This document shows positions 1 to 64,000 of a stretch of 64,000 nucleotides of DNA, piece after piece. The stretch spans positions 2,480,001 through 2,544,000 of the forward strand of contig NZ_CP011454.1 in assembly GCF_000695095.2 (NCBI RefSeq). Reading direction: 5' to 3'. The notes beneath the pieces are model-generated. The model saw nothing but the letters and a program-made list of their open reading frames with translations, was not told the origin of the DNA and did not search any database. The position numbers and the translations under genes were made by a program. Numbering within the stretch: the stretch's first letter is position 1; every line of letters begins with the position of its first letter. The stretch is from Gemmatimonas phototrophica. Lineage in GTDB: Bacteria; Gemmatimonadota; Gemmatimonadetes; Gemmatimonadales; Gemmatimonadaceae.

Positions 1-219
1 CGGGTCTTCCTTGATGAGCATCGGCTCCGTACCGGTGGTCCGTGCCAGGTTGATGGCCTTCACGATGTGTTCGGCCTCACTTTGCACGCGCGCTTCCAGT
101 TCCTGAAACAGGATCTCGCGTCGGACCGCCAGCAACGTGATGGAGAAGATGAACAGCGTCCCGATGGACGCCGCCGTCCAGGCCACCGTCAGCCGCGCGC
201 GGATGGACCGCATGGCCAT
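1..219 (-). CDS. Sensor histidine kinase, N-terminal fragment (runs off the window)
   Basis: The reading frame starts at an ATG at 219 and stays open to the window edge, giving 73 residues. It begins with a short basic stretch, then one hydrophobic segment (about residues 10-32), then a charged region rich in E, A and R that looks like the start of a periplasmic sensor or linker. An AGGAG ribosome site overlaps the TAG stop of the upstream response regulator, so the two are translationally coupled. Membrane topology, position directly after an OmpR-type regulator, and coupling together imply the cognate sensor kinase. The kinase core is outside the window, so the assignment rests on context. 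A second in-frame ATG lies two codons downstream at 213. Confidence 0.7.
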   Translation of the reverse strand, partial: MAMRSIRARLTVAWTAASIGTLFIFSITLLAVRREILFQELEARVQSEAEHIVKAINLARTTGTEPMLIKEDP

Positions 220-229
220 GAAGACGCTC

Positions 230-898
230 CTACGCGCGAATCATGTAGCCAACCCCACGCACCGTGGTGATCAGCTTCTTCTCGAACTTGGCGTCGATTT
301 TCTTGCGGAGATGATTAATCACCACGTCGACGATGTTGGTGCCCGGATCAAAATGATATCCCCAGGCATACTCCGTTATGAGCGTGCGGCTCATGACACG
401 CCCCGCATGGCGCATCAGATACTCCAGCACCGCGAATTCCTTGGGCGTGAGTTCAATGAATTCGTCAGACCGGCGAACCTCCCGCGTCCCCTGATCCAGT
501 TCGAGATCGCCAACCCGCAGCTGCGGGCTGGCCATGGCGCGGGGGCGGCGCAGCAAGGCTTCCGCGCGCGCGAGCAACTCCTCGAAGGCAAATGGCTTGG
601 TGACATAGTCGTCGGCCCCGGCCCGCAGTGTTTCCACTTTGGCATCCACCGCATCCTGCGCGGTAAGCACCAGCACCGGGCGCTCAAACCCCTTGGCCCG
701 CAGCGACCGGAGCACATCGAGACCGTTGCGACCGGGAAGACGCATGTCGAGAATGATCAGATCATACGGCTGCGCCGTGGCCAGCCGTTCACCTTCCAGC
801 CCGTTATTGCACAAGTCCGCCTGCCACCGCTGTTCCTCCAGGCCGCGACGGACAAATTCCCCTACGGTGGGATCGTCTTCGATCACCAGAATTTTCAT
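230..898 (-). CDS. OmpR/PhoB-family response regulator
   Basis: A 222-residue cytoplasmic transcription regulator. The receiver domain (residues 1-115) has the acidic pocket EDD at 7-9, the phospho-acceptor D51 in LIILDMRLPG, and the conserved K101 in TKPF. A winged-helix DNA-binding domain follows (about 125-222), ending in VRGVGYMIRA. The length is normal for the family. It overlaps the upstream sigma54-type regulator by ATGA and is coupled to the downstream sensor kinase, so it sits in the middle of a four-gene signalling operon. Its DNA target is unknown. Confidence 0.95.
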   Translation of the reverse strand: MKILVIEDDPTVGEFVRRGLEEQRWQADLCNNGLEGERLATAQPYDLIILDMRLPGRNGLDVLRSLRAKGFERPVLVLTAQDAVDAKVETLRAGADDYVTKPFAFEELLARAEALLRRPRAMASPQLRVGDLELDQGTREVRRSDEFIELTPKEFAVLEYLMRHAGRVMSRTLITEYAWGYHFDPGTNIVDVVINHLRKKIDAKFEKKLITTVRGVGYMIRA

Positions 899-2325
899 AC
901 GCTTCGTCCCGACGGTCGCTTGAATCCGTATTCACGGATCTTGCGATAGAGAGTTTTGGGCGAGATGCCCAACATCTCGGCGGCCCGGCCCTGATGCCAA
1001 TGACTGCGCTCCAGCACATCGGCAATGTGACGCCGTTCCAGTTCTCCAAGCGACAGCACCTGCGCGGGGGTCGGACGCACCCCGGCCCCCACCTCTGCGC
1101 CCAGCGGCAGGTCCGCGGCCTCGACCACTCCGTTGGTCGCCAACAGCGCCGCCCGTTCCATGACGTTCCGCAACTCCCGCACGTTGCCAGGCCAGCGATA
1201 CTTCTCCAGCGCGCTCAGCGCGTCGTCGGTGAGCCGCAACGAGCGCCCGTAGGCAAACTCGGCCAGAAAGTGCTGCGCCAGCAGGGGAATATCCACGATC
1301 CGCTCTCGCAGCGCCGGCAGCGCGATGCGGATGGTATTGATACGATGCAGCAGGTCGTCGCGGAACGTACCCGCTTGCACCATGCGCGACAGGTCTCGCG
1401 TGCTGGATGCCACCACCCGCACGTCTACTTCCACTTTCTGCGTGCCCCCGACCCGATAGAAGCTGCCTGATTCCAGCGCCCGCAGCAGTTTCCCCTGCAC
1501 CTTGAGGTCCAGGTCACCGACGTTGTCCAGATAGAGTGTGCCACCGGCGGCCAACTCAAACAGCCCCATCCGGCGCTGATCGGCCCCGGGAAACGCCCCC
1601 TTCTCGACACCGAAGAGCTCCATCTCCATAACCGACTCGGCAATGGCAGCGCAGTTCAGATCGACGAACGGCCCCTCGGCGCGCATCCCGTTGGCGTGCA
1701 ACAGACGCGCCACGAGGTCCTTGCCCGTCCCCGACTCGCCACCAATGAGGACGGGTGAGGGGCTGGGGGCAATCTTGTCCACCATGCTGAGCACGGCCGT
1801 CAGCGGCGCAAAGTGCGTCACGAACTGCGAGTGCGGCGTGGCGCGCTGCAGTCGGGACGCCATATGCATATTGTCCCGCGCCAGCATGCGCTTCTCCCAG
1901 GCGCGACGCACCAACGCTTCAATTTCCGCCATGCGATAGGGCTTGGACAGGAAATCGTACGCGCCAAGCTTGAGTGCCGCGATGGCGGTCTCAATGGTCC
2001 CGTTACCGGTGATGACAATGATTTCCGGCGGTAACGGTTCTTCACGAATGAGCCGCAGCACTTCCAGCCCGTCCAGCTCGGGCATGACCACATCAAGGAG
2101 CGCCACATCAAAGTTCTCGGTGCGCAGCTGTTCGAGCGCGGCCCGACCGTCGCGTACAATGTGAACCGAGAACCCGCGCGCCGTCATAAACTGTTCGAGA
2201 ATGGTCCCGAGGTGTGTTTCGTCTTCCGCGATGAGCACACGAATCGGCGATCCCTCTTCGATGGCGCGTGAAGACGCCGGCGTGACAGAGGGAGAAATCG
2301 TAGAGGAAACCGACGGCAACGTCAT
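895..2325 (-). CDS. NtrC-family response regulator with non-canonical AAA+ motifs
   Basis: A 476-residue protein with the NtrC layout: receiver domain (about 28-145, phospho-acceptor D78, K128), AAA+ domain (about 170-400) and a Fis-type helix-turn-helix (about 430-470, GRAAEMLGISPKTLYRKI). Walker A GESGTGKD is intact at 196-203. Three normally strict positions differ: the sigma54-contact loop reads GAFPGA (243-248) instead of GAFTGA, Walker B reads LYLDN (264-268) instead of L(F/Y)LDE, and the sensor I region reads ASST rather than ATN. The arginine-rich FRDDLLHRIN segment is kept. By analogy with NtrC and PspF these changes should weaken sigma54 contact and ATP hydrolysis, so it may act by DNA binding alone. 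The first 27 residues are a low-complexity S/T/P leader. It overlaps both neighbours by ATGA. Confidence 0.93.
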   Translation of the reverse strand: MTLPSVSSTISPSVTPASSRAIEEGSPIRVLIAEDETHLGTILEQFMTARGFSVHIVRDGRAALEQLRTENFDVALLDVVMPELDGLEVLRLIREEPLPPEIIVITGNGTIETAIAALKLGAYDFLSKPYRMAEIEALVRRAWEKRMLARDNMHMASRLQRATPHSQFVTHFAPLTAVLSMVDKIAPSPSPVLIGGESGTGKDLVARLLHANGMRAEGPFVDLNCAAIAESVMEMELFGVEKGAFPGADQRRMGLFELAAGGTLYLDNVGDLDLKVQGKLLRALESGSFYRVGGTQKVEVDVRVVASSTRDLSRMVQAGTFRDDLLHRINTIRIALPALRERIVDIPLLAQHFLAEFAYGRSLRLTDDALSALEKYRWPGNVRELRNVMERAALLATNGVVEAADLPLGAEVGAGVRPTPAQVLSLGELERRHIADVLERSHWHQGRAAEMLGISPKTLYRKIREYGFKRPSGRSV

Positions 2326-3842
2326 GCGCGCTCAGCAGCGGGAGAAACGGAAGGGGCAGCCGGCGAGCCCGTCGCGCGCGCCCCCATAGGAAGCGAGACG
2401 CGGAAATTCGCGCCCTGCCCTTCTGATGACACCAGTTCCAGCGCTCCACCGTGATCGGCCACGATTCCGTAGCAAATGGCGAGCCCAAGCCCGGTCCCCT
2501 GCCCCGGCGGCTTGGTGGTAAAAAAGGGTTCGAAGACCTTGGCCTGCAACGCGCGCGGGATCCCTGGGCCTTCATCCTCTACCTCGAGGACGGCACGAGC
2601 CGCGCCATCCACCTGATCCAACCGGGTTCGGATGACCACCCGCCCCTGCTCCGGGGTGGCGTCGAGGGCGTTCATGGCGAGCGCAATGAGCACTTGCACC
2701 AGTTGATCGGCGTCTCCTTCCACCAGCAGCGATGACTTTTCCTCAAGTTCCGTGACCACCTTCACGCGTTTGAAACGGGGATGGTGCTGCAACAGAAACA
2801 GACCTTGCTGGACGACCGTGTTGAGATCGAAGTACTCGCGACCTGCGGCTTTGGGGCGCGAAAAATCCAACAGGCCATTGACGATCTTTTTGCACCGCTG
2901 CACCTCAAGATCAATAATCCGCAGCAGTTCGGTGGGCGGCGCGGGCGTGCCCATTTCCATTTGCATGGTGATGGACTCGGCACAGGCCGCGATCGTGGCG
3001 AGGGGGTTGTTGATTTCGTGCATGACCCCGGCGGCCAACTGCCCGAGCGCGGCGAGCTTTTCCGCCTGTGCCGTGCGATCGAGTGCGGCCTTCCAGTCGG
3101 TGATGTCTTCACCGACAGTAATGACATGGGTCACCGCGCCCCCGCCCATGCGCATGGGGATCTTGGAGAGTCGGAAGGTGCGGGTCTCCCCAAAGGCGTT
3201 GCTCTCCATTTGAAATTGCTGGAGGCGCCCCGACGCGAAGACTTCGTCAAATTCGCGCTTGAGCAGTGCCGCTGGTTGCCTGTGCAACACCTCAAAGATT
3301 GACCGCCCCACCGCGTCGGCGCGCGCGACACCCTGCAGCCCCGTCTCCCGCTTGTGATTCCACGCGTGAATCCGGTAGTGGCGATCAATGACGTACAGCC
3401 CCAGGGGCAACGAATCCACAATGCATTCGATGAATGCCCGTTGATCTGCCAACTCACGAACTCGCTCAGTGAGCTCACGCTCCAAGTCGTGCAGGTACGC
3501 GTCGCGGTTGACGGCGACAGCGAGCAGATGGGCCGTGCCATTCAACAGTTCGGCCTCGGCCGGCGAGAGTTCGCCGTTGCGGTGCACAACCAACGTGGCC
3601 ACACCGAGTCCGCCCGCTTCCACGGCCACGAGGTGCGGCGCATAGGCGGGCGCGCTCCCCATGGCTGGTGACCGCCACACCACGGGGGCGAAGTCGGCAT
3701 TGGGGAATTCCAGCGCCGTACGGTCTGCACCCAACGCCCCAGCCAGAGACTCCAGCACCGCCGGAATTCCGTGGGCGGTGTCGCCATGGGTGGCCATGAG
3801 GCCCGCCAACTCAAAAAAGGTCGCCGCCAGGGAATTGGACAT
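2322..3842 (-). CDS. PAS-domain sensor histidine kinase (probably soluble)
   Basis: A 506-residue kinase when read from the ATG at 3842. It has a GAF-like region (about 20-115), a PAS domain (about 135-255), HisKA with the phospho-acceptor H275 in MHEINNP, and a HATPase_c domain with N-box around N391, G1 DEGPGIP (423-429) and G2 GTGLGL (449-454). No transmembrane segment is visible, so it should sense a cytoplasmic signal. It overlaps the NtrC-type regulator by ATGA and is almost certainly its partner. The frame is open upstream to a TTG at 3950 that would add 36 P/R-rich residues. Neither start has a clear ribosome site; the ATG is preferred because it begins directly at the GAF-like fold. 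Confidence 0.92.
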   Translation of the reverse strand: MSNSLAATFFELAGLMATHGDTAHGIPAVLESLAGALGADRTALEFPNADFAPVVWRSPAMGSAPAYAPHLVAVEAGGLGVATLVVHRNGELSPAEAELLNGTAHLLAVAVNRDAYLHDLERELTERVRELADQRAFIECIVDSLPLGLYVIDRHYRIHAWNHKRETGLQGVARADAVGRSIFEVLHRQPAALLKREFDEVFASGRLQQFQMESNAFGETRTFRLSKIPMRMGGGAVTHVITVGEDITDWKAALDRTAQAEKLAALGQLAAGVMHEINNPLATIAACAESITMQMEMGTPAPPTELLRIIDLEVQRCKKIVNGLLDFSRPKAAGREYFDLNTVVQQGLFLLQHHPRFKRVKVVTELEEKSSLLVEGDADQLVQVLIALAMNALDATPEQGRVVIRTRLDQVDGAARAVLEVEDEGPGIPRALQAKVFEPFFTTKPPGQGTGLGLAICYGIVADHGGALELVSSEGQGANFRVSLPMGARATGSPAAPSVSPAAERA

Positions 3843-3960
3843 CAGGTGGGATACGGCGCGGAGGGGTCGGATCGGGTAAGCGGGCGCCAGGCAGCATCGC
3901 GGAACGCCGACTCTCGTTTGGAAGGTAGGCGTCGGCACTGGGTCGGACAAGCTGACCGAA

Positions 3961-3984
3961 CCAATCCCTCAATTACGGGATTGG
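3961..3984. promoter_or_regulatory. Inverted repeat CCAATCCC-N8-GGGATTGG
   Basis: Two perfect 8-base arms (3961-3968 and 3977-3984) separated by 8 bases, in the divergent region upstream of both the kinase operon and hsp20. The geometry suits a dimeric regulator operator. The bound protein is unknown. Confidence 0.4.
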
Positions 3985-4053
3985 ACCGCAGAGCGAAACA
4001 GCCACACTGGCACACCACCTGCCAAGCCGACACGGCAAGCCTGTGCAATCTGA

Positions 4054-4070
4054 CCGTTATGGCGTAACGG
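4054..4070. promoter_or_regulatory. Inverted repeat CCGTTA-N5-TAACGG
   Basis: Perfect 6-base arms at 4054-4059 and 4065-4070 with a 5-base spacer, about 110 bases upstream of the hsp20 start. A possible operator; chance occurrence cannot be excluded. Confidence 0.3.
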
Positions 4071-4177
4071 GCGCGGCATATGGGCTGCACGGGCAATGTT
4101 GTGGCGGCGCCGTCCGTTTACCGGAACGGCACCCGCGATCACGAACTTATCACGTGGGCCGTGGCCCAGGAGTTTTT

Positions 4178-4636
4178 ATGACGTACACGTTCCCGATCGC
4201 CGCGTCATTTCCCAATACGAGTCTTCGTCGCGAGATAGATCGCCTCTTCGTTGACACCATCTCGGGGCGTGCGGCGGCCCAGTGGCAGCCGCATGTGACG
4301 GCGCGCGAGGATGGTCAGGGGTACACATTTGAGGCCGACCTTCCCGGCGTTGCCCCGGAAAAGGTGGAAGTTCTGGCGGAAGACGGCGTGCTCACGCTCC
4401 GTGGCACACGTGTGCTCGGTTCCCTTGCGGCTGGCGAAAAGGCGCTTCTGACGGAGGCTCCTTCCGGCGCATTTCAGCGCCGGTTTGCGCTCCCCAAGCA
4501 GGCCGACCTTCAAGCGGTAGAAGCCTCGTACCGCTTTGGGGTCTTGACGGTGCGGGTAGCCAAGGTGGCGCCGGCACAGCCGCGGCGCGTCCCGGTGACT
4601 GTGACGCCTGCGGCGGAATACCAATCGGCCGAGTAG
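4178..4636 (+). CDS. Hsp20 / alpha-crystallin family small heat-shock protein
   Basis: A 152-residue ATP-independent chaperone that holds unfolding proteins. The alpha-crystallin domain spans about residues 40-140 and includes EADLPGVAPEKVEV, DGVLTLRGTR and a terminal beta strand YRFGVLTVRVAK. The frame is open upstream to 4043, but the ATG at 4178 is chosen because AGGAG lies 5 bases before it and the family N-terminus starts there. A short hairpin abuts the ribosome site. A strong terminator follows at 4669, so it is probably a single-gene transcript. Confidence 0.93.
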   Translation: MTYTFPIAASFPNTSLRREIDRLFVDTISGRAAAQWQPHVTAREDGQGYTFEADLPGVAPEKVEVLAEDGVLTLRGTRVLGSLAAGEKALLTEAPSGAFQRRFALPKQADLQAVEASYRFGVLTVRVAKVAPAQPRRVPVTVTPAAEYQSAE

Positions 4637-4668
4637 TCATCCGAACGGCATTGACGGTCGTATGACAG

Positions 4669-4703
4669 CGGGGGCACACCTTACCAGTGTGCCCCCGTTT
4701 TTT
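4669..4703 (+). terminator. Rho-independent terminator after hsp20
   Basis: An 11-bp perfect stem (4669-4679 with 4687-4697), a 7-base loop and a run of six T. The T run is on the plus strand, so it ends hsp20 transcription. It also overlaps the stop codon of the converging peroxiredoxin gene. Confidence 0.9.
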
Positions 4704-5181
4704 ACGCTGTCACAGACCTGATCTCACGAAATATTTCCTCATTCTCGCGTCGAAGACCTGGATGCCGCTCGGCGTGGGCCCAGCGGATGATCCCGGTCTT
4801 GTCGATGAGGAAGTAGGCGCGGTTCGCGATTTTGCCATCCGCCCAAAGGACGCCGTACTGCGAGGCAATGGCTTTGGTATTGTCAGACAGCAGGTCGACC
4901 TTGAGCGCGTGCTGATCACGAAAGCTCGTCAGCACGTCAGTCGTATCTACTGAAATCGGAAGGACTTCCACATCAGCGCTGACAAATACATCAAAGTCGT
5001 CGCTGAAGGCACACATTTCGCTGGTGCACACCTCGGTGAACGCGGCCGGGAAGAACGCCAGCAGCACATGCTTGCGTCCCCGGAAGTCTGACAAGGTGAT
5101 GTCTGCCCCTGAGGTCGCAGGGGCTATGAAATCCGGAGCCTGTGAACCAACCGGCAGCGGGGCGGATGCGGCAGCAGTCAT
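4702..5181 (-). CDS. Peroxiredoxin, AhpE/Bcp type
   Basis: A 159-residue thiol peroxidase that reduces hydroperoxides. It has the AhpC-TSA fold with the peroxidatic motif [15 protein letters not shown]: peroxidatic C52 and a second cysteine C57 five residues later, a spacing used as the resolving pair in some Bcp enzymes. The start is uncertain: the ATG at 5181 gives a normal-length protein, while an in-frame GTG at 5211 would add ten residues and run into the start of the divergent gene. Neither has a clear ribosome site. The 3' end converges on hsp20. Confidence 0.9.
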
Positions 5182-5214
5182 CGACGTTGGGATAGAGAGA
5201 ACGATTGACACGAT

Positions 5215-7149
5215 ATGTCACAAAACATAGAAACGGAAAAGAGTGTGGACAAAGAGGCCGACATCACGCACCTTGCAGCTGACCTCCTCCAGTCCCCCTA
5301 CTCCGCCATGCCATATCGTGAGTCGTTGGGAGCGCCCCCGGAGGGCGTGTTGCGCGTCTTGCTGGTAGAGAATGATCCAGACACCGCCCAGCGTTCCGAG
5401 GCGGGGCTTCGGTCACGGCTGGGGGGCTACCTGGCGCTGACACACGTGACGAGTTTGGCCCTGGCGATCCGTTCCTTGATGGAGGATCGATTCGATGCCG
5501 TCATTCTCGAGTTGGATGTCCACGACGCCTCTGGCATTGCGACCCTGGCCGGCATTCGTGGCGCAGCCCCTTCGGTGGCCACGATTGTGTACACCAATCT
5601 CGTCGATGACACCCTCGCCCTGCGCGCCCTTCGGGCCGGCGCCCACGAATGCTTCGACAAGCGGGAGACATCCCCGGAAATGCTGGCGCGGCCGCTCGGC
5701 TTTGCGCTGGAGCGCCAACGCCGCATAACCGCGCTTGAAGCGGCGCGGGTAGAGGCCGCCCATCGGGCTACCCATGATCCGCTGACCGGTCTGGCCAATC
5801 GTGAGCTGTTTCTGGATCAGCTGGAACGTGCGCTCGCCTTCAGCGCGCGCTATGCCCGCAAGACAGGACTGCTCTTTGTGGATCTCGATGGGTTCAAGTC
5901 CATCAACGATACGCGGGGCCATGCGCTGGGCGACACCATGCTGAAGGCCGTCGCCGGCCGACTGTTGCAGAGCGTGCGTCGGTCCGACGCCGTCGCGCGG
6001 CTTGGGGGCGACGAGTTTGTCGTCCTGTTGCCGGATGTGACGAGCCGTCGCGACGTGGCCTTCGTCAAGGACACGATTCTCGAGTCTTTACGGGAAGCCA
6101 TCGATCTGGGCAACGGCCAGCAGCTTTTCATTGAGGCCAGTATTGGCAGCTCCATGGCCCCCTTGGACGGAAGCACTGCCCAGGAACTTTTGGACGCTGC
6201 CGACGCCGACATGTACCGCGAGAAGTATCAACGTCGTCGCGACCGTGCGGTGGCCCCCTCGTCCGAGGCGCCCGGCCTGGCGGAGGACTTTGAGCTGCCC
6301 AGTACCACAGAATCGGTGTCACACCGGCGCGAGGCACGCCTGCGGGCTGCGAGCACGCAAGGGGAGTTTGAGGTTTTCTACCAGCCGGTCCTGGACGTCG
6401 TTGCCGACCGGATAATCGGCGCGGAGGCGTTACTCCGGTGGCGTGATCCCGATCGCGGCATCTTGCTCCCGTCCGGTTTTCTCGGTCTCGCAGAAGACAC
6501 CGGCTTGATTGTACCTATCGGCGAGCAAGTCCTTCGCGACGCCTGTGAAGCGCTCGTACGGTGGCGCGCCCACGGAGTCGGTACGGACGTGCGCGTCGCC
6601 GTCAATCTTTCCGCGGTCCAGCTCCGCGAGCATGGCTTTGAACGGCGAGTGGCCCAGATACTGGCGGAAACGGGGTGCCCACCGGAGGCGCTCACACTGG
6701 AGCTCACGGAAAACAGCACCGTGGTAGACGGGGAAATGGCGATGGAGACCCTCCGCGCGCTCAAGGGGCTCGGCGTGCGACTGGTGGTCGACGATTTTGG
6801 GGTCGGCCATGCCTCGCTCACCTTCCTGCGAGAAGCACCAGTGGATGGGATCAAGATCGACCGACGATTCGTGTCACAGTTGCTGGTGGATCAACGTGAT
6901 CAGGCGATCGTGGCCAGCATGGTGCGTCTCGCTCGAGGGCTCGGGCTCGATGTGGTTGCCGAGGGGGTGGAGAGCGGCGAGCAATCGCAACGACTGGCCC
7001 GACTTCAGTGCTTTGCACAACAAGGTCGCCACTTCAGCGAAGCCGTCCCATACGCCGCGATGACGGCGCTGCTGCACGAGCGTAATCAAGGACAGGCTCG
7101 CACGGATGTGGAATGGGGCCCCCGGCGAGTTGACGTGCGCGGGGCGTAG
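5215..7149 (+). CDS. REC-GGDEF-EAL cyclic-di-GMP turnover protein
   Basis: A 644-residue soluble signalling protein. A receiver-like domain (about 47-165, candidate phospho-acceptor D101) is followed by a diguanylate cyclase domain (about 185-345) with intact GGDEF at 264-268 and a textbook RxxD inhibitory site at 255-258, five residues before it. The EAL phosphodiesterase domain (about 380-630) has EALLRW from E404, [18 protein letters not shown] and AEGVE. The final loop reads QGRHFSEA instead of the usual QGYxFSxP, so substrate affinity may differ. Synthesis and breakdown of c-di-GMP both look possible. It diverges from the peroxiredoxin with only 33 bases between the preferred starts. Confidence 0.93.
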
Positions 7150-7160
7150 TGGCGAGTGCG

Positions 7161-7175
7161 CGGTTGAGTCAACCG
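7161..7175. other. Short palindrome in the convergent gap
   Basis: CGGTTGA and TCAACCG arms separated by one base, between the converging GGDEF-EAL and split kinase genes. It could fold as a 5-bp stem with a 5-base loop, but no T run follows, so a terminator role is weak. Confidence 0.25.
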
Positions 7176-7182
7176 AGGAGAA

Positions 7183-7974
7183 CTAGCAGGGCGCGGCAGT
7201 AGTCAGCAGTTCGGCCAGCGCGCACAATACCCTGTCACTGGAGAACGGCTTCTCAACGAGGAGTTCGTTGTCGCCAAGTGAACCGGCCAACTGATCGGCG
7301 TATCCGGAGACGTATACGACCGGCAGGCGAGGCACGTCCGCATGAATGTGTGCCATGAGTTCACGGCCACCCATTTCCGGCATTCGCACATCGCTGACAA
7401 CGGCCCGGATCTGTTCCCGATGCCTGCGCCACAGCAGCAGTGCATCGGCCCCATGTCGTGCCTGCAGCACACGGTAGCCGCTGCGCTCGAGTAAACGTAA
7501 CAGCAGCGAACGTACGGCCGCTTCGTCTTCCACCAGCAAAATGGTGCCACCGGCACAGGAGGCCGTGGGCGAGCGCGCACCGGTTGTGTGCTGTTGGTGC
7601 TCGCTCTCCATAACCGGTAAGCGAATGGTCACGGTCGTTCCTCCGGCCGGCGCGCTGGTGATGTGTATGGCGCCTTGCGCCTGCTGCACGATACCGAACA
7701 CTGTCGCCATCCCAAGTCCGGTACCCTGCCCCTGAGGCTTGGTGGTGAAGAACGGCTCAAAAACGCGGGCCTGTGTGTCAGGATCCATACCGTGTCCGGT
7801 GTCGCTGACCACAAGTTGCACATACTGGCCTGGCGAAAGGGTCGCCCATGGTTCAATGGACGACGCTTGCCGAACCGCCGTGACGTGAATGTTGATACTT
7901 CCCCCGGTCCCAAGTCGGCCATACCGCGACGTCAAGCAGGCATCGCGCGCATTCACAACGAGGTTCATGATCAC
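7183..7974 (-). pseudogene. C-terminal half of a split hybrid histidine kinase (HATPase_c + receiver)
   Basis: A 263-residue frame, in register with the kinase half just upstream and separated from it by one TAA codon and one sense codon. It starts inside the N-box of the ATPase domain (VIMNLVVNARDA) and continues with SDTGHGM, the F-box FEPFFTTKP and GQGTGLGM, then a receiver domain (about 143-260) with D195 and K242. The only nearby start is the GTG at 7974, with no ribosome site. Read together the two halves form one normal PAS-PAS-HisKA-HATPase-REC kinase. The break is most simply a GAA-to-TAA change at the conserved Glu of the Q-L-E-Q-V-I motif. This half could be made only by reinitiation or readthrough. 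Confidence 0.85.
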
Positions 7975-7977
7975 CTG

Positions 7978-9102
7978 TTACAGCTGCCCGGGATCCGCAT
8001 GCACGATGGCGCCGTCGTCTTGAACGTGCAGATCCACCGCAATTTCCTCACCAATGACTCGGCGGAGCAACTTCTGCGTGCCCTGCACCAACTCCCCTAC
8101 GCGTACGGGCTGCGGATGGACCACCTGCTTCCGACTGAAGGTCAGTAGCTGACGCACGAGGGTACGCGCACGCTCTGATGCTGCTGCAATCTCGGCAAGG
8201 TCCGCGGCGGATGGATGATGCGGCGACAGATCAGCACGCACCAGTTCGAGTGTTCCGGTGATGATGGTGAGCAAGTTGTTGAAATCATGGGCAATTCCCC
8301 CCGCCAGCTGCCCAACGGCCTCCATTTTTTGTGCTTGTCGGAGTTGCAGCTCCAATTGTGCACGCGGGGTCACATCCTCCATGGCCCCAAACATGGAGAC
8401 GGCACGACCATACGCATCCCGTGTGATGTATGCACGGTCCACGACCGCGGCCCAGCTACCATCTGCACGACGGAAGCGGTACGAATCTTCCCATTGTATT
8501 GCCCCATCGTTTCCGTTCAGGACGTGTTCGAGACGCAGTACCACCCGCGACCGGTCGTCCGGATGAATCAGCGATTCCCATTCGGCGCCGCCGTGCGCAT
8601 CCCTCGACGATGGGTACCCGAATACCGTTGAGAATCCCTCTCCCCAGTCGAGAACATTGGTATCCAGGTCCCATTGCCAAATCGCATTGCTTGTGACCCG
8701 GGCCGCGAGTGCATAACGCTGCTCGCTTTGCTCGCGCGCCAGTTCCGATCGAATTCGTGCCGAGACATCGCGGAAGAAGATGGCCAGCCCCGCCTCTTCA
8801 GTGGGATACGCATCGACTTCGAGATAGTAGTCGTACCCTTCGCCGATATAGTGCTCGGTGAAATGCACCTCCTGCCCAGTATCTCGCGCCGCATGGTATT
8901 CACTCCATGCCTTGTTCGTGCGCGACGCAGGAAACGCCTCCCAGTGGGACACGCCAAGCAAGGACTCCCGGGGGCGTCCGGCCAGATCAGTCAACGCCTT
9001 ATTCACCTCGACGATTCGCCAGGCGTCGTCAAGCAGGATAAAGGCATCTTTGATGCGCGCGAGGATCTTCTCGGCCCGCAGTGATGGGGTATGGTCGCGC
9101 AT
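7978..9102 (-). pseudogene. N-terminal half of a split hybrid histidine kinase (PAS-PAS-HisKA)
   Basis: A 374-residue frame with a good start (ATG at 9102 with GGAGA upstream). Two PAS domains (about 12-118 and 135-250, the second with a PAC tail) precede HisKA with the phospho-acceptor H272 in GGIAHDFNNLL. Translation then stops at a TAA (7978-7980) directly after DPGQL, inside the ATPase domain. Without that domain the product cannot phosphorylate itself. The rest of the protein lies in the same frame downstream. Whether this is a true pseudogene, an assembly error or a recoded stop cannot be decided here. Confidence 0.87.
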
Positions 9103-9213
9103 TTGGCATCTCCGGTCTCGTAGTTCGGCACCGCTGCATCATCGTGCCAATTTGCGGGATGTGGCATAGGGGAATCCCCTGCCGACATGCGAGATAGTGA
9201 CTACAGAGACGCC

Positions 9214-9600
9214 CTACTTCGTGTGGTTTCTTGCGCCAGTGAATGGATAGACCAATTGCTTTAGGTAACCATCCGGCACCGGACGCCCTGCAATGCCGTA
9301 GCCGCGAGGCCATTCTCCCGGTGGCCCGAAGTACGTGCCGAAGAGTCGATCGATCCAAGGAAAATGCACCGCGAAGTTGCGATCAATGGCTTCCCGTTCA
9401 ATGGCATGGTGCCAGTGGTGAAAGCGCGGGGTGACCACGAGTGCTTCCACCCATCGTGGAAACGCCCAAGACACGTTGGAATGAATGAAGACCGCGTGTA
9501 CCGACACGAACACCAGATACGCATACAACGGTCCGGTGTCGAAGCCGAGAACAAAGAGTGGCACAAAGGTGAGGCCGCGCGTGAGCACGACGTCCACCAC
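9214..9600 (-). pseudogene. C-terminal part of a split sterol desaturase / fatty acid hydroxylase
   Basis: A 128-residue frame beginning VVDVVLTRGLTF, in register with the upstream half. It carries the last histidine clusters of the family (HAVFIHSN and FHHWHH) and the usual tail around DRLFGTYFGPPGEWP. A TAG and six sense codons separate it from the upstream half. Reinitiation at the GTG at 9600 is possible on paper, but there is no ribosome site. The product would lack the earlier di-iron ligands. Confidence 0.83.
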
Positions 9601-9618
9601 GTGCAGTCGTGACCCAGC

Positions 9619-10359
9619 CTACCAGTCCATACTGGTCGCCGAATGGTGCACGGCATGGAATCGCCAAAGCCACCGTGCCCTGTGAAAGAGGCGATGCACG
9701 GTGTACTCCGTGAGATCGGCGACGAGGGCACAGCCGATAAACTGCACCACCGCCGGTTGAGCGCGAACCGCCGTCTGCAGCGCCGGATGAATAGCCCAGG
9801 TGAACAACACGCGCGCGGGCATGAGCGTCAGCAACGTGGACAGCTGCACGAGCAGATGGCTGACGAAAAAATAAATGGCGTCCGTCGTCCACGCGGGCCG
9901 AAACACCGATTGCGCGCGTAGCGGCCAGATACGCTCAAGCGGTACGAACAGTACGGCGAGCAGCAGAATATTGAGCAGGAACCAATCCAGACCGAGATAG
10001 ACGGGCACCTTGGGGACCGCGCCCGCCGCCGGGATGTTGCCGCCACCGGCAAGCCCGGCTGCAAGGGCAAGCGCGATTCCGGTGAGGCCAAGCACCTTAC
10101 GTCGGCGGAGCAGCGCACTCAGCAGACCGAACAGGAAGCCGAGGCCGATGACGACCTGCAGCAGCGTCCGTACGGCGGGCATGGGCAGGAGCGCGCGTAC
10201 GTCGGGGCTGGTGAGCATGGCCGGCCAGTAGAAGCAGGCGACCGCCCCCAGCGAAAGAGCACCGAGGAATACAGAAAGCGTTCCGCTCAGCCACCCGGAC
10301 CCGAAGCGGGTGGAATCATTGTCGTCGAAGAGGCGGGCAACGGCGGCGTCGAGGGACAT
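9619..10359 (-). pseudogene. N-terminal part of a split sterol desaturase / fatty acid hydroxylase
   Basis: Read from the ATG at 10359 this is a 246-residue membrane protein with several hydrophobic helices and the first two histidine boxes of the family, HRLFH and HAVHH. It ends at a TAG (9619-9621) after SATSMDW. The downstream sequence continues in frame as AGSRLHVVDVV, so the original codon was probably TTG (Leu) changed to TAG. The di-iron ligands are divided between the two halves, so neither should be active alone. An upstream ATG at 10416 is also in frame. Confidence 0.83.
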
Positions 10360-10419
10360 GACGCGTAAAGGTACGGCTCGGCCGCATCGCTGCGCCATGG
10401 ACCGCATGGGACGCACGAA

Positions 10420-10445
10420 GGGCCGCCACGCGTGAGCGGCGGCCC
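10420..10445 (-). terminator. Candidate terminator after tRNA-Ala
   Basis: An 8-bp GC-rich stem (10420-10427 with 10438-10445) and a 10-base loop, about 30 bases past the tRNA 3' end. The T run on the minus strand is short, so this may be a processing hairpin instead. Confidence 0.45.
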
Positions 10446-10472
10446 CTCGTTCACAACCGTTCGTGTTTTGAA

Positions 10473-10545
10473 TGGAGCGTATCGGGATCGAACCGATGAC
10501 CCCCTGCTTGCAAAGCAGGTGCTCTCCCAGCTGAGCTAACGCCCC
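10473..10545 (-). tRNA. tRNA-Ala, anticodon TGC
   Basis: A 73-base cloverleaf. The acceptor arm GGGGCGT pairs with ACGCTCC, with discriminator A. The D arm contains AGCTCAGCTGGGAGAGC, the anticodon TGC lies at 10510-10512 in a CTTTGCAAG loop, and the T arm contains GGTTCGATCC. The CCA end is not encoded. It reads GCA-type alanine codons. It is a lone tRNA, not part of an rRNA operon here. Confidence 0.97.
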
Positions 10546-10686
10546 GATACGTCAAATGTAATAAGACAGCGGGACGGGGGTGAAGGGGGCGCGACGAGGT
10601 GAACGCCTCCCTGTGCCGGGGACTCCCCGATAGCCGGAACGTGACGCGTTCCGCATGCTGTGTCATACCTATCTCACGGAGGCGTC

Positions 10687-11451
10687 ATGCGGCTCACGGG
10701 CAAGGTGGCGGTCATAACCGGTGCGGCATCGGGCATTGGCCGGGCCACGGTGGAGCTGTTCGTTCGCGAGGGGGCCCTGGTGGTCGCTGGCGATCTCCAT
10801 TCCGCTCGTCTGACCGAATTGGCGGCACATTGCAATAGCCTGGCACCAATTCTCACTCCGCTCACCGGTGACATTGGCAAGCGATCCGACGCGGAGGCCC
10901 TGGTCGATCTGGCGCAGGCGACCCATGGCCGCGTGGACATCCTGGTGAATAACGCCGGCATCATGGATTACATGGCGGGAGTCGGCGAGCTCACCGATGA
11001 GGTATGGCAACGTGTTCTGCGGGTGAATCTCGATGGGCCAATGTACACCAGCCGACGGGTGATGCCGCTGATGTTGAACCAGGGTCAGGGTTCGATCATC
11101 AACATTGCCAGTATTGCGGGGCTGAGCGGAGGGGCGGCCGGTGCCGCCTATACCAGCTCGAAACATGCGCTGGTGGGTCTCACCAAGAGCACGGCTTGGA
11201 TGTACGCGCAGCGTGGAGTGCGCTGCAACGTGATCTGCCCGGGTGCGACCCGGACGAACATTGCCGAGAGCATGCCGGCCGACCGCCTCGACCCCGTTGG
11301 GGCAGCGCGCGCCGGGCTGTTTGCCACGCTGGTCCCGGCATGGCTGGAATCGACGGATATCGCCGAGCTGGCACTGTTTCTCGCCAGCGACGCCGCACGA
11401 TTCATTAATGGCGCCGTCATCACCGCTGACGGCGGATGGATGGCCATATGA
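10687..11451 (+). CDS. Short-chain dehydrogenase/reductase (SDR)
   Basis: A 254-residue classical SDR. The cofactor motif TGAASGIG is at 11-18, NNAG at 88-91, and the catalytic S142, Y155 and K159 are in place (YTSSK). GDL after the second strand suggests an acidic residue that would favour NAD over NADP. GGAGG lies 4 bases before the chosen ATG. The TGA stop overlaps the ATG of PEP synthase, so the two are translationally coupled. The substrate is unknown. Confidence 0.92.
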   Translation: MRLTGKVAVITGAASGIGRATVELFVREGALVVAGDLHSARLTELAAHCNSLAPILTPLTGDIGKRSDAEALVDLAQATHGRVDILVNNAGIMDYMAGVGELTDEVWQRVLRVNLDGPMYTSRRVMPLMLNQGQGSIINIASIAGLSGGAAGAAYTSSKHALVGLTKSTAWMYAQRGVRCNVICPGATRTNIAESMPADRLDPVGAARAGLFATLVPAWLESTDIAELALFLASDAARFINGAVITADGGWMAI

Positions 11452-13817
11452 CGCAGCATACACTGGCTGGTTGGTTCGATGAGTTCACCCGTGATGACGT
11501 GTCCCGCGTTGGCGGGAAGAATGCGTCACTCGGTGAATTGCGGCAGCATCTGAAGACGCTGGGTGTGAACGTGCCCGACGGATTTGCCCTGACCACGGAC
11601 GCCTATCGCCAGTTCGTGGCCTACAATGGGATTGAGGCCGTGCTGGCGCGGGAGCTTCCCCATGCCACGACCCGTCTGGCAGAAGTGGGAGAACGCATTC
11701 GTGCCGCGTTTGCTGCGGGTACGCTTCCGCCGGCGCTCACCGAAACGCTCACCACGTATTACCGCGACCTCGGCCAGCGCATTGGCCACCGCAATCCGCC
11801 GGTGGCGGTGCGGAGCTCCGCGACGGCTGAGGATCTGCCAGACGCGAGCTTCGCCGGCCAGCAGGAATCGTATCTCAACATCACGGGCGAGGCCGAATTA
11901 CTATCTACGGTCCCGCGATGTTTTGCGTCGTTGTACACCAATCGAGCGATTGCCTATCGGGAACACCACGGCATGGCGCATGCTACCGTGGCCTTATCTG
12001 TTGGGATACAACAGATGGTACGCAGTGATGTTGGCGCCGCCGGCGTGGCCTTCACACTCGATACGGAAACGGGGTTTCGATCGCTGGTCATGATCACCGG
12101 GGCCTGGGGGCTGGGCGAGAATGTCGTGAAAGGCACCGTGAATCCCGATGAGTGGCGCGTCTTCACCCCACTACTCAACGACGACACCTTACGCCCCATC
12201 CTCGATCACAGCATTGGACTGAAGCAGATCAGGATGATACTGGGCGTGGACCAGAAACCGCTGAACATCGAGACGTCGATGAGCGAGCGAGCCCGCCCCT
12301 GTTTGAACGATGACGAGGTGTTGCAACTGGCCCGATGGTGTGCGCGAATCGCACAGCATTATGCGCGCCCGATGGATATCGAATGGGCCAAGGATGGTCT
12401 CACCGGTACATTGCACATCGTGCAGGCGCGCCCGGAGACCGTGCAATCGCAAGGAGTCGTTTCGGCAATCAGCACGTTTTCGCTGGAAGGTTCGGGAACG
12501 GTACTGGTGTCAGGTGTTGCAGTGGGCCAGCGCATCGCGAGCGGCAAGGTCTTTGTACTGGAGAGCATGCGTGACGCTGGCCGCTTCGAGGATGGAGGCA
12601 TCCTGGTGGCACGCCAGACCGACCCTGATTGGGTTCCGGTCATGAAGCGCGCCGCGGCCATCGTGACGGACACCGGGGGACGGACCAGTCACGCCGCCAT
12701 TGTGAGCCGCGAGCTGGGCATCGCAGCGATCGTTGGTGCCGGGAATGCCACGTCGGTGCTGGGTGGCCATACGGTGACAGTGAGTTGTGCCGAAGGCCAC
12801 ATTGGTCGCGTGTACGAAGGCGTGCTTCCATTCCGGGAGGAGCACCTGGACTATTCCGGGCTGCCCGCAACGAAAACGGCCATCATGTTGAATGTGGCGG
12901 ATCCCGCCATGGCCATGCGGTGGTGGCGTCTACCGGTTGGCGGCATCGGCCTTGCCCGGATTGAGTTCGTCATTGAACACATGGCCAAAGCGCACCCCAT
13001 GGCTCTCTTGCACCCGGAGCGGCTATCGGTCGAGGATCAGTCGGCGATTGCGACGTTGACCGAACTTCATGACACCCCCGCGGAATTCTTCGTGGATCGG
13101 CTGTCCAGTGGCGTGGCGATGATTGCGGCATCCCAGTGGCCCGATCCGGTCATCGTGAGATTCAGCGATTTCAAGACCAATGAGTACGCCGGACTTCTTG
13201 GTGGACGGGTCTTTGAGCCGCATGAGGAGAACCCCATGATCGGATTCCGCGGCGCATCTCGTTACTACGATGATCGCTATCGCGAAGGGTTCGGTCTGGA
13301 ATGCCAAGCCATTCGGAGAGTGCGTGAACAGATGGGGCTGCGCAATGTGATCGTGATGATTCCTTTTTGTCGTACGCTCGAGGAAGCCGACAAGGTATTG
13401 GCCGAGATGGCGCAGCACGGCCTCGTACGTGGCCATGAAGATTTGCAGGTGTATGTGATGGCAGAAATCCCGAGTAACGTGGTGCTGGCCCGTGAGTTTG
13501 GCACCCGGTTCGACGGCTTCAGCATTGGCAGCAACGATCTGACACAACTCACGCTGGGCGTGGATCGGGACAACGCCCTGTTGGCTACGTTGTTTGACGA
13601 GCGCAATCCAGCCGTGCTGCGTTTGATTGAACAGCTCATTGCCGATGCCCACGCCGTTGGCTGCAAAGTCGGGATCTGTGGACAGGCACCGAGTGATCAC
13701 CCCGACTTTGCGGAGTTCCTGGTGCGAGCGGGCATCGATTCCATATCGCTCAATCCGGACAGTGTGGTGCCGGTAGTCCAGCGCGTTGCCACATTGGAAC
13801 AATTGCGCAGTGCATGA
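11448..13817 (+). CDS. ppsA: Phosphoenolpyruvate synthase
   Basis: A 789-residue enzyme that converts pyruvate and ATP to PEP, AMP and phosphate, for gluconeogenesis. It has an N-terminal ATP-grasp-type nucleotide domain (about 10-335, with AVRSSATAEDLPDASFAGQ), the swivelling phosphohistidine domain (GGRTSHAAIVSREL, catalytic His near 415), and a C-terminal PEP/pyruvate-binding barrel with SNDLTQLTLGVDRD and GICGQAPSDHPDF. This full C-terminal barrel separates it from rifampicin phosphotransferase. The start is the ATG that overlaps the SDR stop. A stem-loop follows the stop. Confidence 0.96.
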   Translation: MTQHTLAGWFDEFTRDDVSRVGGKNASLGELRQHLKTLGVNVPDGFALTTDAYRQFVAYNGIEAVLARELPHATTRLAEVGERIRAAFAAGTLPPALTETLTTYYRDLGQRIGHRNPPVAVRSSATAEDLPDASFAGQQESYLNITGEAELLSTVPRCFASLYTNRAIAYREHHGMAHATVALSVGIQQMVRSDVGAAGVAFTLDTETGFRSLVMITGAWGLGENVVKGTVNPDEWRVFTPLLNDDTLRPILDHSIGLKQIRMILGVDQKPLNIETSMSERARPCLNDDEVLQLARWCARIAQHYARPMDIEWAKDGLTGTLHIVQARPETVQSQGVVSAISTFSLEGSGTVLVSGVAVGQRIASGKVFVLESMRDAGRFEDGGILVARQTDPDWVPVMKRAAAIVTDTGGRTSHAAIVSRELGIAAIVGAGNATSVLGGHTVTVSCAEGHIGRVYEGVLPFREEHLDYSGLPATKTAIMLNVADPAMAMRWWRLPVGGIGLARIEFVIEHMAKAHPMALLHPERLSVEDQSAIATLTELHDTPAEFFVDRLSSGVAMIAASQWPDPVIVRFSDFKTNEYAGLLGGRVFEPHEENPMIGFRGASRYYDDRYREGFGLECQAIRRVREQMGLRNVIVMIPFCRTLEEADKVLAEMAQHGLVRGHEDLQVYVMAEIPSNVVLAREFGTRFDGFSIGSNDLTQLTLGVDRDNALLATLFDERNPAVLRLIEQLIADAHAVGCKVGICGQAPSDHPDFAEFLVRAGIDSISLNPDSVVPVVQRVATLEQLRSA

Positions 13818-13828
13818 ACCACAGATTG

Positions 13829-13860
13829 GAGCGGCGCCGAAGAGGCGCCGCTCCCTTTCA
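13829..13860 (+). terminator. Terminator between ppsA and the flotillin gene
   Basis: An 11-bp perfect stem (13829-13839 with 13845-13855) with a 5-base GAAGA loop and a weak CTTTC tail. It sits between two converging genes and probably serves ppsA. Confidence 0.7.
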
Positions 13861-15186
13861 TCAGGCAGATTCGCTGAGGTCAGCGGAGGCCTTGCCTGCA
13901 ATACGCCCACTCAATCCCTGCAGGAGTGAATCGGGATCTATACCGTATTGCGCACTGGCGGCTTCGAGCAGGCGCATCATGGCGCCGAGTCGCTGCTGCG
14001 TGGCATTGGCGGCCCCCTGCCCGTCTCCACCGTCGAGCACGACCAACCGATCGATCTTGATGTCGCTCGCCGCACTCGCCAGGCGATCGATCATGTCGGG
14101 GAGCTGCTGCAGATACAGCAACGACAAGCCACGATCGCCGGCGGCCATCATCTGTTCCTGCACCGCCCGCAAGGCCTTTGCCTGTGCTTCACCTTGCGCA
14201 ATGACCGGTGCCGCCGCCGCTTCGGCTTCGGCTCGCGCGGCTTCGGCGCGCGCGCGCGCCGGCTCCACCTGTTCCACTTGCAGACGGACACGTGTGACCT
14301 CAACGCGCGCCTCTTCCACCGCCTTTTCGGCTCGTGCCTGTGCCTCGTCGGCAGCGGCCCGCGCGGTTCGTTCAGCGATCTGCGCCTGTCGATCGAGTTC
14401 GGCCTGCTTGACTCGCAGTTCGTTCTGCGCCGCCGCCACCATCATTTGCGACTGGGCACGGGCCACATCGGCTTCCTGCGTGGCGCGCGCCTGTTCGCGC
14501 TCCGTTTCCGCTTTGGTGCGCGCTTCGGCAATCTGCGCATCGCGCAGCACTTCGGCGGTGCGAATACGACCGTACGCGCGAAGGTAACCGGCGTCATCGC
14601 TGATGTTCTGGATCTTGAGCATGTCGAGCTGCAGGCCAAGCTTCTGCAGATCGCGCGTGACCTCCTTCATCAGTTCCGTCTCGAACTTCACGCGATCTTC
14701 GTTGGCTTCTTCCGGTGTGAGCGTGGAAAGCACGCCGCGCAAATTGGCGGCAAGCGTTTCCTGTGCCAGATCGGCCACCTGCTTCTCGCTGCCAAGAATG
14801 CGTTCCACGGCGTTATTGAACACCTCTTCCGGCATGGATGCGATTTTGACGTTCGCAACCGCCTGCACATCAATGGGAATGCCTCCGCGCGCGATGGCGT
14901 TCCGCACACTGATGGTGAGCGGAATGGTGTTGAGCGTCATCCACTGCGCTTGTTCCAGGATAGGAATGCGAATGGTGCGCCCACCGCGCACCACCCGATA
15001 TCCCACCGACGTTCCATCAGTGAGCGCCCGCCGGCGACCGGTAATGACCGCCACCATGTTGGGCGGGACGATGATCAGCAGTTGCTTGACGGTCGCGACC
15101 AGCAAGAACAGCATGACCACCACAAAGGCGACGCCCCCCAGCGAAAAGAGCGCTGTCCCAAACTGTCCATCGAGCAATTCGTTCAT
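13861..15186 (-). CDS. Flotillin-like SPFH/band 7 protein
   Basis: A 441-residue membrane scaffold protein. One N-terminal transmembrane helix (about 15-35) is followed by the SPFH domain (about 45-210) and a long Ala/Glu/Arg-rich coiled coil (about 215-370) typical of flotillins (FloT/YuaG/YqiK group), then a short C-terminal tail. Such proteins organise membrane microdomains. The gene upstream encodes an NfeD-like membrane protein, the usual flotillin partner, and 39 bases separate them, so they form one operon. Confidence 0.93.
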   Translation of the reverse strand: MNELLDGQFGTALFSLGGVAFVVVMLFLLVATVKQLLIIVPPNMVAVITGRRRALTDGTSVGYRVVRGGRTIRIPILEQAQWMTLNTIPLTISVRNAIARGGIPIDVQAVANVKIASMPEEVFNNAVERILGSEKQVADLAQETLAANLRGVLSTLTPEEANEDRVKFETELMKEVTRDLQKLGLQLDMLKIQNISDDAGYLRAYGRIRTAEVLRDAQIAEARTKAETEREQARATQEADVARAQSQMMVAAAQNELRVKQAELDRQAQIAERTARAAADEAQARAEKAVEEARVEVTRVRLQVEQVEPARARAEAARAEAEAAAAPVIAQGEAQAKALRAVQEQMMAAGDRGLSLLYLQQLPDMIDRLASAASDIKIDRLVVLDGGDGQGAANATQQRLGAMMRLLEAASAQYGIDPDSLLQGLSGRIAGKASADLSESA

Positions 15187-15225
15187 CCTCAGACTCCAGA
15201 AGAATTCATGGTCACGGCCAACGGA

Positions 15226-15750
15226 TCAGTTGGCGGTTGGCTCAACCACTGCAATACCGTTCTCGATCCATCCGATACGGCAGGTGGTGAAATACATACT
15301 CTCCAACGCTTCAACATTGGGGGCCCGCTTGGCGGGCATTTCCTGGACCTGACCATTGGCCAGAAAACTGATGACACCCAGTCCATTGGTATCGAAGGGC
15401 AAGACCAATGTGGCGGGTGCCCCAATGACCAGGACATCGAGTGGCACAGAGTCCGCTTCGGTACGGCGAATGACCACGAACAGTGCGTGCACCCCGAGAA
15501 GCGTCAACACGCCGGCAATCGACGCACTCACGGAAGAAACCGTAGCGCTTCGATGCGTGAGCACCCCCAGCAAACCAATCCCCCCAAAGGCAAAACAGGC
15601 CCACGTGAGATTGCGCAGCGAGAACACGGCCAAGAGTCCGGCGTCCCCAACAACATGGGAGGAATGATCGGTGTCCGCATCGTGGCCAAGCAGGCCCGCG
15701 ACGATAAGCGCTCCTCCAAACACCAATGCCGAGACAAACAGCCAGAGCAT
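15226..15750 (-). CDS. NfeD/YqiJ-like membrane protein, flotillin partner
   Basis: A 174-residue protein with three hydrophobic segments (about 1-20, 42-62 and 70-95) and a C-terminal soluble beta-rich region that fits the OB fold of NfeD-type proteins. The loop LGHDADTDHSSH after the first helix resembles YqiJ/YuaF relatives. The ATG at 15750 is preferred because GGAGG lies at the right distance; an ATG five codons upstream (15765) has none. Together with the flotillin it probably forms a membrane-organising complex. Confidence 0.8.
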   Translation of the reverse strand: MLWLFVSALVFGGALIVAGLLGHDADTDHSSHVVGDAGLLAVFSLRNLTWACFAFGGIGLLGVLTHRSATVSSVSASIAGVLTLLGVHALFVVIRRTEADSVPLDVLVIGAPATLVLPFDTNGLGVISFLANGQVQEMPAKRAPNVEALESMYFTTCRIGWIENGIAVVEPTAN

Positions 15751-15853
15751 TCCCGCCCTCCACATGGTTCACGGTTCAGGACACATTCAATTAGGCATCG
15801 TGCATTGCCCTGCGCCAGTGAAGCAAGAATGGTGGTCAACGGCGGAGAAAGCG

Positions 15854-15882
15854 AACGCCCCTGCCTGACAGGCAAGGGCGTT
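15854..15882 (-). terminator. Terminator after the PEP-CTERM gene
   Basis: A 7-bp outer stem (15854-15860 with 15876-15882) and a 4-bp inner stem (15862-15865 with 15871-15874) with one mismatch between them and a TGACA loop. It lies just past the minus-strand stop at 15893; the T tail is short. Confidence 0.6.
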
Positions 15883-15892
15883 GGTATCGGCT

Positions 15893-16441
15893 TCAGACGC
15901 GTCGGTGCCTGGCCATTCCGAACAGCAGAACCCCACCGGCCACCACCAGTAGCAGAGATGACGGTTCCGGAACTGCGGTGAGTGCGACGTTTCCCTGCAC
16001 CGCGAGCGTCGCTGGGAAGTCGGGGAAATTTTCCAAGGAAAATTCTCCTTCGATCAGCCGTGGCGAGAAAATCGTTCCGGTAAACATTTGCTCGCCGAAT
16101 GTATCCAGGATGAACGTGCCTACGGGTGATTCGAAGGAAAACCCGCCATCAAAGCCTTCTGTATAGAAGAGCAGATCACCGACCAGAGTGATCTGCGAAC
16201 TCCCCTGCACAAAGCGACCACTGAGCCCTTCCAGAAGAAACGCTGCTGGATCCAAAGGGGTGGCGGAAGGTGGCTGCACCAGCAGAAACTCGAATTGCAC
16301 GGCACCTGCCGAGAACGCTTCGAACGGTGCGATCGACGTGGCGAGGGTGCCAACTCCACTCAGGCGAATCTGTGCCGACGAGCTGCGGAGAGGCAGCAAT
16401 ACGATGGCACACAACAGGGCGAGGGTTGGTCGCAGTCTCAT
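15893..16441 (-). CDS. PEP-CTERM sorting-domain secreted protein
   Basis: A 182-residue exported protein. A signal peptide (about 1-23, cleaved near SSA-Q) precedes a beta-rich body, and the C-terminus has the full tripartite sorting signal: VPEPSS, a hydrophobic helix (LLLVVAGGVLLFGMA) and a basic tail RHRRV. PEP-CTERM proteins are processed by an exosortase at the inner membrane and are linked to exopolysaccharide or biofilm export. No exosortase is in the window. GGAGAAA stands upstream of the ATG. The body has no family I recognise. Confidence 0.88.
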   Translation of the reverse strand: MRLRPTLALLCAIVLLPLRSSSAQIRLSGVGTLATSIAPFEAFSAGAVQFEFLLVQPPSATPLDPAAFLLEGLSGRFVQGSSQITLVGDLLFYTEGFDGGFSFESPVGTFILDTFGEQMFTGTIFSPRLIEGEFSLENFPDFPATLAVQGNVALTAVPEPSSLLLVVAGGVLLFGMARHRRV

Positions 16442-16603
16442 TCATTTCTCCAGTGAATCAGGATGGTCCCGCCGCACAGTACGGCGTGAACAGGCTCCGC
16501 ATCCGCAAGCATTGTTCCCGCGGCTTGCCGGCGCGCTCTTCCCTTGGCCCACGACGCCCCGCGCACCGTTCATGTTTTCAACCGATCGGCCGACACTTTA
16601 AGC

Positions 16604-17155
16604 ATGCTCCGCATTTCCTCGCCCTCCGATCCCAATCAGGATATTCGCCCGGGCGACGCGGTGCGTTTCGACTTTGATGGTGCCGCCGTGGCCGGCACGG
16701 TTCGTCGAATTGACGTGCGAGCCCATCCAGACGCGCCTCACGGCCTTCCTTATGTGGTGTCGGTAGTGCAGGCCGATCCGGCCAGCGGCTACCAGGCCGG
16801 TCGGGATTACACCGTTCGCGCCGCCTGTCTGGTACTCGAAGGTGACGCGGTACTTCGCCCGCCCCGCCCTCCACGCAGCGCGCCCAGAAGCGTCCAGACC
16901 GCAGCGCCGGCCGCCCCCCGCTTTCTCGTGGGCTTCATGCGTGAAGGCGGGCAGTTTCCACAGCAGGGGGCGATCCTGGTGCAGGCCCCGACGCTGGACG
17001 AAGCGAACGCCATTGCCACCCGCACGCTGGCGTCGGAACTGGAAGCGGACATTGCCGAGGGACGGGAAGAGGCCGGCGCATCGGTCATGCTGGTCAACGC
17101 CGCCGAGGTGGGACCCGTGACGGAGAGCGGTGTCCTCGGTCAGGTGAGTTGGTAA
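16604..17155 (+). CDS. Hypothetical protein
   Basis: A 183-residue protein I do not recognise. The N-terminal part (about 1-85) is small and beta-rich, the middle is a Pro/Arg/Ala-rich linker (about 85-110), and the C-terminal part (about 110-183) contains FLVGFMREGGQFP and a helical Glu/Ala segment. It has no signal peptide or membrane helix. The frame is open upstream to an ATG at 16544; neither start has a good ribosome site. A strong bidirectional terminator follows. Confidence 0.65.
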   Translation: MLRISSPSDPNQDIRPGDAVRFDFDGAAVAGTVRRIDVRAHPDAPHGLPYVVSVVQADPASGYQAGRDYTVRAACLVLEGDAVLRPPRPPRSAPRSVQTAAPAAPRFLVGFMREGGQFPQQGAILVQAPTLDEANAIATRTLASELEADIAEGREEAGASVMLVNAAEVGPVTESGVLGQVSW

Positions 17156-17183
17156 GGCAACGACTTTGGCTCACCAGCACAGC

Positions 17184-17216
17184 AAAAGGGCGGTCCCGAT
17201 GGGGACCGCCCTTTTT
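17184..17216. terminator. Bidirectional terminator
   Basis: A perfect 10-bp stem (17188-17197 with 17202-17211) with a 4-base loop, flanked by four A on the left and five T on the right, so it works in both directions. It separates the hypothetical gene from the converging ACIII operon. Confidence 0.92.
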
Positions 17217-17236
17217 GTTTACCAACCGTACCGCGC

Positions 17237-18568
17237 TTACTCGTGCGCCGGAAGCGGTTCCATCGTCTTGGCGTCGACGGGGACCTGCACTTCGTCCTTG
17301 CAGGGCGTGGTCATCATGAACACACGCATGACCGGGAAGGCATCCATGAAGCTGAAGTAGCTGAATGCCCAGAGGCCGATGAAGCCGATCGTGGTGCCGA
17401 TTTCCTGAAGCCCGAAGGGAAGCGAGGTCGCTTCGCCATAGATGCTCGGATAGATCTCGATGTAGCGGTGCAGATACACACCGATGAGGCTGCACACCGC
17501 GAAGAGCACGAACGTGGGAAGGTACATCTTGGCCGCCTTCGAGATGAGCCCGAAGAACGGGAGCACGAAACCGAAGATGGGGATGAGCTGGGTCACCGGC
17601 TTCCACACCCCAGACAGACGCAGGCGATAGAAGTGGGTTTCTTCCGGCATGTTGCCGTACCAGATCACCAGGTACTGCGAGAAGCTGATGTAGCCGACGA
17701 ACGCCGTGAAGGCGAAGCCAAGCTTACCAAGGTCCCACAGCTGGTCCATTGTGACGATGTCCTTCGCCTCGAGGTGATTGCGCCACCACATGGTGAGGAG
17801 CGACGTGAGCATGACCATGTTGACCCAGCCGGTCATGAACACGATCCAGGCGTACATCGTCTGCTGGAAGTGGAGCGAAATCGTCATGGAATAATCCCAT
17901 GCCATGAAGCACCACCCAATCACGAAGCTCATGGCAACCGCCACCGCGAGCTTCCCCTGCGCCGAGTGCTGCGTATGCAGTTCACGACGCTCGTCACCAG
18001 TCCACGCGGCACGCATCTTGGCGCGCAGGCCAGCCGCCCACTTGGCGCCGTACTCGGGAAGTACGGCCACGTCCATCTTGACCGAGTTCCAGATGAACAA
18101 GCCCTGGATGACGGTGATGGCACCAAAGAAGAACAGCCCACGGATGAGGAACCACCCGTTGCTCAGGTACGCTGCCTTCTCCACCGACGGCGCGGCTTCG
18201 CGGCCGCGGAATGTGAAGATGGAGTCTCCGCTGAAGAACAGGAGGGCAATGAGAATGACGAACGCGATGGGTACGAAGGCATAGAAGCCTTCGGTGAAGC
18301 GGATCATGGGGCGCGACCAGCGCGCCGTGACGATACGCTGCACCGCGGCAAACGCGGTACCGGCGGTGGAGATAACGGCGAAGTACGTCCAGTTGAACTG
18401 AACGGCCTGCCAGGCACGGTCGGGATTGGTGAACAACCCCATGACGAAGACGCCTATGCCCACCAACGCGGCAATGAGCGCCGCCGTCTTGATCCCCGCC
18501 GGAACGGACTTCGCGGAGAGGCGACGCGCGAACTCTTCACGCGTCGGGTAGTGATAGTGCTGGCTCAC
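17237..18568 (-). CDS. actF: Alternative complex III subunit ActF (NrfD/PsrC-like)
   Basis: A 443-residue polytopic membrane protein with about ten hydrophobic helices, homologous in type to ActC and to NrfD/PsrC quinone-reactive subunits. It is the last gene of the act operon. It starts with a GTG (18566-18568) that overlaps the ActE TAG stop by one base. In ACIII, ActF packs against ActC and is proposed to contribute to proton movement. The length is normal for the family. Confidence 0.93.
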   Translation of the reverse strand: MSQHYHYPTREEFARRLSAKSVPAGIKTAALIAALVGIGVFVMGLFTNPDRAWQAVQFNWTYFAVISTAGTAFAAVQRIVTARWSRPMIRFTEGFYAFVPIAFVILIALLFFSGDSIFTFRGREAAPSVEKAAYLSNGWFLIRGLFFFGAITVIQGLFIWNSVKMDVAVLPEYGAKWAAGLRAKMRAAWTGDERRELHTQHSAQGKLAVAVAMSFVIGWCFMAWDYSMTISLHFQQTMYAWIVFMTGWVNMVMLTSLLTMWWRNHLEAKDIVTMDQLWDLGKLGFAFTAFVGYISFSQYLVIWYGNMPEETHFYRLRLSGVWKPVTQLIPIFGFVLPFFGLISKAAKMYLPTFVLFAVCSLIGVYLHRYIEIYPSIYGEATSLPFGLQEIGTTIGFIGLWAFSYFSFMDAFPVMRVFMMTTPCKDEVQVPVDAKTMEPLPAHE

Positions 18569-19347
18569 TAGTGCTTCTCCTTGGCGGCACCAGGAGCGCC
18601 GAGGTGCAACTGGCGCATGGTGTCGTTGTCGTTCTTGCCCTTATAGGTTGCCGAATTGATGTTCGGCGAACCGGGCGTGGGCAGCTGCGTGGGCTTGAGG
18701 AATGGCGCCGGGCGCGTGGGGGCCGTCTGCGACGGACCCGGCACGGTGGTGCCGTTCTGACCGGGGTAACCGATAAGCGTGGTGTCAGCGGTCCCCTTCT
18801 GGAGTTCGCGAACATAGTTGATCACGTCCCAGCGGTCCTTCTCTTCGATACGATTGTAGTTCGGCATGATGCCACGACCGTTGCGCAGCATGCCGTAGAT
18901 GTAGCCGTCCGAACGCCCCTTGGCCGACTCGGTGAGCAGGCTCGGGCTGTAGCCGTACGCCGGGTTCACCTTCTTGAGTCCACCATTGCCGTCGCCGGCG
19001 AGTCCGTGGCACACGGCGCAGTTGATCTGATAATTCGTCCGGCCATTCGCGACGGACGCTTCAGACGTTGGCGTCGGATTGGGGATGGGCGTAAACGAAT
19101 CGATCACCTGCGGCAGCGGCTGGTAGCCGATCTGCCACGCCGCCACCACCGTGCCTTGTACCGGCACCGAGAACTGCGGCTGGCCACGCGGCGGAGACAG
19201 CGAATCCGCTTCGTTCTGCGACATCGATTCCCACGGCTCAATGCGCGGCTGGTTCTTGAAGTCGGTGAACCAGGAGCATGCCCCGAGCGAAATCGGGAGC
19301 ACCACGGCCACCGAGGCGCGAAGCGCCCGCGACAGTGCAGAAGGCAT
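18568..19347 (-). CDS. actE: Alternative complex III subunit ActE (mono-haem cytochrome c lipoprotein)
   Basis: A 259-residue exported lipoprotein. The signal peptide ends in the lipobox LGAC with lipidated C24. A cytochrome c domain (about 95-190) has one haem site, CAVCH at 110-114, and a methionine ligand candidate in the segment 153-161. A Pro/Thr-rich C-terminal tail follows. It carries electrons out of the ACIII core to soluble cytochrome c or an oxidase. It lies 13 bases after ActD. An upstream in-frame start would add residues before the signal peptide and is rejected. Confidence 0.93.
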   Translation of the reverse strand: MPSALSRALRASVAVVLPISLGACSWFTDFKNQPRIEPWESMSQNEADSLSPPRGQPQFSVPVQGTVVAAWQIGYQPLPQVIDSFTPIPNPTPTSEASVANGRTNYQINCAVCHGLAGDGNGGLKKVNPAYGYSPSLLTESAKGRSDGYIYGMLRNGRGIMPNYNRIEEKDRWDVINYVRELQKGTADTTLIGYPGQNGTTVPGPSQTAPTRPAPFLKPTQLPTPGSPNINSATYKGKNDNDTMRQLHLGAPGAAKEKH

Positions 19348-19360
19348 CACGTTGGAAGTC

Positions 19361-19860
19361 TCAGGCTTCACGCCGCACCTCCTCCGCGCCAGCATGACGC
19401 AGAAGGTCTTCAGCCGCCGACGCCTTGGTGGCGTCACACGCAATGAAGACACCGAAGTGACCAGCGGAGAATCGGTCGTCGTAGCCAACCGTCGCGGTCA
19501 GACGGGGCACGCGCGAGTTGATGAACATACCAGCCACCGTCGAGAGGGCGCCCACGAGCACCATCACTTCGAAGCCGATAATGGTATACGGAATCCAGGA
19601 CGCGATGGCCTTGCCGCCCGTGACGAGCGGCCAGTAGTTGGATGACCAGATCGCGATCCAGTAGCCGAAGCTGACGCCAAGCAGACCGCCGATGAGCGTG
19701 AAGCGACGCACCACGCTGTTCGGACCGGCAATTGCGTCGTCGAGCTCATGGCGAATGGTCGGTGAGAACACCGTGACATCGCCCAGCTTCTTCTTCTTCA
19801 GCTCCTCGATGGCCGAGACGGTCGAATCGAGGTGGTGAAAGACGCCAAGTACGCCCTGCA

Positions 19861-19861
<1 letters not shown>
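19361..19861 (-). CDS. actD: Alternative complex III subunit ActD (DUF3341)
   Basis: A 166-residue membrane protein with a short soluble N-terminus, two transmembrane helices in the middle (about 58-78 and 92-115) and a soluble C-terminus, the usual ActD layout. Its ATG shares one base with the ActC stop (TGATG). ActD is a small structural subunit that anchors the periplasmic part. The position between ActC and ActE matches other act operons. Confidence 0.92.
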
Positions 19862-21264
<1,403 letters not shown>

Positions 21265-21275
21265 GCGCGCTGTCC

Positions 21276-24200
21276 TCAGGCCGTCGCCGGGGATGCCGGC
21301 GACGGATAGGTGACCTTCTTGAGATAGACCACAGCGGTATACGTGTTCAATTCCTCGAACACGTGATAGGCGCGACGGTCATACGCGAGTTTCGATACGG
21401 TCCAGTTCTCGTCGGCCGCGTCACCAAAGACGATGGCGCGCGACGGGCATGCCTGAGCACACGCGGTGGTGAATTCGTCGGCGTTGACCTCGCGGCCTTC
21501 CGCCTTCGCCCGGTGTTCGGACTCACGGATGCGCTGCACGCAGAACGTGCACTTCTCCATGACGCCCTTCCCACGAACGGTGACGTCCGGGTTGAGCGAC
21601 CAGTGCATGGGCTCGGGCCACGCATACTGGCGACGCTCCGGCTCACCATAGCCGAACCAGTTGAAGTAGCGGACCTTGTACGGGCAGTTGTTGCTGCAGT
21701 AGCGCGTGCCGACGCAACGGTTGTAGACCTGCACGTTGAGGCCGTCCGGCGAGTGATACGTGGCGTACACGGGGCACACCGGCTCGCACGGCGCATTGCC
21801 GCAGTGCTGGCACATCATGGGCACAAACCGCGTATCGAAGTCCGGAGAGAACTCGTTCTCGGTGTTGTTGTTGCCCTCGTAATACCGCTCGAGGCGAATC
21901 CAGGCCATTTCGCGGCCCTTGATGATGTTCGCACCCGGACGTTCATCCCAATTGGTGGGGCTGAGCGCGCGGCCCTGATACGGCGCACCCACCGTGGGAA
22001 TGTTGTTTTCGCTGTAGCAGGCCGTGACGCACGCCGAGCAGCCGGTGCAACGCGCAAGGTCGATGGTCATCGCCCAGCGACGCTTCTCCGCCTTGCTCGA
22101 GTGGTTCGGATCGTACATCCCCTTGTCCTTGGACTCGGGGTTGGCGAACTCACCCTGCGCATCCGCCGCGACCGGCGACTTGAGACCGGCCTTGAAGTCC
22201 TGCGACGGCAGGCCGGGGATCTCGTGATGATGCTCGGCGTCTTCCTGTTCGGTGCCGAGCAGCACACCGATGGGGAGCGCCTGACCGATACCACGCCCAT
22301 GCTGACGCGCGGATCCTTCGGTGGTGACTAGCGGAGAATTGTCCGCCGTGACCGTGACCTTGCCCTTGATGTTGCCGAGCGCGAGTCCGCCGGCAGCGTC
22401 CCACCCCGTGGAGACGAGGTCATACGCGTTCACACCGATGTTCTGGGCGAAGCGGCCGTAGGCCGTGTGACCGAGACCGAGCGAAATGCCGACGGTATCG
22501 GGGCGCACGCCCATGTAGATATAGGCAGGCGCCGTGACCTTGCCAGCGGCCGTCTCGACCGTGAGGTGAGTGCCTTCCTTGATGCCCAGCTTCTTGGCGG
22601 TGGAGGGGTGGACTTCCACCCACGACTGCCACGCGATCTTGGACACCGGATCCGGGAGTTCCTGCAGCCACGGCTTGTTCGCGCCGGCGCCATCACCCAG
22701 TGTGGGCGACGGGAAGACATGCACGAAGAAGTCGCCGGTGCCGGCGGCCGGTGCCTGCGCGGCAGCCGACAGCGCGCGGCTGCTGGTGGGCACCAGCGGG
22801 CTGCTGCTCACCTGCGCCTTAGTCAGCGCGGTCGTGAACGCCGAGCCGCCGCCGGGGAACTTGCTGATGTACCAGGTGCGGTAATCGGCCACGTTGTAGC
22901 GGGCCGCGAGCGCTTGATCCTTCTTGGCCATTTCGATCAGCACGTCGGCCGTGGACCGCGTGTCAAACACTGGATCGAGCGTGGGCTGCTGCAGGCCGAG
23001 CTGCCCATTGGCGCCGGCCGCATCACCCCAGCTTTCCAGCCAGTGATTATCGGGGAGCACCAGGTCGGCGAGCTGCGCGGTTTCGTCGGGCATCGCCGAG
23101 AACGACACCTTGAAACCGACCTTGGCGAACGCCGCCGCGAAACCAGCCGACTTGGGCATGGAGTGCGCCGGGTTGGCGCCGCGCACAAAGGCGAGCGGCA
23201 CTGAACCGGCATCCATGGCCTTGACCGCGGTGGCCAGATCGGCGTACGACGCGAGACCGTTGTAGCCGGCATGCGCGTTGGCCGGCTTGATCGTTGTACC
23301 GACCGCCCCTGCCTTCTTGTTGATCTCCGCGACCATGGTCGCGCACTCAACCGCATCGGCACCGGTGACGCCACAAATCGCCATGACGCCGTTGCCGGCT
23401 TCGGCGATCGCCTTGGCGAGCGCTTCGATGGTCGCGACCGAAACACCAGAGGCGTCGGACGCGGCCTGTGCAGTACCCGCGCCGGTGAGCGCGGCGCAGA
23501 GCGCCATTTCGCTGCCCGGCTTGGCAGGCACCCACTGGTCGGCGTTGAGGCCGGTGAGGGAGCGGCGGGCGCCGACATAGACCAGTCGCGGCGCATCGGT
23601 GAGCTTGGCACGCGCATCAGCCCAGTCGAGCTGCTGCGGTACGCTGTGCCCCCACCCATCGAGGAAATCAGCACCGAAGCTGATGACCAGCTTGGCGGCG
23701 CCAAAGTCGAGCTGCGGCCAGGCGGCCCCGTAGGCCTTCTGGTTGGCGGCAATGGTGGCCACCGGCGCGGTGCTATCGACGCTCAGGTGGTTGGGCATGC
23801 CGTTCGCCGACAACCACTGGTCGAGGAAGCCCGGGAAGGTGCCTGACTCGTGCTGGTTGATGAACACCACGCTGCCGGCCTGCCCCTTGGACTTCACTTC
23901 ACCCAGCTTCTGGGCGAGCAGCTCATACGCCTTGTCCCACGTGGTGGGCTTGAGCGCATTGCCCTCGCGCACCATGGGCGAGCGATAGCGGTCGGGGTTG
24001 TAGAGGCCCTGCATGGCCGACAAGCCGGTCGCGCAGATCGCGCCACGATTCATCGGATGGTCAGGATTGCCCTCCAGCTTGATCGGACGACCGTCACGGA
24101 CTTCGGCGAGGACGCCGCAGGCCGCCGCGCATTCGCGGCAGGTGGTCGCGTAATACTGCGACACACCCGGAACAGTGTTGTCGGGAGAGGCGACGTACGG

Positions 24201-24317
24201 AATGAGCTTGCCCACCTTTTCGGAGGAGCAGCCCACCACCGCCGTCGTGGCGCTCGTGGCGCCCAGGATCTTGAGGAAGTCTCGGCGCTTAACGCCGGTC
24301 CCCGCTTCTGTGCTCAT
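21276..24317 (-). CDS. actB: Alternative complex III subunit ActB (molybdopterin-oxidoreductase-like, iron-sulphur fusion)
   Basis: A 1013-residue periplasmic electron-transfer subunit. A twin-arginine signal (RRDFLK, Arg 11-12) is followed by a lipobox-like GC at 29-30. The large N-terminal region (about 50-720) is molybdopterin-oxidoreductase-like and keeps CRECAAAC plus a later Cys, although ACIII subunits are known to lack the molybdenum cofactor. The C-terminal ferredoxin-like region has CTGCSACVTAC, CQHCGNAPCEPVC, CVGTRYCSNNC and CTFC...CAQAC. The Cys-to-Thr change in CVGT fits the one [3Fe-4S] cluster known for the family. Confidence 0.95.
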   Translation of the reverse strand: MSTEAGTGVKRRDFLKILGATSATTAVVGCSSEKVGKLIPYVASPDNTVPGVSQYYATTCRECAAACGVLAEVRDGRPIKLEGNPDHPMNRGAICATGLSAMQGLYNPDRYRSPMVREGNALKPTTWDKAYELLAQKLGEVKSKGQAGSVVFINQHESGTFPGFLDQWLSANGMPNHLSVDSTAPVATIAANQKAYGAAWPQLDFGAAKLVISFGADFLDGWGHSVPQQLDWADARAKLTDAPRLVYVGARRSLTGLNADQWVPAKPGSEMALCAALTGAGTAQAASDASGVSVATIEALAKAIAEAGNGVMAICGVTGADAVECATMVAEINKKAGAVGTTIKPANAHAGYNGLASYADLATAVKAMDAGSVPLAFVRGANPAHSMPKSAGFAAAFAKVGFKVSFSAMPDETAQLADLVLPDNHWLESWGDAAGANGQLGLQQPTLDPVFDTRSTADVLIEMAKKDQALAARYNVADYRTWYISKFPGGGSAFTTALTKAQVSSSPLVPTSSRALSAAAQAPAAGTGDFFVHVFPSPTLGDGAGANKPWLQELPDPVSKIAWQSWVEVHPSTAKKLGIKEGTHLTVETAAGKVTAPAYIYMGVRPDTVGISLGLGHTAYGRFAQNIGVNAYDLVSTGWDAAGGLALGNIKGKVTVTADNSPLVTTEGSARQHGRGIGQALPIGVLLGTEQEDAEHHHEIPGLPSQDFKAGLKSPVAADAQGEFANPESKDKGMYDPNHSSKAEKRRWAMTIDLARCTGCSACVTACYSENNIPTVGAPYQGRALSPTNWDERPGANIIKGREMAWIRLERYYEGNNNTENEFSPDFDTRFVPMMCQHCGNAPCEPVCPVYATYHSPDGLNVQVYNRCVGTRYCSNNCPYKVRYFNWFGYGEPERRQYAWPEPMHWSLNPDVTVRGKGVMEKCTFCVQRIRESEHRAKAEGREVNADEFTTACAQACPSRAIVFGDAADENWTVSKLAYDRRAYHVFEELNTYTAVVYLKKVTYPSPASPATA

Positions 24318-24336
24318 CGTTGTCGAGGGTCGATGA

Positions 24337-24954
24337 TCAGTAGTGGCAGACGGCGCAATCGTAGCGCGCCTTCTTGGCGGGCATTGCTTCCAGCTCAGGC
24401 GTCACCTTCTGACCGGCAAGGCGAGCACCTTCCGCTGGCTTGTAGCCCTGCACATGACAGTTGATGCACCAGCCCATATTGAGCGAGTTCACCTGCTGTA
24501 CGGGGACATAGTTCGTGTCCGGCCCCTGCGCGCCCTGGTTCTGGATCTGCCCGTGGCAGGTCTGACAGGTAACGCCGGCATTCACGTGGCGCATATGCGG
24601 GAACTGGACATAGTCCGGCACCTTGTGCACGCGATTCCACGGAATGGGCTGACCCTTCTGGTATGCCGCCGCAATTTTCTTGATTTCCGCCGACTGCGGC
24701 TTGACCAAGGTGTGGCAGCCCATACAGGTCGCCACCGAGGCATTGCCCGGATCGGGCGCCTTGTTGGCAGCGCTGTGGCAGTACAGGCAGTTCATGCCTG
24801 CTTTCTGCACGTGCGGTGCATGGACGAACTTGACGGGTTGCTCAACGAGCTTGCCCTGCGACGACGATGCGCCGCTGTAGGCGGACAACAGCGTGGCCGC
24901 CGCGGCAAGCGCGAGGAACCCAGGAATCACCGTCCACTTCTTCTTGACCGTCAT
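24337..24954 (-). CDS. actA: Alternative complex III subunit ActA (penta-haem cytochrome c)
   Basis: A 205-residue exported multi-haem cytochrome and first gene of the act operon. A short basic N-terminus and one hydrophobic helix (about 8-27) act as signal or membrane anchor. Five CxxCH haem sites are present: 56-60, 77-81, 130-134, 163-167 and 200-204, the last two residues from the C-terminus. ActB starts 19 bases downstream. The start at 24954 puts the signal helix at the N-terminus; an earlier in-frame start at 25014 adds a non-signal-like stretch. Confidence 0.95.
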   Translation of the reverse strand: MTVKKKWTVIPGFLALAAAATLLSAYSGASSSQGKLVEQPVKFVHAPHVQKAGMNCLYCHSAANKAPDPGNASVATCMGCHTLVKPQSAEIKKIAAAYQKGQPIPWNRVHKVPDYVQFPHMRHVNAGVTCQTCHGQIQNQGAQGPDTNYVPVQQVNSLNMGWCINCHVQGYKPAEGARLAGQKVTPELEAMPAKKARYDCAVCHY

Positions 24955-25387
24955 CTCGTGTGCCGGTAAGGATTGCCGTAAGGCGTAGGAGGTTGACTGA
25001 CACGCGACATGCACGACGATGAACCCCTGCCGCAGTGCAGGTCGTGGCCCAAGTCATGCTATCCGAAGACTACCTGGTCCAATGGCGTAGGACCGTTAGG
25101 GCCGTTGCCGGGTTGAACCGTGTAAGTCGCTGTCACCCAAATTTTTGCAAGCGCGAAGTATGTTCGGGACCGTATTTGTACGCAAGTGCAAGACGTACCT
25201 TCACGTAAGCAAAAAGCGAACAAATGAGTCGGGACTCCCTTGATGCAACCGCTCGCAAGGATAACGGGTAAGTTTCCGTTCGGTTCCCGGTATTTTTTCT
25301 TCGTGCATCCGGGCAAAATCGCTCATCCGTAGATCACATTCGTCTCTGGTGTGAATCGCGCTATTGCAGATGCGAGCCGTTTCTCAA
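24955..25387. other. Intergenic region upstream of the act operon
   Basis: About 430 bases without a convincing gene. It is clearly more AT-rich than its surroundings in the 25130-25330 part and contains a small palindrome, GAGTC-GG-GACTC, at 25226-25237. It must hold the promoter of the act operon. An 85-codon minus-strand frame at 25059-25316 lacks family features and is not believed. Confidence 0.6.
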
Positions 25388-26188
25388 CTATCCCGAGACG
25401 ACGGAAATATTCCCTCCGTGGGAAAACTCGGGGGCACCGCTCGGATCCGTGTCGAGCAAATCCACCAGTACCTGCGCCTGCTGGGTTAACCGCAGAGGCC
25501 ACCATGAGCTCCAGGCCAGCCGATCCGGCCCCACCGTACGCACGAGATGGGCGAAATGGTCCTCCGGAGGACCCCAGACCCAATGCCAGTCATACCAAAC
25601 GCGGGCCTGTTCGACCGGGGTGAGCCCCCAGTGGATTTCCTCAATCAGGTCACGGCTGGCGCCCGCCACCACCAGACGTGGCTGAGCGCCGGGAAGCCGC
25701 GCCAGATGCCGGACATGGGCTGCCGTGAGGTCACCGGCGGAATCCAGCGCATGACGCTGCCGCAGGTCCTCAAACCGAACGGTGAGATGGAGGGCGATAC
25801 CGGCCTCCCCACAGGCATAAGCGAGTTCGGCCATGGCGCCGTGACCGGCGCCGAGCCCCCAGAGCGTGGGATAGGCGCGTACGGCAGGAGCCCCTTCGTT
25901 CACGGCGGTCCGCAACATCTCCTCCCAGCCGGGCCAATCGGGGCGAACCATAGGGGCCGGGTGCAGAACGTCGCGGTACGGTGCCAACGCCGCATACAGC
26001 GTGCGGTTGCTGGGGACCGGGTCCCGGTGAAACGCGCCCGGCAGGTGTCCTACCCACGCGCCGGCAAATCCCTCCCGCTCCAGAACGCGAACAAGTATCT
26101 CGGGTTCGGGGTGCGGCACATCGCGAAAGGGATAGCCGCCGATCCACGCCGTGACGTCAATACGTCCCCTGCCCTTCTCGGCGTTCAT
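25388..26188 (-). CDS. Amidohydrolase-like TIM-barrel protein lacking metal ligands
   Basis: A 266-residue protein with amidohydrolase (COG2159-like) fold character but without the usual metal site. The N-terminal HxH is replaced by IDVTAWIGGYPFR, and the late Asp is replaced by WSSWWPLR. The ATG at 26188 overlaps the stop of the upstream, intact amidohydrolase by ATGA. This looks like a non-catalytic partner or a strongly diverged enzyme. Substrate unknown. A longer frame from 26251 overlaps the upstream gene more and has no better start. Confidence 0.75.
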   Translation of the reverse strand: MNAEKGRGRIDVTAWIGGYPFRDVPHPEPEILVRVLEREGFAGAWVGHLPGAFHRDPVPSNRTLYAALAPYRDVLHPAPMVRPDWPGWEEMLRTAVNEGAPAVRAYPTLWGLGAGHGAMAELAYACGEAGIALHLTVRFEDLRQRHALDSAGDLTAAHVRHLARLPGAQPRLVVAGASRDLIEEIHWGLTPVEQARVWYDWHWVWGPPEDHFAHLVRTVGPDRLAWSSWWPLRLTQQAQVLVDLLDTDPSGAPEFSHGGNISVVSG

Positions 26189-27039
26189 GACCGCACCGCC
26201 AGTGCCGCTTCGAAGGTGCCGGCAGGGAAGATGCGGACGGCATTGCGCCAACGCATGTCGGCAATGTCGTCGGGAGAGGCCCCGGTGTAGCTGAGCGCAC
26301 GCAACTTGGTGAGACCGGTACAGAGGGTGAGATCACAGGCCCACAGCAGGCGACGGGCTCCCACCCACCGCAGCGCTTCGTCGATCATGCCGCGATCAAT
26401 CCCGCTGCCCGACATATCCATGACAATGTTGGGCACATCACGCACCGCCGGATTGGTGTGCGCCCAATCTCCGCCGCCCCCGATGTGCGCCAGGAGAAAG
26501 GTGACGGTAGGATGTCGTACGGCCAACTGCGCCAGTTCCACTCCGTCGGACGCTTCCTGATTGGGCCACTCGCGACGACGGTGCTGCCACACATGCTGCA
26601 GTACGGGCACGCCGTAGTGCGCCGCCGCCGCGGCGATATCATCGAGCAGCGCAAAGTCGGTGGTGCGACGGCCAGCGGCCAGTTTGATTCCGACCGCCCC
26701 GCGTTGCATGCCGCGCGCAATCTCCGAGAGCGCATGCGCCGTAAAGTTGGGATTGACGGCAACGAACGCCTTTACTCGCGGTGCCTCCTGATCGACCAGA
26801 TCATACAGGAAATCGTTGGCCCGAGTCTGATCATCCGGAGAGGCAAAGTACGTGGGCGATGTGTGCCCCCAACTGCCCAGAATCGACGCCACGTGGCAGC
26901 GAATCCCCATGCGCTCTCCCTGAACCAGGCGCGAGGCATTGTACCGCGCCCAATCAGACCGATTGGTGAAGGGCGTGTGGAAGTGCGCGTGCGGATCGAT
27001 GAGCGGCTCGGGGCCGCCCAATGCGTGGACGTTGGCCAT
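26185..27039 (-). CDS. Amidohydrolase family protein (metal-dependent TIM-barrel hydrolase)
   Basis: A 284-residue enzyme of the amidohydrolase-2 type. Candidate metal ligands are present in order: HAH in LIDPHAHFH near the N-terminus, His in VLQHVWQH, His in LLAHIGGGGDW, and Asp in WACDLTLCTG. A Lys in GIKLAAGRR may also take part. GGAGA lies 8 bases before the chosen ATG. It is followed by the ligand-less relative with a 4-base overlap and preceded by a class III aminotransferase at 38 bases, so it belongs to that operon. Hydrolase or decarboxylase activity is possible; substrate unknown. Confidence 0.85.
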   Translation of the reverse strand: MANVHALGGPEPLIDPHAHFHTPFTNRSDWARYNASRLVQGERMGIRCHVASILGSWGHTSPTYFASPDDQTRANDFLYDLVDQEAPRVKAFVAVNPNFTAHALSEIARGMQRGAVGIKLAAGRRTTDFALLDDIAAAAAHYGVPVLQHVWQHRRREWPNQEASDGVELAQLAVRHPTVTFLLAHIGGGGDWAHTNPAVRDVPNIVMDMSGSGIDRGMIDEALRWVGARRLLWACDLTLCTGLTKLRALSYTGASPDDIADMRWRNAVRIFPAGTFEAALAVRS

Positions 27040-27077
27040 ACGACAGTCTCCAGGTGTCCCGTACGATACGTCAGCCT

Positions 27078-28316
27078 TCAATCGCCAACGCGACGAGGGC
27101 CGGGCATAAGCGATTCCATCACGGCGGGCATGGCCCGGGCAAGTACGTCCAGCGCGTCGTCGTCATGGGCCACCGCACCAAACTGGTAAGCACCGCGCTT
27201 GAGCAATACGCCCTCACGTGCAGCCGCGGCAACCAGTGCATCCAGTTGTTCCGGAACATCCGCAGTGAGTCGCCACATCATCGGTGGCCCCTCAACACGG
27301 ACGCCGACCCACGGGGCCTCGATCAGGGCGGACCCGACGATCTCCTGCATCACGCCGCCGGCCGTCGCCATTCGATCACAGACGTCAACGCGCTCATGCC
27401 ACGAGAGTACAGCGTTGGCCGCGGCCAGTCCGGTGGCTTCAGCTGCGGCGGTGGAGGAGATCCACGTCTGCATGACCGCATCCATGGCCGAGGCCCGCCC
27501 CACCACGGCTGCGAGCGGATACCCATTGGCCATTGCTTTGCCAACGGTCGTCAGATCCGGGGTAATGCCGGTGAGTGCCTGGACGCCACCGGTGCGTACG
27601 CGAAACGCCGTTTTCACTTCATCAAAAATGAGCAGCGCCTGCTGTTCGTCGGCCAGACGGCGGGCCGCCTGCAGCCACGGCAGAGGCGCCACGTCGTGCA
27701 CCAGCGGTTCGATGATGATCGCGGCCGGAGGTGTTCCCTGGCGCACGGCCGCCTCCAGGGCGGGCACATCGCCAAAGGGCACCCATGTCACCGACGATCG
27801 GACGGCAGCGGGCACCCCTTCGGCATCGCTGTTCCAGTCGAGCCAGCCGAAGTAGCCACAGGCTACCATGCGCTCGCGACCAGTAAGGGTCCGTGCGATG
27901 CGCACAGCGGCCGCCGTTGCCTCAGCGCCCGTGCGAAGAAATCGCACGCGTTCCGCACAGGGAATCACCGAACAGAGCCGTTCCGCGACTTCGACTTCGA
28001 GCGTGTGTGGCAGTGAGCTGACCGGCCCCGTCGCTGCGGCGTCTTGCACCGCGCGGGTAATGTCCGGATCGGCGTAGCCAATACCGACCGCCCCGAGCGC
28101 CATACCGCAGTCGATGAACTCCCGCCCGTCGGTAGTCCAGATGCGACAACCGTTCGCCCGCTCGAAGTGCGATGGCACGGCGGCGTCGTGCGCGCGGGAG
28201 CCATACAGCGCAGCGGGACGCTTACTCCCTGTTGAACTTCCGCCGGGAATGACCGCGCCAGCGCGTGAACGCCAATCGTGGTCCGGCAGCTGTTCGAAGG
28301 GGATGCGGCGTGTCAT
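27078..28316 (-). CDS. Class III (glutamate-1-semialdehyde-like) aminotransferase
   Basis: A 412-residue PLP enzyme of fold type I. IFDEVKTAFRV holds the conserved Asp that contacts the PLP ring nitrogen, and the Schiff-base Lys lies in VGKAMANGYPLAAVVG. The sequence is closest in style to glutamate-1-semialdehyde 2,1-aminomutase relatives that act on other amino sugars or amino acids. No tetrapyrrole genes are nearby and the neighbours are catabolic, so a HemL role is unlikely. The ATG overlaps the trmJ stop by TAATG. Confidence 0.88.
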   Translation of the reverse strand: MTRRIPFEQLPDHDWRSRAGAVIPGGSSTGSKRPAALYGSRAHDAAVPSHFERANGCRIWTTDGREFIDCGMALGAVGIGYADPDITRAVQDAAATGPVSSLPHTLEVEVAERLCSVIPCAERVRFLRTGAEATAAAVRIARTLTGRERMVACGYFGWLDWNSDAEGVPAAVRSSVTWVPFGDVPALEAAVRQGTPPAAIIIEPLVHDVAPLPWLQAARRLADEQQALLIFDEVKTAFRVRTGGVQALTGITPDLTTVGKAMANGYPLAAVVGRASAMDAVMQTWISSTAAAEATGLAAANAVLSWHERVDVCDRMATAGGVMQEIVGSALIEAPWVGVRVEGPPMMWRLTADVPEQLDALVAAAAREGVLLKRGAYQFGAVAHDDDALDVLARAMPAVMESLMPGPRRVGD

Positions 28317-29209
28317 TACACCGAATCGTCGCTCGCGTGCTCGGCGGGCGCAACTGCCAACGCCGCTTCCCCGGTGGTGGCAATCGCGGCGGCTCCGGCC
28401 GCGCGACCGGCTTCCGCCGCCTGCGATTCATCGACCCCCTGGGCGACTAACGCGGCGGTCACGCCCAGGCGCACTTCCCGTTCAATGGTGCGCAGGACTT
28501 CAATGCTCGCGGTGCGCACCATGAGCATTTCACGCGAATCGGGGTTGGCCCGGAACACCATGGAGCGGAACGCGCGCATGATGAGTTCCTGATTGCGTGT
28601 CTTGAAATACGCAATGGCGTGGAGCGCCGCTTCCATATCGGCAAAGGTGCGCTCCATCTGGGCCTTCTGCGGCGCGCCGGCGGCATGGCGGGGGGCCGGA
28701 ATCTTCTTGGTAACATCTCCGGCCAGCAAATGCATTTCGTACAACCCCAACAGACACGCCTGCGCCACGTTGAGGGAAAAATGCTCGGTGGTGGGAATGG
28801 TGCAGATGGCGTGCGAGCGATCGAGCGCTTCGTTGGGGAGCCCGTGATCCTCGCGGCCAAACATGATGGCCACTTTTCCGGTCTGCGCGTGTTCGAGCAG
28901 GTCCACCGCGGCCGACCGTGGCGTATGACGCGCCCACCGGGCCGCCTGACGACGCCCGGAGTAGCCCACGACGTACGTGCAGTCCGCCAGTGCTTCGTCG
29001 ATGGTGTCGCAGTGGCGAATGCGTTGGACGATATCACGGGTATCGTGCGCCACCTGCTCAATACGATTGGGATCGTAGGCGCACGGGCGGATGAGCCGCA
29101 GGTCGGAGACCCCCATGTTCTTCATGGAGCGGACGACGCCCCCGATGTTGATGGAGTCCTGCGATTCGTACAGCACGACCGCGACGTTATTGAGGATCGA
29201 CTCAGACAT
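28316..29209 (-). CDS. trmJ: TrmJ-type tRNA 2'-O-methyltransferase (SpoU family)
   Basis: A 297-residue SAM-dependent RNA methyltransferase with the deep-knot SPOUT fold. N-terminal VLYESQDSINIGGVVRSMKN and the motifs IMFGREDHGLPNEAL and HFSLNVAQA are those of TrmJ, which methylates the ribose at tRNA position 32. The C-terminal extension (about 190-297) is helical and Ala-rich, as in TrmJ. It lies within a catabolic gene run and is coupled to the aminotransferase, probably a chance operon membership. Confidence 0.85.
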   Translation of the reverse strand: MSESILNNVAVVLYESQDSINIGGVVRSMKNMGVSDLRLIRPCAYDPNRIEQVAHDTRDIVQRIRHCDTIDEALADCTYVVGYSGRRQAARWARHTPRSAAVDLLEHAQTGKVAIMFGREDHGLPNEALDRSHAICTIPTTEHFSLNVAQACLLGLYEMHLLAGDVTKKIPAPRHAAGAPQKAQMERTFADMEAALHAIAYFKTRNQELIMRAFRSMVFRANPDSREMLMVRTASIEVLRTIEREVRLGVTAALVAQGVDESQAAEAGRAAGAAAIATTGEAALAVAPAEHASDDSV

Positions 29210-29254
29210 GGCGCGAAAACTAGTGACCTGCCCCAGTGCCGGGATGGGACCGCG

Positions 29255-32053
29255 TCACGGCAGACGCAGGGCCACCGGCGCGTGGGGGGCATGCCGGTCT
29301 CCCCGCAGGTACGCAAAGCCACCCCCGCCACTGAGCACCAATTGCCCGCGCCGTCGTTCACGGTGTGGTGGGCGTTCGTTGACGGCGAGGTCGAAGCTCA
29401 GCGGCCCGGGTGGCAGTGCACGGCGCGGCCAGTACAGGGTGAGGCGCCAGCCCGTGTCGCCGTACTCACACGTGGCGCGCGGCAGCACACCGCCCGGCAC
29501 CAGCACCGTGGTGCGTACGTCGCCGGTGGGCAGTGGGACACACAGCACCGCCTGATGCCATTGCCCAACCGCCTCGCCAGCAACGCCGAGGTAGCACTGT
29601 ACCCCATCGGCGTTCACATCGGCTCGCTCGTTATCGAGCGGATTCTCCGGCATGGCGCCGTCCGCTGTCGCCGCCGGCACGATGGGAGCATGTCCGGTCG
29701 CCACCTCCACGTGCACCACCAGCTCTTCGGCCGTGGCTCCCAGTCGCAGCTGTGCTTCGGGCCGGTTCTCCCCGCCCCACGGTTCTTCCGTGGCCAGGTA
29801 ACTCCTCTCCCCAAGTGGCATCATCACGCCCTCCCGCTGCACCGCGTCACCGTGGGCAAGCAGCGGCACCGCGCACGTGTGTTGCGGACGGGTTGTGGCC
29901 CGCGGCTCCGCGATCAACAGATCGCTACCCATTGGCAACACGCCCTCCAAATCGATGCTGCTGCGTGACGAGCGGGCGACGAGCCCCACGTGCCAGCCAT
30001 GCAGGGCCGGCTCGTGTGAGGCCACGGTCCCGTCACTCGTGGTGACGATGGCCACAGGAGACGTCTGCGCGTTGAGGGAGACCTGTGCGGCTCCAACGTC
30101 GGTTGCGCCGTGCTCCGACCAGCTCCAGACGCCTACAATGCGCCCCGTCAGCCCTTCCACAGACAGCGCGATTCTTGTCGAGGGCGTACACCCAGGGGCA
30201 CCGGGGACCACCCCGCGCCACCAGGTTGGTGTCCCGGTGGTGGTGTACCACGCGCGCGCCGCACGGGTGGGCTGTGGATCTCCCGGTCGCCGCCCGGTCA
30301 CGGTGGCCTCCATGGTCACCACCATGGGGGCCTCTACGGCACGCTCGGTCTGCTGCAGAAATTCAAAGCCATCTTCCAACCCACCTGCCCCGGGCATGTT
30401 GGTGGGATGCCAGACAGGAACATTGGTGACGAGACCCGACGCCAGAGGCAGGGTCAGCGTGACGGGGGACGCCGCGGTCCATTCCAGCAGGTCCACGAGA
30501 TAGCCATCGCAGACAATGAGCGAACGCGTGGCCGATACGCCGGGCGCCAGCTCGGACGCCGTCTTCCGAATCCATCCGGCACCGCCGCGGTCTTCAAAGG
30601 CCGTCGTGATGGCAGGGCCTGCGTGTTGCGACGCGCCGTTGATGAGCGGCGCATGATGCGCCAGGGAACTGCGATACCAGTGCAACGTGCGCTCGACGTA
30701 ACTGCCGGTCCCGGGGTCATCGAGCCACCGATCCTCCCCGGTTTGGAGTGTGAGCGACAACCGATCCGGATGCCCATGGCCACCACCGCTGACGCCTCCC
30801 TCAAGGGCGACGTACACCCGCGCCGCGTCGCGCCGAATGACCGCCAGGCCTTGCTGCGGTTGCAACACACTGCCAGGCATCCACCGCGCCTCGGGAGCCG
30901 GTTGGGCATTGGCCATCAGCAACGCCCGCCACGAGCAGTCGGCTCTTGTGAGCGCCACGGCATCCCGATTGCGTTCCGCGTCCGCCGTGGACTGCGCGCG
31001 ACCTGATGCGCCGCTCGGGGCACGTCCGTCGTACAACCGCGTCAGCATTGCTGCCAGCGACGTATTGCCACTCGCGGCATAGCCCAGTTCACACCACTCC
31101 GCCCACCGCCACTGACGAACGGACACGGCGTACTGCGAGTCGCGCCGCGACGGCAGCGTTTCGTCGGGAAGCAACCCAGCGAACGGCGTGACGAATCCCT
31201 GGTGAAACCGTGCCGCGAGCGCCGCGGGTAACGGGCGCCCACGTGTTGTCAGCCACTGCACGCCGTACCAGAGGCCGCGGTGGGCAAACTGGTGATAGTT
31301 CTCCCCCTCATACCACGTCCCATCCTCCAGCAATCCGTTGCTCATCAACCCCAGCAACGAGTGCTCGCCGTCAAGTCGACGGTCAATCAGCCTGTCCTTG
31401 CCCAGCAGGGACATGGCCGACAGCAATGCCACCTCATTCCACACCTGCCGGTTGGACCGTCCTTCGTGGTAGCTCGCAATGAGCGCACTGCTGGGCTCAA
31501 GCACGAGCTCCCGAACCAGCCCACTGACCGATCGCTCGTCAGCCTGCTCCAGCAGTGCGAGCGCGTGGCAGAGGTTCAAGAGCCAGATGGACTCGAGGTA
31601 GGTGCTGAAGAACGGGCGCGTGGGCCCGAGGACGTTGTCCTGATTGGGCCACCGTGCGTATTGCATGGCGAGCGCGCCGAGCGTCTGCACCGCGAGATCG
31701 CGATGGGCAGCCGTTCCTCGCAGCAAGTACAACGCCGCCGCGTGGACCGCACGTTCGGCGGTGAAGAGATGCGCCCCCATGGCCCACCACTGATGGTGGG
31801 TGTCTCCCGTGTACGCGGTACGGCAACGCCGGCACCAATGCTCGGAGGGCGAATGCGGATCAAACTCAAGGAGTGAACCGTGTTCGGGACACCGCCCGCC
31901 CTCCCGTGTGAGACGCGCTTTCCGCTCTGGTATTGGGAGGCCAGTCAACAGCCACGGGGCCAACTCGGCCGCAAGTCCGTCCGCTATGCTGCCCAGGGAC
32001 GTGCCGGGAGCCGTCTGCGCTCGACGCGATGCCAGCGTGATGGGGAGCAACAT
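29255..32053 (-). CDS. Heparinase II/III-like polysaccharide lyase with CBM9-like C-terminus
   Basis: A 932-residue protein. The N-terminus has a Cys-rich ribbon (CPEHG then CRRC about 16 residues later). An alpha-toroid domain (about 90-400) contains NEVALLSAM and GTWYEGENYHQFAHRG. The beta-sandwich heparinase domain (about 400-650) contains GGGHGHPDRLSL and TLHWYRSSLAHHAPL, with Tyr and His residues suited to uronic-acid lyase chemistry. The last ~200 residues (EVVVHVEV-like strands, DNERADVNADGV) resemble a CBM9 carbohydrate-binding domain. No signal peptide is evident. The ATG at 32053 shares a base with the transporter-protein stop (TGATG); a GTG at 32056 is an alternative. Target polysaccharide unknown. 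Confidence 0.82.
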   Translation of the reverse strand: MLLPITLASRRAQTAPGTSLGSIADGLAAELAPWLLTGLPIPERKARLTREGGRCPEHGSLLEFDPHSPSEHWCRRCRTAYTGDTHHQWWAMGAHLFTAERAVHAAALYLLRGTAAHRDLAVQTLGALAMQYARWPNQDNVLGPTRPFFSTYLESIWLLNLCHALALLEQADERSVSGLVRELVLEPSSALIASYHEGRSNRQVWNEVALLSAMSLLGKDRLIDRRLDGEHSLLGLMSNGLLEDGTWYEGENYHQFAHRGLWYGVQWLTTRGRPLPAALAARFHQGFVTPFAGLLPDETLPSRRDSQYAVSVRQWRWAEWCELGYAASGNTSLAAMLTRLYDGRAPSGASGRAQSTADAERNRDAVALTRADCSWRALLMANAQPAPEARWMPGSVLQPQQGLAVIRRDAARVYVALEGGVSGGGHGHPDRLSLTLQTGEDRWLDDPGTGSYVERTLHWYRSSLAHHAPLINGASQHAGPAITTAFEDRGGAGWIRKTASELAPGVSATRSLIVCDGYLVDLLEWTAASPVTLTLPLASGLVTNVPVWHPTNMPGAGGLEDGFEFLQQTERAVEAPMVVTMEATVTGRRPGDPQPTRAARAWYTTTGTPTWWRGVVPGAPGCTPSTRIALSVEGLTGRIVGVWSWSEHGATDVGAAQVSLNAQTSPVAIVTTSDGTVASHEPALHGWHVGLVARSSRSSIDLEGVLPMGSDLLIAEPRATTRPQHTCAVPLLAHGDAVQREGVMMPLGERSYLATEEPWGGENRPEAQLRLGATAEELVVHVEVATGHAPIVPAATADGAMPENPLDNERADVNADGVQCYLGVAGEAVGQWHQAVLCVPLPTGDVRTTVLVPGGVLPRATCEYGDTGWRLTLYWPRRALPPGPLSFDLAVNERPPHRERRRGQLVLSGGGGFAYLRGDRHAPHAPVALRLP

Positions 32054-33660
32054 CACCGGCGTTCCTCACGCCGAGTCCAGCGAGCGACCGACACCAGTTC
32101 TCCGCGCAAATCCATCTCCACCTGTTCGAGTCGCACCGACCGCCCCTGCACGCCGCGCGCGTGGTATAGCCATGCCACCGGCACGTCGCGGGCGAGTACG
32201 GCATTCACCCGCGCCCACGCTGCTGCTGCCACCAGCGGACTCGCCGACCGGGCAGCACTCAGGAGCTGATCGAGTTCCGCCGTATGATAGCCGGTATAGT
32301 CGAGCGCTCCACCGCGCTGCTTCGAATCAAAGAGCGCACTGAGGTGGCCAAGTGCGAGGTCCCCGGGGATGCCGGTGAGGACGAGATCGAATCCTTTCTC
32401 GGCGCTGCGGACGGTGGCCAGAAAGGTGGCCAATTCCATCACGCGTATATCGAGTGCAATGCCACGCGTCGCAAGGTCGGCCTGCAGCAGCTGTTCCACG
32501 GCCATGTCACCACTGCCGACGGTCAACAGGGTGAGGCGGAGCGGCTGCCCATTGCGCTGTCGCGTTTGCCCCGGCGCGGGACGGGTCCAGCCTGCGGCGT
32601 CCAGCAGATGGTCGGCGTCATTACCGCTATCCCCTCCAGTTGACGGTTGTTGGGGTGGGGAGACCGGCAGCCCTGGGGGAATGGCGTGTTCCGTGGGCGT
32701 GGCGAATCCCGCGACGGCGGCAGCCACCAGTTGCTGTCGCTGAATGGACAGGGAGACGGCACGACGCACGCGCACATCGTTGAAGGGGGCGCGGGTGGTG
32801 TTGAACGCCAGGATCGTGGAAAAGAGCACCGGCGGTGTCATAAGCCGGAGCGCGGGATCCTTGCGTACGAGCTGCGCCATGGTTGGTGAGACTCCAGCGA
32901 GATCGAGTTCGCCGCTCACCAGTCCGGCAAATTTGGTGGCCGATTCGTCCACCACGGCCACCACCAGCTGCTCCAGCGCCGGTGGCCCACCCATGGATGT
33001 CGGAAACGTGTGGTTCCGGGCGAAGCGCCACTGGCGCCCGGGAAGCCGGGACACGAACACAAACGGCCCATTGCCCACGGGAGCCGTCGCGAAGGGATGG
33101 GCACGCCATCGCGCTCGCGGAACGGTGTCGAGGAGGTGCCGCGGGACGATTGGGAGTTCGGCCAGCACCGTGGGCAATTCGGGCACGGCGGTCTGGAACT
33201 TCACGCGCAGGGTGGTCGGGGTGACCACGTAGACAGAGTCGATAGCGGCGACGTCGCCGCGGCGCGGAGAGGCCAGCGAGGAATCGGCGGCGGCGGCCAG
33301 GGTGAAGGCGACATCCTCGGCTGTGGTGGGCACGCCATCGTGCCAGCGCAGCGAGGAGTCCAGCGTGAAGGTCGCCACTTGGTGGGACGCGTCCCACGTC
33401 CACTCCCGAGCGAAGTAGGGCATGGGATGCAGCAAGCTGTCCAGCTTCACCAAGGTGACGAACAGCGCGTGCCGCTGGACCTGCCGCGAGAGCGGATGAA
33501 TGGTCACCAGCGGATTACCGGACTCCAGATCGGCCCCGGACGCGACCACGGCCGTGCCGGGCGCACGCGGCGGAGCCCCACAAGCTGCCAGCATGAGCAC
33601 CGCGGCAATTGCCCAAAGGCACGCCGCACGGGTTGACGTGCGCTTTGCAGGAGGCATCAT
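32053..33660 (-). CDS. Peptide/sugar-type ABC transporter substrate-binding lipoprotein (family 5)
   Basis: A 535-residue extracytoplasmic binding protein of the DppA/OppA class. The signal peptide ends in the lipobox LAAC near residue 25. The body has the family signature around LRWHDGVPTTAEDVAFTL. It is transcribed away from the two permease genes, with only 6 bases between the start codons, and is translationally coupled to the heparinase-like lyase downstream. The ligand may therefore be an oligosaccharide or glycopeptide rather than a simple peptide. An upstream in-frame extension to 33855 lies over the permease gene and is rejected. Confidence 0.88.
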   Translation of the reverse strand: MMPPAKRTSTRAACLWAIAAVLMLAACGAPPRAPGTAVVASGADLESGNPLVTIHPLSRQVQRHALFVTLVKLDSLLHPMPYFAREWTWDASHQVATFTLDSSLRWHDGVPTTAEDVAFTLAAAADSSLASPRRGDVAAIDSVYVVTPTTLRVKFQTAVPELPTVLAELPIVPRHLLDTVPRARWRAHPFATAPVGNGPFVFVSRLPGRQWRFARNHTFPTSMGGPPALEQLVVAVVDESATKFAGLVSGELDLAGVSPTMAQLVRKDPALRLMTPPVLFSTILAFNTTRAPFNDVRVRRAVSLSIQRQQLVAAAVAGFATPTEHAIPPGLPVSPPQQPSTGGDSGNDADHLLDAAGWTRPAPGQTRQRNGQPLRLTLLTVGSGDMAVEQLLQADLATRGIALDIRVMELATFLATVRSAEKGFDLVLTGIPGDLALGHLSALFDSKQRGGALDYTGYHTAELDQLLSAARSASPLVAAAAWARVNAVLARDVPVAWLYHARGVQGRSVRLEQVEMDLRGELVSVARWTRREERR

Positions 33661-33666
33661 CCTGCC

Positions 33667-34641
33667 GTGCGCCGAATTTCGCTGCGCGTCCTTGATGCGC
33701 TCCTCCTGCTCTGGCTCGTCACCACGCTCACCTTTGCGCTGCTCCATCTGGCGCCGGGTGATCCGGCGACGCTGCTCATTGCCCCGACGGCCACCGCCGA
33801 CGAGGCGGCGCAGCTGCGAGCGACGCTGGGGCTCGACGCGTCGCTGCCGGTGCAATATGCGCGGTGGATCGGCGGCCTGCTGCGCGGTGATCTGGGAACA
33901 AGCTTGGTACGATCCCTTCCGGTGCGCACCGTCATTGCCGAATCGCTTCCCATTTCCGTGTTTCTGGGCGGCATCTCGCTGCTAATCAGTTTCGTGCTGG
34001 GCACGGTGGCGGGTCTGGTGCAGGCGCTGCGTGTGGGACCGCGCGCAGACCGCTGGCTGTCGCTGATCAGTGTGACGGTGTATGCCGCCCCCAGTTTCTG
34101 GCTGGCGCTGGCGCTGGTCGCGCTGTTTACAAGCGGGGTTGCCGTGTTGGGGCTCCCTGATGGTGTGCGGTTGCCGGCGTTCGGGATGCAATCACCGTCG
34201 TCAGGGGGCACGGCCGATTGGAGCGATCGGTGGCGACATGCGGTGCTTCCGTTACTCGTGCTCAGTATTCCCGGTGCTGCTGGCGTGGCCCGCTACGCCC
34301 GTCAGACCCTTCGCACCGCCGCAAGCGCGCCGTACGTCACCAGTGCCTATGCGCGTGGCCTGTCACGGGCCCGCGTGGAGTGGCGCTACATTCTGCGCTC
34401 GGCTCTGACACCATTGGTGGTGCTACTGGGGCTGACGCTCCCCGGGGTCATTGCCGGGTCGGTGTTTGTGGAGCAGGTCTTTGCCTGGCCCGGGCTGGGG
34501 CGTGCCATGCTGAGTGCCATTGGTGCGCGCGACTATCCGGTGGTGTTGGGGCTCACGCTGGTGTACGCCGGCACGGTGGTGTTGGCGAACCTGCTGGCCG
34601 ATCTGGCGCTCTGGTGGCTCGACCCACGGCGGCGGCACTGA
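33667..34641 (+). CDS. ABC transporter permease, DppB-like
   Basis: A 324-residue inner-membrane permease with six predicted helices: an N-terminal helix LLLLWLVTTLTFALLHLAPG, then the transport domain with the EAA-type loop around GLSRARVEWRYILRSAL. It starts with a GTG. AGGAGG lies 12 bases upstream, inside the coding sequence of the divergent binding protein; the spacing is longer than usual. The stop overlaps the next permease start (TGATG). Confidence 0.9.
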   Translation: MRRISLRVLDALLLLWLVTTLTFALLHLAPGDPATLLIAPTATADEAAQLRATLGLDASLPVQYARWIGGLLRGDLGTSLVRSLPVRTVIAESLPISVFLGGISLLISFVLGTVAGLVQALRVGPRADRWLSLISVTVYAAPSFWLALALVALFTSGVAVLGLPDGVRLPAFGMQSPSSGGTADWSDRWRHAVLPLLVLSIPGAAGVARYARQTLRTAASAPYVTSAYARGLSRARVEWRYILRSALTPLVVLLGLTLPGVIAGSVFVEQVFAWPGLGRAMLSAIGARDYPVVLGLTLVYAGTVVLANLLADLALWWLDPRRRH

Positions 34642-35522
34642 TGCGCGGCTGGCGCTCAATCTTTCGTGGGCCGGCGTTGGTGCTGATTGCCATGGCCCTG
34701 GCTGCGGTCATCATTCCCGCGCTGTCCAGCGACGATTCGCGATCCATTGGCGATGTGTTGGCAACGCGTCTGACGCCTCCATTCTCGGCCGACAAAGCCG
34801 GCACGTGGCATGTTCTGGGCACCGACGCCTTTGGACGCGACCTGGCCGTGCGCTTGTGGGTTGGCGCGCGGGTGTCCTTGTTCGTGGGCCTCGTCGGGTC
34901 AGCGCTGTCGGCGCTGCTGGGCATTGCGCTGGGGGCGCTCGCCGGATGGCAGGGCGGCACCGCGGACCGACTCATCACGGCCGTGAGTGATGCCATGCTG
35001 GCCATCCCCCGTCTGGTGTTGCTGCTGGTGATTGCCGCGCTGTGGGGCCCGGGGCTGAGCACCGTGATCATCGTCCTGGGGCTGACCGGCTGGATGTCGG
35101 TCATGCGACTGGTCCGTGCTGATGTACAAGGGGTGCGACTGTTGCCCTACGTGGAGGGCGCGTTGGCGCTGGGCATTCCGCCCTGGCGCGTCGTGCGTCG
35201 GCACGTGCTGCCGAATGCCCTTGGCAGTGCCCTGGTGGCGACCACCTTGGGCGTTGGCAATGCCATTGTGCTGGAGAGTGGTCTGTCATTTCTGGGGCTG
35301 GGGGTGCAGCCCCCCACGGCCAGTTGGGGAAACATGATTGCCGGGGGGCGCGAATGGCTGCTGGTCGCCCCGTGGATTGCCCTGATCCCCGGTGTGGCAC
35401 TCATTGCCACCGTGGTGTGCGCCACCATGTTGGGCGAACAGCTGGGCGATACAACGGCTTCAGGCGACTCACCGCGCACCGTCGCGATACCGGCTACACC
35501 GCGGGACGCACGCGCAGGGTAA
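34641..35522 (+). CDS. ABC transporter permease, DppC-like
   Basis: A 293-residue partner permease. An N-terminal helix is followed by a periplasmic loop with TDAFGRDLAVRLWVGARVSL, a DppC hallmark, and the transport domain with an EAA-type loop ALGIPPWRVVRRHVLPNAL. The start overlaps the stop of the DppB-like gene by one base. No ATP-binding subunit follows; the next gene is on the other strand and its 3' end overlaps this one by 29 bases. The ATPases must be encoded elsewhere. Confidence 0.9.
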   Translation: MRGWRSIFRGPALVLIAMALAAVIIPALSSDDSRSIGDVLATRLTPPFSADKAGTWHVLGTDAFGRDLAVRLWVGARVSLFVGLVGSALSALLGIALGALAGWQGGTADRLITAVSDAMLAIPRLVLLLVIAALWGPGLSTVIIVLGLTGWMSVMRLVRADVQGVRLLPYVEGALALGIPPWRVVRRHVLPNALGSALVATTLGVGNAIVLESGLSFLGLGVQPPTASWGNMIAGGREWLLVAPWIALIPGVALIATVVCATMLGEQLGDTTASGDSPRTVAIPATPRDARAG

Positions 35523-38268
35523 GGACTTCTCCCGGTCGTCCTTCAAAGGTGTAGGCGCCAGTGCACTGATGTGCGGCGTCGAGCGGCGTTTCGTCGAGAC
35601 GGCAACGCGTCACCTCCCACGGTCCGTCGTGAGGCAGGCGAACCGTGCCCCATGCCGAACGTGCCGTGAGGTTGACGACCCGGATGATGATCGCTTGCGG
35701 GTCCTGCGAGGAAATGGTGCAGGCCGAGAGCTCGTAAGCTTCTCCCAGTACCTCAGGACCGCTCCAACTGCCCGCCCGTTCCGCGTCGCGCCAGCTTTCG
35801 CCTACCAGCGGAAGCAAAACATCATCGCAGACGTCACGCACCCGCGAGAGCGTGTCGTCGCTCAAGGGCCCGTGCAGATACAGTGCAGACCGTGCCTGAA
35901 AGTGCCCGACACACTGCGCATCGGGAACGGGCGACGGCCATCCTGCGTGCCCCGGTCGCTCCGGCAACGTGGCTTTCGACAGCTCCCCAATGCCACGCAC
36001 CAAGGTGAGGGCCAGTTGATGATCCTGCGCCTCCGCCTCGGCGAGGCCATCGGCAACCATGGTCGCCCCGAACATCGGATTGACCTGCATCGCCCACCGG
36101 TGCATGGGCATGGTGGTCGGTACAGTTTCCGTCGCGTTGGCAGGCGCCACAATGGCGCGGCGCTGCACCGGACCGAACGCGGCATCCGCCCACACGGCAC
36201 CATGCTGCACGTCGGTGTGCCACACCAATTGCAGCCGATGATTGGTGCGCCACGAACGACCACGCACGTGGCAGACAACCACCGGCGACATGGCATCGAT
36301 ACAGACATCGGTGACGGCATCAATTCGGCCATCTGCTGCCGCGCGCCGTGTATCTGATGCGGTGCGCCACCACAGCCGGATGGTGGCCCGCAGCGGACCG
36401 TCAATCACAACCCGCGCGCGCGTGCAGCGCAGCGTTTCCACCGGTCCGCGCAACGACGGCGTATAGCTGTCTCCCTCGTCGTGCTGAACGTGAAGACTGA
36501 GCAGCTGGTGGAGCACGCGATCGTCTACCTGCAGCGACAGCTGGGGAGACGTGTGCTGTTGGCTGAGCGACAGCGACAGCCTCCCGTTGGTCACCCGGAT
36601 GCCGGTGGACTCACGATGCACCGCAACGGCCGTTGGTGGTGCGGATGTCTGCGCCCAGTCCGCGTTGCTCCATGCCTGCACCCCCATAGCCGGGACGTCG
36701 GGCACCCAGAGCAATGTCGTGTGCACCCGTACGAGATCGTTATCGGGGTAGTGCTGCGGAGACTCGCGCCGGACAAAGCCGTCCTTGCTATGGATGGCTT
36801 GCGATTGCACCGCCCCCGTTTCGAGTGTCGCGCTCCCCCCGACCGGCATGGGGAAGGCGCCGCTCCCCGGCCCCACCGGGACATCGCCGAGTGTTTCCAG
36901 CAGGCGCACAACCGCCACGCCTCCGCGCGGCCGTGGAGCGCGGTTCCGCAGCAGCAGGCGCCGCCAATCGAAGCGTGTTTCTGAGCGGGCGGACACCGCA
37001 TCGTACCCCACGACCTCCTGCAGCGCGGCTTCCCGCAGCCCCTTTCCCTGCTCTGCGACCAGCTCCTGTTGGCTGTCCATGTGACGCGCCACCGCGTCAA
37101 TGGAGCAACCGCACAGCGTGTCGTGCGGATGGGTGGCCAACAGATCTTCCCAGGTGCGATGCAGCAGCGCGGGGAGTTGCACCATGGTTAGCCGCGCACC
37201 GGGGTCGGCAGAGCTGGCGGTCCGGGGCCCGTGCAGCCGCGCCAGTGCCATCCACGGCTCCACGTCACGCAGCAGTCCACGCTCAAGGAGCGCATTGCGC
37301 CGTTTTTGGTGGGCACGGGTAGCCAGCGTTCCCGACAGTGTCCATGTGTATCCGTACGAATCGCGCAGTTCTCCGGCAACGCGGGGAACAGACACGGAAC
37401 CGGACGCCGCTGCGGCCACAAACGCATCGCGCCACGATACCAATGTGGACGGCTGAATCGTGGCATATCCGGCGGCCGCACGCTGCAGCGCCGTCAGCGC
37501 CTGGGGCAACGAGGCTTGCCGCGCGTGATGGTCCGCGCCGTTCAGCAGGAGGGCGATGGGAAGGCCGAGCGGCGAGGTCAGGTTCGGGCGTAGCCGTGCC
37601 CAGCGGTCGGTGGCCGCTTCCGGGTCCGTTGGCAGGGCGCTGCCGAATTCGTAGCCGTCGGGGGGAAGATGGTGCGCCAGCACGGTGCTGCCATCACGGG
37701 CCTCCCAGAGGAAGGCCCCGGAGTGCGGATGGGCGGCCCCTCCCATGCCCCGCCAGACGATCGCTACCGGGAATCCAAAGCCGGCGGCAATGGTGGGCAT
37801 GGCGGCCGGATGCCCGAAGCTATCGGGACAATACGCCACCGCAGGGGACGTGGCGCCGAGGCGGCGAAGCACCCGGGCTCCGGCCTCGAGATTGCGCACA
37901 ATTGCTTCACCCGACGGAATGAGATTGTCGGCGAGCACATACCACGGGCCGGCCTCGAGTGTGCCCTCGCCAAGGGCGGTGCGGATCTCCGGCTCCCGGT
38001 TGGGACGGACGGTGAGATAGTCACAAAGGGTGATGGCCTGCCCGTCGAGCAGAAACGGGCCCGAGGGGGCATCGAGCACGGCATCCACCAGCGCCACCAG
38101 CCGCTGGCGGAAGCGGGGGGCCACATGGTACCACTCGCGATCCCAGTGGGTATGGGGAACCACATATACCCGCAACGGGGCATCGGGCGCAGGGCGCGGA
38201 TCGGCAACAGTCACGCGACGGAAGCTCGCGCGCGGTTGACCCCAACGGCAAGCCCATTGAGCTTTCAC
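35494..38268 (-). CDS. Glycoside hydrolase family 38 alpha-mannosidase
   Basis: A 924-residue retaining glycosidase that removes alpha-linked mannose. The zinc-site motif HTHWDREWY is at 39-47 and the nucleophile is D149 in YCPDSFGHP. A helical bundle (about 300-430, with HPHDTLCGCSIDAV) and a large C-terminal beta domain follow, as in the family. No signal peptide is seen, so it may act in the cytoplasm on imported oligosaccharides. The start is unclear: a GTG at 38268 or another GTG at 38214 that begins nearer the catalytic domain. Its 3' end overlaps the DppC-like gene by 29 bases. Confidence 0.92.
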   Translation of the reverse strand: MKAQWACRWGQPRASFRRVTVADPRPAPDAPLRVYVVPHTHWDREWYHVAPRFRQRLVALVDAVLDAPSGPFLLDGQAITLCDYLTVRPNREPEIRTALGEGTLEAGPWYVLADNLIPSGEAIVRNLEAGARVLRRLGATSPAVAYCPDSFGHPAAMPTIAAGFGFPVAIVWRGMGGAAHPHSGAFLWEARDGSTVLAHHLPPDGYEFGSALPTDPEAATDRWARLRPNLTSPLGLPIALLLNGADHHARQASLPQALTALQRAAAGYATIQPSTLVSWRDAFVAAAASGSVSVPRVAGELRDSYGYTWTLSGTLATRAHQKRRNALLERGLLRDVEPWMALARLHGPRTASSADPGARLTMVQLPALLHRTWEDLLATHPHDTLCGCSIDAVARHMDSQQELVAEQGKGLREAALQEVVGYDAVSARSETRFDWRRLLLRNRAPRPRGGVAVVRLLETLGDVPVGPGSGAFPMPVGGSATLETGAVQSQAIHSKDGFVRRESPQHYPDNDLVRVHTTLLWVPDVPAMGVQAWSNADWAQTSAPPTAVAVHRESTGIRVTNGRLSLSLSQQHTSPQLSLQVDDRVLHQLLSLHVQHDEGDSYTPSLRGPVETLRCTRARVVIDGPLRATIRLWWRTASDTRRAAADGRIDAVTDVCIDAMSPVVVCHVRGRSWRTNHRLQLVWHTDVQHGAVWADAAFGPVQRRAIVAPANATETVPTTMPMHRWAMQVNPMFGATMVADGLAEAEAQDHQLALTLVRGIGELSKATLPERPGHAGWPSPVPDAQCVGHFQARSALYLHGPLSDDTLSRVRDVCDDVLLPLVGESWRDAERAGSWSGPEVLGEAYELSACTISSQDPQAIIIRVVNLTARSAWGTVRLPHDGPWEVTRCRLDETPLDAAHQCTGAYTFEGRPGEVLTLRVRPAV

Positions 38269-38343
38269 AGCGAGCCATTGGCCACTGTTGCTGTGTCGCC
38301 CGCCGATGTCCGGCGAGCGGCCTCACGATTCCGGGACCCCCGT

Positions 38344-38982
38344 TTGGAATTCCTTACTCAGCTGTTTGATCAGCTTCGCGACCTTGAAGGGCTTGTAAAG
38401 TGGGCCGGCTATGTCGGCCTGACCCTCATCATTTTTGCCGAAACCGGCCTGTTGGTGGGATTCTTTCTTCCGGGCGACTCGTTGCTGGTGACGGCCGGGC
38501 TGCTGGCCGCCAATCCGGAGTTCGGCCTGAACGTGTGGTTACTCGGCGTGATTCTCACCATCGCCGCCATTGTCGGGGATACAGTGGGGTACGGGGTGGG
38601 CAAGGCGACGGGGCCACGTATCTTCACCCGCGAGGATTCCTTGTTCTTTCACAAGGATCATTTATTGCGTGCGCAGGCGTTCTATGAAAAGCACGGCGGC
38701 AAGACGATCATCATCGCGCGGTTCATGCCGATCGTTCGCACCTTTGCGCCGGTGGTAGCCGGCGTTGGGCGCATGGAGTACCGGTCGTTTCTGTCTTTCA
38801 ATGTCATCGGCGGCGTTCTGTGGATCTGGAGCATGCTGATGACCGGCTGGATCCTGGCCCGCACGGTGCCGGGCGTTGCGAAGCACGTGGAAAAGATCAT
38901 TCTGCTGGTAGTTTTTCTGTCGATCCTGCCCGGCATCATTGCCTGGTTGCGTGAGCGAAAGAACAAGGCCGCGTCGGCCTGA
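38344..38982 (+). CDS. DedA family (SNARE-associated Golgi-type) membrane protein
   Basis: A 212-residue inner-membrane protein of the DedA/VTT family, proposed to move or scramble polyprenyl phosphates or phospholipids. Features are [20 protein letters not shown] near the N-terminus, the re-entrant motif [19 protein letters not shown], and a GGVLWIWSM helix. The chosen start is the TTG at 38344, because [10 protein letters not shown] then matches the family N-terminus; a GTG further upstream is an alternative and there is no clear ribosome site. Confidence 0.88.
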
Positions 38983-39020
38983 CCGTTCAGTACCCACCAC
39001 ACACACTCGGAGACTTTCCC

Positions 39021-39623
39021 ATGGCCCATACTCTTCCGGCCCTGCCGTACGCCGCAGAGGCGCTCGAGCCCCACATTGATGCGCAGACCATGAATATTCA
39101 TCATGGCAAGCATCACCAGGCGTACGTCACCAATCTCAACGCGGCCATTGAAAAGGCGCCTGAGATTGCGGCGTGGTCATTGGACGAGCTGTGCAGCAAG
39201 ATCAATGACGTGCCGGAAGCGGTGCGGACGGCGGTACGCAACAACGGCGGTGGGCACTGGAATCACTCGCTGTTCTGGCAGCTCATGGCACCGAACGCCG
39301 GCGGAGAGCCGACGGGTGCGTTGGCCGACGCCATTACCAAGGCCTTTGGCTCGTTTGCCGCGTTCAAGGAGCAGTTCCAGGCCGCCGGCATGGGTCGCTT
39401 TGGCAGTGGCTGGGCGTGGCTCATTTCCACCGATGGCGCGCTGTCCATCATGAGCACGCCGAACCAGGACAACCCACTCATGGAAGGCAAGCACGCCCTG
39501 CTGGGCGTGGACGTGTGGGAGCACGCCTATTACCTGAAGTACCAGAACCGTCGCGCCGATTATCTCGGGGCGTTCTGGAGCGTGGTGAACTGGGCGGAAG
39601 TGTCGAAGCGGTATCAGGGCTGA
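39021..39623 (+). CDS. sodA: Superoxide dismutase, Mn-type
   Basis: A 200-residue Fe/Mn-family enzyme. The metal ligands H27, H82, D164 and H168 are all in place ([24 protein letters not shown]). Q149 in TPNQDNP sits where Mn enzymes carry their active-site glutamine, and a glycine fills the position of the Fe-type glutamine, so Mn or cambialistic use is likely. GGAGA precedes the ATG. There is no signal peptide, so it is cytoplasmic. A very long inverted repeat follows the stop. Confidence 0.96.
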
Positions 39624-39630
39624 AGTGTGA

Positions 39631-39772
39631 ACTGAGTACTCAGAACTCGAACTGACGACTGATTACTCGAACTGAGAACTAAAAACTCCCCCTGGCATCT
39701 CGAAATGCCCGGGGGAGTTTTCAGTTTTGAGTAGGAGTGTTCAGTCGTCAGTTTGAGTTGTCAGTACTCAGT
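39631..39772. repeat. Long inverted repeat (68-bp arms) with terminator core
   Basis: The left arm (39631-39698) and the right arm (39705-39772, reverse complement) match at 57 of 68 positions by direct base comparison, around a 6-base loop CTCGAA. The inner part (39682-39692 with 39711-39721, plus 39694-39698 with 39705-39709) is a strong bidirectional terminator with A/T flanks. The outer part consists of ACTGA/ACTC-rich words, with ACTCGAACTGA repeated at 39645 and 39665. It fills the gap between the converging sodA and TauE/SafE genes. Confidence 0.9.
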
Positions 39773-39777
39773 CAAAA

Positions 39778-40656
39778 TCAAGCGACAGCCGGCTCCTCAG
39801 TCTTCCGCCGCGCCGACAGGATGAGCGTGACCGCTGTGTACGCCACGACGATGGCCACCAGCCAACGCAGTGCCGTGAGCGGCAGAGACTTCACGATCAG
39901 CGCGGCAACCAGCACGGCCGGCAGCCCGCCAATGATGTTGCCCACCACGGCGCGAGGGTCAACCTTGCCCAGCCGGATGAAGCGATCGCTGGCAAAGGGC
40001 ATAAGGAAAGCACAGGATCCCATCATGATGGGGAATCCGGCGGCCGGGTTCATGCCGAGCATGCTGACCAGCAGGAGGCAGGGACCATAGAGGCCGATGC
40101 CGATGGTCATCAGTACACCGAGCACGAAGTTGCCAAAGAGTGCGATACCCAACTTGACACCAGTCAGGCCAATCGCTTCACCGCCTCCGGGAATCTTGCC
40201 CGCGGCTTGCGCAATGGTGAGCAACGCCGCGCCGGCAAGGCAGAGCCCCATTCCCAACTGGATGCGCTGAGTTGGCCACTTGGAGACCAAACCCGCACCG
40301 ACCCACGAACCGAAGACCGCCGCCACGATCATACCGACCAGTGTGATGGCGTCCACTTCCACGACCTGCGTGTAGATGAACGCCTGGGCCAGCGTGGACA
40401 TGGTGTGCCCGGCGTTGAGCGTGCCGGGAATGAGCGCGTCCTTCACCCACTTGGTCGCACGATAAATCGTGGTACTGGTCGCGAACGACCCAATGCCAAG
40501 CGTGTCAAAGAAATCCGTGACCGTGCCGTGCAGAATCAGGCCGGGGGTTGGCTTGATCGAGCCGAGCTTGGGGAGCCCTCGCACGAGCGAGATCACGTGA
40601 TACACGGTCACGAGACCGAGGCCGATGAGCAGCAGCAGCTTGGCGTCGAATTGCAT
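39778..40656 (-). CDS. TauE/SafE (TSUP) family membrane transporter
   Basis: A 292-residue protein with about eight hydrophobic helices and the two related halves of the TSUP family: GTVTDFFDTLGIGSFA in the first half and IGLYGPCLLLVSMLGMNPAAGF in the second. Such proteins export sulphite, sulphonates or related anions. The substrate cannot be told from sequence. It converges on sodA across the long inverted repeat and appears to be a single-gene unit. Confidence 0.85.
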   Translation of the reverse strand: MQFDAKLLLLIGLGLVTVYHVISLVRGLPKLGSIKPTPGLILHGTVTDFFDTLGIGSFATSTTIYRATKWVKDALIPGTLNAGHTMSTLAQAFIYTQVVEVDAITLVGMIVAAVFGSWVGAGLVSKWPTQRIQLGMGLCLAGAALLTIAQAAGKIPGGGEAIGLTGVKLGIALFGNFVLGVLMTIGIGLYGPCLLLVSMLGMNPAAGFPIMMGSCAFLMPFASDRFIRLGKVDPRAVVGNIIGGLPAVLVAALIVKSLPLTALRWLVAIVVAYTAVTLILSARRKTEEPAVA

Positions 40657-40742
40657 CGGGGGCGGCGGGAGGGGCGGTAGGAGAAGCGGACGAAACTACA
40701 ACGTACCGCCCGGACCATCCGTTGTCCCGCCCGCCGTCACGC

Positions 40743-41465
40743 TCAGGTCAGCAGCACCGGCAACAGCGTCAGGATGACCGAGAGCGCCCAGGCGATCACC
40801 GACACGATCCAGCCCGAGCTGCGCGAGGTCTTGGCAATGACGCTGACGCCGATGGCGGTAATGACGATGTTCCAGGCGGTGAACAGGTCGATGCCGCCAA
40901 GGATGGCCAGAACGGCCGAGTTGGCGGTGCGTGCGTCAAGGAACCGGGCGGGTCCAAGTGACGCCGAGAAGGGCGAGGTAATGGTGTCGGGGTTGACCAA
41001 AGCCCCCTGAACGGCCATCGAGAGGAATCCGATCACGCGCGGCACACTCGCCAAGGTGGCGATGAACACGGCCCTGCCAAAAGCCAGCGGCGTCCGAACG
41101 AGCTTGGCAGCGAGCCACGTAATGATGCCGCCCGCTATTCCGGAAAACACGGCCGTCAATGACCAGCCAATAAGCAGGGTCCAGCTGCTGATGGAACGAA
41201 TGGTTTCCAGCCCTTCCGTGGGGACCGGCTTGCCCTGCTCCGCCATCTTGATCATCTGCAGATCGTAGTTGGCATCCATGTAGGGCTGGAGCAGCCCCTT
41301 GGTGGCCAGCATGACGATGATCAGAAACGCGGTGAGCACCAACATGTACATCCCCACGCCGCGCGTTGCCGAGCGCTGGAAGACGGTCGCCGGAGCCCAG
41401 AGGACTTCCAGCGAGTCTTCGAGAACTCCGCCTGACTTGTCGCTTGACGTGGTGATTTCGCTCAT
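40743..41465 (-). CDS. Yip1-family integral membrane protein
   Basis: A 240-residue protein with five hydrophobic segments and a short polar N-terminus (SDKSGGVLEDSLEVLWAPATVFQ-type opening typical of Yip1-domain proteins in bacteria). The function is not established. Its ATG overlaps the speA stop by ATGA, so it is co-translated after arginine decarboxylase. Confidence 0.7.
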   Translation of the reverse strand: MSEITTSSDKSGGVLEDSLEVLWAPATVFQRSATRGVGMYMLVLTAFLIIVMLATKGLLQPYMDANYDLQMIKMAEQGKPVPTEGLETIRSISSWTLLIGWSLTAVFSGIAGGIITWLAAKLVRTPLAFGRAVFIATLASVPRVIGFLSMAVQGALVNPDTITSPFSASLGPARFLDARTANSAVLAILGGIDLFTAWNIVITAIGVSVIAKTSRSSGWIVSVIAWALSVILTLLPVLLT

Positions 41466-43420
41466 CGCGCAGCTTCTCCCTCGAGATAGGTGTACCCCTC
41501 GAGCCCCGCCACGTAATCGGCAATGAAGGCGTTCATTTCGTCGCGGGTGAGTCCCTTGGAGGAATTCACCTTGCGGCGGAATGTGGCCAACAGCTGGGAC
41601 GCGCCGAACTGCACATAGTTCAGCACCTCCGTGACCGTATCACCTTCCACCATATCCGTGATGTCGTAGGCTCCCTGGTCATTCATACGAACGTGCACGG
41701 CGTTGGTGTCACCGAACAGGTTGTGCAGGTCGCCCAGGATTTCCTGGTAGGCCCCGGTCAGGAAAATGCCCAGGATGTAGTCCTCCCCATCCCGGAATTC
41801 ATGCAGCTCGAGACTGGGACGGCCGTTCTTGTCGCCGACGAAGCGATCGATCTTGCCATCGGAGTCACACGTGACGTCCTGCAACGTGCCGCGGCGCGCC
41901 GGTTCTTCCGTGAGCCGGTGAATGGGCATGATGGGGAACAACTGATCGATGGCCCAGCTATCGGGCAGCGACTGAAAGAGCGAGAAGTTGCAGAAGTACC
42001 GGTCCACCAGCGACGACTCCAACTCGGGCAGGATATCCTCGTAGGTGTCGGCATCGGCCTTGGCAATGCGATACACGGCATTGATGGTCGCCAGCCACAA
42101 CACTTCGGCCTTGGCCAGACCACGGAGATTGAGCACGCCGGAATTGAAGTACTGGCGAGCACGCTCCTTGTCGAACGAGGCATCGTGAAAGACCTCCAGC
42201 ACCTTGCGCATCTTGGGCTCGCGCTCGGTGAGGGTGCGCCAATCTTCGTACATCTCGTGCAACAGGGAGTGATCATCGTCGGTCAGCAGCGGGATGGGCT
42301 GCTCGGCCTGTGATTCCACGTCAATCACCTTGATCAGCAGCAAGGCATGGTGAGCCGTGAGGGCACGTCCCGACTCGCTGATGATGTGCGGCATGGGCAA
42401 CTCCGCCTCACGGCACGCCTCCGCGATCGTGTAGATCACGTCGTTGGCGTACTCCTGCAACGTGTAGTTCACACTGGCATTGTTCGTGGAGTTGGTCCCG
42501 TCGTAATCGATGCCCAATCCGCCACCAACATCCACGTGCGAGATATCCACGCCGAGTGCGCGCAACTCGAGATAGAAGCGAGCCACTTCCTGCAGTCCCG
42601 ACTTGATAAACCGAATGTCGGTGATCTGACTGCCGAGATGGAAATGAATGAGCTTGAGCGTATCGAGCTTGCCCGCCTGCTCCAGCCGGTCAATCAGCTT
42701 GATCAGTTCGGCAGAGCTGAGCCCGAACTTGCTCTTTTCGCCACCGCTTTGTGCCCAGCGCCCCGCGCCTTCGCTGGCAAGTTTCACGCGAACGCCGCAG
42801 GTGGGCTTCACGTCCAGCTCTTCAGCCACCTCCAGCAGGACTTCCAGCTCGCTCACCTGCTCCAGCACGATGAACACCTTGTGTCCCAGCTTCTGCCCCA
42901 TGAGGGCCAGACGCATGAACTCATGATCCTTGTAGCCGTTGCAGACAATGAGATGCTCGGTGCTCTCGGAAAGGCCAAGCACCGCTTGCAGCTCCGGCTT
43001 GGACCCGCACTCCAGTCCCACGCCGTGCGTCTTGCCAAACTGAACGATCTCTTCGACCACGTGCCGCTGCTGATTCACCTTGATGGGATACACGGTGGTG
43101 TAGCCCCCGGTGTACTCGAATTCCTTAATCGCGTTGGCGAAGCGCTCGGAGAGCGTTTCGATGCGCGACCGCAGAATATCGGAGAAGCGGAGCAGTACGG
43201 GCAGTTGAATGCCCTGCCCTTCGAGATCGGCCGCGAGGTCACGCAGGTCGAGCTGGAGATGCGGACGCTCCGGATCGGGGGTCACGACGACGTGCCCCTT
43301 CTCGTTAACGTCGAAATAACCGGCGCCCCACCCTTCTACATTGTAGAGGGCGCGGGCGGCATCGATGGACCACGGCTCGGCAGGTGCCGGCACGGCGACG
43401 GGCTGGATACGAGTTGCCAT
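41462..43420 (-). CDS. speA: Biosynthetic arginine decarboxylase
   Basis: A 652-residue PLP enzyme that converts arginine to agmatine, the first step of one polyamine route. PLP Lys K114 lies in YPIKVNQQRHV, and the alanine-racemase-like barrel and large C-terminal domain are complete (HFHLGSQ, DVGGGLGIDYDG, VEGDTVTEVLNY). The length is normal for SpeA. A perfect 15-bp hairpin lies 19 bases upstream of its ATG. No agmatinase or agmatine deiminase is in the window. Confidence 0.95.
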   Translation of the reverse strand: MATRIQPVAVPAPAEPWSIDAARALYNVEGWGAGYFDVNEKGHVVVTPDPERPHLQLDLRDLAADLEGQGIQLPVLLRFSDILRSRIETLSERFANAIKEFEYTGGYTTVYPIKVNQQRHVVEEIVQFGKTHGVGLECGSKPELQAVLGLSESTEHLIVCNGYKDHEFMRLALMGQKLGHKVFIVLEQVSELEVLLEVAEELDVKPTCGVRVKLASEGAGRWAQSGGEKSKFGLSSAELIKLIDRLEQAGKLDTLKLIHFHLGSQITDIRFIKSGLQEVARFYLELRALGVDISHVDVGGGLGIDYDGTNSTNNASVNYTLQEYANDVIYTIAEACREAELPMPHIISESGRALTAHHALLLIKVIDVESQAEQPIPLLTDDDHSLLHEMYEDWRTLTEREPKMRKVLEVFHDASFDKERARQYFNSGVLNLRGLAKAEVLWLATINAVYRIAKADADTYEDILPELESSLVDRYFCNFSLFQSLPDSWAIDQLFPIMPIHRLTEEPARRGTLQDVTCDSDGKIDRFVGDKNGRPSLELHEFRDGEDYILGIFLTGAYQEILGDLHNLFGDTNAVHVRMNDQGAYDITDMVEGDTVTEVLNYVQFGASQLLATFRRKVNSSKGLTRDEMNAFIADYVAGLEGYTYLEGEAAR

Positions 43421-43438
43421 AGGGGCAGAAAGCTAGAC

Positions 43439-43474
43439 GGTTCGGCGCGGTGGGGGGAGCCACCGCGCCGAACC
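43439..43474 (-). promoter_or_regulatory. 15-bp perfect hairpin in the speA leader
   Basis: Arms 43439-43453 and 43460-43474 pair perfectly around a 6-base loop. On the minus strand it lies after the AIM24 gene and just before the speA start. No T run follows on that strand, so it may be a leader hairpin or RNA-stability element, or an imperfect terminator. Confidence 0.6.
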
Positions 43475-43526
43475 GCCCAAATTGTGACATGCGCGCAGCG
43501 GCACCGGGACAACGGCCCGGACCGGG

Positions 43527-44318
43527 TTACCGGTCGCCGTCGAGGAGCCCGCCGAGGCCGCCCAACACGGAGCCTTCCCCCTTGCGCTGACCGCCGAGGC
43601 TGGGCGCGGAGGAGATAATCCGATCGGCCAGCCGTGAGAACGGCAGGGTCTGCAGAATGACGCGCCCGGGGCCGGTCATCTGCACAAAGAACAATCCTTC
43701 GCCACCGAACAGTGCCGTCTTGATGCCGGGTACCCGCTGAATGTCGTAGTCCACGGAGGGCTGGAAGGCGACCAGGCAGCCGGTATCCACGCGTAGGATC
43801 TCGCCCGGCGCCAGGTCAATGGCGTGCAGCGTGCCGGAGGCATGCAGGAAGGCCAATCCATCGCCCTGCAGTTTTTGCAGAATGAAGCCTTCACCGCCAA
43901 AGAAGCCGGCGCCGATTTTCCGGGTAAAGGCGACCGAAATATCGATCCCGCGGGCGGCACAGAGAAAACTGTCTTTCTGCGCCATGACGGTGCCGCCCCA
44001 GTCGCGCAGGTTGAGCGGCACGATCTTGCCAGGATACGGTGCAGCAAACCCCACGTCGGCCCGACGTGCTCCGCTGTTGCCGAATAGCGTGACAAAGAAC
44101 GAATCGCCGGCCAGCACGCGCTTCCCCGCCCCGACCAACTTGTCGAACAGCGAGCCGCTCTTCGAATTGGGATCGAGGGTGGTGGCCATGGTGATGCCTT
44201 CGCGCATGAACATCATGGCGCCAGCCTCGGCGAACACGGCTTCGCCGGGATCCAATGTGACAATCACGGCCTGCAGGTCATCTCCAATGATCTGATAGTC
44301 GATCTCATCGGCGGCCAT
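43527..44318 (-). CDS. AIM24 / TIGR00266 family protein
   Basis: A 263-residue soluble protein built of glycine-rich beta strands in three related blocks (FAEAGAMMFM, GEGFILQKLQGDGLAFLHASG, GLFFVQMTGPGRVILQT). The family is widespread but has no firm biochemical role in bacteria. GGAGG lies 7 bases before the chosen ATG, which shares one base with the S9 peptidase stop; a GTG directly before it is an alternative. Confidence 0.85.
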   Translation of the reverse strand: MAADEIDYQIIGDDLQAVIVTLDPGEAVFAEAGAMMFMREGITMATTLDPNSKSGSLFDKLVGAGKRVLAGDSFFVTLFGNSGARRADVGFAAPYPGKIVPLNLRDWGGTVMAQKDSFLCAARGIDISVAFTRKIGAGFFGGEGFILQKLQGDGLAFLHASGTLHAIDLAPGEILRVDTGCLVAFQPSVDYDIQRVPGIKTALFGGEGLFFVQMTGPGRVILQTLPFSRLADRIISSAPSLGGQRKGEGSVLGGLGGLLDGDR

Positions 44319-47314
44319 CACTTTCCTCCAGGGTTGCCGGCGGGCGCTGCGGCCCGAGCGGGTTGGGTAGACATCTTCACCTGATCACGTCCCTTCTCCA
44401 GGAAGGGGATACCACGCACCATCCAAGACGGCGCATCAGCCCCCTGAAGTTTCACGGCAAAGAACTCCTGCATCTTGCGGTCAATGTCCTTCTGATTGGC
44501 TCGCTTGGTGGGATTATGCTCGTCCCCGTTGTACACGACCATGTAGGCTTCCTTCTGCAGGCGACGCATCGCGACGTAGAACTCGATGCCCTGATACCAG
44601 GGCACCGCACCGTCGTTGTCGTTGGCCATGAAGAGCACCGGCGTGGTCACCCGATCGAGCCGGAACAGCGGCGAGTTCTCAATGAACCGCTCGGGGTATT
44701 GCCAGAGTGATCCGCCAATGCGGCTCTGCGTATGTTCGTACTGGAACGTACGCGCGAGACCGCTTTGCCACCGAATCCCACCGTAGGCACTGGTCATGTT
44801 CACCACCGTGGCGTTGGGCACGGCGGCGGCAAACATGTTTGTCACGGTGATGAGATAGTTGGTCTGATACCCGCCCCAGGACTGCCCGGTAATGCCCATG
44901 CGCTTGGGATCGACAAACCCCTTGGCCACCAGCGACTGCACCCCGGGGATGATGGCCTTGGCGGCGCTGGGGCCCGGCTGGCCGTCGGTGTACACGATGT
45001 CCGGCATGAAGACGAGATAGCCAAGCGAGTTGTACACCAGCGGGTTGATGGTATTGCGGCCGCTGGGAGCCTGATAGTTGTGTAGCCCGTCCGTGAGCTT
45101 TTCGTAGTAGTACACGATGAGCGGGTACTGCTTGGCCGGATCGAAGTTTTCCGGCTTGTACAGCAGCCCGCGCAGCGGAATGCCGTCGGTATTCAGCCAG
45201 GAGACCAACTCCACCGTACCACGCGGATATTCGCCGTCCTGCGGATTGGCGTTGGAGATTTTGGTGGTGCCCGCAATGCTCGCCCCCGTCCACAGATCGG
45301 GGAACTCGCGGAAGGTGCTTTGCGTGAGCAGATACTGTTCCGTATCCCTCGCCTTCTGCAGGCCGCCAAAATTGCGGTCGGCCATGACGATGCGTTCGGG
45401 GGCCGCGACCACGCCCAGCTTGTCGCGCCAGAAGCCACTGGCCTTGGTGAGCGTATCGACGGCGCGCAGCAGGATCGGCGTTTTGGTGTCGACAAATGGA
45501 TCGTCGCGATCCAGATCGACGACCCGGAAGGTGACACCCGAGCGCCGACCTTCGCCGTCGGTCACGTTGGCCGGTGCGAGTGTGCCAGTGGGATCCACTT
45601 CCCATACGTCAAACCGATCATAGACGAGCACGCGCTTGTCCCCGGCGGTCCAGCCACCGAGCCCGTACGGCGGCGGCACGTCGGGAGAATCAAACTCTTC
45701 ATCCTGGAACTGCACCGGCAGCTTGTCGGTGAGAACGACCTTTCGTCCGGTGGCGACCGCGTAGGCCACCCACTGCCCCTTCTCGAACCAGGTGACAAAG
45801 TTGCCCCCGGGAGAAAGCTGAGCCTGCCCATCCAGTTGCCGAGCCACCAGCGTGCGTGTGCCGGTGAGCGGATCGATGAGATATACGTCAGTCGCGCCTT
45901 CGCCCCAGAACTGTGGAATGGCGTATTCGAGACTGTTCAATGCCAACACGCGCTTGCCGTCACTGCTGAGGGTTACGCGCAATGAATCATTGGCGAGGGG
46001 TATCCACTTGTTGGCGGCCAGCGTGTAGAGGGCCGTGTACGTCCGGTTGCGATCGCGGTTGGCGTTGACCTTCTGCTGCGGCATGATCTGGGCGTCCTTC
46101 CAGTGCCACAGGTCGTACACCGCCTTATCCACCAGCGAATCGGCCGGAATGGAATCCGCCGGCACATTAGCCAGCGAGAAAATCACGCCGGTGCCCTCGC
46201 GGGTGAAGCTCACCTGCCCCCGTTCGGCGATGAGCAGCCCATTGGGCGCTTCGCCGGCGGCCACCAGTTTGCGAGTGGCGATGGGCTTCCCCTTGGCCGG
46301 TGCAAGGGAGGCGTAATACACGGCAAATCGCGGGCGCGGGGTGCTGTCGTTCACGTCGGAGACGAAGGCCACCTGCTTGCCGGCGCGATCGAAGGTGAAG
46401 CCCCGGTACGTGGCCTGACCTGACATGAGCGTGGTCACCGCGCCAGTGGCGAGGCTCCGCACGAAGGCCCCATTGCCGGCACCGTCGCGCGTGGTGACGG
46501 TATACCCCAGCCAGGCTTCGTTGTCGTCGAACGCAAAGTTGGTAACGCCGTCAATGCGCGTCTCGGTGCCACTGGCCAGCTCGCGGAGCACGAGCGTGCT
46601 GCCGTAATCGCGCCGCGGGCCCGTGGGGGCCGCAGGGACCGCCGCCGGGGCCTGCCCGCCGGCGGCGGCTGGGCGAGCGGCCGCCGTCGTGTCTTCGAGC
46701 AGATACGCGAGGTACTTGCCACCATTCCGCGCCAGCCGGTACGAGCGCACGTTGGGTACGCGTGTGACGTTGCCATCGGCCACGTTCACGATGCCCATCC
46801 CGTTGCGCGGCTGCGGCGCGCCGCGACGGGAGCGGGCACGCTCTACATCGGCCCGGGGCGGGTAAATCGTGAACGCCACGAACCGAGAATCGGCGCTGAA
46901 CTGTGCAGGTTGGGCGTTGAACTGCGCCGCCGAATCTGCGGCCGGCTGCAACTGCGGACGCCCGGTGAAGCCGCGGCTGATGTTGGCATACTCCGTGGCC
47001 CCGCTCGTGGCCCGAACCACCAACCCGCCTTCGCCAACAACAGGGCCTACCGTGTAAGCCACCCACTTTCCGTCGTTCGAGATGGACGCGCCGGAGATGG
47101 TGCGCCACGCATCGTAGGTATCCTGCGTAAGCGGCTTCTTCCCGGCGGGCAAGGCGGGGGGCGTCCAGCGGGAGACCGCCGTGTTGGGATTGGCGGGTGC
47201 GGGCTGGGCGCCAACAGGCGAGATGGGGATCAGCGGAAGGCTGATGAACCCCAGCACTCCGACGGCGCGCAGGCTGGCCGCGGGGTGCAGGTATGGCATG
47301 CCGGTGAATCGCAT
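44318..47314 (-). CDS. Secreted S9-family (prolyl-oligopeptidase/acylaminoacyl) peptidase
   Basis: A 998-residue exported serine peptidase. A signal peptide (about 1-38, ending PVGA) leads into a long beta-propeller-type region and a C-terminal alpha/beta-hydrolase domain. Catalytic residues: Ser in ITGQSWGGYQ, Asp in ANDNDGAVPWYQG, and His in NGDEHNPTKRANQKD. The start at 47314 places the signal peptide at the N-terminus; the frame is open further upstream to 47398. The stop is coupled to the AIM24 start. Confidence 0.9.
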   Translation of the reverse strand: MRFTGMPYLHPAASLRAVGVLGFISLPLIPISPVGAQPAPANPNTAVSRWTPPALPAGKKPLTQDTYDAWRTISGASISNDGKWVAYTVGPVVGEGGLVVRATSGATEYANISRGFTGRPQLQPAADSAAQFNAQPAQFSADSRFVAFTIYPPRADVERARSRRGAPQPRNGMGIVNVADGNVTRVPNVRSYRLARNGGKYLAYLLEDTTAAARPAAAGGQAPAAVPAAPTGPRRDYGSTLVLRELASGTETRIDGVTNFAFDDNEAWLGYTVTTRDGAGNGAFVRSLATGAVTTLMSGQATYRGFTFDRAGKQVAFVSDVNDSTPRPRFAVYYASLAPAKGKPIATRKLVAAGEAPNGLLIAERGQVSFTREGTGVIFSLANVPADSIPADSLVDKAVYDLWHWKDAQIMPQQKVNANRDRNRTYTALYTLAANKWIPLANDSLRVTLSSDGKRVLALNSLEYAIPQFWGEGATDVYLIDPLTGTRTLVARQLDGQAQLSPGGNFVTWFEKGQWVAYAVATGRKVVLTDKLPVQFQDEEFDSPDVPPPYGLGGWTAGDKRVLVYDRFDVWEVDPTGTLAPANVTDGEGRRSGVTFRVVDLDRDDPFVDTKTPILLRAVDTLTKASGFWRDKLGVVAAPERIVMADRNFGGLQKARDTEQYLLTQSTFREFPDLWTGASIAGTTKISNANPQDGEYPRGTVELVSWLNTDGIPLRGLLYKPENFDPAKQYPLIVYYYEKLTDGLHNYQAPSGRNTINPLVYNSLGYLVFMPDIVYTDGQPGPSAAKAIIPGVQSLVAKGFVDPKRMGITGQSWGGYQTNYLITVTNMFAAAVPNATVVNMTSAYGGIRWQSGLARTFQYEHTQSRIGGSLWQYPERFIENSPLFRLDRVTTPVLFMANDNDGAVPWYQGIEFYVAMRRLQKEAYMVVYNGDEHNPTKRANQKDIDRKMQEFFAVKLQGADAPSWMVRGIPFLEKGRDQVKMSTQPARAAAPAGNPGGK

Positions 47315-47435
47315 CTTTATTTGGGGGCGAGACGGATACTGGGCTGGTCGCCGGGTGCCATCGGCCCCAACTTGCACCGGGGGCATCCCGCAACCCATAG
47401 ACTAACGGCGCGACCACAGTCGCGTGAGGACTTCG

Positions 47436-48029
47436 ATGAGACGGTTACTCGGCTACTTCGCGCGTGGGTTGGTGCTGCTCGCGCCCCTGGCCGTGACGGT
47501 GTGGGTGTGCTGGATTGTCTTTACCAACGTGGACGGCTGGCTGGGGCTCCCGATTCCCGGCGCGGGATTCTTTGCCACGATTGCCCTGATCACCCTCTTC
47601 GGGTTCCTCGGATCCAATCTGCTTACGCGATCCGCGGTATCGGCGCTGGAAGCACTGATGACGCGCCTGCCCTTTGTGCGACTGTTGTACGGGTCTACCA
47701 AAGACCTGCTCAACGCGTTTGTGGGCGAGAAGCGGCGTTTCGATAAACCCGTGACCGTGGAGATCACCTCCGACGGCGCGGTGCGCCTCATGGGGTTCGT
47801 GACGCAGGAAGCGCTGTCGCATCTGGGACTCGATGGACAGGTCGCCGTGTATTGTCCGCACTCGTACAATTTCTCGGGTCAGTTGTACATCGTGCGCACG
47901 TCTCAGGTGCATCCCCTGGACGTGGCCAGCGCCGACGCCATGGCGTTTGTGGTCTCGGGCGGCGTGGCCGGACTCGATCGCAATCCCTTGTCCACCGGCG
48001 ACATCGCCGCCCTTCCTCCCGCGCCATGA
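47436..48029 (+). CDS. DUF502 family membrane protein
   Basis: A 197-residue protein with two N-terminal transmembrane helices (about 8-30 and 45-67) and a soluble C-terminal domain with PFVRLLYGSTKDL, the family signature. Function unknown. GAGGA lies 5 bases before the ATG at 47436; a GTG four codons upstream is less likely. The stop overlaps the amidohydrolase start by ATGA. Confidence 0.85.
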   Translation: MRRLLGYFARGLVLLAPLAVTVWVCWIVFTNVDGWLGLPIPGAGFFATIALITLFGFLGSNLLTRSAVSALEALMTRLPFVRLLYGSTKDLLNAFVGEKRRFDKPVTVEITSDGAVRLMGFVTQEALSHLGLDGQVAVYCPHSYNFSGQLYIVRTSQVHPLDVASADAMAFVVSGGVAGLDRNPLSTGDIAALPPAP

Positions 48030-49336
48030 CGATCCGCCTTTCCGCCCTCACCGCTTCGGCGGCGGCTCTGGCTCTTTCGCTGCTTGCCGGGCCGGCGTCG
48101 GCTCAGCCAGCCGCCCGACCGCCAGAAGCGACCCTGCTGCTCGTGCCGGATGCCGTTTTTGACGGGACGACGGACCAGCCCCACAAAGGGTGGGCGGTGC
48201 TGGTCACGGGACAGCGCATTACCGCCACCGGTCCACTGGCCACGCTGCAAGTGCCGGCAACGGCGCAGCGCATAGCACTGCCTGGCACGACCCTTTTGCC
48301 CGGCTTGAGCGATCTGCACAGCCATGTGCTGCTGCATCCCTACGACGAAACGCCTTGGAATGATCAGGTGCTGCGGGAGTCGCTGGCATTGCGGACCGCC
48401 CGCGCCGTGAACCATCTCAGGGCCACACTGGATGCCGGTTTCACCATGCTCCGCGATCTGGGCACGGAGGGCGCCGATTACGCCGATGTAGGGCTGAAGG
48501 AAGCCGTCGATCAGGGGATCATTCCCGGACCGCGGCTGTTCGTGACCACCAAGGCGATTGTCGCAACAGGCTCGTACGGCCCCAAGGGGTTTGGCGCGGA
48601 AATCGGGGTGCCGCAAGGCGCCGAAGAGGCCGATGGGGTGGAAGGACTTACGCGGGTGGTGCGTGATCAGATCGGCCATGGCGCCGACTGGATCAAGATT
48701 TACGCGGACTACCGGTGGGGTCCGCGCGGCGAGGCGCGTCCCACGTTCACGCCGGCCGAGTGGAACGCCATTGTCCAGACGGCCGCCTCCAGCGGACGTC
48801 CAGTGGTGGCCCATGCCAGTACCGTGGAAGGAATGACGCGCGCCACCATGGCCGGCGTGGAAGTCATTGAACATGGCGATGCCGCCACCCCTGACGTATT
48901 CTCGCTCATGAAGCAGAAAGGTGTGGCCTTTTGTCCAACGCTGGCGGCAACGGAGAGCACCACCCGTTATCGCGGTTGGAAGAAAGGGATAGATCCCGAC
49001 CCCGCCGGCATCACGCAGAAGAAAAAGATGTTTCGTGATGCACTGGCATCGGGCGTGACCATCTGCAATGGCAGCGATGTGGGCGTGTTTGCGCATGGCA
49101 CCAACGCGCTCGAACTGGAACTCATGGTGGAGTACGGCATGACGCCGGCCCAGGCGCTCAAGGCCGCCACCAGCGTGAATGCCCGCATCATGCACCGTGA
49201 GAATGAGTTGGGGCGCGTTGCCCCGGGGTTGCTGGCGGATCTCGTGGCGGTCCAGGGGGATCCGAGCCAGAGCATTGGCGCGCTGCGCAACGTACGATTC
49301 GTGATGAAGGGTGGAGCGATCGTTCGCCGTCCGTAA
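48026..49336 (+). CDS. Secreted amidohydrolase (imidazolonepropionase / Xaa-Pro dipeptidase-like)
   Basis: A 436-residue exported metallohydrolase. A signal peptide (about 1-27, cleaved near ASA-Q) precedes the amidohydrolase barrel. Metal ligands are seen in LPGLSDLHSHVLLHP (HxH), VAHAST, EVIEHGD, and the late Asp in NGSDVGVFAHG. The family hydrolyses cyclic amides or prolyl dipeptides; the exact substrate is unknown. It is coupled by ATGA to the DUF502 gene. Confidence 0.88.
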   Translation: MTIRLSALTASAAALALSLLAGPASAQPAARPPEATLLLVPDAVFDGTTDQPHKGWAVLVTGQRITATGPLATLQVPATAQRIALPGTTLLPGLSDLHSHVLLHPYDETPWNDQVLRESLALRTARAVNHLRATLDAGFTMLRDLGTEGADYADVGLKEAVDQGIIPGPRLFVTTKAIVATGSYGPKGFGAEIGVPQGAEEADGVEGLTRVVRDQIGHGADWIKIYADYRWGPRGEARPTFTPAEWNAIVQTAASSGRPVVAHASTVEGMTRATMAGVEVIEHGDAATPDVFSLMKQKGVAFCPTLAATESTTRYRGWKKGIDPDPAGITQKKKMFRDALASGVTICNGSDVGVFAHGTNALELELMVEYGMTPAQALKAATSVNARIMHRENELGRVAPGLLADLVAVQGDPSQSIGALRNVRFVMKGGAIVRRP

Positions 49337-49394
49337 AATACACAACTGACGGTGTCTGGTTGGCACGGGATCGGGTCGGAGCGCGTTATTCGCC

Positions 49395-51767
49395 GTGCTC
49401 CGACCCGAATCGTTTCCCGACCATCTTGCCGAGCGTATCACGACGCATTCGGCCGACGCGCCCAACGCCCCGCACGGGGCGTATGTGCTGTATTGGATGC
49501 GCACCGCCGTGCGGGCCCATGAGAACCCGGCGCTGGATGTGGCGCTGCTGGCGGGGCGGCAGCTGGGGCTGCCGGTGTTCGTGTACCATGCGCTCTCCGA
49601 GCGCTATCCGTTCGCGTCGGACCGGCATCACACGTTCATTCTTGAAGGCGCCCGCGATGTCGAAGCGGAATGCGCTCAGCGCGGTATTGGCTACGCGTTT
49701 CATCTGGAGCGCCCGGGACATCGCACGCCAGCGCTGAGGCTGTTGAGCGACCGCGCGGCGCTGGTGATAACGGAAACCATGCCGGTTCCACCGTTGGACT
49801 GGTTGACGGATGGGCTGGCCGACGGTGCACCGTGCCCGGTGTGGAGTGTTGATACCGCGTGTGTGGTGCCCATGCCTTTGGTGGGCAAGGCACATACGCG
49901 CGCGTTCGCTTTCCGCGACGACACAGCGGCCATTCGCGCCGAACGCCTGCGACGCGAGTGGGAAGATGTGACACCGAACGGACCGGCATTTGTTCCGGCC
50001 GATCTGCCGTACCCCCCCGTAGCGCTGGCGCAGGCGGACATCCCGTTGCTGGTGGCTGCATGCGACATTGACCACGGTGTGGGGCCGGTGAGCCATACCC
50101 GTGGTGGATCAACTGCGGGGTATGCGCGTTGGCAGACATTCAAAGACAGCGGCCGACTGTCGCGCTATGCGGCCCGCCGCAACGATGCCACGGGCGATGG
50201 GGTGAGCCGCATGTCCGCCTACCTGCATTACGGCATGGTGTCGCCGCTGCGATTGGCGCGCGAGAGTGCCGCGATGCCTGGGGAGGGGCCGGAGAAGTAC
50301 CTCGATGAGTTGCTGGTGTGGCGTGAACTGGCCTACGCGTTCTGTTACTGGCATCCGTCGCCCACGACAATTGAGGCCATCCCCGGGTGGGCGCGGGAAA
50401 CGCTGACCAAACACGAACGCGAACATCGCCCCGAGCTCTCGTGGGAAACGTTGTCGCGTGCGCAAAGTGGCGATGCCTTATGGGATGCCACCCAGATGTC
50501 TCTGCTGCGTCATGGCGAGTTGCACAACAACGTGCGCATGACGTGGGGCAAAGCCATTCCGCTGTGGACGGCGAACGCCGAGCAGGCATTGGAGCGGCTG
50601 GTGGATCTCAACCATCGCTACGCGCTGGATGGGCGCGATCCGGCGTCGTACGGTGGGTTGCTCTGGTGTCTGGGGCAGTTTGATCGTCCCTTTACACCAC
50701 CAGTTCGAGTTCTTGGCACCGTTCGTCCGCGCACCACGGCCGACCACGCAAAGCGGATGGATGTGGCACGCTACACCGCGCAGGTCATGGTGCCCTGCAA
50801 GCAGTCGGCTCCTTCCGTGCTGGTGATTGGAGCCGGAGTGGCTGGGTTGGCCTGTGCACGCACACTCGCCGATCACGGGCTTGCGGTGTCGGTCCTTGAG
50901 AAAGGGCGTGGAGTTGGCGGACGGTTGAGCCACCGACGCGAAGGGGAGTGGCGCTTTGACCACGGGGCGCCGCGTTTTCAGATGGCGGACACGCGCACCA
51001 CGCCGTTCGTCGATTCGTGGGTACACTACGGCGTGCTGGTGCGCCGTGGCGACGCTCTGACGGGCCGGAGTGGCATGACCGCGTTGCCCAAACACCTCGC
51101 ATCGGCACTGGCAGTGCACACCGGCAAACAGGTGCAATCGCTGCACCGAGGTGCCGCCGGCTGGACTGCCACTGATCAGAACGGCGAAACGTACATGGCC
51201 GATGCCGTGGTGCTCGCCATTCCGGCGCCGCAGGCGACGGCCTTGGCAGGCACCGCCGCCCCTCACAGCGCCGCGCTGGCGGATCTGGCCCGTGTGCGCA
51301 TGCTGCCGTGTTGGAGCACCATGGTGGTGTTTGATGCGCCGCCGCCAACTCGCATGACTGAACAGCTGGTGCACGGGGCGCTGACCATGCCCAACGATGA
51401 ACGACTCGCACACTGCTCGCGCGAATCGGAGAAGCCGGGACGCCCTACGGCCGAGGCCTGGGTGGTGCATTCCAGTGCCAATTGGAGCATCGCCAATCTG
51501 GAGCGCGACGCCAGCGACATTGCCGCTGAAATTGCGCCGGCACTTCGCGACGCGCTGGGCGTTGCCGGGAGTATTGTGCATGCCACCAGTCATCGCTGGC
51601 GCTATGCGCGCGTGTCACACGGGCTGACCACGACTTGCCTGTGGGACTCGGCACTGCAGCTGGGTGCCGCCGGCGATTTTGCGCAGGCCATGCCGCAAGC
51701 GGCGAGCGATGTGGAGCGCGCCTGGTTGAGCGGCGTGGCCATGGCCGGACGCATTCTGGGTGGGTAA
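49395..51767 (+). CDS. Fusion of class II DNA photolyase and renalase-like FAD oxidoreductase
   Basis: A single 790-residue reading frame with two flavoenzymes. Residues about 1-465 are a class II CPD photolyase: YVLYWM near the start, the FAD-loop GVSRMSAYLHYGMVSP (269-284), YLDELLVWRELAYAF, and Trp residues W363, W384 and W391 with the spacing (21 and 7) of the class II electron-transfer triad. Residues about 473-790 are a separate FAD domain of the renalase/amine-oxidase type: VLVIGAGVAGLACA (Rossmann GxGxxG, 479-484), LEKGRGVGGRL, and the family ending with LGAAGD-type and SGVAMAGRIL. There is no stop or frameshift at the junction. It starts with a GTG. The second domain's substrate is unknown. 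Confidence 0.9.
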   Translation: MLRPESFPDHLAERITTHSADAPNAPHGAYVLYWMRTAVRAHENPALDVALLAGRQLGLPVFVYHALSERYPFASDRHHTFILEGARDVEAECAQRGIGYAFHLERPGHRTPALRLLSDRAALVITETMPVPPLDWLTDGLADGAPCPVWSVDTACVVPMPLVGKAHTRAFAFRDDTAAIRAERLRREWEDVTPNGPAFVPADLPYPPVALAQADIPLLVAACDIDHGVGPVSHTRGGSTAGYARWQTFKDSGRLSRYAARRNDATGDGVSRMSAYLHYGMVSPLRLARESAAMPGEGPEKYLDELLVWRELAYAFCYWHPSPTTIEAIPGWARETLTKHEREHRPELSWETLSRAQSGDALWDATQMSLLRHGELHNNVRMTWGKAIPLWTANAEQALERLVDLNHRYALDGRDPASYGGLLWCLGQFDRPFTPPVRVLGTVRPRTTADHAKRMDVARYTAQVMVPCKQSAPSVLVIGAGVAGLACARTLADHGLAVSVLEKGRGVGGRLSHRREGEWRFDHGAPRFQMADTRTTPFVDSWVHYGVLVRRGDALTGRSGMTALPKHLASALAVHTGKQVQSLHRGAAGWTATDQNGETYMADAVVLAIPAPQATALAGTAAPHSAALADLARVRMLPCWSTMVVFDAPPPTRMTEQLVHGALTMPNDERLAHCSRESEKPGRPTAEAWVVHSSANWSIANLERDASDIAAEIAPALRDALGVAGSIVHATSHRWRYARVSHGLTTTCLWDSALQLGAAGDFAQAMPQAASDVERAWLSGVAMAGRILGG

Positions 51768-51790
51768 GCGCACCGCGCCCACCCACCCAG
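51756..51790 (+). terminator. Candidate terminator overlapping the fusion-gene stop
   Basis: A perfect 10-bp stem (51756-51765 with 51781-51790) that includes the end of the coding sequence, with a 15-base loop that can pair further through GCGC. Only a diffuse T-rich tail follows. Confidence 0.5.
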
Positions 51791-51825
51791 TCCGACCTCC
51801 ATTCTTTTACCCGTAATGGGCGGAA

Positions 51826-52536
51826 CTACTTTCCGTCGAGCGGTGACTTGAAGTAGGTAGCGTCGGGAGTGCCAAACGTGACGATCTGAATATTGAGCAC
51901 GACGTCACCCTGCGGTGTTGTCTGGACCACCTTGGTTGCAATGAGCTTGCCTTCGAAGGCCTTGTAGTCGAGAAACGCGGTTTTCTGTTCCCCCATTGGC
52001 GTCTTGGCGATAGCTCCAATGCGCAGCCCCGTCGTCGCGTCAAAGAATTCAAACGCCTCCTGACCACTTTTGGTGGTGACCGCTACCTTGTAGCTCTCCG
52101 AGCCATTGAAGGCTTCCTTCGCAACCACTTCGGCCTTTACGAAGCGGGACGGATCGAGGAAGCTGGCCCCATCGGCACTCGCCTCCGCCATGTTCTTTTC
52201 CTGCTCAGCGGGCAGCCGCTGTGGCCCCTGCCCCTGATCAGCCCACCCCTTCTCCCCATCAAAGCCCTGATCGATCTTGAGCATGCCGAGATCAATGATC
52301 ATGCGCATCTTGTTTGGTAAGGCGCTGTGGCGCTCGTACGCCCCCGAGATACCGGCGAACGTGATGTCGGCCGTGCCCTTCTCGCTGCGCCCTACGACCG
52401 GCTTCCAGGCCGTACGACCGCCAATCGCTGACGCGTACTTGTCGTACACCTGCTGCACCGTGGGCAACTGCGCTTCGGCCTGCACTGCCGCCAACATCAC
52501 CACTGCGGCCGCAGCCACCTGTGCGAATCGACGCAT
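51826..52536 (-). CDS. Secreted LolA-like outer-membrane lipoprotein-sorting-type protein
   Basis: A 236-residue exported protein. A signal peptide (about 1-22, ending AEA) is followed by TVQQVYDKYASAIGG, the helix that opens many LolA/LppX-fold proteins, and a series of beta strands in a half-barrel pattern. It may carry a lipid or lipoprotein in the periplasm. The fold assignment rests on pattern rather than a specific motif. AGGAG lies upstream of the ATG. Confidence 0.65.
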   Translation of the reverse strand: MRRFAQVAAAAVVMLAAVQAEAQLPTVQQVYDKYASAIGGRTAWKPVVGRSEKGTADITFAGISGAYERHSALPNKMRMIIDLGMLKIDQGFDGEKGWADQGQGPQRLPAEQEKNMAEASADGASFLDPSRFVKAEVVAKEAFNGSESYKVAVTTKSGQEAFEFFDATTGLRIGAIAKTPMGEQKTAFLDYKAFEGKLIATKVVQTTPQGDVVLNIQIVTFGTPDATYFKSPLDGK

Positions 52537-52597
52537 TCCTGCTCCTGAAGAGGGACCTGAGAGAAGACCTGCTGCCTTCCCCGACAGATACGACGAA

Positions 52598-52624
52598 GGG
52601 CGGTGTCAGGTTTCGACACCGCCC
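52598..52624 (-). terminator. Terminator after the M3 peptidase gene
   Basis: A perfect 10-bp stem (52598-52607 with 52615-52624) with a 7-base loop. It lies past the minus-strand stop at 52675 and before the LolA-like gene; the T tail is weak. Confidence 0.65.
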
Positions 52625-52674
52625 TACCGTCATACCCCGTTGAGAGGGCCCACGTTCACCCCATCACCAGATGC

Positions 52675-54429
52675 TCAGCGTGGCACCACGCCGACAAAGG
52701 GGGCGTCCGCTCCAGCCCGGAGTGCTTCAATGCGCTCCATCGTGAAGTCCACCAGTTCCTTCATGGTGGAGGCATCAAAGACCAGTCGTGCTCCGGCCGC
52801 CGCGTACAGCTCGGGGAGCGTACGCGTTCCGCCAAGCGACAAGAACTGCTTGTACATCGCCACCGCATTGCCGGCGTCGTTGACGGCATTGCGGAACACC
52901 TGCAAAGCACCCAACTGGGCAATGCCGTATTCGATGTAGTAGAACGGCAATTCGAAAATGTGCAGCTGGCGGTACCAGCGGGACACCCGCTCGCGCTCAA
53001 GCCCGGTCCAGTTCACGCCCTGCTCGAAGTCGCCCCGCAACTGCAGCCACTTGGCGTCACGCGCGTCACGGTCAGCGCCAGCCGGATCGGTGTAGATCCA
53101 CGCCTGAAAGGCATCGACACTGGCAATGTGTACCAAAGCGCCAAGGACGTCTTCGAGATGCTCAAGCCAAGCGACGCGCGCTTCATCCTGCGTGTAGTAG
53201 CCGTCCGGCTGCACCAAATACGGCATGGCGAGCAGTTCCATACTCATGGACGCCAGTTCAGCCGCCTCATGCCCGGTTTTACGCATCCAGGTAAACGGCA
53301 GCGTGTGCGTGGCAAAGTCATGGAAGCAATGTCCCGCTTCGTGCACCAGCGTGTTCACATCATCGGGAACGCCAACCGCATTCATGAAAATGAACGGACG
53401 TCCGCGAAACGACAGATCGGTGCAATAGCCACCGGGTGCCTTACCGGGGCGGCTTTCCAGGTCGAGCAACTTCTCACTGGCCATGAGGGCAAACTGCTGG
53501 CCCAGCTCCGCGTCAACACGAGAGAATACCTTGCGCGCCTGATTCACGAAGACATCAACCGTGGCGAACGGCTTCAACGGCTCCTTGGTGTCGAGATCGA
53601 CACTGACATCCCAGGGGCGCAATTCACTCAGGCCGAGCGATGCCCGTCGGTGTTCCATGAGCTTCGCCACCGCCGGCGTGACCGTCTGGCGGACGGCGTC
53701 GTGAAAACGTGCCGTATCGTGCGGGGTATAGTCGAACCGGTGCTTGGCCGCGAAGCAGTACTGCTGATAGTCGTCAAACCCGGCCTCCTTAGCCACGGCG
53801 ACCCGCAAGGCGTACATGCGATCGAAGCACTCGGCGAGTTCGTCGCGCTTGTCGAGATAGGCCTCGGCGCCCAGACGGAACGCGCGCTCACGCACCTCGC
53901 GGTCGGCCGCCTTGAGATACGGCTGCAACTGCGGGATGGTCTTGGCCTCACCATCCCAATCAACGCTGAGCCCACCCACCAGCTTCTGGTAGCCCGCCGA
54001 GAGCTCTTCGATGCGCGAGAAACGCTCAACGTTGGCTTCGCGAAAGATCTCGATGTCGGTGCGAAACCGACGGAGGGTGGTCTCGAGATCGTCGCGGGTC
54101 CACCCCAACTCGAGCAGGCGGCGTGCCAGACGCACCTGCTGTTCCTCAAGCTTGGGGAAGATGTCCATGGAGAAACGCAGATACGCCTGTTCGTGCGTCT
54201 CATCAGCCGTGTTCGCCGTGTAGGCGATCATGGCCAGCGTTCCCGCTTCGCCAATCAGGGTATCGAGGCGCGACCAGGTCGCGAGCCACGGCTCCACACT
54301 GGCTGACGACGCCTCGAGCGGCGCGGCAGCCAATGCGTCGTAATACGGCACCACATCGTCCCACGTAGTGTCACGAAACGCCTCCGGAGAGGCGGGGAGT
54401 TCGATCATCGACAGGAAGGTGTCAGTCAT
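52675..54429 (-). CDS. M3-family oligoendopeptidase (PepF-like)
   Basis: A 584-residue cytoplasmic zinc metallopeptidase of the thimet oligopeptidase group. The zinc motif HEAGH is at 363-367 (NTLVHEAGHCFHDF), and the third ligand is a Glu in KTGHEAAELASMSMELL near 391. An N-terminal helical region (about 1-220) closes over the cleft. It degrades medium-size peptides. The start overlaps the aldehyde dehydrogenase stop by ATGA. Confidence 0.93.
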   Translation of the reverse strand: MTDTFLSMIELPASPEAFRDTTWDDVVPYYDALAAAPLEASSASVEPWLATWSRLDTLIGEAGTLAMIAYTANTADETHEQAYLRFSMDIFPKLEEQQVRLARRLLELGWTRDDLETTLRRFRTDIEIFREANVERFSRIEELSAGYQKLVGGLSVDWDGEAKTIPQLQPYLKAADREVRERAFRLGAEAYLDKRDELAECFDRMYALRVAVAKEAGFDDYQQYCFAAKHRFDYTPHDTARFHDAVRQTVTPAVAKLMEHRRASLGLSELRPWDVSVDLDTKEPLKPFATVDVFVNQARKVFSRVDAELGQQFALMASEKLLDLESRPGKAPGGYCTDLSFRGRPFIFMNAVGVPDDVNTLVHEAGHCFHDFATHTLPFTWMRKTGHEAAELASMSMELLAMPYLVQPDGYYTQDEARVAWLEHLEDVLGALVHIASVDAFQAWIYTDPAGADRDARDAKWLQLRGDFEQGVNWTGLERERVSRWYRQLHIFELPFYYIEYGIAQLGALQVFRNAVNDAGNAVAMYKQFLSLGGTRTLPELYAAAGARLVFDASTMKELVDFTMERIEALRAGADAPFVGVVPR

Positions 54430-56849
54430 TCGCCATACGGGATCCAGATGTTCTTGACCTGCACGGCCTTGCGAAGGAATTCCCGCCCTTCACCGACGCG
54501 CGGATCAAGCCATTCGCGACCCGTCCATTCGGTCCACGTCCGCTTGAGGTTTGCCGCCGACGCTTTTTCAACCGCCGTGGCTCCAGTATGCGTACCAAAG
54601 TACCACACTGCCTCAAGATCATCATGGTCCGCCAAGGTACGGACGAGCGAGTCCCGGGACCCGGTCACAAGATTCACGACACCTGCCGGCACATCGGACG
54701 TTTCCAGCACACTGTAAAAATCCGTGGCCGCCAACGGGAAACGTTCCGACGGAATGGCCACGACCCGGTTGCCGGTGGCCATGAGCGGGGCCACCAACGA
54801 GACCAACCCCAGCAGCGGGTACGGGTCCGGACACGCCACCCCCACGACCCCCATGGGCTCGTGCATGGCCAGCGCCACACCACGAAGAGGGACGTCATGT
54901 ACGGCGCCGTCGTGCTTGTCTGCCCAGGCCGCGTAAGTGAACAGCCGCGAGATGGACGCCTCCACCTCGGACTCACCGGCAACAAGTGCATCGCCGGTCA
55001 TGCTCACAATGCGCGCGGCAAACTCATCGCGCCGGGCAGACAGGTTCTCCGCGAGGTAATACAGAATCTGGGCGCGCTGATGGCCACTGAGCTTTGCCCA
55101 ACCCGACGCGGCCTGCGCCGCCTCGACGGCATTGCGGATATCCTTGCGATTGCCCTCCCCCACTTCCCCTACCAAGCGGCCACTGAGCGACCGTACGGGG
55201 AGCGTATACCCGGAGTCCGGGCGCGCCTGCTTGCCGCCAATGAACAACTTGGGGGTGCGGTCAATCGCCGGGAGAGGCGACGCCTCAGCCTCACCCGAAG
55301 CCAGCGGTTCGCCTGAAGCCAGTGCTCCAACAGCAATCGCCGGGAGTGGCGCCGCTTCGTGGGCGCGCGACGGCTTGAGATACTCCCACAGCCCCTCCCG
55401 CCCGCCCTCACGTCCGAACCCGGACTCGCGGTAGCCACCAAAGCCCGCGGCCGCGTCAAAGAGATTGGTGCTGTTGATCCAGACCACTCCGCACTTGAGC
55501 TTGGGGGCGATATCGAGCGCCAGATTGATATTCTCCGACCACACGCTGGCCGCGAGGCCAAAGGGCGTGTTGTTGGCCAGAGCCACCGCTTCTTCAGGCG
55601 TCCGGAACGTCATGCTCACCAACACCGGGCCGAAGATCTCGACCTGGGCGATCGTGGCACTGGGTGCCACGTTGGTGAACAGCGTGGGCGGATGAAACCA
55701 CCCATCCTGTGGCGCCGACCACGACGGCTGCCAGCAGGTCGCCCCTTCTTCGATGCCCTGCTGACACAGCGCACGGATGCGGTCGAGCTGCACGGGCGCG
55801 ACAATCGCGCCCATGTCGATGGCCTTATCAAGGGGCGAACCGACGCGCAGCCGTTCCATGCGGTCACGCAGTTTGCTGAAGAGCGCGTCGGCCACGCCCT
55901 CTTGTACGAGCAAACGCGAGCCGGCGCAGCACACCTGGCCCTGATTGAACCAGATGGCGTCGACAACGCCCTCGACCACACTATCGAGGTCCGCGTCTTC
56001 GAAGACAATGAAGGGACTCTTGCCGCCCAGCTCCAGCGACAGCCCTTTGCCGCTGCCCGCCGTGGCCACGCGAATTGCCCGCCCCACCTCGGTGCTGCCA
56101 GTAAAGGCAATCTTGTCGACGCCGGGGTGATTAACGATGGCCGCGCCGGTGCTGCCATCACCCGTGACCAGATTGAATACGCCCTTGGGCAGTCCGATCT
56201 CGTGCAACAGCTCCGCAAAGCGAATGGCGGTGAGCGGCGTATACTCGGCCGGCTTGAGTACCACCGTATTCCCCGCGGCCAAGGCCGGCGCCACCTTCCA
56301 GGCGAGCATGAGCAACGGGAAGTTCCACGGGATGACCTGCCCCACCACGCCATACGCGTGGTACCCGGGGAACTCACTGTCCAGGAGCTGCGCCCACCCG
56401 GCGTGATGGGAGAAATGGCGCGCGACGAGCGGCACGTCGATATCACGCGTTTCGCGCACCGGCTTGCCGTTGTCGAGCGTTTCGAGCACCGCAAAGGCGC
56501 GCGCATGTTTCTGCACGCCACGGGCAATGGCGTAAAGCCAGCGGGCGCGCGCGTGATCATCCAGCGCCTGCCAAGCCGGCAGCGCGGCGCGAGCGGCCGC
56601 GACGGCGGCATCCACATCGGCGGTGGTCCCCTGCGCGACGTTCGCCAATGACTTGCCGGTTGCCGGCTCAAGCACTTCGAACGTGGTGGTTCCGGCAACC
56701 CACTCGCCGTTGATGTAATGACCAAACGTACCGCCGTGCTGCGCAATCCAGTCGCGCACCGGCGCGTCCCCTTCGGGGGCGGGGCCGTAGCTCATGGCAT
56801 CGAACAAGGCGCGCACCGAGGGTTTCTGCGGAGGAGTAGTCGTCGACAT
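54426..56849 (-). CDS. Double-domain aldehyde dehydrogenase, ALDH16-like
   Basis: An 807-residue protein with one full and one shortened aldehyde dehydrogenase unit. The first (about 30-500) is catalytic: general base E273 in LELGGKSP and nucleophile C307 in NQGQVCCAGSR, with PWNFPLLM and FTGSTEVGR cofactor contacts. The second (about 520-807) has the ALDH cofactor-domain pattern (FIGGK, VGEVGEGNRKDIRNAVEAA) but no catalytic-Cys segment. This arrangement is that of ALDH16 enzymes. It sits 12 bases after deoC, so acetaldehyde released by DeoC is a plausible substrate. Confidence 0.9.
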   Translation of the reverse strand: MSTTTPPQKPSVRALFDAMSYGPAPEGDAPVRDWIAQHGGTFGHYINGEWVAGTTTFEVLEPATGKSLANVAQGTTADVDAAVAAARAALPAWQALDDHARARWLYAIARGVQKHARAFAVLETLDNGKPVRETRDIDVPLVARHFSHHAGWAQLLDSEFPGYHAYGVVGQVIPWNFPLLMLAWKVAPALAAGNTVVLKPAEYTPLTAIRFAELLHEIGLPKGVFNLVTGDGSTGAAIVNHPGVDKIAFTGSTEVGRAIRVATAGSGKGLSLELGGKSPFIVFEDADLDSVVEGVVDAIWFNQGQVCCAGSRLLVQEGVADALFSKLRDRMERLRVGSPLDKAIDMGAIVAPVQLDRIRALCQQGIEEGATCWQPSWSAPQDGWFHPPTLFTNVAPSATIAQVEIFGPVLVSMTFRTPEEAVALANNTPFGLAASVWSENINLALDIAPKLKCGVVWINSTNLFDAAAGFGGYRESGFGREGGREGLWEYLKPSRAHEAAPLPAIAVGALASGEPLASGEAEASPLPAIDRTPKLFIGGKQARPDSGYTLPVRSLSGRLVGEVGEGNRKDIRNAVEAAQAASGWAKLSGHQRAQILYYLAENLSARRDEFAARIVSMTGDALVAGESEVEASISRLFTYAAWADKHDGAVHDVPLRGVALAMHEPMGVVGVACPDPYPLLGLVSLVAPLMATGNRVVAIPSERFPLAATDFYSVLETSDVPAGVVNLVTGSRDSLVRTLADHDDLEAVWYFGTHTGATAVEKASAANLKRTWTEWTGREWLDPRVGEGREFLRKAVQVKNIWIPYGE

Positions 56850-56861
56850 GTGGGCGTCTCC

Positions 56862-57911
56862 TCAGACCATCGGTTGGCGATGGGCCGCCGCGTAGCGCCC
56901 CGTCACGTAGTGTTCGAGCTGTCGTTCGACATCAGTGAGCAAGCCGCTGGCACCAAAACGAAACAGATGCGGGCGTAACCACCGATCACCCAGCTCCTCT
57001 TTCATGAGAATGAGCCAATCCACCGCCTGCTTGGCGGTCCGGATTCCACCGGCCGGCTTGAAACCCACCTCGTGTCCGGTGCGCTCGCCGAAATCGCGGA
57101 TCATGCGCGTCATGACCAACCCCACTGGCAAGGTGGCGTTGGTTGGCTCTTTGCCGGTGCTGGTCTTGATGAAATCGGAACCGGCCATCATGGCCACCAT
57201 GCTGGCGCGCGCCACGTTGGTCAGCGTGGCCAGTTCCCCTACCCCGAGGATGGTCTTCATGTGCGCGTCACCACAGGCGTCCCGAAACGCCCGTACCTCG
57301 TCGTACAACGCCACCCAGTTGCCGGTGAGTACATAAGCGCGCGTGATCACGATATCGATCTCGGTGGCACCAGCCGCGACACTCGCGTGAATCTCCGCCA
57401 GACGCTGTTCGAACGGTGAGAGGCCCGCCGGAAAGCCGGTACTGACGGCGGCCACCGGAATCCCGCTGCCCCGCAACGCGTCCACGGCGGTGCTGACGTA
57501 CTGGTGGTACACACAGACCGCCCCCGTGGTGAGCGCGAGGTCGCGAATGCCGAGGGCGTCCACCAGTTCGGGCTTGAGCGGATGGGCGGCCTTGGCACAG
57601 AGGCGCCGCACGTTGCCGGGGGTGTCATCGCCGGAGAGCGTCGTGAGGTCCATACAGCTGATCGCCCGCAGGAGCCATGCTGCCTGCCACTCCTTTTTCA
57701 CCGTCCGGCGGCCCGGGAGGCTGCCCACGCGCCGTTCGACGGCACTCCGGTTGACCCGAATCCCCCGCACGACCGAGAGATCCAGCGCGGTCCCGGGGTT
57801 GCGAACGGGGTGGGTATCGGGAGCCAGCCCTGAGGGCCAGCGAACGGCACCCGGTTGAGCCAGGTCCGACGAACGGGAGGGCCGAGGCCCGTGCAGAGGA
57901 GTGACTGTCAT
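56862..57911 (-). CDS. deoC: Deoxyribose-phosphate aldolase
   Basis: A 349-residue class I aldolase that splits 2-deoxyribose 5-phosphate into glyceraldehyde 3-phosphate and acetaldehyde in deoxynucleoside breakdown. The Schiff-base Lys is K249 in DFIKTSTGKE and the second active-site Lys is K285 in GFKPAGGIRTA. An extra ~70 N-terminal residues make it longer than E. coli DeoC, as in the DERA-type group. It is the first gene of the deoC-ALDH16-M3 peptidase operon. Confidence 0.95.
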   Translation of the reverse strand: MTVTPLHGPRPSRSSDLAQPGAVRWPSGLAPDTHPVRNPGTALDLSVVRGIRVNRSAVERRVGSLPGRRTVKKEWQAAWLLRAISCMDLTTLSGDDTPGNVRRLCAKAAHPLKPELVDALGIRDLALTTGAVCVYHQYVSTAVDALRGSGIPVAAVSTGFPAGLSPFEQRLAEIHASVAAGATEIDIVITRAYVLTGNWVALYDEVRAFRDACGDAHMKTILGVGELATLTNVARASMVAMMAGSDFIKTSTGKEPTNATLPVGLVMTRMIRDFGERTGHEVGFKPAGGIRTAKQAVDWLILMKEELGDRWLRPHLFRFGASGLLTDVERQLEHYVTGRYAAAHRQPMV

Positions 57912-58012
57912 GTAAGTTCCAATCTAGGCACGGATCGGGCCACGCGCTCAACTCGCCGTGGGCAGCTGCCGATACCCCCCAACTGGAGAGGAGTACCCTG
58001 ACCGATCAGCCC

Positions 58013-58702
58013 ATGCGCTCCGTTCGACCCACATACCTGCTTGCCGTCCTTTTTACGGCCATCCCGACGCTTATTGCGTTTCCGGGGTGCACGAAGACCG
58101 TGGAAGCCCCTGCGGCGTCCCGGCTGACCATTGTTCAGGGGCACCTGCAACAGGCGGCCGCCGGGACCTTGCTGCCGACGCCGATCGTCCTGCGGGCTTA
58201 CGGGACGGACGGCGCCCCGATTGCCAACATTCCGGTCAGCTTCAATGTGCTGGCGGGTGGGGGGTCGGTTGATCCGGCCACGGCCAAGAGCGATGCCAAC
58301 GGCGAGGTCAAGGCGCGCTGGACGCTGGGTCCCGGGTCGCAGGTCCAGACGGTGGTGGGCAGTGCCCCCGGGGTGGAGCCGATTACCCTCAGCGCGCTCG
58401 GCGTATTGCCCTCGGACATTGTCATCGCGCAGGGGAACAACCAGAGCGCCAAGATCAACGCGGCCTTGCCGGTACAGTTGGTGCTGCGGGTAACAGGTGG
58501 CAACAACGTGCCCATTCCCGGCCAGACGGTGGCGCTGGCGATCACCGCCGGTGGCGGCAGTCTGTCGCCTCAGTCCGCGGTGACGAATGCCCTTGGCGAA
58601 GTCACCGTCCGGTGGACGCTCGGCCCGCAGGCTGGCCTGCAGACCGCGACGGCCACTTCAGGGACGGTTGGGTCGATCACGATTACTGCCGTCGGCAACT
58701 AG
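58013..58702 (+). CDS. Lipoprotein with two bacterial Ig-like (Big_1-type) repeats
   Basis: A 229-residue surface or periplasmic lipoprotein. The signal peptide ends in FPGC (lipidated Cys near residue 26). Two tandem ~95-residue repeats follow, each ending in a V-x-x-RWTLGP strand (VKARWTLGPGSQ and VTVRWTLGPQAG), typical of invasin-like Ig repeats. The strongest ribosome site (AGGAG at 57989-57993) is 20 bases before the ATG but 5 bases before an in-frame CTG at 57998, so a CTG start is possible. Confidence 0.8.
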   Translation: MRSVRPTYLLAVLFTAIPTLIAFPGCTKTVEAPAASRLTIVQGHLQQAAAGTLLPTPIVLRAYGTDGAPIANIPVSFNVLAGGGSVDPATAKSDANGEVKARWTLGPGSQVQTVVGSAPGVEPITLSALGVLPSDIVIAQGNNQSAKINAALPVQLVLRVTGGNNVPIPGQTVALAITAGGGSLSPQSAVTNALGEVTVRWTLGPQAGLQTATATSGTVGSITITAVGN

Positions 58703-58743
58703 CGCGAATTTCGCGAACCGAACGGCGGGCCCCGGGGTTGGAC

Positions 58744-58767
58744 AAGGGAGTACGTTTAGTCCCTTTT
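58744..58767 (+). terminator. Weak candidate terminator after the Ig-like lipoprotein gene
   Basis: AAGGGA (58744-58749) pairs with TCCCTT (58760-58765) around a 10-base loop, and the T run continues for two bases. A short stem, so low confidence. Confidence 0.3.
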
Positions 58768-58798
58768 CTCACGTCCGACGCGGTACACGTTGTACACC

Positions 58799-59728
58799 AT
58801 GGCTGAAATCGCTCCATCTCCGCAGGCGCCGTTTCACGGCAAAGTGGTTGTCGTGACCGGCGCCAGTGATGGCATTGGGCGTGCGGCGGTGCACCAGTAC
58901 GCCGAAGGCGGTGCCACCGTGGTCATGGTGGGTCGCAACGAAGCCAAGACCCGTGCCGCCGCCCAGGCCATCATGAGCGCCACCGGCCGACGCGACATTA
59001 CCTGGCAGATCGCCGACCTCTCACGGCAGAACGATGTCCGTGAGCTGGCAGACCGGCTGCGTGCTGACCATCCCCGGATCCACGTGCTGGCCAACAACGC
59101 CGGCGCGATGTTTCTCGAGCGGGAGGAGACCCCGGACGGCCACGAGCATACGTTCGCACTGAACCATCTGAGCTACTTCTCGTTGGCGTTGCTCCTGCTG
59201 CCAGCCCTGGTCGCCGCCAGCGTCCCCGGTGCGCCGGCCAGGATCATCAACGTATCCAGCCGGGCGCATGAGAATGCACGACCGGACCTCGACGATTTGC
59301 AGCTGACGCGTGGCTTTGGCGGCTGGCGGGCGTACGCGAACTCCAAGCTGTTCAACATCTGGTTCACGAGCGCACTGGCCCGCCGTCTCCCCTCCGACCG
59401 CGTGGTAGTGCAGTGCCTGCACCCGGGGGTCGTGAGCACGCGCTTTGCCACGAACAATGGCCGGATGGGGCGCGTTCTGCGTGCCGTCATGGACCTGGTG
59501 TCAGTAACGCCTGACGCCGGCGCCGACACCTTGGTGTGGCTCTCCCACGCGCCGGAGGCCCTCGGGCAGAACGGCATGTACTGGGTGAAACGCGCGTTGA
59601 AAACGCCGTCCCGAACAGCCCGGAATGAAACGATGGCGGAGTCGCTGTGGCGCCAGACCGGGGTGTTGGCCGGGCTGGATGCGGATCAGCTGCTGGCACT
59701 GGCGGTGGGGGACCATGTCGCGCCCTGA
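58799..59728 (+). CDS. Short-chain dehydrogenase (retinol-dehydrogenase-like SDR)
   Basis: A 309-residue SDR. The cofactor motif is TGASDGIG near residue 22-29 with R-rich NEAKTRA following strand two (NADP-type), NNAG is at about 99-102, the catalytic Ser is in INVSSRAHE, and the catalytic pair is in AYANSKLFNIWF (YxxxK). The sequence style is that of the retinol dehydrogenase/WWOX-like group with unknown bacterial substrates. Its 3' end overlaps the UbiB-like gene by 14 bases. An in-frame TTG three codons upstream is an alternative start. Confidence 0.9.
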   Translation: MAEIAPSPQAPFHGKVVVVTGASDGIGRAAVHQYAEGGATVVMVGRNEAKTRAAAQAIMSATGRRDITWQIADLSRQNDVRELADRLRADHPRIHVLANNAGAMFLEREETPDGHEHTFALNHLSYFSLALLLLPALVAASVPGAPARIINVSSRAHENARPDLDDLQLTRGFGGWRAYANSKLFNIWFTSALARRLPSDRVVVQCLHPGVVSTRFATNNGRMGRVLRAVMDLVSVTPDAGADTLVWLSHAPEALGQNGMYWVKRALKTPSRTARNETMAESLWRQTGVLAGLDADQLLALAVGDHVAP

Positions 59729-61148
59729 CATTCCCTGGCGCGACCTCCCCCGCCTCTGGACCATTCTCCGACGTCTGGTGCCGTTGGTGGTGTCGCTGCT
59801 GCGCGACCGCAAACGCTGGCTGTGGTGGGGAGCGCCGCGCCCCCGTTCCGCCGCGTTTCATGAGCGACGGGCGCTGCAGTTTGTGCATCAGATTGCCACG
59901 CTGGGACCCACCTTCGTGAAGCTGGCGCAGATCTTTGCCAGTCGGGCAGATCTCATTCCCGAACCGTATCTCCATGCGCTTGGCACGCTCACCGATCGCG
60001 TGCCGCCGGTGCCCTGGAATGACATAGAGCGAACGCTGCGATCCGCATGGCAGGCCTCGCCCGACGACGTCGTGCAGCGACTGAACCGCGAACCCATTGC
60101 GGCCGGTTCACTTGGCCAGGTGCATCGGGCGCAGTATCAGGGACGCGAGGTGGTGGTAAAGGTCCTGCGCCCCGGTGTGGAGGCCGTAGTAGACCGTGAC
60201 GTACGGCTGTCACGCGCCATTGTTGATGCGGTGTACGCGCGTTGGCCGCACATTCACGTGATGGGATTCCGCGTGGTGCTCGATGAGTTTGACCGTCACG
60301 TGCGAGAGGAAATGGATTTCGAACGCGAGGCCATGCAATGCCTGCGCATGCGCGAACGATTTGCCGACGAACCGCGGTTGCGCATCCCGCAGGTGGAGAC
60401 GGCGCTCACCCGTCGTGAAGTGCTCGTGCTGGAGTTTCTGGAAGGCACGCGTATCGATCGACTGGACGCGCAGATCGCCCAGGGGTTGGTGCGTCCGCAG
60501 GTGCTGGCCGAGACGCTGATTGAGACGTACGCCCGCATGATGTTGCGGGACGGTGTCTTTCACGCCGATCCACACCCTGGCAATCTGCTCGTGAACAGCC
60601 GCGGTCAGCTGGTGCTCCTCGACTTCGGCATGGTGATCGACGTGCCGGTCGCCACGCGGCGGGCGCTGTTCGAAACCATCATTGCCGCTATTCGACGGGA
60701 CCCGGCCGGCACGGCCAACGGCTTCTTTGCACTGGGGATGGTCGCGCCGGGAACGGCGCCGGAAACGATGACGGCGCTGGTCGATACGCTGCTGGATATC
60801 GCGTATAGCGAGACGGCCACGATTGAGCGCGCCCGCGTGGTGGCGGACCGTGTCATGCGGGAGCTGTTCAACTGGCCCATCATTTTGCCTGGGGAGTTGG
60901 TGTACTTCGCACGAACGGCGGCGTTAATCGAAGGCATTGGTGCGCGCTATGATCGCAACTTCAACAGCATTCGGGTGGCCTCGCCGGTCATCCTGCGCAT
61001 GCGCAATGAGCTGCTGGCGGTATTGCTCGGCGACAATGGCACGCGCGAACCGCTCGTGACGCTTGCGGCGACACTGGGAGCATTGGCCGGCAGTGCGTAC
61101 ACCGTGGTCAAACGTTTCCTGCCGGAGCGACTGGCCGCGCGGGTGTAA
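59715..61148 (+). CDS. ABC1/UbiB-family atypical kinase-like protein
   Basis: A 477-residue protein with the protein-kinase-like fold of the UbiB family. The A-rich loop reads AAGSLGQVHRA, the ATP-binding Lys is in VVVKVLRPGVE, the catalytic loop is FHADPHPGNLL and the metal motif is LLDFGMVID. Two C-terminal hydrophobic helices are weak here. Family members support ubiquinone/menaquinone lipid handling as ATPases. GGGGGA lies before the ATG, within the end of the SDR gene. It converges on the TamB-like gene with 19 bases between. Confidence 0.92.
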   Translation: MSRPDIPWRDLPRLWTILRRLVPLVVSLLRDRKRWLWWGAPRPRSAAFHERRALQFVHQIATLGPTFVKLAQIFASRADLIPEPYLHALGTLTDRVPPVPWNDIERTLRSAWQASPDDVVQRLNREPIAAGSLGQVHRAQYQGREVVVKVLRPGVEAVVDRDVRLSRAIVDAVYARWPHIHVMGFRVVLDEFDRHVREEMDFEREAMQCLRMRERFADEPRLRIPQVETALTRREVLVLEFLEGTRIDRLDAQIAQGLVRPQVLAETLIETYARMMLRDGVFHADPHPGNLLVNSRGQLVLLDFGMVIDVPVATRRALFETIIAAIRRDPAGTANGFFALGMVAPGTAPETMTALVDTLLDIAYSETATIERARVVADRVMRELFNWPIILPGELVYFARTAALIEGIGARYDRNFNSIRVASPVILRMRNELLAVLLGDNGTREPLVTLAATLGALAGSAYTVVKRFLPERLAARV

Positions 61149-61167
61149 TGGGCTCGCTCAAGCGCGC

Positions 61168-64000
61168 CTAGAAGATCCACTCGCGGAACAGATCGAAACC
61201 AAACTGCAACCGCGGGAACGCGTCGCCTGCGGGGCGTGTGCAGGGTGCGGATCCGGGATCCACACCCACCTGCCCCCACCAGTTGCGCGCAATGCGATAC
61301 TCGGCCGCAATGCCGCCCCACAGGCTCGCCCCGCGCTGGGTCGCCTGCCCTGCTCCCCGACAGATGCCGGTGTTGAGGCGCAGGAAGGTACGCTCTCCCA
61401 CCTGCTTGCCGGCAGTGATACTGAGGTTGTTGATGAGTGACGTACCACTCATGGTGGCGTCCTGCTGACTGCCGCCCGTGCTGACCTGAATGGTATTCAC
61501 CGGCAACCACCGCTGCAGCGCGCCTTCAACAAACCCGCCGACCGAGGGCAGCAGCACGCCGGTTACGGCTCGCACCGTACTCTGGCTCTGTCCGTCGAGG
61601 GCGAATGTTGGTGCTCCGAAAATGAGCAGTGAAATGATTTCACTTTCGGGGGCGCTGGCATACAGCGGATCCGAACTGGACAACGTCAATTCGGGTTTGT
61701 CGTAGTTCCCGCCAATGTGCACCCGCACCGGAATTTCCGAACCGCCCGCAACACGTACCACATTGGTGGCACTGATATCGAGCGTGGGGGGAATGGCGCT
61801 ATTGCCAAAGAAGCGTACCCGTCCGGAGTCCACGCTGAAGCTGCGGTTCACGACGCCCAACTCCAGACGGTACTGCCCGCGATTGGCGAGAATTTCCCCA
61901 TCCAACGCCAGCAGATCACCATCCATGGTCACACTCAGCGCACCGGTGAGCTTCACCCGCGCTTCCGGCGTTTGCACCCAGACATCGTTGCCCATTTCGA
62001 CGCGTGCATTGGACACCGTGAGAGAAGACCCCAGGCGAGACAACGACTGCGCCGCACTTTCAGCCACCGGCACCTCGTCGGCGCCCAGCAGCGCGCGGGC
62101 GGCGCTGCTGGAGAGATCAAGCGCGGCGCGGGCACCCAGCGGATCCACCACGAGATTGGCGCGCGGCACAACCAGTGTACCGCTGACGACCGGCCGCGAT
62201 ACGGGCCCGTTCACCCGCACGTTGCCGCTCAGATCGAGGTCGGTGCCGTCGCGTTGGCGCGAGACAATGAAATCCCGCGCGGTGAGTTGCAGATCAACGG
62301 ACGCCGGCGTGTCACCGGAGGCAAAGCGCAGCACGCCCGTCGCCCCCACCGTGTCGCCAACGCCACCGCTGCGCAAGCGGAACGACTGCATGACCAGAGA
62401 ATCGGCATCGGCGCGGAGCTCAACTTGGCCACCCGTGGGTTCGATGCCAAGTCCGGCCACGCGGGCCCCGGCGTCGGTCAACACCACGGTCCCCTGAGCG
62501 GTTGGTCGTTCGAAGGTGCCGCCAATAGCCAGCCGGCCCGTTAGCAAACCATGGAGCCGCGTGACGCCGTCAATGAACAGCGGCAAGGCCGACAATCGCA
62601 GCGAGTCAGCAAGCACCTCCCCTTCCACGCCATCAGACAGCATCCGCTTCTTCACGGTGCCAATCGTAAGGTCGATGGGGAGTCGCCCCTCAGCGCGCAG
62701 GGTGCCCCCGGTCGTGTCACTGATGGACGCCCTCCCGGTGAGGCGCTTCTCGGCATAGCTACCCGTACTGGCAATCTGCGGGGCCTGCAGTCCCTCAATG
62801 CCGACGGAATCGGCGACCACATCCCACGCCATCACGGGCGCCGCGCGCGAACCGGCAAGTGTGGCGTGTCCACTGATGGTACCGGCGACCGGTCGGGTGC
62901 CGGCCAGCAGCGCGCTCACCTCGCCAAACGGGAATCGCTCCACACGAAGATCACCACGGACCGGCCCGCGCGACGGCACCTCCGCGCTGACGGCCAGTAC
63001 ACCACCCACCGATGAACGCAGTTCGGAAGGCCGCACCACCAGCCCGGCGCTATCGGTGACCACGGCAATGGGCTGGGCCGACCGCCACGACACGCTGTCG
63101 TAGCTCAAGCGCAATGAGTCCACCAGGACCGTGGTCCGACTGCCTTGGGCCGCATACGCCCCCCGCGCCACCAGGTGCGCGTCGTCATCGGTGCTCACAT
63201 CGAGGACAAGCCGACCGCTGTCGGGGTTGGCATCGGCCACCCGGAAGTTGGCCGACTGAATGCGCACCGCACCAAGACCAGTGATGCCGTCCGCGTTGGC
63301 CGCCCCTTCAAAGGCCGGCCGGCGGAACAGGTCAGTCGCGCGCGCCGATCCAAAAACCCGACCCACATGAATGGCGCCAACCTGCACCTCGCGGGCCCCG
63401 AGGGCGATGGTCGCATCGGCCTTGGTCAGACTGCCATACAGAAAGCCGGACAGCGACGCGTCACCGCGCAACGTATCGGCCGCCGTGGTGCGCATGGATT
63501 CGGCCAGCGCCGAATCAACCGGCTGCATCATGTCGGCAAGGCGCTGCAACTGACCGCGCACGGCTTCGAGAGAGTCCGCACGAATGGAGACCTGCAGCGT
63601 GTCAACGGCCATGGTGTCGTGCGCCAGCGCCCCGCGGGCTTCCATGAGCAGCCCTCCCAACCGCCCGAGGGCCGAATCCACAACGAGACGCCTGGCCCCC
63701 AGCGCAGCACTGGCCACGAGATCAAAGGCTGGCCGATCGTTGGATTCCTGTTGGGTGATGGCGATCTCGCCGCCCCCTTCAACGGACCTCGCCGACAGCG
63801 TGTCTCCGCGTGCCACTGCGGTGCTATCCAATGGCCCGCGACCAAAGAGTCGCACCGTGCCGTTCAGCGACGTGGACGGCATGGATGCCGTGCCGAACCA
63901 GGCACGCACGTCGAAGTCGCTGATCTGGCCGGCTGCCGTGCCGCGCCACTCACGCGCCGTGAGTGCGGCCATGCCATCAAGGGAGAGCGATGTGCCAAGG
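61168..64000 (-). CDS. TamB-like translocation/assembly protein, C-terminal part (runs off the window)
   Basis: The visible 943 or so residues are the C-terminal part of a very long protein; the frame continues without a stop to the window edge, so the ATG at 63972 is internal. It consists of repeated short beta strands with hydrophobic-polar alternation, as in the beta-taco groove of TamB/AsmA-like proteins, and ends with a TamB domain (GTVVLTDAGARVAG, NRGQYRLELGVVNRSF, FFGNSAIPPTLDI, ending FGFDLFREWIF with a terminal Phe). Such proteins span the periplasm and carry phospholipids or help outer-membrane protein assembly. No partner TamA is visible. Confidence 0.9.
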   Translation of the reverse strand, partial: LGTSLSLDGMAALTAREWRGTAAGQISDFDVRAWFGTASMPSTSLNGTVRLFGRGPLDSTAVARGDTLSARSVEGGGEIAITQQESNDRPAFDLVASAALGARRLVVDSALGRLGGLLMEARGALAHDTMAVDTLQVSIRADSLEAVRGQLQRLADMMQPVDSALAESMRTTAADTLRGDASLSGFLYGSLTKADATIALGAREVQVGAIHVGRVFGSARATDLFRRPAFEGAANADGITGLGAVRIQSANFRVADANPDSGRLVLDVSTDDDAHLVARGAYAAQGSRTTVLVDSLRLSYDSVSWRSAQPIAVVTDSAGLVVRPSELRSSVGGVLAVSAEVPSRGPVRGDLRVERFPFGEVSALLAGTRPVAGTISGHATLAGSRAAPVMAWDVVADSVGIEGLQAPQIASTGSYAEKRLTGRASISDTTGGTLRAEGRLPIDLTIGTVKKRMLSDGVEGEVLADSLRLSALPLFIDGVTRLHGLLTGRLAIGGTFERPTAQGTVVLTDAGARVAGLGIEPTGGQVELRADADSLVMQSFRLRSGGVGDTVGATGVLRFASGDTPASVDLQLTARDFIVSRQRDGTDLDLSGNVRVNGPVSRPVVSGTLVVPRANLVVDPLGARAALDLSSSAARALLGADEVPVAESAAQSLSRLGSSLTVSNARVEMGNDVWVQTPEARVKLTGALSVTMDGDLLALDGEILANRGQYRLELGVVNRSFSVDSGRVRFFGNSAIPPTLDISATNVVRVAGGSEIPVRVHIGGNYDKPELTLSSSDPLYASAPESEIISLLIFGAPTFALDGQSQSTVRAVTGVLLPSVGGFVEGALQRWLPVNTIQVSTGGSQQDATMSGTSLINNLSITAGKQVGERTFLRLNTGICRGAGQATQRGASLWGGIAAEYRIARNWWGQVGVDPGSAPCTRPAGDAFPRLQFGFDLFREWIF

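Follow-up and report, generated by a model that had tools for sequence, protein, structure and literature searches.

The window, a 64,000-nt stretch of the Gemmatimonas phototrophica genome, contains two convergent genes whose 3' ends are separated by a long inverted repeat. The forward strand encodes sodA (39021-39623; Fe/Mn superoxide dismutase, Pfam PF00081 and PF02777) and the reverse strand a TauE/SafE family gene (39778-40656; PF01925), and the repeat occupies the gap between their stop codons (39621-39623 and 39778-39780). A repeat search delimited two arms of 71 nt each (39631-39701 and 39702-39772), 83% complementary and with zero gap; this is the same object that the first-pass annotation had described as an inverted repeat with 57 of 68 positions matching around a 6-nt loop. 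No other inverted repeat in the 64-kb window has arms of 25 nt or more lying at most 200 nt apart. Its folding energy, on both strands, is -110 kcal/mol against -56 +/- 4.5 kcal/mol for shuffled sequences (z = -12; 0 of 200 shuffles).

Each arm was found by the repeat search to consist of three direct 20-nt units, and the ACTGA and ACTC words noticed there earlier are real. By direct reading, the left array (39631-39687, forward strand) comprises three 20-nt direct repeats and nine ACT triplets (template score 9/9), which start at 39631, 39638, 39645, 39651, 39658, 39665, 39671, 39678 and 39685 and are thus spaced 7, 7, 6, 7, 7, 6, 7 and 7 nt apart. The right array (39716-39772), identified by direct reading and template score, carries nine ACT triplets on the reverse strand in the same 7-7-6 phase. 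The sodA stop codon ends 7 nt ahead of the left array, and that of the TauE/SafE gene lies 5 nt beyond the right one. Between the arrays, folding identified a core (39688-39715), the terminator-like hairpin CCCCCTGGCATCTCGAAATGCCCGGGGG with AGTTTTCAGTTTT at its 3' side, which folds at -23.6 kcal/mol, its ACT/AGT ends included. The earlier description of a terminator-like core inside a structure longer by far than a terminator needs is borne out. The idea of a duplicated terminator unit did not hold, the arms being arrays of phased triplets and terminator-likeness being limited to the core.

The first-pass annotation had proposed a genome search for further copies and had allowed for a single chance expansion, with neither copies nor conservation. 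In the host genome (4,716,552 bp, one closed contig), blastn found about 40 further places that match the repeat; together with the conservation at orthologous sites described below, these exclude a single expansion. The pattern ACT-4-ACT-4-ACT-(2..4)-ACT gave 65 matches per strand in this genome, whereas the reversed pattern, as a control, gave 6 and 0. We extracted 42 places and read them individually. The copies have a shared plan, [ACTGANN ACTGANN ACTCNN] x3, a core, and then the reverse complement x3; among those with two arms, 31 point inward and four outward, and the remainder carry only one arm, or one that is short or degenerate. About 0.6 Mb of the host genome (1921656-2519625) is free of copies, and elsewhere there is one per approximately 115 kb. 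Immediately past 3860178 (L053), the array gives way to a hexanucleotide microsatellite, (catgtt)n. An Rfam search with the element returned sub-threshold chance hits only, none at the gathering score.

The spacing of the triplets is the most regular property of these copies. Consecutive ACTs are 7 nt apart in 416 cases, 6 nt in 146 and some other distance (up to 12 nt) in 15, such that 562 of 577 spacings are 6 or 7 nt against a flat background in the flanks of the arrays, and 365 of 369 successive spacing triples are permutations of 7-7-6. Counted outward from the core, the ACTs begin at 0, 7, 14, 20, 27, 34, 40, 47 and 54, which is 20k/3 rounded up, and their register relative to the core is identical in related species. 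The ACT bases are kept at 98% in 70 arms, a figure somewhat inflated by ascertainment because copies were recruited through ACT-rich similarity. Filler bases, by comparison, behave as random draws from the column composition; units within one arm are at most marginally more similar than units from different arms, and copies resemble each other no more than column composition predicts, the tandem pair at 4527339/4527487 excepted. These data bear on the possibility of a neutral minisatellite, generated by slippage and template switching where insertions are harmless. Exact tandem units at 1727244 and 1715867, the duplicated element at 4527339/4527487 and the frequency of heptamer arrays in other phyla are as such a process would produce, but near-invariant ACTs among randomised fillers are unlike the neutral decay of copies, the register from the core is fixed in several species, and there is little or no similarity from unit to unit. 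We consider a minisatellite origin quite unlikely.

Given its predicted fold, the repeat might instead be an RNA element, either an extended intrinsic terminator or a hairpin that stabilises 3' ends, in which the arms form one long stem of the transcript. We compared the arms of each locus with each other and with shuffled partners. Identity between arms at variable positions was 0.619 within loci and 0.621 with shuffled partners (32 loci), and at the most variable positions 0.369 in both cases; compensatory agreement between the arms of a locus was absent in 28-32 loci, with ample power, and some 38% of the variable arm positions are mispaired. Thus, pairing does not maintain the arms, and the strong predicted fold follows from conserved ACTs and a skewed filler composition. 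The cruciform suggested in the first-pass annotation, or any hairpin held by arm pairing, is accordingly unsupported. The core behaves differently from the arms: its outer five pairs agree within loci above shuffles (26/5000), a weak pairing excess that is confined to the core. About one third of cores are strong terminator-type hairpins, and the G+C-rich hairpin followed by a U-rich stretch seen at the sodA copy is present in that third and weak or absent in the rest, several cores being weak or unpaired. An RNA element would account for the strength of the fold (z = -12), for these terminator-type cores and their pairing excess, for a location right behind stop codons, and for the near-identical core at the sodA site of a related genome (G005). 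It does not account for arms without covariation and with many mispaired positions, for the weak or unpaired cores, or for a strict 20-nt phase, which a stem does not need, and we regard it as unlikely.

The arrays are found mostly at gene ends. The median distance from an array to the stop codon facing it is 9.5 nt, and 41 of 52 such distances are within 30 nt; with a simple custom ORF caller, 13 loci were assigned as convergent, 25 as tandem and three as divergent. The divergent exceptions are at 790935, 1711876 and 2662748 in the host genome, where gene starts are uncertain because of open frames that run through the AGT arrays. Some copies lie inside likely operons, namely between sufB and sufC, between sufD and a NifU-like gene, and between nusG and the L11 gene. 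Where genes are in tandem, one arm would be read in the transcript as ACU and the other as AGU; at 21 such loci the former keeps 179 of 189 triplets and the latter 180 of 189. Arrays also occur in both orientations and keep a strict 20-nt period, close to two turns of B-DNA; along with this equal retention, these features favour, though they do not prove, recognition of duplex DNA rather than RNA. On account of the equal arms at tandem loci, recognition of ACU in single-stranded RNA was rejected. We also rejected the notion that ACTGA supplies stop codons in all frames, as dialects with ACTCA, ACTCG or ACTACG lack the stop.

Other genomes of the genus carry arrays with different fillers, or 'dialects' (e.g., ACTAAC, ACTCGA and ACTACGA), in an unchanged 7-7-6 phase. 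Arrays were absent from all 16 genomes that belong to other families in the order, and from several near-complete genomes of the genus, the closed genome G021 among them. Within the genus, G000, G016 and G020 are rich in arrays, and G001 and G013, like G021, are free of them. Sixteen arrays found by pattern were taken from near relatives (G003, G005, G006, G009, G016 and G018), and ten of these sit at array sites of the host genome (G000). Related Gemmatimonas species therefore carry versions of the element at orthologous sites, as the first-pass annotation had suggested should be checked. Ten arm comparisons at three of these shared sites gave an identity of 97% for ACT bases and 49% for fillers. 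The sodA site holds a near-identical core in G005, where full arrays are missing, a short array in G003 and a plain terminator in G021. At the junction of sufD and the NifU-like gene, arrays are present in G000, G006, G009, G016 and G003, whereas merely 5-17 nt separate the genes in G004, G013, G021, G042 and G043; stop-codon positions at the compared junctions were taken only where the stop was clear. From the arrays at orthologous sites and the comparisons at these two junctions, the arrays are of old standing at many sites, were lost in some lineages and, in G006, look partly decayed. Close relatives lack most of the arrays, and this, with the plain terminator of G021, means that their function is dispensable. 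Loss of SbcCD, which might permit long palindromes, was rejected as an explanation of this distribution because 29 of the 30 genus genomes have an SbcD-like match, albeit mostly below the curated cut-off.

Several further observations were made in these genomes. At the sufD junction (L234, L235), the coding DNA on either side is almost the same in G006 and G009, yet the arrays at this one position differ in dialect (ACTGA and ACTCA, respectively), a pattern that looks more like replacement of the array than mutation. After dnaN in G006 (L296), a core shared with the host adjoins a perfect 18-nt inverted pair that lacks ACT (TCGTACGACGAACGGGAA); ACT arrays lie outside this pair. Another part of G006 (C2:138000-157900; L218) has five ACT arrays in about 16 kb, none at an array site of the host, and several of them are preceded by a similar gene end. 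In G020 (L225, 2899-3452) a whole inverted ACT array with the core ACTCACGTGAGT occurs as seven copies head-to-tail; a Gemmatimonadota MAG (L100) shares this core. A second palindrome family, with the core ACTGATCAGT and heptads of ACCC type, is present in the host at 790935-791075 and 1218460, and in two further loci (L262, L263) after a 716-aa gene with E1/transketolase domains. Its arms show a compensatory change between G006 (ACCCAGA..TCTGGGT) and G018 (ACCCAGC..GCTGGGT), and on this sequence comparison the second family may be a true hairpin.

The distribution of the arrays also bears on the initial proposal of a mobile palindrome, which would be a REP/REPIN or MITE element disseminated by a transposase. 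Such elements would explain the many dispersed copies and a sufD junction that holds the element in some species and a gap of 5-17 nt in others. Against this, a profile search for Y1 transposases (PF01797) gave no match in the host, the most copy-rich genome, although it matched in eight of the 30 genus genomes and in the E. coli control. Copies lack any similarity or lineage signal beyond column composition; arrays are kept at the same sites in related species; and no target duplication was noticed. A REP/RAYT type is unsupported, and a mobile palindrome of either kind seems to us very unlikely.

Arrays of this kind are not confined to Gemmatimonas. A stretch of seven ACTs in 7-7-6 phase (43 nt) occurs 117 times in GTDB genomes, mostly in Bacteroidota and also in Cyanobacteria, Acidobacteria and others, with only two matches in viral contigs; this cross-genome scan covered the triplet ACT. 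In 17 of these genomes a five-ACT pattern gave 1-23 matches each, compared with 0-3 for the reversed control. Of 70 cross-phylum arrays, 41 lie within 15 nt after a stop codon and have AGT on the strand of the gene, and the other three arrangements account for 6, 6 and 3. In two Flavobacterium loci, opposed ACT arrays lie exactly between the stop codons of convergent genes. Outside Gemmatimonas the 6- and 7-nt steps follow a looser order. In Maribacter ulvicola (L336, L337), clusters of AGT arrays lie inside long repeats of approximately 330-370 nt, possibly a larger repeat unit that carries arrays.

The anatomy of the elements, their strict phase, the constraint on ACT and not on fillers, the equal arms without covariation, the 3'-end location and the orthologous conservation were all computed directly. 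The explanation that we tentatively prefer, and to which we would give nearly an even chance, is that each element is a pair of opposed arrays of phased sites for a putative sequence-specific protein that binds double-stranded DNA, placed around an often terminator-like core as a two-sided 3'-end cassette. The putative protein would read the ACT triplet in duplex DNA, with protomers set at steps of 7, 7 and 6 bp, so that three fit into 20 bp, or some two helical turns; they would probably line up cooperatively along the DNA. The filament bound beside stop codons would most likely serve as an insulator or roadblock that affects both transcription and DNA topology, and the inverted repeat would be a by-product of head-to-head site arrays flanking the central core, often a terminator-like hairpin. 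We infer the reader, its cooperative binding and the roadblock or insulator effect, the last being the least certain step; a full roadblock would be expected to do harm inside operons, where copies do occur. Presence or absence of the ribbon-helix-helix family (RHH_1), considered as a reader, shows no clear tracking of the arrays. A broader proposal, which we regard as doubtful, is that opposed phased-ACT arrays at gene 3' ends in Gemmatimonadota, Bacteroidota and others form a cross-phylum DNA-marking system, with a putative reader that is spread horizontally, often lost, and polymerises at three sites per 20 bp to organise or insulate gene ends. With a single fixed triplet every 6.67 bp, and with the other bases and the palindrome free, this class of repeat separates a sequence that looks like a hairpin from one that is a site array, and the arrays make a putative DNA-binding factor directly testable.

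We found no description of this site code (invariant triplet, free fillers and fixed 7-7-6 phase) in the searchable literature, and on Gemmatimonas palindromes and repeat words a directly relevant description was found only for the TAACTGA repeats considered below. The STRR repeats of Cyanobacteria are heptamer arrays, some with units that contain ACTG in reverse complement; unlike the Gemmatimonas arrays they are exact tandems that have neither a core nor a fixed 20-nt phase. REP/BIME and REPIN elements are similar in being numerous intergenic palindromes at gene 3' ends and within operons, and differ in that our host has no Y1 transposase and its arrays have neither a fixed palindrome sequence nor covarying arms. 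The DNA uptake sequences (DUS) of Neisseriaceae come in species dialects in which a CTG core is invariant, and they often stand as inverted pairs at terminators (PMC3630211). By this close formal analogy the arrays might be a species-specific uptake signal; yet a genome carries thousands of DUS, as single 12-mers, and about 40 loci of ours, as arrays, and such a role seems extremely improbable. Omega (ParB) of plasmid pSM19035 is a small protein that cooperatively reads contiguous 7-bp sites in mixed direct and inverted orientation (PMC9499535). The likeness is in contiguous short sites, direct or inverted, with a reader that in our case is putative; omega heptads are centromere sites on a plasmid, in 7-bp steps, whereas the arrays lie at gene ends in 7-7-6 steps. 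The TAACTGA heptamer repeats described by MacGregor (2015) in Beggiatoaceae, Cyanobacteria and five Bacteroidetes are exact heptamers in direct 7-7-7 order, almost without inverted repeats, located mostly ahead of start codons in the main genome studied, and protein binding has been proposed as their putative function (PMC4679880). They share with our arrays an intergenic location, a 7-nt unit with ACTGA and a patchy occurrence over distant phyla. The Gemmatimonas arrays differ in that only ACT is fixed, in 7-7-6 phase with variable fillers, and that they are opposed around a core at gene 3' ends; exact TAACTGA units in direct 7-7-7 order are absent from them. No known system matches the Gemmatimonas arrays in all respects and the TAACTGA repeats are the nearest; the arrays may offer a common explanation for the scattered heptamer repeats of Cyanobacteria, Beggiatoaceae and Bacteroidetes.
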